Origin: a virus
DNA: 32,254 nt
Virus record (IMG/VR): IMGVR_UViG_3300032287_001211
Span: 1-32,254 of that record
Strand: one strand, 5' to 3'
Position 1 is the stretch's first letter. Every line of letters begins with the position of its first letter. The translations under genes and the position numbers were made by a program. Under the pieces are notes generated by a model that was not told the DNA's origin, did not search any database, and saw nothing but the letters and a program-made list of their open reading frames with translations. This document shows, in pieces, positions 1-32,254 of this stretch.

Positions 1-123
1 GTTTCTTCTGTTAATTATTCAATCAAACATTTTGACGGTTTAATTAAACAAGCGTTAAACGCAACTACACCGTCTTTGCAAGTTGCTTCGCCTGTTGCTT
101 TGACTAGTGCTAACATCATTGCA
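1..123. repeat. Terminal direct repeat, left copy (circular overlap)
   Basis: These 123 bases are identical to 32132-32254. The capsid reading frame runs through the join without interruption. This is what an assembler leaves when it closes a circular or circularly permuted molecule, so the unit length is 32,131 bp. A real physical terminal repeat is possible, but one lying inside the capsid gene would be unusual. Confidence 0.95.
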
Positions 124-549
124 AAAATGGAATTGGCTAAAAACTTAATGCCAAAAGCATTATTAGCAAGCGCAGACCGTTACAAAAAATTAAAGTTTAT
201 CATGTCTGTTGAAGACGCGCAAAAATATGAAGAAGCGTTGACGTCAACTTCATTTAAAAACAATGATACTACCGAAGCGGGTATCAATAAATACAAAGGT
301 TACACGGTTGAAGTAACAGCGGGTTTACCTGAAAATACTTTTTATTTCTGTGAAGCTACTTCGCAAATAACATCAAATATTCAATTAGCGGTTACGTCTT
401 TGGATAACCTTTCATTTATTATTGATCGTTACGTTACATTTGCACAACTTTGGTTTTACAAAGCGGTTGCAAAAATGGGAGTTGGAATTGCAAAACCAAG
501 CGAGTTTGTAATTTATACTACAAAAACACTTGCGAATTTCAACGCATAA
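1..549 (+). CDS. Major capsid protein, C-terminal part (continues from 31694-32254)
   Basis: This is the 3' part of the capsid gene, open from base 1 and ending in TAA at 549. There is an ATG at 76, but it is not the real start: the frame is open upstream and continues the frame of the gene starting at 31694. Joined across the circle, the product is 328 residues, a usual size for an HK97-fold capsid protein. Its position directly after a ClpP-like protease and before sheath and tube genes supports the call. A hairpin terminator follows the stop. The fold is inferred from context and length; I did not recognise a specific family signature. Confidence 0.85.
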   Translation, partial: VSSVNYSIKHFDGLIKQALNATTPSLQVASPVALTSANIIAKMELAKNLMPKALLASADRYKKLKFIMSVEDAQKYEEALTSTSFKNNDTTEAGINKYKGYTVEVTAGLPENTFYFCEATSQITSNIQLAVTSLDNLSFIIDRYVTFAQLWFYKAVAKMGVGIAKPSEFVIYTTKTLANFNA

Positions 550-571
550 TTTGAAAAAAAACTTTTAAGAT

Positions 572-597
572 AACCGCCTTTAATTAGGCGGTTTTTC
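572..597 (+). terminator. Rho-independent terminator after the capsid gene
   Basis: A perfect 7-bp stem AACCGCC / GGCGGTT with an 8-base loop runs into TTTCTT. It lies between the capsid stop (549) and the sheath start (632) and probably separates head from tail transcription, or sets the high capsid output relative to the tail genes. Confidence 0.85.
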
Positions 598-631
598 TTA
601 ATTATTTCACAAACATAAACCAACAAAAAAA

Positions 632-2155
632 ATGGCATTAAATAACATTAGTTTTGTAAAAGGTAAGGGCGGACTAGGGCGACCATTGGCGGGCAAAGAT
701 TACATTAGTGGACTTTTGTTTTATACCAACACGTTACCGAGTGGCTTTTCAACTACAAACAGAATAAAACAAATTTTTTCGGTTGCCGACGCCGTAGCAT
801 TGGGAATTGGTAAAAATTACGCAGACGAAACGCAAGCGCAGGGGGTTTACACAATTTCAGGAATTGGAGCGACAGGCGACAGCATAACAATTAATTTTGC
901 AGAACCAAACAAAACGGTTGTTTTAGGTAGTTATGTAAAAACAGCAACCGACACAACACCGTTATTGGTTGCGACTGGGGTTGTTAACGCAATTAACGCA
1001 GGAAGTTACTTACATGGTTATGTAGCTACTATCGGAGCAAGTGGAGCGTTTACAGTAAAAGTAAGAAAAGGACTTGGAATTTACGCAAATACCGCAGGGC
1101 TTTTAACGGCTACAATTGCAGGAACTATCGCGGGAAGCGTTACAACGCCATTTTCTGGCGGTATTGCTTCATTACAAGCAACTTGGTATTATCATATTTC
1201 GGAATTTTTTAGAATTTCGCCAAAGGGTTTTCTTTGGTTAAACTTTCAAGCAATACCAGCAAGTTACACATATACTGAAATACAATCTTTTCAAGAATTT
1301 ACAAATGGCGCAATGCGTCAACTTGGGGTTTTTGTAGATAGTAAAGCATTAGCAGTTTCAGACACAACAGCAGTTCAGGCGGTTTGCAATACATTAGACA
1401 ATAACAAAATGCCGTTATCAGTCATTTACGCTGGTGACATTAAAGCAGTTGCAAACGTTTCAACATTAACAGACTTAGCAACGTTTTCAAATAACAAAGT
1501 TTCTGTTGTTATAGGTCAAGACGGCGCAGGAGTTGGACACGGAATTTTTCACGCAACGGGCAAATCGGTTACAACTTTGGGCGCAACGCTTGGGGCGGTT
1601 TCTTTGTCTTCAGTTAGTGAGAACATTGGTTGGGTTGGTAAATTTGATATGTCAAATGGGATTGAATTAGATAGTATTGCGTTTGCAAATGGAGTTAATT
1701 TCAACGACGGATCAGTTTCAACAACATTGTTAGACGCTATCGATTTAAAACGTTACGTATTTTTAAGAAAATTCCCAAACAAATCTGGTTCTTTTCATAA
1801 CGATAGTCACACGGCAATTGTTCAATCTAGCGATTATGCATACATTGAAAACAATAGAGTAATTGACAAAGCAATTAGAGGGGTTGACGAAGCGTTGACA
1901 CCGTCTTTAAATAGCCCGTTATTATTAAACGCAAACGGAACGTTAGCAAATAGCACCGTTTCATTTTTAACAGGTCAGGCGTCTGTAATTACAGACAACA
2001 TGGTAAGAAGCGAAGAAGCGTCGGCAATTGGAGTAACAATTGACCCAAACCAAAACGTAGCGAGTACGTCAAAAGTAGTTGTAGCAATCAATATTGTACC
2101 AATAGGAGTTGCGCGCAACATAGTTGTTAACATCGGATTTAAAACATCATTATAA
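632..2155 (+). CDS. Contractile tail sheath protein (DUF2586-like)
   Basis: The 507-residue protein is likely the subunit of the contractile tail sheath. Its N-terminus (MALNNISFVKGKGGLGRP) and the short domain around residues 10-60 resemble DUF2586 sheath proteins of Bacteroidetes myoviruses. The middle (about residues 90-170) is rich in Gly, Ala, Thr and Val and looks like an outer beta domain. The C-terminal part ends in beta-like strands (NIVVNIGFKTSL), as expected for the strand-exchange arm of a sheath. The next gene starts 2 bases after the stop and encodes the likely tube protein, the canonical sheath-tube pair. Because the sheath is present the virion should be a myovirus. Confidence 0.8.
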   Translation: MALNNISFVKGKGGLGRPLAGKDYISGLLFYTNTLPSGFSTTNRIKQIFSVADAVALGIGKNYADETQAQGVYTISGIGATGDSITINFAEPNKTVVLGSYVKTATDTTPLLVATGVVNAINAGSYLHGYVATIGASGAFTVKVRKGLGIYANTAGLLTATIAGTIAGSVTTPFSGGIASLQATWYYHISEFFRISPKGFLWLNFQAIPASYTYTEIQSFQEFTNGAMRQLGVFVDSKALAVSDTTAVQAVCNTLDNNKMPLSVIYAGDIKAVANVSTLTDLATFSNNKVSVVIGQDGAGVGHGIFHATGKSVTTLGATLGAVSLSSVSENIGWVGKFDMSNGIELDSIAFANGVNFNDGSVSTTLLDAIDLKRYVFLRKFPNKSGSFHNDSHTAIVQSSDYAYIENNRVIDKAIRGVDEALTPSLNSPLLLNANGTLANSTVSFLTGQASVITDNMVRSEEASAIGVTIDPNQNVASTSKVVVAINIVPIGVARNIVVNIGFKTSL

Positions 2156-2157
2156 TT

Positions 2158-2577
2158 ATGGCAACACCATTAATAAACGGCATCAATTACAGTTGGGCTA
2201 ACGTTAAAGTGATTTTATTCGGGGTTCCTGTTGTGGGAATTACAAAAATCGAATACAAAATCAAACAAAAAAAGGAAAACCAATACGGGGCAGGTTACGA
2301 ACCAATTTCGAGAGGTTACGGGAACAAAGAATACGAGGGAAGCATTGAAATTTATTCGGACGAATTGAAACGAATTATTGCAAGCGCACCAAATAACGAT
2401 CTTATGCAAATACCGCCGTTTAAAATTCATGTACTTTTTGAAAGTGGCGCGGGGGTTTTAGTAACCGAAGACGTTTTAAGTATGTGCGAATTTACGGAAG
2501 AAGGTTTGAGCGCATCGCAGGGCGATACAAAACTTTTAGTATCTTTGCCGTTAGTTATCGGACAAATACAACGATAA
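2158..2577 (+). CDS. Tail tube protein
   Basis: The 139-residue product is rich in predicted beta strands and lies right after the sheath, where contractile phages encode the tube. The core has a pattern seen in tube proteins of this kind: a central stretch 'YGNKEYEGSIEIYSDEL' (about residues 55-71), then a helix and a long hydrophobic strand pair near the C-terminus. It would form hexameric rings stacked inside the sheath around the tape measure. The call rests mainly on position, size and beta character. A hairpin follows the stop, so tube and sheath may be made at a different level from the genes downstream. Confidence 0.78.
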   Translation: MATPLINGINYSWANVKVILFGVPVVGITKIEYKIKQKKENQYGAGYEPISRGYGNKEYEGSIEIYSDELKRIIASAPNNDLMQIPPFKIHVLFESGAGVLVTEDVLSMCEFTEEGLSASQGDTKLLVSLPLVIGQIQR

Positions 2578-2593
2578 ATTAAAAAAAACAATA

Positions 2594-2617
2594 AAACCCG
2601 TCAATTTTGGCGGGTTT
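2594..2617 (+). terminator. Hairpin after the tube gene, possible weak terminator
   Basis: Stem AAACCCG / CGGGTTT, extendable inward by a T-G and a C-G pair. The run after it (TTTATATTC) is poor in T, so it may terminate only partly, which would lower expression of the chaperone and tape measure genes relative to sheath and tube. Confidence 0.6.
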
Positions 2618-2640
2618 ATATTCACTAAATTATTAAAATT

Positions 2641-2955
2641 ATGGAAGCACAAAAAAAAGCGGACGCGTTAAGTATTAAACTTAATTGCAAAGTATTGCCA
2701 ATTATTTTTCACGACGAAGAAACGGGCGAAGACATTATCGGATTTATAAAGGAACCGTCAAGAATGGTAAAACTTAGGGTAATGGATAAGGCAATGACCG
2801 CACCCGTTACGGCATCGGCGGAATTATTCGACAGTATTTTTATTGAAGATGAAAGCGACAAACGTTTTTTATCAGAAGACAAATACTATTTAGGGGCTAC
2901 AATGGAAGCATTTGCAACAGTTGAATTGGCGGTAAATACTTTTAAAAAAAAATAG
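2641..2955 (+). CDS. Tail assembly chaperone, short form (G-like)
   Basis: This 104-residue acidic protein sits between the tube and tape measure genes, the standard place of the tail assembly chaperone (lambda G/GT, P2 E/E', Mu gp41/42 arrangements). It ends in Phe-Lys-Lys-Lys at a run of nine A residues followed at once by TAG. The -1 frame beyond the stop is open for 57 more codons, so most ribosomes would make this short form and a minority the extended form. The protein is not expected in the virion. The function is inferred from position and from the frameshift arrangement, not from sequence similarity. Confidence 0.78.
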   Translation: MEAQKKADALSIKLNCKVLPIIFHDEETGEDIIGFIKEPSRMVKLRVMDKAMTAPVTASAELFDSIFIEDESDKRFLSEDKYYLGATMEAFATVELAVNTFKKK

Positions 2956-3125
2956 AAGACCATACAATTAGCGAACAAAGTAGCGAAGAAACGAAAATGA
3001 TTGCGTTACTTCGCTACTTTTCGCATTTTACGTTAGACGTTGAAAGCATGACGGACGACGAATTGGCTAAAAATTGGGGACAATTACAATTTGCATTAAA
3101 GCAAACAGGACAATATAATAATTAA
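2641..3125 (+). CDS. Tail assembly chaperone, -1 frameshift product (GT-like)
   Basis: If the ribosome slips back one base on the A9 run (2944-2952), translation continues from codon ATA at 2952 to TAA at 3123-3125 and adds 57 residues, giving about 161 in total. The extension is a well-formed acidic and aromatic sequence containing 'IALLRYFSHF', 'MTDDELAKNW' and 'LQFALKQTGQ', and it ends 3 bases before the tape measure start. An independent ATG exists in this frame at 2997, so a separate small protein of 43 residues cannot be excluded. Slippage of RNA polymerase on nine A residues is an alternative route to the same fusion. Confidence 0.7.
2944..2952 (+). promoter_or_regulatory. Slippery A9 run for -1 frameshifting
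   Basis: Nine consecutive A follow TTT and precede the TAG stop, so the slip site contains both TTT AAA A and A AAA AAA heptamers. The zero frame stops immediately and the -1 frame stays open for 57 codons. I saw no strong hairpin directly downstream, so the run itself is the main signal. Confidence 0.7.
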
Positions 3126-3128
3126 ACA

Positions 3129-4751
3129 ATGGATAATCAAATAAGGTATACGGTAACCGCAAACGACATGCTTTCAAGTAAGTTGCAAGGCATGAACCAA
3201 AACGCGGGAGTACTTAATTCGACAATGGGCGGACTTTCAAAAATCATGGGAACCCTAGGGGTTGGGTTTGCGGTTTTTAAAGGTTTGGAATTTGTAAAAG
3301 GCGGTTTAGAAAAAGTACACGAATTGCACCAAGCGACAGCACAAGTTCAAGCGGTTTTGACGTCAACAAATCAAATGGCGGGTTTGTCAATGAAGCAATT
3401 GGAAGAAAGTGCAAAATCCTTAGCGTCAAACAGTAAGTTTGGACGCGCGGACATTTTCGGCATGCAATCACTTTTATTGACGTTTACTTCTGTAAAAGAT
3501 AAAATTTTTAATGAAGCGCAACCCGCAATCATGGATTTGGCAACTAGAATGGGCGGAGACTTAAAGGGAGCGTCAATACAAGTCGGAAAAGCATTGAACG
3601 ACCCAATACAAGGTATGACAGCGTTACGACGTGTGGGGGTTTCTTTTAGTGAAAGCCAAAAAGAAACTATAAAACGCATGCAGGAAACGGGGAACCTTGC
3701 GGGCGCACAAAAAATAATATTAAACGAATTAGCAGTCGAATTTGGCGGATCAGCAAAATCAGCGTTCGACGCCGACCCTATGGCGAAATTTAATAAAATG
3801 ATGGGATCATTAAAGCTAACATTTGGAGAAATTGCCGAAAGTGCATTGGTTAGTTTAATGCCAATTTTTGAAGCAATTGGAAGCGTTTTAAAAAATACAG
3901 GAAAAGCAATTCAAAGCGTAACGGAATATTTTAAACAACACGCAGTCGTTGCCGAAGTAGTAAAAGTATTTTTAGTTTCTGTTGTTGGGATTTTATTAGT
4001 TTACAACGCACAACAAAAATTGTCCGCAATGTATACAGCATTTACAACGACGTCTTTTATAGCGCAAACGTTCGCAATGGGAGCAATGACCGCAGGAATG
4101 GCGGGAGCGTCGGCGGGCGGTATGGTACTGGCTGGAGTTATGGCATTAATTAACGCGGTTAACCCGTTTGTTTGGATTGTTATTGCAATTGGCGCAGTTA
4201 TTACAGCGGTTTATGAATGTTACCAACGATTTGAAGTTTTTAGGGGCGTAATTTTTGCAGTTGGTAACGTTATTAAAACGTACGTATCAATTTGGGGCGA
4301 CATGTTTTCGGGCTTAGGTCAAATTTTAAAGGGGGTTTTTACATTAGACTTAGAAACGGTAAAGGCTGGTTTAAACAAAGTCACAGAAACGATAAAAGGA
4401 TCCGCAATGCGTTTGGCAAAATCGGCAAAAGACGGTTACACGGCTGGCGTTGGGGACTATGCAAAAGACCAAGCAAAAGAAAAAGACAGCAAAAGCAAAA
4501 AAGGGCTTGGATCAGTTAAGCCAATGACAAGTGACGTAGGAGCAGGAGCAGGAGCAGGAAAAGAAAAAAAGGGAACGGCTGGCGTTTCTGGAAGTAAAGT
4601 TGTCACGGTAAACGTTACAATTGGCAATCTTATAAATGATTTTAGAATACAGACGACAAACATACAGGAAAGCACAACGGCAATAAAAGATAAAGTATTG
4701 CAGGCATTAACAAGCGCGGTAAATGATAGCCAAATAACCGCAGGAAATTAA
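3129..4751 (+). CDS. Tape measure protein
   Basis: The 540-residue protein fixes tail length and travels through the tube at infection. Residues about 70-215 carry the conserved tape-measure block: 'FGRADIFGMQSLLLTF', then 'GKALNDPIQGMTALRRVGV' (about 153-171) and 'AGAQKIILNEL'. Hydrophobic membrane-like segments lie at about 274-292 and 333-362. The C-terminal part is low in complexity, rich in Lys, Gly and Ala (about 445-495), and ends in a beta-like segment. It follows the frameshifted chaperone by 3 bases. It is short for a tape measure; at the usual rule of about 0.15 nm per residue the tail would be roughly 80 nm. Confidence 0.92.
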   Translation: MDNQIRYTVTANDMLSSKLQGMNQNAGVLNSTMGGLSKIMGTLGVGFAVFKGLEFVKGGLEKVHELHQATAQVQAVLTSTNQMAGLSMKQLEESAKSLASNSKFGRADIFGMQSLLLTFTSVKDKIFNEAQPAIMDLATRMGGDLKGASIQVGKALNDPIQGMTALRRVGVSFSESQKETIKRMQETGNLAGAQKIILNELAVEFGGSAKSAFDADPMAKFNKMMGSLKLTFGEIAESALVSLMPIFEAIGSVLKNTGKAIQSVTEYFKQHAVVAEVVKVFLVSVVGILLVYNAQQKLSAMYTAFTTTSFIAQTFAMGAMTAGMAGASAGGMVLAGVMALINAVNPFVWIVIAIGAVITAVYECYQRFEVFRGVIFAVGNVIKTYVSIWGDMFSGLGQILKGVFTLDLETVKAGLNKVTETIKGSAMRLAKSAKDGYTAGVGDYAKDQAKEKDSKSKKGLGSVKPMTSDVGAGAGAGKEKKGTAGVSGSKVVTVNVTIGNLINDFRIQTTNIQESTTAIKDKVLQALTSAVNDSQITAGN

Positions 4752-4755
4752 ATAT

Positions 4756-5409
4756 ATGGAAAATTTTAGAGTACCCAGCAAATTAGAAAACCCGTTAATT
4801 TTAAATACTATTGTAACGTCCGCAGTCGTTGGACTTGCGGATTTCGCGGGACTAAATAATATTAAAATAATGGACGCGCAAAATTCGCCTTATATTAAAG
4901 ATAAGGTTCAGGAAAATTTTGTAAGTGGTGACATACCAGTACAAAAATTTACTTCAAAACTTGGTACGGTTGTATATTCAAATGTAATTTTTAACGCTGG
5001 CGTAATTTTAAACCAAAGCGGTGAAGTTACGGACAGTTGGGAAGATTTTAGAATTGACGACGTTTTGTTGACAGTTTCGCAAAGTAAAAAAATAATCACA
5101 ACAGAAATACAGGGACGCGACGGAACCGTAAAAGAATATATCGGCTTAGATGATTTTCAAATACAAATAACAGGTCGTTTAAATGGGACTTACAATGTAA
5201 ACCCAAAGGAATTAACAAGACAATTAAAAATAATTTTGTCAGCGGGACAACCGCTAGAAATTACTTCATGGTATTTGCAAAATTTAGATATTACCGACAT
5301 TGTTGTTAAAGATTATAATTTCGGACAGACTGAGGGCGAATATTCAACACAATATTTTACAATTAACGCGCTTTCAGACAAAAGATTTGAAGCGAAAATA
5401 ATATCATAA
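4756..5409 (+). CDS. Tail/baseplate protein, DUF6046-like
   Basis: A 217-residue protein between the tape measure and the baseplate hub, the slot filled by Mu gp43 (N) or LysM-type adaptor proteins in other myoviruses. It resembles DUF6046 proteins of Bacteroidetes phages: a central segment 'VLLTVSQSKKIITTEIQGRD' (about residues 96-115), then 'IGLDDFQIQITGRLNG', 'KEL.RQLK..LSAGQPLEI' and a beta-rich end. It probably links tube, tape measure and hub. Its TAA shares one base with the ATG of the hub gene, suggesting translational coupling. The domain assignment is from memory; the role is inferred. Confidence 0.6.
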   Translation: MENFRVPSKLENPLILNTIVTSAVVGLADFAGLNNIKIMDAQNSPYIKDKVQENFVSGDIPVQKFTSKLGTVVYSNVIFNAGVILNQSGEVTDSWEDFRIDDVLLTVSQSKKIITTEIQGRDGTVKEYIGLDDFQIQITGRLNGTYNVNPKELTRQLKIILSAGQPLEITSWYLQNLDITDIVVKDYNFGQTEGEYSTQYFTINALSDKRFEAKIIS

Positions 5410-6614
5410 TGTTAAAACCCGTCACACATATAACAATTACACAAAGAACGGATTTCACAAATTCCGATAGTATAATAACAAAACGATCAAAGGTTTTTTT
5501 CTTTGATTTTTGCAATAGTTTTGAAATACAAAACGGCTGGGAAAATATGACAACAGGCGGAAAAGTAATTTTTCCGAAAAACATGTCGGTTGTGGATTTA
5601 CAAACAAAAAACGTAATTTCATTTTTTGGTAAAAATAAAAACATTGCAGGATTTAACGGCGCGCCAATTTTAATGCGTGGCGATAAAATAAAAATTGAAG
5701 CGTTTTATATTTATTGGGACGACAATTTGAATGAAAAGCAAACAGAAAAACGCGTAATATTTGAGGGTTACATAACTAAAATAAACGCCAAAATTCCTGT
5801 TGAAATTGAAATTGAAGACAGCATGTTTTTATTAAAACAATTACCAATGACAAACGGCGCTTATGGTTCTGGCGTAAGTTTAGAAGACGTATTGACAAAA
5901 GCATTAATAGGCACAGGATTAACGGTTAATCAATTAGCGTCAACGAAATTGACGTGGGACAATTCATTGTTAATAATAGATAACATGACGGTTGCGCAGT
6001 TTTTGGAAAAATTAAGAAAAGACGCGTTTATGCATTGTTATTTTAAAGGTACTGAATTGCGCGTCGGATCTATTGTTTACATTGAAGCAGAAGCAAAAAC
6101 AAAAACTTTTGAATTTCAGGAAAATATAATTTCGTCCGATCTAAATTTTACAAGAAAAGACGATATTGTTTTGTCGGCGGTTGCTTCAAATCATATTGAA
6201 GAATTAACAGGCAAAACAACAAAAGACGGTCACGCAAAGACTAAAAATTCACGAATTGAAGTTTTAGTCTGGTTTGATCGTTCGGGTAAATTTCAAAGCA
6301 AAGAAGTAAAAAAAGGAGACAAAGCCGACGCAAACGTCGACGGCGAACGAAAAACATTTCATTTTTTGGAAGCAAAAACAACGGGCGATTTAATAGCCTT
6401 AGCAAAAACAAGTTTGGAAAAATATTATTATTCAGGATTTAAAGGAAGTTTCACAACCTTTGGAACCCCTAGCGTTGAATTTGGAGACAATGCACAAATA
6501 ATAAACAAACTTTTACCAGAACAAAACGGAACCTATAAAATAAAAGCCGTTGACGTTTCGAGCGGGGTGAATGGATTTCGTCAAAAAATTGAATTAGACT
6601 ATAAAATAAAATAA
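5409..6614 (+). CDS. Baseplate hub protein (gpD / Mu gp44-like)
   Basis: A 401-residue protein with the size and location of the baseplate hub that forms the trimer on which the spike sits. The beta-rich N-terminal half is followed by 'TNGAYGSGVSLEDVLTKAL' and 'NMTVAQFLEKLRKDA' (about 150-205), a helix-strand arrangement usual in gpD/gp27-like hubs. The last 100 residues contain 'GDLIALAKTSLEKYYYSGF', similar to the region before the final barrel of such hubs. The start overlaps the previous stop by one base (TAATG), and the spike gene begins two bases after its stop. The order tape measure, adaptor, hub, spike matches Mu. Confidence 0.75.
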   Translation: MLKPVTHITITQRTDFTNSDSIITKRSKVFFFDFCNSFEIQNGWENMTTGGKVIFPKNMSVVDLQTKNVISFFGKNKNIAGFNGAPILMRGDKIKIEAFYIYWDDNLNEKQTEKRVIFEGYITKINAKIPVEIEIEDSMFLLKQLPMTNGAYGSGVSLEDVLTKALIGTGLTVNQLASTKLTWDNSLLIIDNMTVAQFLEKLRKDAFMHCYFKGTELRVGSIVYIEAEAKTKTFEFQENIISSDLNFTRKDDIVLSAVASNHIEELTGKTTKDGHAKTKNSRIEVLVWFDRSGKFQSKEVKKGDKADANVDGERKTFHFLEAKTTGDLIALAKTSLEKYYYSGFKGSFTTFGTPSVEFGDNAQIINKLLPEQNGTYKIKAVDVSSGVNGFRQKIELDYKIK

Positions 6615-6615
6615 A

Positions 6616-7134
6616 ATGGCGGATTTAACAAGAACAATTCAGGAATTAGCGGGAACGAGAAATCAAGACGAAGTCAAATTGTATCAATGCAACGTCAATT
6701 CAGTCGATTTAAGCAAACGAACGGCAAATGTAACAACTATCACAGGAACGGCAAATTTAACCTTTGACGCGTTACTTACGGCGGGAATTTCGGACGGTTT
6801 GGTAATTACGCCAGAAATAGATAGTATGGTTTATATTTTAATGTCAAAATATACGTTACCTTTTATCGTTACATTTTCAGATATTATGCAATTTGATATT
6901 ATGGGTGGTGAATTTGGGGGACTTGTTAAGGTTGTGGAACTTACGCAAAAATTAAACAATTTAGAAAATAAAGTCAACGAAATAATTACTACCTTTGGAA
7001 CACATACGCACGCAGTTACAGCCGTTGGGGTTCCAACGTTGCCGACATCGACGCCAATTTCGGGAATTTTAACGATTTCACAGCGAGCAGAAATAGAAAA
7101 TATAAACGTTAAGCACGGTAAAAATGGCAATTAG
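6616..7134 (+). CDS. Baseplate spike protein (gpV / Mu gp45-like)
   Basis: The 172-residue protein probably forms the membrane-puncturing trimeric spike. Residues about 20-90 read as an OB-like beta barrel. They are followed by a short heptad-like linker (about 107-126) and the motif 'GTHTHAVTAVGVPTLP' at about 128-143. A His-x-His near the C-terminal end is typical of spike tips that coordinate iron (P2 gpV, phi92 gp138), although here further residues follow it. It lies between hub and gp25-like genes and overlaps the next gene by 11 bases. Confidence 0.78.
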   Translation: MADLTRTIQELAGTRNQDEVKLYQCNVNSVDLSKRTANVTTITGTANLTFDALLTAGISDGLVITPEIDSMVYILMSKYTLPFIVTFSDIMQFDIMGGEFGGLVKVVELTQKLNNLENKVNEIITTFGTHTHAVTAVGVPTLPTSTPISGILTISQRAEIENINVKHGKNGN

Positions 7135-7432
7135 ATACGATTTTGGACTAGATAACGACGGCGATTTGCTTTTTGCAAACGGCGATATTGCAATTGTTGA
7201 AAGCGACCAACAACATGTTATTGATACATGCAACGCATTTGTTGGCTGGTGGAAAGAATTTCCGTTGGACGGGGTCGGAATTGGTAATTTTTCAAAGTCG
7301 GCGGGCGGATCGCAACAGCTGGCAAGAAAAGTAAAAATTGAACTAGAAAAAGACGGATACAAGGTTGACAACCCTATTATTGAATTTGGATCGGACGGTA
7401 AACTTAATTTGTACCCAAATGCAAGCATTTAA
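7124..7432 (+). CDS. Baseplate wedge protein (gp25/gpW, Mu gp46-like)
   Basis: A 102-residue protein of the gp25-like wedge family. It opens with 'IRYDFGLDNDGDLLFANGDI', close to the Mu gp46 pattern in which a short Asp-rich strand pair precedes 'QHVIDTCNAFVGWWKEFPLDGVGI'. The second half, 'KIELEKDGYKVDNPIIEF', matches the helix-strand end of gp25-like proteins. These wedges join the hub to the J-like arms. In Mu the J and I genes follow directly; here they lie about 20 kb further on, so the baseplate genes are split between two clusters. Confidence 0.75.
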   Translation: MAIRYDFGLDNDGDLLFANGDIAIVESDQQHVIDTCNAFVGWWKEFPLDGVGIGNFSKSAGGSQQLARKVKIELEKDGYKVDNPIIEFGSDGKLNLYPNASI

Positions 7433-7742
7433 AGAATTTCAACAGGGTTGCACTCTTTTTGACGTTGTATTGGAGTTGTATTTAAGTTTAAATTTATTAC
7501 CAAAATTAATAATTGACAACGATATAAAAGATTTAAACGCGATCACAACAACGGGTCAAGTTTTTAAATACGATACGGAATTAATTTCAAACGAAATAAT
7601 GTCGGAAGAAATAAAAAGAAAAAATTATCAATTTTGCACGGCGGAATTAAAAATATTTAATCGCGCAATTGTAGGTGATTATTTATTGATCGAAAGTCAG
7701 GAAGTTTTAAAAGACGAGGCAAATAATTTATTTATATATTAA
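7419..7742 (+). CDS. Small baseplate protein, possibly tail protein X / LysM-like
   Basis: The frame is open upstream to a TTG at 7365, but I take ATG at 7419 (14-base overlap with the wedge gene), giving 107 residues beginning MQAFKEFQQG. The opening 'QQGCTLFDVVLELYLSLNLL' followed by 'LIIDNDI' and 'TTTGQVFKYD' has the order and spacing of P2 gpX, a small LysM-like tail protein ('QGDTLDAI...YYG', then 'NPGL', then a Gly-rich turn). The similarity is a pattern match only. If right, it would bind peptidoglycan or hold the hub to the tube. The large fibre gene starts 3 bases after its stop. Confidence 0.5.
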   Translation: MQAFKEFQQGCTLFDVVLELYLSLNLLPKLIIDNDIKDLNAITTTGQVFKYDTELISNEIMSEEIKRKNYQFCTAELKIFNRAIVGDYLLIESQEVLKDEANNLFIY

Positions 7743-7745
7743 AAA

Positions 7746-10283
7746 ATGAGCAAAAGAATTTCAGAGTTACCAATATATATTGGAACCGCGCAACCTAGCG
7801 GAGACGTTCCAATTTCAATAAATGGTACGACGTACCGAATAGATCCAACGTTATTAATAAATTTAGCAGTTAAGGCGGATTTGGTGAACGGTAAAGTTCC
7901 AAATTCTCAGTTGCCAAGTTACGTTGACGACGTTATCGAGGGTTATTTTTTTACAGGTCAATTTTATACAGACTTAGCGCATACCGATTTGATAACGCCA
8001 GAAACGGGGAAAATTTACGTTTCAAAAGATACACAATACATTTACCGTTGGAGCGGTTCAACTTACATTGTAATAACCGACAACACAGCCGTTTGGGGAG
8101 CAATCACGGGAAGCATTGCAAACCAAACAGACTTGGTAAACGCTTATGTTCCATATTCAGGGGCAAACAATAATTTAAACTTAGGGAATTTTAACGCAAG
8201 CGCAAAAGAATATAAATTTTTAGATCCAGCATTTGGCGTTTACGGGCGAATGTTTTTAGATAGTGAAGAATTTACGTTAATGACAGACCCAACAACGACG
8301 TTGGCAATCCTTACTTTTGGGCAATTAACACTTCAGGGAGTTTCAACGTTTAACGCACAAATTACTTACAATTCATTAACAGCAAACAGGGCTTATGCCT
8401 TGCCAAACGCTTCGGGAACTTTGGCGTTAACTTCAAATATTCCGTCAGTCTCAGGAACAACAAATAAAATATCAAAATTCACGGGCGCAAATTCAATTGG
8501 CGATAGTCAAATATTTGACAACGGAACAAGCGTTGGAATTGGAACGACAACGCCGTTTTCAAAATTAGATTTAGTCGGTAATTTATCTATAAGAAATATA
8601 AATTCAGGCGGAAATTTTCCCTCAAGTACTTTTTTAAGAATTTATGGAGACAACCAAGCCAATAATTTTTGGGCTGGTATTGAAGTAAATAGACAAGATT
8701 TTGCGGACAATTTAGATTTAAGATTTTACACAACATTTACTACCCCAAGTGAAAAAATGCGTATCACTTCAGCGGGCAACGTAGGAATTGGCACCACAAC
8801 GCCTGTTGCAATTTCTAATTATACAACATTAGATATAAGAGGGGCAAGTGGTTCCCTTTTATACATGGGTATAGTAGGCGCAACGGCTTCGTTACGATTA
8901 ATTGGCGAGGGTATCGACGGATATATTGACAACACAAACATAACAGGTTCGCTGTTATTTAGGACAAATGCATCTACCGAACGAATGCGTATTACTTTGG
9001 GTGGATTTGTCGGAATTGGAACAACGGCGCCAACTACAAAATTAGAAGTTGTTGGGAATATTAAAAGTTCATTATCTGGATACGAATTTCAAATTTACCC
9101 AGCATTTAATACAAACGTTGTAGGTATGGGAGCGTCAAGCAATCATAATTTAGCTATTGTAACAAATGCGGTTGAGCGAGTTCGTATCGATACTTCAGGA
9201 AACGTAGGAATTGGAACCTCAAACCCTGAGGTAAAATTAGACGTTTACGGATCGGGAACCGTTCAAAGTCGCGTACAATCCGCAAGCGGTGGCGACATTA
9301 GATTTTCAGTTGACACGGTCGGAAGATTTGGAACATATAGCAATGCCGATTTATTGATTATTACTAACGGAAGTACAAAAATGTTTGTTGCTTCAGGTGG
9401 CAACGTAGGTATTGGAACGACAACGCCTTTATATAAAACACATATACAAACTGCAAATCAAACTTTTGGTTTAGTAGTAACTACCAATGCAAATGACACC
9501 GAAACTGGTTTTTATATACAACCAGACCACACTAACGGTATTGTGAAATTACACGCTTCTGGTGGTAGTGATAAAGCATTTGGTTTTTTAACAGGTAATA
9601 CCGAACGAATGCGTATCACTTCAGTAGGTAAAGTAGGAATTGGAACAACAAATCCAACATATAGATTAACAATTTTAGACAGCGCAAATGCGACATCAAC
9701 TTTAATTGGTGGCGGAACTTCTACACCGTCATGGCTGGGACTTGGTACAATCGATAGTGGTACCGTTCCATTTATTCAAGGATATAACAATTTAATATCA
9801 TTAACAACTAGCATAGCTTTAAACCCCTCAGGTGGAAACGTAGGAATTGGGAACACAACCCCTTTAAAAATACTTACAATTTCAAATACAGACGCAAACA
9901 CAGGTTTTAGCAATTCTAGAACGTCAGTAATTAGGGTAAATAATGCGTCAACGGTAATAGGGACATTTTCAGGAATTGCGTTTGGAAGAAATAATTCAAA
10001 TACTCAAACAACCGCAATGATTGGTGAAGTTTTACAAGACGTTTCGAGTACTTGGGCTTCAGATTTAGTCTTTGGGGTAAAGGCTAGTGTTACCGCAACC
10101 GATTTAACCGAGTATTTAAGAATAAAAATTGGGGGCAATGTGGGAATTGGAACAACCGCACCAACATCAAAACTTCACGTTGTGGGGTTGGTAGAATATG
10201 CAACCAACGCGTTGGCAATTGCTGGCGGTTTAACGGTAGGGGCTTTTTATCACACGGGCGGGGTCGCAAAAGTAGTAATATAA
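7746..10283 (+). CDS. Large tail fibre with GIGTT repeats
   Basis: The 845-residue protein is a probable receptor-binding fibre. Residues 1-65 ('SKRISELP', 'GDVPISINGTTYRIDPTLL') look like a baseplate-attachment head. A short globular stretch and collagen-free beta repeats follow. Eight copies of the motif G-x-VGIG-x-T-x-P occur between about residues 260 and 805, usually after 'ERMRIT' and before 'KL.V.G'. Such repeats are common in Bacteroidetes fibres and surface proteins and often precede an S74 self-cleaving chaperone. I see no such chaperone here. Instead the protein ends in a short module 'YATNALAIAGGLTVGAFYHT' plus 'GGVAKVVI', a C-terminal pattern I associate with fibre genes of Bacteroidetes phages. 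Confidence 0.85.
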   Translation: MSKRISELPIYIGTAQPSGDVPISINGTTYRIDPTLLINLAVKADLVNGKVPNSQLPSYVDDVIEGYFFTGQFYTDLAHTDLITPETGKIYVSKDTQYIYRWSGSTYIVITDNTAVWGAITGSIANQTDLVNAYVPYSGANNNLNLGNFNASAKEYKFLDPAFGVYGRMFLDSEEFTLMTDPTTTLAILTFGQLTLQGVSTFNAQITYNSLTANRAYALPNASGTLALTSNIPSVSGTTNKISKFTGANSIGDSQIFDNGTSVGIGTTTPFSKLDLVGNLSIRNINSGGNFPSSTFLRIYGDNQANNFWAGIEVNRQDFADNLDLRFYTTFTTPSEKMRITSAGNVGIGTTTPVAISNYTTLDIRGASGSLLYMGIVGATASLRLIGEGIDGYIDNTNITGSLLFRTNASTERMRITLGGFVGIGTTAPTTKLEVVGNIKSSLSGYEFQIYPAFNTNVVGMGASSNHNLAIVTNAVERVRIDTSGNVGIGTSNPEVKLDVYGSGTVQSRVQSASGGDIRFSVDTVGRFGTYSNADLLIITNGSTKMFVASGGNVGIGTTTPLYKTHIQTANQTFGLVVTTNANDTETGFYIQPDHTNGIVKLHASGGSDKAFGFLTGNTERMRITSVGKVGIGTTNPTYRLTILDSANATSTLIGGGTSTPSWLGLGTIDSGTVPFIQGYNNLISLTTSIALNPSGGNVGIGNTTPLKILTISNTDANTGFSNSRTSVIRVNNASTVIGTFSGIAFGRNNSNTQTTAMIGEVLQDVSSTWASDLVFGVKASVTATDLTEYLRIKIGGNVGIGTTAPTSKLHVVGLVEYATNALAIAGGLTVGAFYHTGGVAKVVI
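8521..10170 (+). repeat. Eight imperfect coding repeats in the fibre gene
   Basis: DNA coding for VGIG-x-T-x-P recurs near 8530, 8780, 9010, 9208, 9407, 9636, 9841 and 10141, with spacing of roughly 200-300 bases. The core gtaggaattggaac is nearly the same in many copies while the sequence between copies differs. This arrangement allows copy-number change by recombination. Confidence 0.85.
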
Positions 10284-10296
10284 CAAAAATATAAAA

Positions 10297-10650
10297 ATGA
10301 AAAACGAACAAGAAAACAAAGGAATTGTTTACGATTGGAATTGCAGAACGGTTGACGCATACCCAACAGCGGGTGAATTTACGGAAGTAATTTACAACGT
10401 TCATTGGATTGTGACAGGATCGGACAATTTAGAAAACCCAACGCGAGCGACGGTATACGGAACGCAGGTTTTAAATACTAGCGAAATAACGGAATTTACC
10501 CCGTTCAATGAATTAACAAACGATCAAATTGTTGAATGGACTAAGTCAACAATGGGCGAAGAAAAGATCGCAGAAATAGAAGCTAATATCTCAAAACAAA
10601 TTGAGTTATTAATAAACCCTATTTCAATAACATTAACAATTGAAAATTAA
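10297..10650 (+). CDS. Small phage protein of the 'YDW..RTVD.YP' family (perhaps DUF7936)
   Basis: The 117-residue protein has the layout 'VYDWNCRTVDAYPTAG', 'VIYNVHWIVTG', 'ATVYGTQVLN', 'EFTPFNELTNDQIVEWTKST' and a C-terminal 'INPISITL'. I recognise this as a family of small proteins found next to tail fibre genes of many marine and freshwater phages; the DUF number is from memory. Its function is not known to me. Its place directly after the fibre gene suggests a virion or fibre-assembly role. It ends just before a promoter-like site, so it is probably the last gene of the tail operon. Confidence 0.6.
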   Translation: MKNEQENKGIVYDWNCRTVDAYPTAGEFTEVIYNVHWIVTGSDNLENPTRATVYGTQVLNTSEITEFTPFNELTNDQIVEWTKSTMGEEKIAEIEANISKQIELLINPISITLTIEN

Positions 10651-10662
10651 TTCATATCTTTG
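10633..10662 (+). promoter_or_regulatory. Promoter candidate before the lysis cluster
   Basis: TATCTTTG at 10655-10662 fits the Bacteroidetes -7 element TAnnTTTG exactly. At the usual 19-base spacing the -33 element is TTA instead of TTG. It lies partly in the end of the preceding gene and 29 bases before the next start. Confidence 0.5.
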
Positions 10663-10690
10663 AACTTTAATTATAAAAAAAACAAAAATT

Positions 10691-10954
10691 ATGAAATTAG
10701 ATTTTAACTTTTTACTTCAGGACTTAGACGGAAAAGAAATTGAAAACGCCAACGCTGGGAAACTTATTGCAAACTGTTTGGCTATTGGGTCAAAAGGGGA
10801 TCCTTTAAAGTTTTGGAGTTGGGCGCAAAAATTACAAAAAGGTATTGAATTGGATTTGGATCCGAGTGACGAAAAAACACTAAAAGGATTTATTGAAGAA
10901 AACGAGGGTTTAACGGTTTTAGCAAAAGGGCAAATATTAGCAGTTTTTAAATAA
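10691..10954 (+). CDS. Small phage protein of unknown function
   Basis: An 87-residue protein beginning 'MKLDFNFLLQDLDGKEIENA' followed by 'AGKLIANCLAIGS', 'LKFWSWAQKLQ' and a C-terminal 'LTVLAKGQIL'. I have the impression of a widespread small phage protein with this layout (DLDGK, then AGK, then LKFW.WA, then LTVLAK), but I know no function for it. It has its own promoter-like site upstream and a strong terminator directly behind, so it may be a single-gene unit. Confidence 0.6.
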   Translation: MKLDFNFLLQDLDGKEIENANAGKLIANCLAIGSKGDPLKFWSWAQKLQKGIELDLDPSDEKTLKGFIEENEGLTVLAKGQILAVFK

Positions 10955-10960
10955 TACAAA

Positions 10961-10988
10961 AAAAGGCTACTTAGGTAGCCTTTTATTT
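10961..10988 (+). terminator. Rho-independent terminator
   Basis: A perfect 10-bp stem AAAAGGCTAC / GTAGCCTTTT closes on a TTAG tetraloop and runs on into ATTTTA. The A and T flanks make it symmetric, so it could also stop transcription on the minus strand. It separates the 87-residue gene from the holin. Confidence 0.9.
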
Positions 10989-11003
10989 TACAATAACAAT
11001 TTA

Positions 11004-11438
11004 ATGAAATACATAAATTATTTTTTCGCTTCTTTAATACTTTTATTCGTCCCAATTTACGGGCTTTTAATTTCGGTCGGTACGGCAATAATTTTAGATA
11101 CTTTCACAGGTATTTTTAAGTCGATAAAGTTAAATGGCTGGAAGTCGGTAAAAAGTCGAAAATTATCTAATATTATTTCAAAAATGGCACTTTATGAAAT
11201 ATGTATTTTATTATTATTCGTTATTGATAAATATGTTTTAAATGAATTTATAAAACAGGCGTTCGGTTTTGATTTTATGTTTACTAAAATATGCGCTATT
11301 CTTTTAATTTTTATTGAATTGGTTTCTATTAAAGAAAACATCGAAGAAACTTTCAGCGTCGATATTTGGAAACTTTTAAAAAAATCATTTAATCGAGCAA
11401 AAGAAATAAAAGAAGACATTAGCGAAATAACAAAATAA
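11004..11438 (+). CDS. Holin
   Basis: A 144-residue membrane protein. Hydrophobic segments lie at about residues 5-32 (one long or two short spans), 60-80 and 92-110, and the tail from 118 on is charged and helical. The loop 'DTFTGIFKSIKLNGWKSVKS' after the first span resembles the phage holin family 4 pattern, in which a D-x-x-x-G motif and a 'S.K...' stretch follow the first membrane span. Its TAA shares a base with the ATG of the endopeptidase, the classic holin-endolysin order. It would form pores in the inner membrane to release the enzyme. Confidence 0.8.
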   Translation: MKYINYFFASLILLFVPIYGLLISVGTAIILDTFTGIFKSIKLNGWKSVKSRKLSNIISKMALYEICILLLFVIDKYVLNEFIKQAFGFDFMFTKICAILLIFIELVSIKENIEETFSVDIWKLLKKSFNRAKEIKEDISEITK

Positions 11439-11914
11439 TGGATAAAATCACACTTGAAAGAATTAAACAAGCGCACCCAAAATTGAGGGACGAATTATTG
11501 TCACTTTATTTGCAATGCAATAAAATGTTACCCGCAGGCGTTCGCTTGCGTTTTGCTTATGTATTTAGAAGCCCAGCCGAACAACACGCATTATTTTTAC
11601 AACGTCCAAAGGTAACCAACGCCGACAGCTGGCAAAGTATACATAATTACGGACTAGCATTTGACATTGTTTTGTTATACGATAAAAACGGCGACGGAAC
11701 ATTTGAGACGGCAAGTTGGGACAACAACGAACATTGGAAAACCGTTGTTAAATTTTTCAAATCAAACGGTTACGAATGGGGCGGGGACTGGGTCAAGTTT
11801 AAAGACGCGCCACATTTTCAAAAAACTTTCGGTTTTGATTGGAAAACTTTAAAAGCAAGAATTGAAAAAGGGATCACAATAATTGACAACGGCATTATTT
11901 ACGCGAAAATATAG
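11438..11914 (+). CDS. Endolysin, M15 family peptidoglycan endopeptidase
   Basis: A 158-residue zinc peptidase of the VanY/L-Ala-D-Glu type. Visible motifs are 'FRSPAEQHALF' (about 43-53), 'SIHNYGLAFD' with the ligands His69 and Asp76, 'GYEWGGDWVKFKDAPHFQ' with His126 as third ligand and Asp123 close by. It has no signal peptide or membrane span, so it depends on the holin just upstream. It is a single catalytic domain without a wall-binding module, usual for phages of Gram-negative hosts. The start overlaps the holin stop (TAATG). Confidence 0.92.
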   Translation: MDKITLERIKQAHPKLRDELLSLYLQCNKMLPAGVRLRFAYVFRSPAEQHALFLQRPKVTNADSWQSIHNYGLAFDIVLLYDKNGDGTFETASWDNNEHWKTVVKFFKSNGYEWGGDWVKFKDAPHFQKTFGFDWKTLKARIEKGITIIDNGIIYAKI

Positions 11915-11916
11915 TC

Positions 11917-12936
11917 ATGTCAAAAGACAATAAACACGCAAAAAAATATATTTCCGAAATTGTTACTACCTACATATTAAAGTTTCCCAAAGCAACCACA
12001 ATGGCAATTTCTAGAATTGTTTTAAAAGAAAATCCTTTGGACTTTGAAAATATAGAGCAGGTTCGGGCAATGGTTCGTTACTATCGCGGTGAATTAAAAA
12101 ATTATATTAATGTAAACCAAACTATTGTGCAAAAAAGAACGGACGAAGAAAAAAAACAGTCAATGACAAAAAAATTGCCTGAAAGCGATTACCAAAAAAT
12201 AGAACCTTTTATAATTCCAAAAGGTCAAAATAATATTTTAATTTTATCGGACATACATTTTCCTTATCAGGATAACAAAGCATTAGAATTGGCGATCAAT
12301 TACGGAATTGAAAAAAAAGTCAATGCAGTATATTTAAACGGTGATATATTGGACTTTTACCAATGCAGTAGATTTACAAAAGATAGACGCTTGCGCGACA
12401 TGGCGGGCGAATTAGACATGGGACGTCAATTTTTAAAAATGTTACAAGAAACGTTCAATTGCCCGATCTATTATAAAATCGGGAACCATGAAAAAAGATA
12501 CGAAGATTATTTAATGATCAAAGCCCCTGAGTTATTAGGAATTGACGATTTTAAATTGGAACAACTTTTAAGAATGCGAGAATTTGGCGTCACTTTGGTA
12601 AAGGATAAACAATTGGCGTTGGCTGGAAAATTGCCTATATTACACGGGCATGAATGGTTTGGGGGATTTGCCCCGCCTGTTAACCCCGCGCGAGGGTTAT
12701 TTTTAAAGGCAAAGGAAAGTTGTATCGTAGGACATCACCACAGAACCAGCGAACACACGGAAAAAACTTTGAGCGGTGAAGTAACGACGACATGGTCGAC
12801 GGGTTGTTTGTGCGGTTTGGAACCTGAATATGCACCATACAATAATTATAATCACGGGTTTGCACATGTTAAAATTGACAAATCAGGTAATTACGAATTA
12901 AAAAATATTAGAATTATAAACTATAAAATAGTATAA
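11917..12936 (+). CDS. Calcineurin-like metallophosphoesterase with N-terminal helical domain
   Basis: The 339-residue protein has the complete metallophosphoesterase set: 'LSDIHFP' (Asp112, His114), 'NGDILDF' (Asp143), 'GNHEKR' (Asn190, His191), 'HGHEW' (about 243-247) and 'VGHHHR' (about 271-276). The first 85 residues form a separate basic helical domain with an HTH-like look ('ATTMAISRIVLKENP'). DNA or nucleotide phosphodiester cleavage is possible, but the substrate cannot be read from sequence. Its position, inside the lysis cassette between endolysin and spanin with 2-base and overlapping junctions, is unusual. I infer co-expression with lysis genes, not necessarily a lysis role. Confidence 0.85.
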   Translation: MSKDNKHAKKYISEIVTTYILKFPKATTMAISRIVLKENPLDFENIEQVRAMVRYYRGELKNYINVNQTIVQKRTDEEKKQSMTKKLPESDYQKIEPFIIPKGQNNILILSDIHFPYQDNKALELAINYGIEKKVNAVYLNGDILDFYQCSRFTKDRRLRDMAGELDMGRQFLKMLQETFNCPIYYKIGNHEKRYEDYLMIKAPELLGIDDFKLEQLLRMREFGVTLVKDKQLALAGKLPILHGHEWFGGFAPPVNPARGLFLKAKESCIVGHHHRTSEHTEKTLSGEVTTTWSTGCLCGLEPEYAPYNNYNHGFAHVKIDKSGNYELKNIRIINYKIV

Positions 12937-13388
12937 TGAAAACATTTATAAAAATATTATTAATTTTTTTCCTGTTGGTTGGTTGCGGTTCCCGAAAGGT
13001 TCAAAAATCAGTTGAGGTTCAAAAGGAATTAACAACCGAGACGGTAAAAGTAGAAGAAGTAAAAACCGACAACACGAAAACCAATATTGTAGAAAATACG
13101 GACGAAGTGGTTATCGAACCAATTGATACTATCGCGCCAATGATCGTTGACGGTAAAGTTTATAAAAACGCCCGTTTAAGACGCGTAAATAAAAAAGTTG
13201 TCACAAATATTGCAAAAGATATAAAAGAAACTAAAAAGACGGTAAAACAAGCCAAAAAAAAGGCGTCAACTGAAATTATTAAAAAAGAAATTGATAAAAA
13301 GACGTTTTGTTGGTTGTGGTTATTACTTTTGATAATTCCGATCTATTATTTATATCGAAAATATAAAAATTTAATTTGGTTTATATAA
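12936..13388 (+). CDS. Probable unimolecular spanin (lipoprotein with C-terminal membrane span)
   Basis: The 150-residue protein starts with a signal sequence and lipobox (KILLIFFLLVGC, Cys17), followed by a Ser-rich start of the mature part, a charged extended or coiled section of about 105 residues rich in Lys, Glu, Val and Thr, and a hydrophobic C-terminal span (about 124-140, 'FCWLWLLLLIIPIYYLY'). A lipid anchor for the outer membrane plus an inner-membrane anchor on one chain is the definition of a u-spanin such as T1 gp11, which fuses the two membranes in the last step of lysis. Context fits: it closes the holin-endolysin cassette and is followed by a terminator. No separate Rz/Rz1 pair is visible. 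Confidence 0.75.
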   Translation: MKTFIKILLIFFLLVGCGSRKVQKSVEVQKELTTETVKVEEVKTDNTKTNIVENTDEVVIEPIDTIAPMIVDGKVYKNARLRRVNKKVVTNIAKDIKETKKTVKQAKKKASTEIIKKEIDKKTFCWLWLLLLIIPIYYLYRKYKNLIWFI

Positions 13389-13396
13389 TACAAACG

Positions 13397-13422
13397 CCCG
13401 TTATTAATTAACGGGTTTTTTT
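13397..13422 (+). terminator. Rho-independent terminator after the lysis cluster
   Basis: Stem CCCGTT / AACGGG with a 7-base loop is followed by seven T residues. It ends the long late transcript in front of the early region. Confidence 0.9.
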
Positions 13423-13605
13423 ATACAAAAAAAACAGCCGACAAAATCAATTGCCGACCGTCCTTTCACTTAAAAAAATCGGAATTATGAGAACCGAATT
13501 ACAAAGTTAAGGTTTTTTATTTTACATACAACCCAATAAAACGGGGTTTCTTATTTAGAATTAATATAAATTAACAAAAAAGATAATTATTTTTATTTAA
13601 TTGTG
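13423..13605. other. Non-coding stretch between lysis and early regions
   Basis: About 180 bases hold no convincing gene. Visible elements are a direct repeat of GCCGAC (13437-13442 and 13453-13458), a pair cggaatta / ccgaatta around 13480-13500, a seven-codon ORF 13487-13510 (MRTELQS) behind an A-rich leader, a weak hairpin AACCC / GGGTT at 13530-13548, and a minus-strand promoter match (separate entry). The rest is A/T-rich. Confidence 0.6.
13502..13531 (-). promoter_or_regulatory. Minus-strand promoter candidate
   Basis: Read on the minus strand this is TTG, 19 bases, then TAACTTTG, a full match to the Bacteroidetes consensus. Transcription would start near 13495 and run toward the lysis cluster, passing a U-rich run complementary to 13428-13435. 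No minus-strand gene follows, so any product would be a short RNA of about 65-100 bases or an antisense read into the spanin gene. A chance match is possible. Confidence 0.4.
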
Positions 13606-13635
13606 TTGCGTAATTAAAAAGTATTTATATATTTG
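13606..13635 (+). promoter_or_regulatory. Promoter of the early region
   Basis: TTG (13606-13608), 19 bases, TATATTTG (13628-13635) is a full match to TTG-N19-TAnnTTTG. It lies 32 bases before the first small gene of the early region and directly follows the terminator region, so it is the best early promoter in the genome. Confidence 0.75.
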
Positions 13636-13667
13636 TACTCAGATAACAACAATTAAAAAAATCAATT

Positions 13668-13850
13668 ATGAAAATTTACAAAAAACACTTACAAGGATTA
13701 ACAAAAACAAAAAGCGGAATGAATTTGCCTTTACCAATATGCGGTAAAATATCAACAGGCATTGAATACGATACCTTGACAAAAGAAGATTTTTTAAAAT
13801 TAGATTTTGAACATAAATGTAAAAATTGTAATAATATTATTAATAATTAA
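13668..13850 (+). CDS. Small Cys/His protein, possible zinc ribbon
   Basis: The 60-residue protein is the first gene behind the early promoter. It contains His7, 'PICGK' with Cys25, and 'HKCKNCNN' with Cys51 and Cys54. A single Cys-Gly-Lys followed by a distant C-x-x-C is a layout I know from small phage and plasmid proteins of unknown function, where it may bind zinc. It is preceded by an A-rich leader ending in ATT before ATG. It is a candidate early host-takeover protein on position alone. Confidence 0.55.
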   Translation: MKIYKKHLQGLTKTKSGMNLPLPICGKISTGIEYDTLTKEDFLKLDFEHKCKNCNNIINN

Positions 13851-13860
13851 ATAAAATATT

Positions 13861-14046
13861 ATGAAAGCGGAAAATTTAAAAATTGGAAGTATTATTGAAA
13901 AATCAATTGACGGCAAAAATTTTAATCCAGCAGTTATAAAAAAAGTATCGGACAAATTTGTTTGGTTTAACGGAAGTGGATTTAATAGAATTGCAAAAAC
14001 TACAATTGACAAATACGATTGTTTTTATAGAATTGTAAAAATATAA
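13861..14046 (+). CDS. Small protein of unknown function
   Basis: The 61-residue, lysine-rich product ('LKIGSIIEK', 'AVIKKVSDKFVWF', 'DKYDCFYRIVKI') looks like a small beta-barrel, with alternating hydrophobic residues throughout. I recognise no family. It follows the previous gene by 10 bases and is followed by a GC hairpin, so the two genes may form one short early unit. Confidence 0.5.
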   Translation: MKAENLKIGSIIEKSIDGKNFNPAVIKKVSDKFVWFNGSGFNRIAKTTIDKYDCFYRIVKI

Positions 14047-14057
14047 TAAAATCGGGG

Positions 14058-14076
14058 GCGCGTCCGAACAACGCGC
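14058..14076 (+). terminator. GC-rich hairpin in the early region
   Basis: A perfect stem GCGCGT / ACGCGC with loop ccgaaca stands out in very A/T-rich DNA. It is followed by ATTAACTTTTAAAA, not a clean T run, so it may be a weak terminator, a message-stability element or a protein-binding site. Confidence 0.45.
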
Positions 14077-14079
14077 ATT

Positions 14080-14100
14080 AACTTTTAAAAATTAAATATT
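14080..14100 (+). promoter_or_regulatory. Conserved translation leader, copy 1
   Basis: AACTTTTAAAAATTAAATAT plus T sits directly before ATG at 14101. Nearly the same sequence precedes the genes at 14945 and 18298. With no Shine-Dalgarno sequence in sight, it is a likely initiation leader. Confidence 0.5.
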
Positions 14101-14205
14101 ATGAAAAACTTTTTATTAAAAAGAAATTTACAAATTTGTTTTATTGCCTTTTGCGCATCTTATTTTATTATTCGAATTATTGTACAACTAATTATTAACA
14201 ACTAA
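14101..14205 (+). CDS. Small membrane protein, 34 residues
   Basis: The product is a basic N-terminus (MKNFLLKRN) followed by one hydrophobic span from about residue 10 to 32 ('ICFIAFCASYFIIRIIVQLI') with one Arg inside. Support comes from the conserved leader before the ATG and the 4-base gap to the next gene. No family is recognised. It could act on the host membrane. Confidence 0.5.
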   Translation: MKNFLLKRNLQICFIAFCASYFIIRIIVQLIINN

Positions 14206-14209
14206 GAAA

Positions 14210-14464
14210 ATGGAATTTACAATTAAAAAAACAACCGAAGAAAAAATAAATATTAAATTGCCAGCGTTTTACAAATCTAGCGCCTATAATTTTAAAATTT
14301 ATTCGGAAAAACATTGCATTTGTGTAACCGACGAAGAAATCGGAATTAAACACGCGACATTGCCGTTTTGTTTAGACAGTTTAACCGATAGCGACGAATT
14401 CGAATTCTTAACGGCGTACAACGAAACAAAAACAAAAATTGATTTAATAGCAATAGACATTTAA
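14210..14464 (+). CDS. Protein of unknown function
   Basis: The 84-residue protein alternates hydrophobic and polar residues and reads as beta-rich ('EFTIKKTTEEKINIKLPAF', 'HCICVTDEEIGI', 'KIDLIAIDI'). No family is recognised. It is packed tightly with its neighbours (4 bases before, 4 bases after), consistent with one early operon. Confidence 0.55.
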   Translation: MEFTIKKTTEEKINIKLPAFYKSSAYNFKIYSEKHCICVTDEEIGIKHATLPFCLDSLTDSDEFEFLTAYNETKTKIDLIAIDI

Positions 14465-14468
14465 AATT

Positions 14469-14627
14469 ATGAATAAAGAAACACAAACCAAACGCGGGCG
14501 CAAATCAATTGACCCGCAGGACGTAAAAAATTTACGATTTCAATTAGTATTTTCACAAAAACAAATTAACGCCGTTGGCGGTCGCGAAAACGCTTACAAA
14601 CTTTTAAAAAACGCAATACAATGTTAA
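14469..14627 (+). CDS. Small basic protein, possible DNA-binding
   Basis: A 52-residue product: a basic head 'TKRGRKSIDPQDVKNLRFQL' followed by 'SQKQINAVGGRENAYKLLK'. Its high Lys/Arg content and the helix-turn-helix-like second half (a Q-K-Q-I turn, Gly-Gly, then a helix) suggest nucleic-acid binding, but it is too short to be sure. The 3' end overlaps the next start by 7 bases. Confidence 0.5.
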   Translation: MNKETQTKRGRKSIDPQDVKNLRFQLVFSQKQINAVGGRENAYKLLKNAIQC

Positions 14628-14827
14628 AACTTCAAAACGGTTTTTTAACTTTAAACGGTAAAAAACATAAAAATTTAAACGCAACCGAACGAATAATATT
14701 TAATTTATTATTTGCAGATCAAAAAAATAATTTAATTGAGTTGTGTAATCCAAAAAAAGAATTATCTTTGTTTAACTTAAAAAATCAAAACTATGAATTT
14801 AGACGACTACATCGAGGGAACGTATAA
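14621..14827 (+). CDS. Small protein of unknown function
   Basis: The 68-residue frame starts inside the end of the previous gene and runs 35 bases into the next one. 'NGFLTLNGKKHKNLNATERI' and 'FNLLFADQK' look protein-like, with a beta hairpin then a helix. The last third is doubtful because it covers a full promoter match at 14741-14770 and the start of the 44-residue gene. Confidence 0.4.
   Translation: MLKLQNGFLTLNGKKHKNLNATERIIFNLLFADQKNNLIELCNPKKELSLFNLKNQNYEFRRLHRGNV
14741..14770 (+). promoter_or_regulatory. Promoter of the replication operon
   Basis: TTG (14741-14743), 19 bases, TATCTTTG (14763-14770): a full match to the Bacteroidetes consensus with the standard spacing, 22 bases before ATG at 14793. 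It probably drives the SSB-like and upstream genes. Confidence 0.7.
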
Positions 14828-14927
14828 CCCCGACAACCCAGCAAACCAAGAAGAGGACGAAGACGACGACGACGAATATATTTATAATATTAAAGTCAAA
14901 GATCCTGAAATTTTACAAAACAATTAA
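14793..14927 (+). CDS. Small, very acidic protein, 44 residues
   Basis: The product has a run of Glu and Asp in its centre (residues 20-28, 'EEDEDDDDE') between 'DDYIEGTYNPDNPA' and 'YIYNIKVKDP'. It is the first gene after the promoter at 14741-14770. Very acidic small phage proteins can mimic DNA and block host nucleases or polymerases, but here that is only a possibility from composition. Confidence 0.55.
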   Translation: MNLDDYIEGTYNPDNPANQEEDEDDDDEYIYNIKVKDPEILQNN

Positions 14928-14944
14928 CTTTAAAAATTAGAATT
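14926..14944 (+). promoter_or_regulatory. Conserved translation leader, copy 2
   Basis: AACTTTAAAAATTAGAATT precedes ATG at 14945. It differs from copies 1 and 3 by one missing T and by the last bases. Confidence 0.45.
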
Positions 14945-15388
14945 ATGAGCAAAGACCTTTATTTTGAATTTAAGGCGGAACAAGTGGCAACAATGTACGC
15001 GCCAACGTTCACAAAAAAAGAAGCAATTTTGACAGGTAAACGAATGGTCGACGACCTTTTGGAAAACGGCGAAGTTGACCCGTTACAAGTTTGGACGAAT
15101 ATTTGCAGACTTAAAGAAGTAATAAATTCAGCCGACGCAACGTTCAGGGACAAAATAGAAATTTTGGAAAAAACCGACAAAAACGGCGTTGAATTTAATT
15201 ATACTAACGGCGGTAATACGGTTAATTATTCAGACGACGAAATTTATAACCAATTAAAAGCCGATTTAGACGCTCGCGTTGAATTACTTAAATTAGCGCA
15301 AAAACAATCAATTATTGACGCATACGGGAACGACGTTCCAAAAGTGGGGACAACCCCAAGAAAATCGAGTATTACAGTAAAATTTTAA
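14945..15388 (+). CDS. Phage protein of unknown function next to SSB
   Basis: The 147-residue acidic protein is mostly helical in its first 85 residues ('KEAILTGKRMVDDLLENGEV', 'IFRLKEV'-like helices up to 'RDKIEILEK'), has a polar linker, a second helix ('DDEIYNQLKADLDARVELLK') and a basic tail 'TTPRKSSITVKF'. It precedes an SSB-like gene by 23 bases, a place where many phages encode a Gp157-like or other replication accessory protein. I recall similar proteins in flavobacterial phages, but know no function. Confidence 0.6.
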   Translation: MSKDLYFEFKAEQVATMYAPTFTKKEAILTGKRMVDDLLENGEVDPLQVWTNICRLKEVINSADATFRDKIEILEKTDKNGVEFNYTNGGNTVNYSDDEIYNQLKADLDARVELLKLAQKQSIIDAYGNDVPKVGTTPRKSSITVKF

Positions 15389-15411
15389 TAAACATTTAAA
15401 AAACAAAAATT

Positions 15412-16047
15412 ATGGCAATTACAGCAAAAAAAATTGAAGGATTTGAAAGAGAATTAATAGAAGCAGGGAATTACGTTGCGCGTTGTTACCGAATGGTAGA
15501 AATCGGAACATGTGACGAAGAATTTTTGGGAGTTAAAAAGCAAATGCACAAAGTTCGAATTGGCTGGGAACTACCAACAGAATTAAAAGTATTTAATCCA
15601 GAAAAAGGCGAACAACCATGCGTTATTGACAAAGAATATACTTTGAGTTTAGCCGACAAAGCAAATTTAAGAAAAGACTTACAAAGTTGGAGAGGTAAAG
15701 CATTTACGGAAGAAGAAGCCGAAGCGTTCGACATCACAAAACTTTTAGGGGTTCCATGTATGTTAAATATTATTCACGTTCAAGGTAAAAAAGACCCTAC
15801 AAAAACATATCAGGCAATCGGTAGCGTTTCACCAATGCCAAAAGGCTTGGTTTGCCCGCCACAGGTTAACGATACATTTGTTTTTGATTTTGAAAACTTT
15901 GACGAAGCAAAATTTTTAACGTTGCCCGACTTCTTAAAAGAACAAATCACAAAAACGCCTGAATATAAAGAAGCTATTTCGCAAACTATTGAAGCGTCCC
16001 CGTTTTTAGAAGAAGAAGAAATTTCAGACGAACAACATTTTATTTAA
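15412..16047 (+). CDS. Single-stranded DNA-binding-like protein
   Basis: The 211-residue product has a beta-rich body: 'GNYVARCYRMVEIGTCDEEF' (about 18-37), 'KQMHKVRIGWELPTEL', 'DKEYTLSLADKANLRKDLQS' and 'LGVPCMLNIIHV.GKKDPT' (about 113-131). This matches the layout of the phage SSB/DUF669-like proteins in which an OB-like fold carries 'F..L...W.GK.F'. It ends in an acidic tail (LEEEEISDEQHFI) with a C-terminal aromatic-hydrophobic pair, the usual partner-binding tail of SSBs. It lies just before the replication block. The call comes from pattern, tail and place. Confidence 0.65.
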   Translation: MAITAKKIEGFERELIEAGNYVARCYRMVEIGTCDEEFLGVKKQMHKVRIGWELPTELKVFNPEKGEQPCVIDKEYTLSLADKANLRKDLQSWRGKAFTEEEAEAFDITKLLGVPCMLNIIHVQGKKDPTKTYQAIGSVSPMPKGLVCPPQVNDTFVFDFENFDEAKFLTLPDFLKEQITKTPEYKEAISQTIEASPFLEEEEISDEQHFI

Positions 16048-16057
16048 AAAATAGTTT

Positions 16058-16065
16058 TATATTTG
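16058..16065 (+). promoter_or_regulatory. Promoter -7 element before the pseudoknot RNA
   Basis: TATATTTG matches TAnnTTTG exactly. No TTG is found 19 bases upstream, so the promoter is partial. Transcription would begin near 16070, a few bases ahead of the structured RNA at 16079-16165. Confidence 0.45.
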
Positions 16066-16078
16066 CGTTTGTAATTTA

Positions 16079-16165
16079 GTGAGATTTATTACAAAACTAA
16101 AAAAATATTATAAAAATCCGATACGGAATGCCAAATCTCACAATAGGCGGACTGTATCGGATTTT
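16079..16165 (+). ncRNA. Pseudoknotted RNA leader or small RNA
   Basis: GTGAGATTT (16079-16087) is perfectly complementary over 9 bp to AAATCTCAC (16133-16141). AAAATCCGATAC (16113-16124) is perfectly complementary over 12 bp to GTATCGGATTTT (16154-16165). The segments alternate in the order A-B-A'-B', so if both form, the fold is a pseudoknot. Inside stem B there is a 5+5 internal loop (ggaat / ggact) and a short GCC / GGC stem (16130-16132, 16146-16148). The 13-base apical loop begins with A'. Stem B is followed by TTTTACTTTTT and could serve as a terminator. The ATG of the initiator-like gene comes 12 bases after. I cannot assign a known RNA family. Confidence 0.7.
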
Positions 16166-16176
16166 ACTTTTTAATT

Positions 16177-16893
16177 ATGGCTACCGACAAAAAAGGATTT
16201 ATTTTATATTCCGATTTAATACATACAATTGAAAAAATGCCGTCAAACAAAGCGGGCGAATTATTTTTGCATATTTTAAAATATGTCAACGATCAAAACC
16301 CAGTTGCAAACGATATTTTAATTGACATAGCGTTTGAACCGATAAAACAATCGTTGAAACGTGATCTAATAAAATATGAAGACAAGCGCAAACAATGGAG
16401 CGAAGCGGGTAAAAAATCAGCAGAAGCAAGGGCGTTGGCTAAAAACAACGAAAGTCAACAAACGTTAACGGACGTTGAAAGTCGTTCAACGGTTTCAACT
16501 GTTAATGTTAGTGTTAATGTTAATGTTATTCAAAAAAGAATATTATCCGAAATTAAAATTTCGGAAGTCCCTATCGATTTACAATTGTATTTTAAAATTG
16601 CAAAAGATTTTCAAAATTTATTTATTAAAAATCTAAGTCAAAGAAACGCGCCAATAATTAACCAGCAAAAAGCAACTTTTAAAAATTACGTCGATCCGAT
16701 ACGTTTGGCAATTACAAATAACGAATGTACAATAAATGATTTTAGAGACGTTTGGCAATATTTAGACAGCCCGTTGGGTGAATTTTGGAAAACAAATATT
16801 TTGTCAACAGCAACGTTAAGAAAACAAATTCAAAAGTTAGTCATGTCCGCACGCGAAAATAAAAAACAACTAAAAAAAATTGATAAATTATGA
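16177..16893 (+). CDS. Replication protein, DUF6291-like (Lin1244-type N-terminus)
   Basis: The 238-residue protein begins 'KKGFILYSDLIHTIEKMPSN' with 'AGELFLHILKYVND' and 'IDIAFEPIKQSLKRDLIKYE' (to about residue 70), the DUF6291/Lin1244-like domain at the N-terminus of many phage replication initiators. A basic Lys/Ala linker, a Val/Asn-rich stretch (about 105-117, from repeated GTTAATGTT) and a helical C-terminal domain follow, with a basic tail. It is the first gene of the ATPase block and directly follows the structured RNA, so initiation at an origin in or near 16.05-16.2 kb is plausible. It overlaps the next gene by 4 bases (ATGA). Confidence 0.7.
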   Translation: MATDKKGFILYSDLIHTIEKMPSNKAGELFLHILKYVNDQNPVANDILIDIAFEPIKQSLKRDLIKYEDKRKQWSEAGKKSAEARALAKNNESQQTLTDVESRSTVSTVNVSVNVNVIQKRILSEIKISEVPIDLQLYFKIAKDFQNLFIKNLSQRNAPIINQQKATFKNYVDPIRLAITNNECTINDFRDVWQYLDSPLGEFWKTNILSTATLRKQIQKLVMSARENKKQLKKIDKL

Positions 16894-17393
16894 CAATAGA
16901 AAAGGCAATGCAACGAATTGTTTGGAGAGTATCAAACGGGAACCATACACCAAACCAAAACGACATAGAAGCGGTCACAATTGTTGCCGAATGGATTAAC
17001 CGACAAAAGACCCAAGAAATACAAAACAATCGATTATTTGCCAAAATGTATGTTTACTGTTTTATAAATGAAATACAATTTTACCAAGACATAAAATTTG
17101 CACAAAAAAAATTGCATGAAATTTTAAAAACGCCTTTGATTAATTTATATAATGATTTTAAAGATCGATTTAATTTAATTGAATTAAATAATTTAAAAAA
17201 TTCACTTGGTTTTAGTAATTTGCACCCGTTAATTATTTCGCAAGAAGAAAAAGACAAAGAAGCGCAAATAATAAAAGATAATTCAGAAGTTATACAAAAG
17301 TACGTTTTAGGTATTTGGACGTCTGAAAAGATAGAAAAGGGGTTAAATAGTCAAATTTCGGAAGCAATAAACCATTATAAAAACTTAAATTAA
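16890..17393 (+). CDS. Protein of unknown function in the replication operon
   Basis: The 167-residue protein is almost entirely helical and rich in Asn, Lys and Ile. Segments such as 'AMQRIVWRVSNGNH', 'AEWINRQKTQEIQNNRLFAK' and 'FAQKKLHEILKTPL' give little family signal. It is coupled to the DUF6291-like gene by an ATGA overlap and followed by the ATPase 7 bases on, so a helicase-loader or replisome-accessory role is a reasonable guess only. Confidence 0.55.
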   Translation: MTIEKAMQRIVWRVSNGNHTPNQNDIEAVTIVAEWINRQKTQEIQNNRLFAKMYVYCFINEIQFYQDIKFAQKKLHEILKTPLINLYNDFKDRFNLIELNNLKNSLGFSNLHPLIISQEEKDKEAQIIKDNSEVIQKYVLGIWTSEKIEKGLNSQISEAINHYKNLN

Positions 17394-17400
17394 TAAAATT

Positions 17401-18285
17401 ATGATCGAATTACCAAAAATTGAATTAAAACCAGAACCAAAAGAACAGGAATTTAATTTTAAAAATATTCACGATTTGCAGTTTGTCGACATTGACGAAG
17501 TATTGAAACCTCAACCCGTAGCAATTAGCATTGGTACAAGTCAATACAAAGGACAAAATTACCCAATACCTTTTGGAAGTTATGGGGATTTTTCCTGTAT
17601 CGTTGGAGCGTCGAAATCAAAGAAAACATTTTTAAAATCTTTAATAACGGCATGTTATATTGGCGGTAATTCTAACGTATTTTCAACAGAAATTAAAGGA
17701 CACAATGTTGGTAAAAAATGGATCATAGATATTGACACAGAACAAAGCCAATTCCATGCCCAAAGGGTTTTCCGCAGGGTTGCCGAAATGGTAGGGTCAA
17801 ACCCAATAAATTACAAACCGTTTGCGCTTCGCACATTGTCGGCAAATGAAAGGTTTAAATTTATAGAATGGATCTTTACCGAAAGCAAATATAAAGGCAA
17901 TATCGGTTTACTAATTATTGACGGGGTTGCCGATCTAGTTAACGACGTTAATAATTTAGAAGCGTCAAACGAAGTATCACAAAAACTATTGGAATGGAGC
18001 GGGAACGAAAATTGCCACATAATAACAGTTTTACACAGAAATTTCGGAAGCAATAAACCGACAGGTCATTTAGGGTCGGCGGTATTAAAAAAAGCGGAAA
18101 CCGTTGTATTTGTAGAAAAAGAAGACGACGCCGTTTTGGTTACTTCTGAATATAGCAGAAACCAACCGTTTGAAAATTTTGCATTTGAAGTTAATTCGGA
18201 CTGGTTACCATTTGTAAAAAACGAAGCGGTTTCAAAAAAACAAATAGAAAAAATATTTAATGATAAAACAAAACCTAACTTTTAA
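17401..18285 (+). CDS. RecA-fold ATPase, RepA/DnaB-like helicase
   Basis: The 294-residue protein has a RecA-like core. The P-loop at 69-76 reads GASKSKKT, where the usual Gly before the Lys-Thr is Lys. 'WIIDIDTEQS' (about 107-116) resembles the strand with the activating Glu, and 'IGLLIIDGVADLV' (168-180, Asp174) is the Walker B strand. 'HIITVLHRN' and 'HLGSAVLKKAETVVFVEK' (about 223-240) are the sensor and C-terminal strands typical of RepA-like replicative ATPases. It probably acts as replicative helicase or loader. No primase is seen, so priming may come from the host or from an unrecognised gene. Confidence 0.82.
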   Translation: MIELPKIELKPEPKEQEFNFKNIHDLQFVDIDEVLKPQPVAISIGTSQYKGQNYPIPFGSYGDFSCIVGASKSKKTFLKSLITACYIGGNSNVFSTEIKGHNVGKKWIIDIDTEQSQFHAQRVFRRVAEMVGSNPINYKPFALRTLSANERFKFIEWIFTESKYKGNIGLLIIDGVADLVNDVNNLEASNEVSQKLLEWSGNENCHIITVLHRNFGSNKPTGHLGSAVLKKAETVVFVEKEDDAVLVTSEYSRNQPFENFAFEVNSDWLPFVKNEAVSKKQIEKIFNDKTKPNF

Positions 18286-18297
18286 AAATTAATAATT
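18277..18297 (+). promoter_or_regulatory. Conserved translation leader, copy 3
   Basis: AACTTTTAAAAATTAATAAT plus T sits directly before ATG at 18298 and differs from copy 1 at only two of 21 positions. Confidence 0.5.
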
Positions 18298-18675
18298 ATG
18301 AAAACAAACAAAATTGACGCGCTAATTTATCAATTAACTTCAGGAAAAGCAACCAGCGACAGGGCAAAAATATTATTAGAAATTTCAAAGAAACCAATTA
18401 CAATTGAAAATCTTGTATTGCTAGGTTACAAAATACAAACAGCGTCCGCGCGTTGTTCTGAATTAGAAGAATTAGGAATGATTAAAAAAATGTACAATCC
18501 GACCAATTCTTTTTCATGGTTCCTATTTGTAGAAGATCCGCAGGAACGCGAAGAGTTACGAAATAGAATTGCAAACGATAAAAAAGCGAAATATTTTGCA
18601 AAAGGTTTTGAAATGGGTTATTTTAAATGGGACAACAACGGACAAATTATTGCAAACTTTGAATTAATTTTGTAA
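18298..18675 (+). CDS. Winged-helix-like protein
   Basis: The 125-residue protein reads as a winged-helix domain. Helices 'KIDALIYQLTSGKATSDRAK' and 'ILLEISKKPITIENLVLLGY' precede a recognition-type helix 'TASARCSELEELGMI' (about 44-58) and a hairpin 'NPTNSFSWFLFV'. The pattern 'SARCSELE.LG.I' is common in phage proteins that control replication or transcription and in MarR-like wings. It lies between the ATPase and NinB and shares a base with the NinB start (TAATG). Confidence 0.6.
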   Translation: MKTNKIDALIYQLTSGKATSDRAKILLEISKKPITIENLVLLGYKIQTASARCSELEELGMIKKMYNPTNSFSWFLFVEDPQEREELRNRIANDKKAKYFAKGFEMGYFKWDNNGQIIANFELIL

Positions 18676-19112
18676 TGCAAAAAATAACGATCAGGTCAAA
18701 TGTAAACGGGGGGAACCTAAAAAGAAACCGCAATTTAATTATTGACGCAATTAAAAGTTTTGAGGGTAACGACGTTTTAATAACCTTTGAAAAACCAAAG
18801 AAAAAAAGATCAAACCCGCAAAACGCTTTTTATCACGGCGTAATAATTCCAATTGTACAAAATTGTTTGCGCGAAGCAGGACACACAATGACAAATGAAA
18901 GCACGCACGACCTTATAAAATTAAAGTTTTTAAAAGAAGTAATTTTGACAAACGAAGAAACTGGCGAAATATTAGAACGGGTAAAGTCAACGACGGAATT
19001 GTCAACGTCTCAATTTATGGATTTCGTCGCAGAAATTCGACAATTTACAAACGATTATTTTGGCGTCGATATTCCAGAACCAAACGAAAATCTAACTTTA
19101 CAATTTGATTAA
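18675..19112 (+). CDS. ninB: NinB-like recombination protein
   Basis: The 145-residue protein has the NinB/YbcN pattern: a basic beta-rich start, then 'FEKPKKKRSNPQNAFYHGVI' (about 38-57) with the characteristic R-S-x-x-Q-N-x-x-Y, and later 'TELSTSQFMDFVAEIRQFT' and 'FGVDIPEP' at the C-terminus. In lambda, NinB (Orf) is a ssDNA-binding mediator of recombination that helps displace SSB. It is followed, with a one-base overlap, by a NinG homologue, as in lambda's nin region. Confidence 0.85.
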   Translation: MQKITIRSNVNGGNLKRNRNLIIDAIKSFEGNDVLITFEKPKKKRSNPQNAFYHGVIIPIVQNCLREAGHTMTNESTHDLIKLKFLKEVILTNEETGEILERVKSTTELSTSQFMDFVAEIRQFTNDYFGVDIPEPNENLTLQFD

Positions 19113-19663
19113 TGGAAAATAAAATAAAACCCCGCAGGTGCAAAATATGTAAAGAAGTTTTCACACCAGCCCGACAATTGCAAGGCGTTTGCGGTTATGA
19201 TTGTGCAAAGGCTTACGCAAATAAATTAAAAGAAAACAAAGCTAAACAAGAAAAAAAAGTTTTAAAGGAAAAATTAAAAACGCATAAAGACTATTTGCAA
19301 GAATTTCAAAAGGTTTTTAATACTTACATACGGGAGCGAGACAAAAACAAAGGTTGCGTTTCATGCGGTAAACCATTAAACCAAAAATTTGACGCGGGAC
19401 ATTATTACAGCGTCGGAAAATACCCAAATTTAAGATTTAACACTTACAATGTACATGGGCAATGCGTAGAATGTAACCAGCACCGACACGGAAATATAAA
19501 TGAATATTCGTTGAGGTTGGGCGAACGTATCGGAAACGATAATCTTTTAAAATTAAATGACAGTCGGAACACAGTTACAAAATTGTCAATTCCTGAAATA
19601 GAAGTATTAAAAATAAAATATAGGGAATTAACCAAAATAATTAAAAATGAACAAACAAATTAA
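19112..19663 (+). CDS. ninG: NinG/Rap-like recombination nuclease
   Basis: The 183-residue protein carries two zinc clusters. The first is Cys10, Cys13, Cys27 and Cys31 ('CKICKEVF', 'GVCGYDC'). The second is HNH-like: 'GCVSCGKPL' (Cys82, Cys85), 'FDAGHYYS' (His97) and 'GQCVECNQHRHGN' (Cys118, Cys121, His124). A Lys-rich helix joins them. NinG/Rap resolves branched recombination intermediates. Its pairing with NinB indicates a phage recombination module that may aid late, recombination-linked replication. Confidence 0.9.
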   Translation: MENKIKPRRCKICKEVFTPARQLQGVCGYDCAKAYANKLKENKAKQEKKVLKEKLKTHKDYLQEFQKVFNTYIRERDKNKGCVSCGKPLNQKFDAGHYYSVGKYPNLRFNTYNVHGQCVECNQHRHGNINEYSLRLGERIGNDNLLKLNDSRNTVTKLSIPEIEVLKIKYRELTKIIKNEQTN

Positions 19664-19868
19664 ATTGCGCGCGGGTTGTCGTTGGTATGGAACAATCCAA
19701 ATTCCAGAACAGGTACAAATAAAAAAAGATAAACACGGACGCGAATGTTATTTAATGGGAACCTTTAATCAAAACGGGGTTTGGTTTCATGAAATAAAAT
19801 ACATTGATAATAACGAAGTTTATGTAGGTCGTTATGATATATTAAACCCATTTTTTGAACGTAAATAA
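19647..19868 (+). CDS. Small protein of unknown function
   Basis: A 73-residue beta-rich protein ('KQIKLRAGCRWYGTIQIP', 'ECYLMGTFNQNGVWFHEI', 'VYVGRYDIL') that overlaps the end of NinG by 17 bases. Its alternating pattern of Trp, Tyr and Arg suggests an SH3-like or nucleic-acid-binding barrel; no family is recognised. It probably ends this operon, because a promoter match follows. Confidence 0.55.
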   Translation: MNKQIKLRAGCRWYGTIQIPEQVQIKKDKHGRECYLMGTFNQNGVWFHEIKYIDNNEVYVGRYDILNPFFERK

Positions 19869-19899
19869 AAAAATAGATAAAAATATTATTGTTTTATTA

Positions 19900-19927
19900 T
19901 TGTATTAAAAAAACATTTGTATATTTG
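19900..19927 (+). promoter_or_regulatory. Promoter of the second accessory cluster
   Basis: TTG (19900-19902), 17 bases, TATATTTG (19920-19927). The -7 element is exact and the spacing is within the accepted range, slightly shorter than the usual 19. It lies 29 bases before ATG at 19957. Confidence 0.6.
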
Positions 19928-19956
19928 TCAAAATTAATCACTTAAAAAAATAAAAA

Positions 19957-20328
19957 ATGAACAGTTTAAAAAAAATTAAAAAGTATGAAAATGCGTTGGA
20001 AGTTGCTTTATTGCGCATAGAAAATCACTCGCAAACAAATTTGACATTGTTACGAAAGGAATTAAAAATCAATAAAAATTTTACAACTTGTTTGTCAAAA
20101 CTTGGAATTATTAAAAACATAGGCAATAGGGGGACTTCAAAATATCTTGTTTTAAAAAAGTATTCACCTGAATTGGCATTGGAAGTTTTGAATTATGCAA
20201 ATGAAATGTCAAAAAACAAAAAACAAACAATTATCGAAAAGCATATAGGTATTATGGAAGTTGAACCAACAAAAGTTGAAAACAAAAAATCACTTTTACA
20301 AAGATTTTTCGATATATTTAATTTATAA
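19957..20328 (+). CDS. Protein of unknown function, perhaps winged-helix
   Basis: The 123-residue basic product opens with 'NSLKKIKKYENALEVALLRI' and continues with 'TLLRKELKINKNFTTCLSKL' and a hairpin 'GNRGTSKYLVLK' (about 58-69), an order compatible with a small winged-helix DNA-binding domain. The second half is a Lys/Glu linker and a C-terminal amphipathic helix 'SLLQRFFDIFNL'. It is the first gene behind the promoter at 19900-19927. Confidence 0.5.
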   Translation: MNSLKKIKKYENALEVALLRIENHSQTNLTLLRKELKINKNFTTCLSKLGIIKNIGNRGTSKYLVLKKYSPELALEVLNYANEMSKNKKQTIIEKHIGIMEVEPTKVENKKSLLQRFFDIFNL

Positions 20329-20330
20329 TA

Positions 20331-20549
20331 ATGGGTTTATTTAAAGAATTATTTTACAAATCCCGTAAGACGCAAAACGAATTGGCAACCGTGTTAAACT
20401 ACACGCCAGCTAATTTATCAATATTAAAAAGAAAACAACCGCCGTACTTTATCAAATTACAAAAGGCAATGGAAACTTTAAATATTAACAATTTAGAAGC
20501 AATCGAGGGCGATTTGTCAATCACAATAAAAAGAACATGCAAAGAATAG
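20331..20549 (+). CDS. Small HTH (Cro/XRE-like) protein
   Basis: The 72-residue protein has a helix-turn-helix in 'TQNELATVLNYTPANLSILK' (about 14-33), with 'LATVLNYTPANLS' in the place of the two core helices. It ends in a Lys/Arg-rich tail. It may be a transcription switch of this phage, but with no integrase or CI-like repressor nearby it does not by itself show lysogeny. It overlaps the next gene by 13 bases. Confidence 0.6.
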   Translation: MGLFKELFYKSRKTQNELATVLNYTPANLSILKRKQPPYFIKLQKAMETLNINNLEAIEGDLSITIKRTCKE

Positions 20550-20857
20550 AAAAATTAATCGACGCCGAAATACCTTTCGCAGTCATGAACTACAAAAAGA
20601 CGCCCGCAGGATTACCCCGAAACGCGTTTGAATTAATTGTATTAAACCCAGAAGACGGAGAAATGAATATTTTACCGCTGGATCCATTAGATATAAAAAT
20701 ATTAAAAAGTAGAAAATATCAAAGACAAATTACAATAAAAAACAAAGACGAAAACGGGCAAGTTTACGAGTTCATGGAATTTAAAAAAGTTTATGACGAC
20801 GCGGTGAAAGAATTTGAAAGATTAATGGACGAACACACAAAAGCACAACAAAACTAA
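20537..20857 (+). CDS. Protein of unknown function
   Basis: The 106-residue protein has a beta-rich first half ('IPFAVMNYKKTPAGLPRNAF', 'ELIVLNPEDGEMNILPLDPL') and a helical, acidic second half ('VYDDAVKEFERLMDEHTKAQ'). No family is recognised. The ATG lies inside the HTH gene; this start is kept because the first residues belong to a coherent beginning. Confidence 0.5.
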   Translation: MQRIEKLIDAEIPFAVMNYKKTPAGLPRNAFELIVLNPEDGEMNILPLDPLDIKILKSRKYQRQITIKNKDENGQVYEFMEFKKVYDDAVKEFERLMDEHTKAQQN

Positions 20858-20869
20858 AAAAATAAAATT

Positions 20870-20995
20870 ATGACAATAACATTTGAAAAAGATTACACAG
20901 GAATAATATTTGGATTTTCTTTTTACCCAAAACAAAAAGAATTAGTATTGGCGTTTTTATTTTGGGGCTTAGTAATTAATTTAAAAAACAAATAA
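20870..20995 (+). CDS. Small membrane protein, 41 residues
   Basis: The product consists of a short acidic head, a hydrophobic stretch (10-18, 'GIIFGFSFY'), a polar turn 'PKQKE', a second hydrophobic stretch (25-37, 'LVLAFLFWGLVI') and a basic end, like a small two-span or hairpin membrane protein. The A-rich leader before the ATG and the 4-base gap to the next small gene support it. Its function is unknown. Confidence 0.45.
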   Translation: MTITFEKDYTGIIFGFSFYPKQKELVLAFLFWGLVINLKNK

Positions 20996-20999
20996 GATT

Positions 21000-21095
21000 A
21001 TGACACCACAACAGGAAAACAAAATCGTTGCGTTTATGACTTTAATTTCAATTTTAGTTATTTTTACAGCATTAACAATTATAGCTATAAATTAA
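21000..21095 (+). CDS. Small membrane protein, 31 residues
   Basis: A polar head 'MTPQQENKI' is followed by one hydrophobic span (about 10-30, 'VAFMTLISILVIFTALTIIA'). Its stop shares a base with the next ATG (TAATG). It is one of several tiny membrane proteins in the early clusters. Its function is unknown. Confidence 0.45.
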   Translation: MTPQQENKIVAFMTLISILVIFTALTIIAIN

Positions 21096-21325
21096 TGAAA
21101 ACATCAATACAAATGTTAGTCGAAGCATTAGAAAAACAAATCGTACCAACACAAGAAGCAGACGAAAGCGACTTGGAACGAAACGGCGCTTTTCACATTG
21201 CAATTAATTTCGCACGTACTTTTGAACAACGCGAAAAAGATTTAATATTGTCGGCGTTTGATAGTAAATTTAAAGGGACCGCCCAGGAATTTTTCGACGC
21301 TTGTTTTAATTCTAAAAGTTTATAA
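21095..21325 (+). CDS. Small acidic protein of unknown function
   Basis: The 76-residue helical protein ('SIQMLVEALEKQIVPT', 'HIAINFARTFEQREKDLILS', 'GTAQEFFDACFNSK') is in a tight row of small genes. No family is recognised. The TAATG start couples it to the 31-residue membrane gene. Confidence 0.5.
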   Translation: MKTSIQMLVEALEKQIVPTQEADESDLERNGAFHIAINFARTFEQREKDLILSAFDSKFKGTAQEFFDACFNSKSL

Positions 21326-21326
21326 T

Positions 21327-21527
21327 ATGATACCGACACCAAAAGAAAAATCAAAAGATTTGTTAGATAAAATGACACTTGAAATTGGAAAATTTAATTC
21401 AAAACAATGCGCATTAATAGCAGTTGAAGAAATATTAAACACACTTTATTCCTTAAGATTTGGTAATGCACTTGACGACGAGTTGGAATATTGGGAAGAA
21501 GTCAAAGAAGAAATTGTAAAATCATGA
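21327..21527 (+). CDS. Small helical protein of unknown function
   Basis: I take ATG at 21327, one base after the previous stop codon, giving 66 residues. The longer frame reaching back to 21258 lies inside the preceding gene. The sequence is a single long helical unit, acidic at the end ('LEYWEEVKEEIVKS'). Confidence 0.5.
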   Translation: MIPTPKEKSKDLLDKMTLEIGKFNSKQCALIAVEEILNTLYSLRFGNALDDELEYWEEVKEEIVKS

Positions 21528-21706
21528 AATACAAAGAACCCGACCCAATAATCGAAACTATTTTTGAAACGCAAAAACGTTTAAAACGAAAGGCAAGCGT
21601 AATTCTAAAAGAAGTAAAAGAAACCGAAGCAATGAAATTAAAAAACGGTTATCATTGGGTAATGATCGACAGCAAAACAACCGTATTGAGAAAAACAAAA
21701 AAATAA
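21524..21706 (+). CDS. Small basic protein of unknown function
   Basis: ATG at 21524 overlaps the previous stop as ATGA; a longer open frame to 21491 is within the neighbour and less likely. The 60-residue product has a basic helix 'TQKRLKRKASVILKEVKETE' and a basic C-terminus ('TVLRKTKK'). It could bind nucleic acid; no family is recognised. Confidence 0.5.
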   Translation: MKYKEPDPIIETIFETQKRLKRKASVILKEVKETEAMKLKNGYHWVMIDSKTTVLRKTKK

Positions 21707-21837
21707 TGAAATACACAAAACAACAAGCCGAAAGGTTGAAAACTAAGGGTTTAAATTCTTACCACAAATCTTTTAGAATATTACCCGACGTTAAAATTGT
21801 AGACGGTTTTTATATCGTTCCGTCAAAAATGAATTAA
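21706..21837 (+). CDS. Small basic protein of unknown function, 43 residues
   Basis: ATG at 21706 shares a base with the previous TAA. The product ('YTKQQAERLKTKGLNSYHKS' and 'VKIVDGFYIVPSKMN') is short and basic. Its stop lies inside a promoter-like element, which marks the end of the accessory cluster. Confidence 0.45.
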   Translation: MKYTKQQAERLKTKGLNSYHKSFRILPDVKIVDGFYIVPSKMN

Positions 21838-21842
21838 CTTTG
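21835..21842 (+). promoter_or_regulatory. Promoter candidate before the packaging genes
   Basis: TAACTTTG fits TAnnTTTG and lies 27 bases before the small terminase start, at the junction of early and late genes. No TTG is present at the expected -33 position, so it may need an activator or be a chance match. Confidence 0.4.
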
Positions 21843-21868
21843 TATTTTACAGTGAAAAAACAAACACA

Positions 21869-22231
21869 ATGGCAAGAGAAGACAATTTAATACCATATAA
21901 AAAAGGACAATCGGGAAACCCAAAGGGGCGTCCTATTGGCGCACTTGGTAGTAAAACCATTTTACAAAAGTATTTAAACCTAACTACACAAGCCGAAAAC
22001 CCAATAACAAATGAAATTGAAAATTTAACGATTGCCGAACAAATGCACCTTAAGCAAGTCGCAAAAGCAATCGAGGGCGATCTTTATTCATACAAAGAAA
22101 TTATCGACCGTTTAGAGGGTAAAACAATAAGCGTTCAAGAAATCAAACAAGAAATCACACAAAAGACGTTGCGCGTTGGTTACGGCGAAGACGACGAACA
22201 AGAAGCGGACGAAGACAACAACAATGGATAA
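21869..22231 (+). CDS. Terminase small subunit-like protein (DUF5681-type)
   Basis: The 120-residue protein has the motif 'YKKGQSGNPKGRPIGALGSK' (10-29), the DUF5681-like pattern found in small proteins directly upstream of large terminases. A helical part ('LTIAEQMHLKQVAKAIEGDL') and a very acidic tail follow. Its end overlaps the large terminase start by 8 bases. It probably recognises the packaging site and regulates the ATPase. Confidence 0.75.
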   Translation: MAREDNLIPYKKGQSGNPKGRPIGALGSKTILQKYLNLTTQAENPITNEIENLTIAEQMHLKQVAKAIEGDLYSYKEIIDRLEGKTISVQEIKQEITQKTLRVGYGEDDEQEADEDNNNG

Positions 22232-23687
22232 AATCGATTTTAACCCTAAATTATTTAACAACCTGTATTGGCATTTACTAAAATATTTTAGCAATGCCAA
22301 TTTTCGTTTTGTATGGGTTTACGGCGGTTCGTCAAGTTCCAAAACATTTTCAATAGTACAACTTCAAATTGTTTTAATGTTATCAGGCAAAGAAGAAAAC
22401 GCATTGATCCTGAGAAAATACGCAAGCGATATTCGCGACAGTATTTTCGCAGACTTTAAAGGCGTAATTTCGGCGTGGGGTTTAAATGATTTATTTATAA
22501 TACAACAAAATTACATAGTTTGCGTTCCAACGGGTTCGTTTGTTCGTTTTCGTGGTTTGGACGACAGCGAAAAGGTAAAAGGTATTTCACAATTCAAACG
22601 CGTAATCATGGAAGAAATTTCACAGTTTGAGGAATTGGATTTTAAGCAAATTAAAAAACGTTTAAGGGGACGCGTAGGTCAACAAATTATCGGAATATTT
22701 AACCCAATTAGTGAGCAACATTGGATCAAAGAAAATGTTTTCGATAAGGAACTTTTAACAGATATTGAAAGTAATATTTGCCAAATGCAAATAAACGACG
22801 CAGGCGATACGATAATTTTGAAAACAAACTATTTAGACAATAAATATATTGTCGGCGAATTTGACGACGACGGAAAACAAATTGGCGGGTTTGTAGATAC
22901 GCATGTAATAAATGATTTTGAAAAAGATAAAATAAACGATTTTAATTATTATCAAATTTACGGCTTAGGTAATTGGGGGAAACTTCGAACGGGCGGGGAA
23001 TTTTGGAAAGATTTTCAAACCGACAAACACGTTACCACAAAAGGTTGGAACGAAGATTTACCGATACATTTGACATGGGACGAAAACGTTAACCCACATA
23101 TTACATGTTTAGTTTGGCAAATTAACGGTAAAGAAGCAATACAAATTGACGAAATATGTTTGCCCGATCCGCGAAATAGAGTTTTAGACGCATGCAACGA
23201 ATTTAAACAGCGTTACCCTGTTGGTAGGGTCAAAGGTTTATTTCTTTATGGCGACCGAACCAGCATAAAAGAAGACACCAAGTTGGCAAAGGGTGAAAAC
23301 TTTTATACTAAAATACAACAAAACTTGACGGACTATTTACCGCGCTTAAGAATGCAAAGCGTTAACCCAAGCGTCGCACAGTCAGGCGGTTTCATAAATG
23401 AAATTTATCGCAATTGTTTTGAAAATATAACTATCTTTGTAAATGATAAATGTAAGAAAAGCCTTTTTGATTATCAATATGCATTGGAAGACAGCGACGG
23501 AACAATAAAGAAATCAAAGAAAACAAACCCAATAACAAAGGTAAGTTATGAAGAGTTTGGGCATTGTAGCGACGCAAAGCGTTATTTTATAACAGTAGCA
23601 TTTGCAACGGAATATCAAAACTATTTAAGGGGCGGGCGAAAGTCTACAATATCAATTGGAAGAAATAAAACAAAATCAGGTTATTAA
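22224..23687 (+). CDS. terL: Terminase large subunit
   Basis: I choose ATG at 22224; the longer frame from 22176 lies inside the small terminase. The 487-residue protein has an ATPase domain with the P-loop 'VYGGSSSSKTFS' (32-43), Walker B 'RVIMEEISQFEE' (126-137, catalytic Glu131) and 'QQIIGIFNPISE' as motif III. The nuclease domain shows 'LTWDENVNPH' (Asp286) and 'GLFLYGDRTS' (Asp344), with a late 'HCSDAKRYF'. The P-loop lacks the usual Gly before Lys, having Ser instead. The protein powers DNA packaging and cuts the concatemer. Circular permutation would fit headful packaging. Confidence 0.92.
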   Translation: MDKIDFNPKLFNNLYWHLLKYFSNANFRFVWVYGGSSSSKTFSIVQLQIVLMLSGKEENALILRKYASDIRDSIFADFKGVISAWGLNDLFIIQQNYIVCVPTGSFVRFRGLDDSEKVKGISQFKRVIMEEISQFEELDFKQIKKRLRGRVGQQIIGIFNPISEQHWIKENVFDKELLTDIESNICQMQINDAGDTIILKTNYLDNKYIVGEFDDDGKQIGGFVDTHVINDFEKDKINDFNYYQIYGLGNWGKLRTGGEFWKDFQTDKHVTTKGWNEDLPIHLTWDENVNPHITCLVWQINGKEAIQIDEICLPDPRNRVLDACNEFKQRYPVGRVKGLFLYGDRTSIKEDTKLAKGENFYTKIQQNLTDYLPRLRMQSVNPSVAQSGGFINEIYRNCFENITIFVNDKCKKSLFDYQYALEDSDGTIKKSKKTNPITKVSYEEFGHCSDAKRYFITVAFATEYQNYLRGGRKSTISIGRNKTKSGY

Positions 23688-23753
23688 AATGAATAGATTT
23701 GTTTTTAAAATGTATTTAACATTTATTTTAGTAATTCATAAAATTAAAAGATT

Positions 23754-24164
23754 ATGGCATATTTAAGCCCTAGCGATTTTTTATTGCAAATTCAAGACGT
23801 AAACTTGCAACAAATAATTAATTCAAACGTAGCAATTAGAGAAAACGCAGAACTTTTGGCACAAGCCGAAGCGCGTTCGTTCTTAATACAGAAATACGAC
23901 TTTGACGCCGAGTTGGCAAAGACGGGAACAAATAGAGACCCGCAGTTGTTAGCATACGTTATTGATATTGCATTGTATCACCTACACAGTAGAATTGCAC
24001 CGCGCAACGTTCCTGAATTAAGACAGACACGCTATGACAACGCGATTGCGTGGTTAAAAATGTGCGCATTTGGAGACGTAACACCAAAGTTATTGCCAAA
24101 AGCACCAGCGCAAGGCAACCGCATAAGATACGGCGGGAACACTAAAAAAATAAACCAATACTAA
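23754..24164 (+). CDS. Mu gp36-like (DUF1320) head-tail connector protein
   Basis: The 136-residue helical protein fits DUF1320: 'YLSPSDFLLQIQDVNLQQII' at the start, 'IQKYDFDAEL', 'RDPQLLAYVIDIALYHLHSR' (about 61-80) and 'RYDNAIAWLKMCAFGDVTPK'. In Mu, gp36 is encoded after the capsid gene and thought to be a neck or completion protein. Here it sits between terminase and portal. The basic tail 'RIRYGGNTKK' is common in the family. Confidence 0.8.
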   Translation: MAYLSPSDFLLQIQDVNLQQIINSNVAIRENAELLAQAEARSFLIQKYDFDAELAKTGTNRDPQLLAYVIDIALYHLHSRIAPRNVPELRQTRYDNAIAWLKMCAFGDVTPKLLPKAPAQGNRIRYGGNTKKINQY

Positions 24165-24166
24165 AA

Positions 24167-25465
24167 ATGGGATTAATTGACAAATCAGTAAAAGGATTTA
24201 GAAATCTTTTTAATTATACGCAAATTTTAGCACCGCAAGAAAACAACCCTAAAAATTTAGGTTCGCGAGTAATGCCTTTACAATTACAACGTATTAAACA
24301 GGACACGTTAACGTGGCGCGAGGGAATAGAAGAAGCCGAAAGGGCTTATGTTCCATTTAGGGTAAAAATGCAGGAAACTTTTGTCGATACAATTTTGAAC
24401 GGTCACGTTTCGGCATGTATTGAACGAAGAAAAGATTTGACATTATTACGTGACTGGCAAATATGTAACCCCGACGGAACCATAAACGAAGACGTTGAAT
24501 TGATCTTAAATTCCGCATGGTTTAATAAATTTATGTCGTTTTCATTGGACGCATTATTTTTTGGTTATACACTTGTAAGTTTGGGAGACATTAAAGACGG
24601 TAAATTTGAAGACATTGAAGTCATTAAACGTTGGAATATTTCACCAGATCGCAAGGTCGTTTCAATGGTTCCTTATGATACAAACGGAATAAGTTTTGAA
24701 GATGAACAATATAAAAACTGGCATGTTTATATTAAAACCGTTAACGATATTGGTTCGTCAAAATGTGGGTTCGGTTTACTTTATTCAGTTGCATTGTACG
24801 AAATATTTTTGCGTAACCTATTGGGTTATAATGGTGACTTTGTCGAATTATATTCACAACCTTATAGAATAGGTAAAACAAACAAAACACAAGGTATTGA
24901 ACGCGACGAGTTCGAAAATGCAGTTGCAAACATGGGGTCGGCTGGTTACGCTATTTTAGACGCAATGGACGACACAATAGAATTTTTAGATAGTTCGTTG
25001 GGCGGTTCAGGATATAAAGGTTACGCCGATTTGGAAGCGCGTATCGAAAAGAAAATTTCAAAATTAATTTTAGGACACGCCGACGCATTAGACAGCACAG
25101 CGGGCAAAATTGGATCCAGTCAAGGCGAGGAAAGCCCAACAGCGCAAGCCTTAGAAGACAAACAAACAAAAGACGGCGTATTTATTACAGACGTTATAAA
25201 TTGCGAGTTATTGCCGAGACTTAGAAAATTAGGGTTTGCAATTCCCGACGGCGTAATGTTTGAATTTAAAAACGATAGCGAACAACACGAAAACAATAAC
25301 AGTATTGTTGACATGGCGGTTAAAATTAAACAGGCGGGGTTACAAATGGATAAAGAATACTTCGAAGAACAAACAGGAATTAAATTATTTGATTTGCCAG
25401 CCGTTGCGTCAAGTCCAAGCCCAAGTCAAAGCGTTAAAAACAGACTGGAAAATTTATACAAATAA
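24167..25465 (+). CDS. Portal protein (DUF935, Mu gp29-like)
   Basis: The 432-residue protein has DUF935 features: 'DTILNGHVSACIERRKDLTL' (about 67-86) followed by 'RDWQI', 'FGYTLVSLGDI', 'VIKRWNISPDRKVV', and 'RDEFENAVANMGSAGYAIL' in the C-terminal half, with 'KISKLILGHADALDSTAGK' near 295-315. It is somewhat shorter than Mu gp29 (about 510). The dodecameric portal forms the DNA channel of the head. It precedes the MuF gene with no gap, the usual portal-MuF pair. Confidence 0.85.
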   Translation: MGLIDKSVKGFRNLFNYTQILAPQENNPKNLGSRVMPLQLQRIKQDTLTWREGIEEAERAYVPFRVKMQETFVDTILNGHVSACIERRKDLTLLRDWQICNPDGTINEDVELILNSAWFNKFMSFSLDALFFGYTLVSLGDIKDGKFEDIEVIKRWNISPDRKVVSMVPYDTNGISFEDEQYKNWHVYIKTVNDIGSSKCGFGLLYSVALYEIFLRNLLGYNGDFVELYSQPYRIGKTNKTQGIERDEFENAVANMGSAGYAILDAMDDTIEFLDSSLGGSGYKGYADLEARIEKKISKLILGHADALDSTAGKIGSSQGEESPTAQALEDKQTKDGVFITDVINCELLPRLRKLGFAIPDGVMFEFKNDSEQHENNNSIVDMAVKIKQAGLQMDKEYFEEQTGIKLFDLPAVASSPSPSQSVKNRLENLYK

Positions 25466-26917
25466 ATGAATTTCACACAACAACAAATCGACGCATTAAT
25501 TGAGGGGGTTTATAACGGGACAATTACGACCCGTGATTTGCCCGTCAATTTATACAATGCAATTTCGACAAAATTGTTGTCAGCGTTGGGAAGCGTCGAG
25601 GGGTCACCAAGCAAAAGTCTTTTAAACCAATTGAGTGAAAATATTTATATGTTTTCAGGGGCTAAGGTTTACCAACAAATACAGGACATCAGTTTGCTAG
25701 GTAACGACGAAAATATAAAATCGTTTGCAAATTTTCGAGACGAAGCGTTGGGAATTTACGATCAATACAATAAAAATTGGCTCGAAACTGAATACAGCAC
25801 CGCAATAGGTCAAGCGCAAAGCGCTACACGTTGGGAACAAATAGAACAACAAAAAAAGGAATTACCATATTTACAATATAGCGCGGTAATGGATCCAAAC
25901 ACGTCGGATATTTGTATACCATTGGACGGGGTTTGTTTACCAGTTGAAGACCCGTTCTGGGACATTAACACACCGTTAAACCATTTTAATTGTCGTTGTA
26001 CTGTTATACAATTTGACAAAACAGACGCAACCGAAGCGGGTATCACTTCAAAAGAAGAAGCCGACAGGGCAACGGCGGAAGTTTCAGAAAAAAGACAACC
26101 ATTATTTGAGGGTAACAGCGGAAGAGATAGGGTAATTTTTAATAAAGAACACCCGTATTTTGAAGTACCAAAAGCCGACAGGGAATTTGCAAAAGAAAAT
26201 TTCGGGTTGCCAATTCCGCAACTTGAAGGAGTTTTCACACCAGCGAAAACAATCGACGGAGCGAAAACAAATATTTTAAATATATTTGAACAAAACTTAG
26301 GAATAAAAGGAAAAGGAATACAATTCGCCGACGATTTAACATTGGCGGATATTAATTCTAGAAGCGAACAATTATATAAATTAACAAGCGAATACAACAC
26401 GGCATTTAGTAAGGTTTCAGAACCTACAATATTATTTCAATCGACAGCACGAACGTACGGAAGTGTCGAATATTGGTTCGACGGAAAATTGGAAAAATTA
26501 AATTTCGGAAATAAATTTAATCCAGCAAGGGCGACAGAGGAACGCGCTTCATTTATAGACGGTTTTATAAAGACCGCCGACAAATCAAAAGTAGATTTAA
26601 AAAACTTAAATATTTCTACATTAACACATGAATTTGCGCACGTGATTTCGGTTACTAATATAAGCACAAATTATGACGGTTACAGTCCGTTTTGGGCAGA
26701 AATGAGCAGTTTAAAAAGAAGTTATACAAATGAAACGAGAAAATTGTTTAAGGCAAAAAACTTTGAAGCATTAGACAAATTGTATTTAGGGGATTATGCG
26801 CAAACAAATATTAAAGAATTTATGGCGGAGGGGTTCACGGAATATAAACTAAAAACAAACCCGTCAAAATACGCGGAAAAAATAGGACAAACAATTGATA
26901 AATACTTTAAAAAATAA
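25466..26917 (+). CDS. MuF head morphogenesis protein with C-terminal zincin-like domain
   Basis: The N-terminal 215 residues of this 483-residue protein are a MuF/SPP1 gp7-like domain: helical start, 'YSTAIGQAQSATRWEQI', then the signature 'DICIPLDGVCLP' and 'PLNHFNCRC' (148-178). About residues 255-483 form a second domain unlike a plain MuF tail. It has 'LTHEFAHVISV' with HEFAH at 388-392 (a HExxH zinc motif) and 'IKEFMAEGFTEYK' at 449-461, where a Glu could be the third ligand, as in zincin domains of polyvalent phage proteins. It may be injected with DNA, or act in the head. Known MuF-C fusions carry toxin domains. Confidence 0.82.
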   Translation: MNFTQQQIDALIEGVYNGTITTRDLPVNLYNAISTKLLSALGSVEGSPSKSLLNQLSENIYMFSGAKVYQQIQDISLLGNDENIKSFANFRDEALGIYDQYNKNWLETEYSTAIGQAQSATRWEQIEQQKKELPYLQYSAVMDPNTSDICIPLDGVCLPVEDPFWDINTPLNHFNCRCTVIQFDKTDATEAGITSKEEADRATAEVSEKRQPLFEGNSGRDRVIFNKEHPYFEVPKADREFAKENFGLPIPQLEGVFTPAKTIDGAKTNILNIFEQNLGIKGKGIQFADDLTLADINSRSEQLYKLTSEYNTAFSKVSEPTILFQSTARTYGSVEYWFDGKLEKLNFGNKFNPARATEERASFIDGFIKTADKSKVDLKNLNISTLTHEFAHVISVTNISTNYDGYSPFWAEMSSLKRSYTNETRKLFKAKNFEALDKLYLGDYAQTNIKEFMAEGFTEYKLKTNPSKYAEKIGQTIDKYFKK

Positions 26918-26923
26918 AAAATT

Positions 26924-27103
26924 ATGGAAGCAACGGAATTAATTTGTTTTAAATGCAAAAATTTTAGAAGATTTACAGGCGACGGGGGTTGCAATGCGTT
27001 TCCCGACGGAATACCAGACGAAATAGCTTCAGGGGAAAACGAACACAAAAAACCATTAAAAGAACAAAAAAACGACATCGTTTTTGAACCAATAAAGGAA
27101 TAA
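26924..27103 (+). CDS. Small Cys-containing protein in the head cluster
   Basis: The 59-residue protein has 'CFKCKNFRRF' (Cys8, Cys11) and 'GDGGCNAFPDGIPDEIASGE' (Cys23), followed by an acidic segment and 'DIVFEP'. I recall small phage proteins with C-x-x-C, then C-x-A-F-P-x-G-I-P, near head genes, without a defined role. It may bind a metal together with His41. Gap and leader to both neighbours are normal. Confidence 0.6.
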   Translation: MEATELICFKCKNFRRFTGDGGCNAFPDGIPDEIASGENEHKKPLKEQKNDIVFEPIKE

Positions 27104-27110
27104 TAATACA

Positions 27111-27557
27111 ATGGCAAGCCAGTTTGATTTTAGACGTGTTCAATTAAGATTAAAAGAAGCCGAACAGGGCTTGTCTTTGGCATTGGCAAACATTGCAAAG
27201 AATGAATTTTTAAACAATTTCAGGGATCAGGGTTTTAACGGTCAAAAGTGGAAAGAAGTTCAAAGACGTACCGCAGGGACGAAAGCATACAGAGGGAATA
27301 AAGACGCAGGAAAAAGAACCCGCGCAATATTGCAAGGTAAAGGATCAGGACGTTTAAGAAAAGACGTTGCAAATTCAGTAAGTAGCGGAATAAAAAACAG
27401 CGAATTAAGTTATACATTAGTAGTTGACAATGAATATGCGAGTTATCACAACGACGGTACTTCAAAAATACCAAAAAGGCAATTTGTCGGAATGACTGAA
27501 AACCTAAATAAAAAGATTTTAAATAAAATAAACGAAAAATTTTCTAAAATATGGTAA
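27111..27557 (+). CDS. Mu gpG-like virion morphogenesis protein
   Basis: The 148-residue protein is of the phage virion morphogenesis (Phage_tail_S) type: 'FLNNFRDQGFNGQKWKEVQR' (about 29-48), 'RAILQGKGSGRLRKDV', 'VVDNEYASYHNDGTSKIPKR' (about 103-122) and 'QFVGMTENL'. The 'YA.YHN.GT...P.R.F.G' pattern is diagnostic. Mu gpG and P2 gpS act in tail completion and head-tail joining. It overlaps the next gene by 7 bases. Confidence 0.88.
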   Translation: MASQFDFRRVQLRLKEAEQGLSLALANIAKNEFLNNFRDQGFNGQKWKEVQRRTAGTKAYRGNKDAGKRTRAILQGKGSGRLRKDVANSVSSGIKNSELSYTLVVDNEYASYHNDGTSKIPKRQFVGMTENLNKKILNKINEKFSKIW

Positions 27558-28021
27558 ACGTAATAAATGAAATTGTCACACAACTTCGCACAATTACTGA
27601 ATTAAAATTGGTTACAATTTGGAATAATCAATTTAATTATATGGACGACGGCGAAATATATTCTTTTCCTTTTCCATGCGCATTTGTTGAAATAAGCGCA
27701 GAGGGTTTCGAACAATTAGGTAATAATTATCAGGCAACGGACATAGTGGTAAAAGTTCATATTGGTAATGATTTTTACAATGGTTCAAACATCGACGAAA
27801 ATTTAACTATCTTTGTACTTCGAGACTTAGTAGTAAAGAAGTTGTCACGTTTCAAGCCAACAACCGCAGGGGACTTAGTAAAGAAAAGTGAAAAACAAGA
27901 CTTTCAACACTCAAATGTTTATCATTACGAAATTGATTTTATAACGCATTATGTAGATACTACAAACGCAACTATTGACACAATAAAAGCACCGCCAACA
28001 GCGTTGCAAATAAACAAATAA
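27551..28021 (+). CDS. Tail completion/terminator protein (Mu gp37-like)
   Basis: The 156-residue protein follows gpG with a 7-base overlap, as Mu gp37-like proteins follow gp36 and as tail terminators follow completion proteins. The beta-rich middle 'YSFPFPCAFVEISAEGFEQL' and 'DIVVKVHIGNDFYNG' and the end 'FQHSNVYHYEIDFITHYVDT' have the pattern of tail-terminator folds (gpU-like). The exact family is uncertain. Confidence 0.65.
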   Translation: MVNVINEIVTQLRTITELKLVTIWNNQFNYMDDGEIYSFPFPCAFVEISAEGFEQLGNNYQATDIVVKVHIGNDFYNGSNIDENLTIFVLRDLVVKKLSRFKPTTAGDLVKKSEKQDFQHSNVYHYEIDFITHYVDTTNATIDTIKAPPTALQINK

Positions 28022-28022
28022 A

Positions 28023-28865
28023 ATGGCAAGAACAATTGAACAAATACAGGCGGGAATAATTACAGACATACAAGCAACGCCAGAACTAGCAGAAGCGAAC
28101 AGCACCAGCAGGCGCGCAATTTGGCGTTTATTTGCTTACGTGCAAGCGTCCGCAATATTATTATTAGAACAAATTATCGACGTTTTTAAGGCGGAAAATG
28201 ATTTGAAAATAAGTAAAGCAATACCAGCGACCGCAAGTTGGTTAAACGCAAAAGTTTTTGAGTTTCAATATTCAGCAACGAACCCGCAAATAGTTCAATT
28301 AGTAAACTTTGCACCTGTTTACCCTGTTATTGATCCGTCGTTGCGTTTAATTTCGCGTTGTTCTGTTGTTACTACATTATCAAACCAAGTTATTTTGAAA
28401 GTAGCAAAGCAAGAACCGCCAATCGCATTAACATCGACTGAATTAAATTCGTTGCAATCTTATATTAATCAAATTGGAATTATTGGAGTTAATTATAATT
28501 GTCAAAGTTTAACATCGGATAAATTATACATTGACGCCGAAGTATATTTCGACGGTCAATATAGTACGGTAATTTCTGGTACTGTAATAAACGCGATCAA
28601 TACATTTTTATCGAATTTATCTTTTAACGGAATTTTAAAAGTATCGGACATCGAGTTGGCAATTAGAAACGTTGTCGGAGTTAACGACGTATTATTGAAA
28701 AATGTTAAAATGCGAAGCGACGCGACAGGATTTAACGACGGAACATTTTTAATTCAAAATAATACGGTTATTTCTAGAATATTCCCGACAATTTCGGGTT
28801 ACATTGTAGGGGAAACAACAACAGGAAACACGTTCACGGACAAATTAACATTTATTGCGAATTAA
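28023..28865 (+). CDS. Baseplate wedge J-like protein (Mu gp47-like)
   Basis: The 280-residue protein begins with a helical part including 'NSTSRRAIWRLFAYVQASAI' (about 26-45), then shows J-like strands and a late 'SDIELAIRNVVGVNDVLLKN' (about 211-230), the known 'V....I...IGV.DV' ending of J proteins. It probably links hub to fibre network. The next gene overlaps by one base (TAATG), and the J-I-fibre order matches P2 and Mu. Confidence 0.78.
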   Translation: MARTIEQIQAGIITDIQATPELAEANSTSRRAIWRLFAYVQASAILLLEQIIDVFKAENDLKISKAIPATASWLNAKVFEFQYSATNPQIVQLVNFAPVYPVIDPSLRLISRCSVVTTLSNQVILKVAKQEPPIALTSTELNSLQSYINQIGIIGVNYNCQSLTSDKLYIDAEVYFDGQYSTVISGTVINAINTFLSNLSFNGILKVSDIELAIRNVVGVNDVLLKNVKMRSDATGFNDGTFLIQNNTVISRIFPTISGYIVGETTTGNTFTDKLTFIAN

Positions 28866-29533
28866 TGTATAATTTAGATTATAACACAACAATTGAAAGT
28901 TTATTGGTTCCCGATAAAAGAACCAAAAAAACCGTTGCTTTTAACAAATCATTAGTTGCAGGAATTGCAAACAATCATGATTTATTATTTTCAACTTATA
29001 AAGATTATACAATTTTACCTAATTGGACGGCTGGGACTTATGCAAAAAACGCGTTGGTAAAATATGGTAAAAGTATTTTTCAAAGCGTTGAAAGTTCAAA
29101 CACAACACAACCGACGCAATCGGACAAATGGATTTTAGTTTCAGATAACTTTTTGGGTTCCGATTTTCGTTTAAGTATTACAGGGTCAAAATTAAATTTA
29201 GAACACGCATTAAACGTTTGGTTTGGAACTGTTTTCAGACAGCCAAGCGCAGGCAATAGCGACATTTATTTGATAACAAATAATATTGTACCAATTCCAG
29301 TTTTTAGGGTTGGAATTAATGAATTTGAAAGCACCGCAGTTGGAACCAATACCAGCGAACAATTAGTAATTAATTCATATAGCTTTTTGACACAATACAA
29401 TTTATCAATAAACGTTCCGTCGGCTTTGTTTTTATCATTAGGAACAACAAACGAAGTTCGTAATTCAATTATAAGAAGTTTCGCAGACAAATACATTAAC
29501 GCAGGTTTAACCTACCAAATTATACCATATTAA
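28865..29533 (+). CDS. Tail protein I-like (Mu gp48-like) with carbohydrate-binding-like insert
   Basis: The 222-residue protein follows J as gpI/gp48 does. After about 50 residues it has an insert 'WTAGTYAKNALVKYGKSIFQ' (54-73), closed by 'TQPTQSDKWILVS' (81-93). The Trp-x-x-G-x-Tyr-x-x-x-x-x-Val-x-Tyr ... P-x-x-x-x-x-W pattern is that of small chitin-binding-type (CBM5/12-like) modules often seen in phage baseplate and fibre proteins. The rest holds J-arm-like strands. It may touch surface glycans during adsorption. Confidence 0.65.
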   Translation: MYNLDYNTTIESLLVPDKRTKKTVAFNKSLVAGIANNHDLLFSTYKDYTILPNWTAGTYAKNALVKYGKSIFQSVESSNTTQPTQSDKWILVSDNFLGSDFRLSITGSKLNLEHALNVWFGTVFRQPSAGNSDIYLITNNIVPIPVFRVGINEFESTAVGTNTSEQLVINSYSFLTQYNLSINVPSALFLSLGTTNEVRNSIIRSFADKYINAGLTYQIIPY

Positions 29534-29534
29534 A

Positions 29535-30356
29535 ATGAAAAGATTAAATACATCGCCGATCACTAGTTCAAACGCAATGCCTGTAAAATCAGGAACGTTG
29601 CAATTTATACAGGACGCGCACAAAGAGACAACCGCAAATATTTTAACAAATATTATTCCGAACCCGTTACCAGATACAATATATATTTTGTCAGGTTGCG
29701 TTAATTTTGGGGCTTTGCCCGTGCATAATTTATCTTCTGGGGTATTATATTGTAACGGTGAAGTTTTTAACTTTGACGGGGCAAATTTTGTTTTGTCAGG
29801 TTTACAGAAAGCCTATGCAAGAATTGAAACGACGCAATACATAACAAACGCCGACCCCGTACAATTTACGGACGGAGTTAGCCGTAACGTTCACGATATT
29901 AGGAAAATTGTTATTGAAAATACGACAACAAGTTCGGGACTACCTGAATTTAAAGATTTTATTTTAATAAACAATTGGTTAAAAGGAGACACAAAAGAAG
30001 TTGTTTGCGACGCTACATATTTAAACACTTATTTTGACGGTACAGGTTTGGGACGTTTGGAGCGTTTGGGTTGGGCAATAATGAACGGTAACAACGGAAC
30101 GCCAAACGATAACGGAAAAGTTGTTATTTCTTATGGTTCAAGTTATACGACATTAGGAGCAAGCGCAGGAGCGACAACAACAACCATTGTAGGGGCAAAT
30201 TTACCAAGTCGAGACATTAGAGACGTAGTAAACGGAAGTACTTACGACGCAGACGTTGTTAAAACAGCTGGGGGGGTTGCAGGCACAACAGCAAGCGCAA
30301 CGCCAATAAATATAATGCAACCTTATGTGGTTCGTTTAAGAATAATGAAATTATAA
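29535..30356 (+). CDS. Tail fibre/collar-like protein
   Basis: The 273-residue protein begins 'NTSPITSSNAMPVKSGTLQF' followed by 'IQDAHKE', a start I associate with short fibre genes of flavobacterial phages. The middle holds beta-rich parts ('GVLYCNGEVFNF', 'YARIETTQYI'). The end, 'LGWAIMNGNNGTPNDNGKVV' (178-197), 'GAGATTTTI'-like Gly/Thr stretch and 'NIMQPYVVRLRIMKL', is close to the phage tail collar pattern (W..CNG..GTPDL.G....G, ending in P.....Y.....). It may be a second receptor-binding fibre. Confidence 0.7.
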   Translation: MKRLNTSPITSSNAMPVKSGTLQFIQDAHKETTANILTNIIPNPLPDTIYILSGCVNFGALPVHNLSSGVLYCNGEVFNFDGANFVLSGLQKAYARIETTQYITNADPVQFTDGVSRNVHDIRKIVIENTTTSSGLPEFKDFILINNWLKGDTKEVVCDATYLNTYFDGTGLGRLERLGWAIMNGNNGTPNDNGKVVISYGSSYTTLGASAGATTTTIVGANLPSRDIRDVVNGSTYDADVVKTAGGVAGTTASATPINIMQPYVVRLRIMKL

Positions 30357-30360
30357 AAAA

Positions 30361-30513
30361 GTGAGCGTTTCAAAACAAAGACGAGTGACGGCGTACCCAA
30401 GCCCTTTAAACTTTAAAAAATTAAAGGAGACAACGGACGCCCGCAACGTAAGTAAAAGCAAAGTTATAAACGAAGCGTTAAGCGTCTATTTTAAAGACAA
30501 AAACATAATTTAA
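30361..30513 (+). CDS. Small ribbon-helix-helix (CopG/Arc-like) protein
   Basis: The 50-residue protein starts with GTG, 4 bases after the fibre stop. 'KQRRVTAYPSPLNFKKLKET' (5-24) reads as the strand plus helix 1, and 'NVSKSKVINEALSVYFKDK' (29-47) as the turn and helix 2 with the typical S-K-S-x-V-I-N-E-A-L. This is a full minimal RHH domain, so it should bind DNA as a dimer. A 7+7 palindrome and a promoter element stand just downstream, before the protease and capsid genes, suggesting that it controls head-protein expression. Confidence 0.75.
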   Translation: MSVSKQRRVTAYPSPLNFKKLKETTDARNVSKSKVINEALSVYFKDKNII

Positions 30514-30554
30514 TTAATTATTTTATTGTTTTTATTAAAAAAAAAGTATTACAC

Positions 30555-30575
30555 AATTTAGATAAATTCTAAATT
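30555..30575. promoter_or_regulatory. Palindrome AATTTAG-N7-CTAAATT, operator candidate
   Basis: A perfect 7-base inverted repeat (30555-30561 and 30569-30575) sits over the expected -33 region of the promoter at 30591-30598, between the RHH gene and the protease. It fits a binding site for a dimeric protein. Confidence 0.55.
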
Positions 30576-30590
30576 ACAACAAAAATTTTA

Positions 30591-30598
30591 TACATTTG
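30591..30598 (+). promoter_or_regulatory. Promoter -7 element before the protease gene
   Basis: TACATTTG matches TAnnTTTG, only 4 bases before ATG at 30603. Transcription starting the usual few bases downstream would give an almost leaderless message. No TTG is found 19 bases upstream; the palindrome is there instead. Confidence 0.5.
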
Positions 30599-30602
30599 TA
30601 TT

Positions 30603-31688
30603 ATGATTTACTGTATTGACGAAAATATCGACGAACCAATTATGTTAATTAACACCTTTATCGGCTTTGACGACGAAGAGGGAATGGGTATTGACGGGGC
30701 GCAATTTCAAAAAGAATTATTATATTTAGATACGTTAGGAAAAAAACGGATCCAAATTTGGATTAATTCAATTGGCGGGGTTGTTATGGACGGTTATAGT
30801 ATTGCTTCAGCAATATTAAAAACCAAAACACCTGTTGACACATTTAACGTTGGTATTTGCGCAAGTATTGCGGGGGTTATTTTCATGTGTGGACGCAATC
30901 GCGTTGCAATGGATTACAGTTTATTAATGATACACAAACCAAGTGGCGGAAACGACGAAAAAGTTTTGGAATTAATGCAGGAAAGTTTGGTGACAATGTT
31001 AACGGCAAAAAGCGGTTTAACAGAAGAGCAAGTTTCGGTATTAATGGACGCTACTAGTTGGATAAATGCAAACAATAGTCTAGAAATGGGCTTTGCAACA
31101 GAAATTGAAAAAACGGCAAAAGCCGAAATGATAACGGCAACTAATTACGCCGATATATTCACGCAAGCGAATAAGATTACAAATAAAATTTTAAAACCAA
31201 TAATTAACACAAAAAAAAGCATGTTAAAAGTAACAAACAAACTTGGACTTAATGCCGAAGCAAACGAAGAAAGTATCGTTGACGCAATCGAGCAAATGAA
31301 AAATGCATCAGCGGAAGAATTACAAGCGTTAACGCTTGAAATGGAACAAATGGAAATCGCTATGGAAGAGTTAAAACAAAAGTACGAAGCCATTATGGAA
31401 CAAATGGGAGCGGAAAAAGAACTTAGAGAAGAAGAAGACGCAGTCGAAATGGTTTCTAATTTTGCTAAATTAGGACGTATTAAAAACGACGAAGAAAACA
31501 TTAAAATGTGGGTTAACTTAGCTAAGTCAGATTTGAACGGTACAAAAGCAATTATCGAAAACCTACCTTTAAACGTAGAAGCACCAAAAATTGAAAACGC
31601 ATTAAAAACTGGTACTTTTGAATTTAAGGACGGTTATGATTTCATGAATTTCGAACAAAAACAAATTAACAATAAAAACAAAAAATAA
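30603..31688 (+). CDS. Head maturation protease (ClpP-like) fused to scaffold
   Basis: The 361-residue protein has a ClpP-like domain up to about residue 190: 'IQIWINSIGGVVMDGYSIAS' (50-69), 'GICASIAGVIFMCG' with the nucleophile Ser88, and 'LLMIHKPSGG' with His111. The position that normally holds Asp ('GFADEI' or 'GLVD') reads GFATEI here, Thr166. Residues about 200-361 are acidic and helical ('MEQMEIAMEELKQKYEAIME') and look like a scaffold or delta domain. Its stop is 5 bases before the capsid gene. It should process or guide capsid assembly. Confidence 0.88.
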   Translation: MIYCIDENIDEPIMLINTFIGFDDEEGMGIDGAQFQKELLYLDTLGKKRIQIWINSIGGVVMDGYSIASAILKTKTPVDTFNVGICASIAGVIFMCGRNRVAMDYSLLMIHKPSGGNDEKVLELMQESLVTMLTAKSGLTEEQVSVLMDATSWINANNSLEMGFATEIEKTAKAEMITATNYADIFTQANKITNKILKPIINTKKSMLKVTNKLGLNAEANEESIVDAIEQMKNASAEELQALTLEMEQMEIAMEELKQKYEAIMEQMGAEKELREEEDAVEMVSNFAKLGRIKNDEENIKMWVNLAKSDLNGTKAIIENLPLNVEAPKIENALKTGTFEFKDGYDFMNFEQKQINNKNKK

Positions 31689-31693
31689 TCAAT

Positions 31694-32254
31694 ATGTCAT
31701 TAAGTACAACATCGAATTTTACCCAATTTGAAAAAGGGTTTTTCATTACAGAAGCCGTTATCGGTTTAGACACAATTAACAAAGGTTTAGCATATATTGC
31801 GCAAGGAGTTAAAAACGATCAATACGTTTTCCCTGTATTAACTGCAAATGTAGTTTTAAACCCAAGAACAGAAATGCCAGTTGACAACGATACAACGGTA
31901 TTGTCAAACAGAACAATTACACTTGGAGCGTTTGAAGCGTTTGAAAAATTTGACCCGTCAATTTTTGAAAATCACTGGCACCAGACAGAACTAGCAGACA
32001 AATTGTTGTCTCGTTCATTGCCAGCAACTTTTGTGAATTATTTAGGTTCTTATTATACCGCAAAAACTTTCGCACCTGTTGAGAGAATGATACACGAGGG
32101 TTCAACTTCTTACACAACATCAGCAAGTACAGTTTCTTCTGTTAATTATTCAATCAAACATTTTGACGGTTTAATTAAACAAGCGTTAAACGCAACTACA
32201 CCGTCTTTGCAAGTTGCTTCGCCTGTTGCTTTGACTAGTGCTAACATCATTGCA
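31694..32254 (+). CDS. Major capsid protein, N-terminal part (continues at 1-549)
   Basis: ATG at 31694 follows the protease stop by 5 bases. The frame is open to the end of the window and continues across the circle at base 1 to TAA at 549: 187 codons here, 328 in all. The start 'SLSTTSNFTQFEKGFFITEA' has a helical segment like the N-arm of HK97-type capsids. Position between protease-scaffold and tail genes fits the major capsid protein; the family is not recognised by sequence. Confidence 0.85.
   Translation, partial: MSLSTTSNFTQFEKGFFITEAVIGLDTINKGLAYIAQGVKNDQYVFPVLTANVVLNPRTEMPVDNDTTVLSNRTITLGAFEAFEKFDPSIFENHWHQTELADKLLSRSLPATFVNYLGSYYTAKTFAPVERMIHEGSTSYTTSASTVSSVNYSIKHFDGLIKQALNATTPSLQVASPVALTSANIIA
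32132..32254. repeat. Terminal direct repeat, right copy (circular overlap)
   Basis: Identical over 123 bases to 1-123; see the left copy. Removing one copy restores an unbroken capsid gene. Confidence 0.95.

Follow-up and report, generated by a model that had tools for sequence, protein, structure and literature searches.

A conserved kissing-loop RNA with a predicted terminator at the head of phage replication operons and other gene blocks

The window, meaning the whole stretch of viral DNA that was analysed (32,254 nt, positions 1 to 32,254 of IMG/VR record IMGVR_UViG_3300032287_001211), carries genes for a contractile-tail sheath (phrog_907) and a Mu-type portal (PF06074), and NinB/NinG genes that follow the replication operon. 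The element described here lies directly before the first gene of that operon, which encodes a DUF6291 protein (Table 1). The DUF6291 domain makes up only the N-terminal third of this protein, while the C-terminal part has weak PHROG matches to a replisome organizer (E 7.5e-5) and a DnaD-like helicase loader (E 1.2e-4). Residues ~120-226 taken alone match proteins of Polaribacter phages (Freya_1, Danklef), which suggests domain exchange among phage replication proteins. A literature search found no paper on DUF6291.

An earlier note on this DNA had proposed a pseudoknotted RNA of about 100 nt with a promoter-like start and a terminator-like end, and the analysis supports it. Both complementary helices that it described (9 and 12 bp) were recovered at identical positions, and the TATATTTG box, the GCC/GGC stem, the internal loop and the T-run are all present. 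The apical loop of the long hairpin does pair with an upstream strand, as had been claimed, but folding places that strand in the loop of a 5' hairpin (HP1) that had been overlooked, and the pseudoknot is therefore a loop-loop (kissing) complex. The 12 bp of the long hairpin stand and are extended to 14 pairs. The kissing duplex between strands K5 and K3 has a predicted energy of -9.5 kcal/mol, and there is no further copy of the kissing word within the window. The -7 element of Flavobacterium johnsoniae occupies -12 to -5 (PMC6847099), and with this spacing G16065 corresponds to -5 and transcription is predicted to start at ~16070, so that HP1 sits at the very 5' end of the predicted RNA. The latter would extend over ~16070-16172 (~103 nt) and end just 5' of the ATG at 16177. 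Leaders behind the other promoters in the window are short and plain.

Table 1. Features of the element and of its surroundings in the window.
Feature	Position	Strand	Basis and remarks
-7 promoter element TATATTTG	16058..16065	+	Bacteroidetes consensus TAnnTTTG; box in nearly all homologues
HP1, 5'-terminal hairpin	16068..16095	+	Folding and descriptor; pairs covary in relatives
HP1 stem TTTGTAAT/ATTACAAA	16068-16075 with 16088-16095	+	8 bp; loop 16076-16087
Kissing strand K5 GTGAGATTT, within HP1 loop	16079..16087	+	Partner K3; kissing helix covaries
A/U-rich linker	16096..16112	+	Consensus in relatives near UAAAGAAGUUAUU; composition from class A
Terminator hairpin	16113..16165	+	Folding and descriptor; helices 3 and 4 covary
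Terminator outer stem, 14 pairs	16113-16126 with 16152-16165	+	Contains AAAATCCGATAC 16113-16124 / GTATCGGATTTT 16154-16165
Terminator inner stem	16129-16132 with 16146-16149	+	Separated from outer stem by small purine-rich internal loop
Kissing strand K3 AAATCTCAC, terminator apical loop	16133..16141	+	Complementary to K5
T-run, intrinsic-terminator-like end	16168..16172	+	Sequence; T-rich tails also visible in homologues found without the descriptor
DUF6291 gene, first of downstream operon	16177..16893	+	PF19808, E 3.3e-21
Tail sheath, portal, NinB/NinG (side observation)	632-2155, 18675-19663, 24167-25465		

To collect homologous loci, the DUF6291 protein served as the first query against viral contigs, and an alignment of its N-terminal part as the second. 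Dozens of DUF6291 loci were obtained, most of which have the same architecture directly 5' of the DUF6291 start codon in a quite different sequence. Among 18 aligned relatives all four helices covary, the 8-bp kissing helix included, and the compensatory changes that the earlier note had proposed to look for in both stems are present. Paired cells make up 93.2% of the alignment's base-pair cells, compared with 70.7 ± 1.2 in shuffles; 25 of 28 pairs show double changes, among them 6 of the 8 kissing pairs, and 109 cells are changed on both sides where shuffles give 33. The covariation score is 0.655 (0.213 shuffled), none of 500 shuffles reaches the observed value of any measure, and pairing drops to 51-52% when the partners slide by one column. 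A covariance model, R1, was built from relatives without the window and without encoding the kiss, and 38 of the 39 loci found with it have at least seven contiguous loop-loop pairs, the remaining one having six. R1 recovers the window element at 16058-16166 with 33.5 bits (E 7e-4).

An independent search of viral contigs used two DNA patterns that prescribed the -7 box and the 5' half of the kiss and nothing else. It returned at least 134 unique sites, and among the matches listed a complementary 6-mer follows 20-75 nt downstream in 128 of 134, the six sites without a partner resembling unrelated chance sites. Again among the matches listed, 121 of the 128 extend to 8 bp through two free positions, where nine different dinucleotide pairs occur. 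In the 18 relatives, two positions of the terminator stem are most often filled by U-G, and G-U is frequent elsewhere; only an RNA of the + strand would account for this, a strand with which the orientation of promoter box and T-run agrees. It is near certain that the locus encodes a conserved structured RNA with a kissing-loop pseudoknot.

A descriptor that covers promoter, HP1, kiss and terminator together, with a T-rich tail required, scores 79.6 at the element and 48.4 at the next best site of the window, while second-order Markov sequence matched in composition (1.29 Mb) contains no score of 60 or above (maximum 56). The descriptor itself requires the kiss, and a cross-pair test on loci chosen with it was not counted as proof; one row of that set (L001, minus strand) is background. 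Rfam 15 at gathering thresholds gave nothing at the element in the window and nine relatives, nor did a relaxed E-value (up to 1 or 0.5) in 16 further loci, where two Rfam matches fall away from it. The earlier note could name no RNA class for the structure and ranked it as the strongest candidate in the window for something undescribed, and both judgements hold, the second in view of the missing Rfam match. Flavobacterium phage lillamy9-7 also has a DUF805b RNA (RF02914, 52 bits; L130 2315-2349) directly 5' of a PF02195 (ParB-like) gene, and so has two kinds of leader RNA. Two looser resemblances were seen. Window positions 2540-2640, in the tail region, contain a promoter box TATCTTTG, a small hairpin and a GC-rich terminator that immediately precedes the ORF at 2641, with an R1 score of 26.9 bits (E 0.018) and no kiss beyond about 4 bp. 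In contig L026 (77-143) a promoter box is followed ~60 nt later by a terminator with a UUCG tetraloop (R1 28.7 bits), with no clear kiss.

Across all loci fetched, the descriptor gives about 159 distinct terminator-hairpin sequences, a few of which may be background. The main subclass (class A) comprises 90 copies with 21 kissing words, and the locus set of the cross-pair test has 42, one of them from the background row. The median distance from the G of the -7 box to the start of HP1 is 6 nt, which puts this start at about +1 or +2. Typical sizes are 6 bp for HP1, 15 nt for the linker, 11 bp for the outer terminator stem and 8 bp for the kissing helix (range 6-10 bp). The kissing helix commonly lies directly against the 5' strand of HP1 and leaves little or no gap to the inner stem of the terminator, so that it could possibly form a nearly continuous stack with its neighbours. 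The conserved unpaired parts are ANUAUA in L2 (a conservation to which, in the class A set, the search pattern itself contributed), AAAGAANUUAUU in the linker and the UGAA/GGAU internal loop of the main subclass. Another subclass (Harreka_1; second copies in L021 and L104) has GAGUA/GAAA as its internal loop, which we take to resemble the AGUA/GAA bulged-G (loop E) module of ribosomal RNA.

The next ORF begins 4-46 nt after the stem (median 18) at 54 non-redundant loci, and TAnnTTTG is absent from every one of these stem-to-ORF gaps. For at least 123 ORFs of the independent set the gap has a median of 23 and a maximum of 51 nt (starts being taken as first ATGs), and the first ORFs fall into at least about 37 BLAST clusters. 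By inspection, the commonest is a DUF4373-like replication organizer, and others are ParB-like proteins, small ORFs, a VirE-like primase, an HNH endonuclease and a helicase. Where DUF6291 genes have no adjacent RNA, R1 often finds one 0.3-3 kb upstream, heading the same gene block. A private leader of the DUF6291 gene, one of the options raised beforehand, is thus contradicted: ParB-like, DUF4373-like, helicase, primase, HNH and many small genes have this RNA in front of them too. DUF6291 as dedicated partner or autoregulator was likewise rejected, the RNA preceding other genes among R1 loci and many families in the pattern search.

About a dozen contigs (L021, L160, L184, L186, L216, L236, L297, L311, L313, L328, L336 and L104) have two copies heading different genes, for example those for an HNH endonuclease or ParB. 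Copies within one contig shared their kissing word in 0 of 10 pairs, compared with 33% between genomes (P 0.019, with a null that is biased in that one copy of most pairs was pattern-chosen). Copies in L021 (5908), L160 (3513), L311 (416) and L154 (4642), each the second of its contig, stand before NUMOD4-HNH homing endonuclease-like genes, and the leader may travel with these mobile genes.

Six isolated phages carry the element before replication genes, and their records annotate nothing there: Olleya phage Harreka_1, Flavobacterium phages 11b, lillamy9-7 and elemoC, Cellulophaga phage phi19:3 and Polaribacter phage Freya_1. In phi19:3, which the descriptor left unscored, the loop-loop complementarity is plain and HP1 is weak. 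The whole genome of Harreka_1 has one copy, while crAss001 (first 50 kb) and Flavobacterium phage 6H have no convincing site. Covariance models found the element in 2 of 299 Flavobacteriaceae and 0 of 395 Bacteroidota genomes, and in 1 of 46 genomes of a further order, this being a locus already known; the counts are lower bounds, with strict filters and models that favour one subclass. The element is rare in bacterial genomes and mainly phage-borne, and under the same filters and models its rarity there led to the rejection of the chromosome as the main home of this RNA.

The anatomy suggests a cis-acting conditional terminator, or attenuator, at the head of early and replication operons, a reading that we would give about an even chance of being correct. 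Transcription would start from the TAnnTTTG promoter and HP1 would fold immediately at the 5' end; while the terminator hairpin was emerging, its apical loop would pair with the loop of HP1 (6-10 bp, usually 8), and the kiss would lock both ends of the ~100-nt RNA into a compact fold ending in an intrinsic terminator. The operon downstream, here DUF6291 and the replication genes, would then be expressed from the leader promoter only upon read-through by the polymerase. The kiss might switch the outcome by altering the kinetics of the terminator, a factor might bind the conserved unpaired parts, or the terminated RNA might be functional itself.

Several findings are in line with an attenuator. 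A predicted intrinsic terminator lies between the promoter and the first gene and no promoter follows it; the gap, a few to about 50 nt, leaves no room for one, and this promoter would therefore drive the operon only via read-through. In some relatives a terminator stands just 5' of the RNA promoter as well (L130, L100 and L135; by eye L098 and L081), so that read-through would be the sole route to the operon. In the genomes with two copies the leaders serve two operons, which was also counted in favour of the attenuator. The terminator hairpin also appears placed to hinder the loading of ribosomes; in one subclass the T-run abuts the ATG, and the hairpin would therefore obstruct initiation too. 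Structure near the start codon inhibits initiation in F. johnsoniae, where natural leaders average 33 nt (PMC6847099). The fold, its conservation, its position and its independence of the gene downstream are all results of the computation. From them we infer termination that is regulated and modulated by kissing. Other points weigh against an attenuator. A classic one would show an alternative antiterminator pairing, and no conserved pairing of this kind was noticed in the alignments; a processive phage antiterminator coming from upstream promoters could make the terminator irrelevant; and compact phage genomes put any small RNA near the next gene.

It is possible, if unlikely, that the product is the terminated RNA of ~100 nt itself, a stand-alone small RNA acting in trans on host or phage RNA or protein and stabilized by its 5' hairpin, its 3' terminator and the kiss between them. 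The selected fold is the complete terminated molecule, which fits such a product equally well and counts to that extent against the attenuator; HP1 begins at about +1/+2, so that both ends would be protected, and the unpaired ANUAUA of L2, the AAAGAANUUAUU linker and UGAA/GGAU could bind a protein. Arguing the other way, the next ORF is always close and co-directional with no promoter between, some genomes have two different copies heading two operons, and there is neither a further kissing word in the window nor a conserved long single-stranded seed. A leader that stays with the polymerase and modifies it to pass terminators, its own included, in the manner of HK022 put or Bacillus EAR, would suit the location at the very 5' end of operon transcripts, the compact pseudoknot and the repeated use before several operons, but we consider it improbable: the terminator is integral to the fold, and the full structure therefore exists only after the polymerase has passed. 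Rather less credible again is a metabolite-sensing riboswitch with the terminator as expression platform, as the earlier note had considered. The structured leader with pseudoknot and terminator and the few near-invariant unpaired positions would suit one; yet no invariant pocket is seen, the kissing words vary widely (90 class A copies have 21), subclasses differ in their exchangeable internal-loop module (either UGAA/GGAU or GAGUA/GAAA), the genes downstream (at least about 37 clusters) have no common pathway and no Rfam riboswitch matches.

The variable complementary loops beside replication genes also recall RNA immunity or incompatibility elements of the P4 CI RNA, P1 c4 or plasmid copy-control type, where specificity against related phages would reside in the variable word. 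The words never shared by copies within a genome (0/10 pairs vs 33%, P 0.019) point in this direction, with a null that is biased, however, by pattern-chosen copies; the rarity of the element in bacterial genomes, by models that favour one subclass, means that resident prophages seldom carry it, and no separate antisense gene was seen, all of which leaves this function very doubtful. A candidate antisense promoter, TAGTTTTG on the minus strand at 16099, was rejected, not being seen in relatives by eye. A DNA element, either a replication origin or a protein-binding dyad, is the least probable of all. It would explain why the structure stands directly before replication genes in the window and most relatives, and an origin had been among the earlier suggestions. 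It is disfavoured by G-U as the commonest pair at two stem positions, which only RNA would use, by the orientation of promoter and T-run, and by the two-copy genomes, where copies stand before unrelated genes such as those for HNH endonuclease or ParB; an origin element would be expected once per genome, and about a dozen contigs have two.

Beyond the attenuator at single operons, a wider proposal can be made only tentatively and is rather more likely to fail than to hold: the element would define a regulatory RNA class of its own, acting during transcription as a switch whose 5' hairpin controls the terminator by kissing its apical loop. Flavobacterial phages would employ it again and again to time replication and other early operons, and the rapid change of its words would prevent cross-reaction between several leaders that share a cell. 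With much covariation and ~159 versions, the element occurs in isolated phages of Flavobacterium, Cellulophaga, Polaribacter and Olleya and is missing from Rfam and from phage annotation. If it does control read-through into replication operons, it would amount to a widespread RNA layer of gene control in phages of the phylum Bacteroidetes, which are poorly understood. The idea is testable at once, as phages with the element have been isolated and F. johnsoniae is a laboratory host amenable to genetics. As a varied natural set of loop-loop pairs, the kissing words might also serve RNA engineering.

No paper combining kissing loop, terminator, phage and Bacteroidetes was found in the literature, and papers on leader RNAs and infection RNA-seq yielded no description of the element. 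In the portion of a survey of candidate bacterial RNAs (PMC2864571) that was compared by text, no match was recognised among Bacteroidetes and phage motifs. Terminator leaders, pseudoknotted leaders and kissing RNAs are known kinds, while an intramolecular kiss between a 5'-terminal hairpin and a terminator loop, with changing words and before many phage operons, appears to have no match among the families tested or considered. Leaders that attenuate by an intrinsic terminator are alike in promoter, structured leader, intrinsic terminator and a first gene within a few tens of bases; the present one differs in that no antiterminator pairing or leader peptide was found and in that the terminator loop is tied to the 5' hairpin by a covarying kiss. 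The P4 CI RNA and the c4 antisense RNA (RF01695) are likewise small phage RNAs with complementary loops near early or replication functions, but they act in trans on separate leader targets, whereas here both loops are in one molecule and Rfam gives no match.

The rep leader of IncI-alpha/IncB plasmids has a hairpin loop that pairs with a downstream structure just before the replication initiator gene, a pairing that activates translation at the rep start and is opposed by an antisense RNA. In the phage leader, by contrast, the partner is the loop of the terminator hairpin, and the analysis identified no promoter for an antisense RNA. Type III toxin-antitoxin loci (ToxI) have the same order of promoter, pseudoknotted RNA, terminator and protein gene. 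The phage RNA is single, without tandem repeats, and is followed by DUF6291 or by genes of many other families, for replication and other phage functions, instead of ToxN, so that it does not belong to this type. Structured RNAs near the start of operon transcripts are known in the HK022 put RNA and the Bacillus EAR element, the latter having a pseudoknot; compared by description, the phage fold differs from both in that its 3' end is a terminator of its own, immediately 5' of the first gene.
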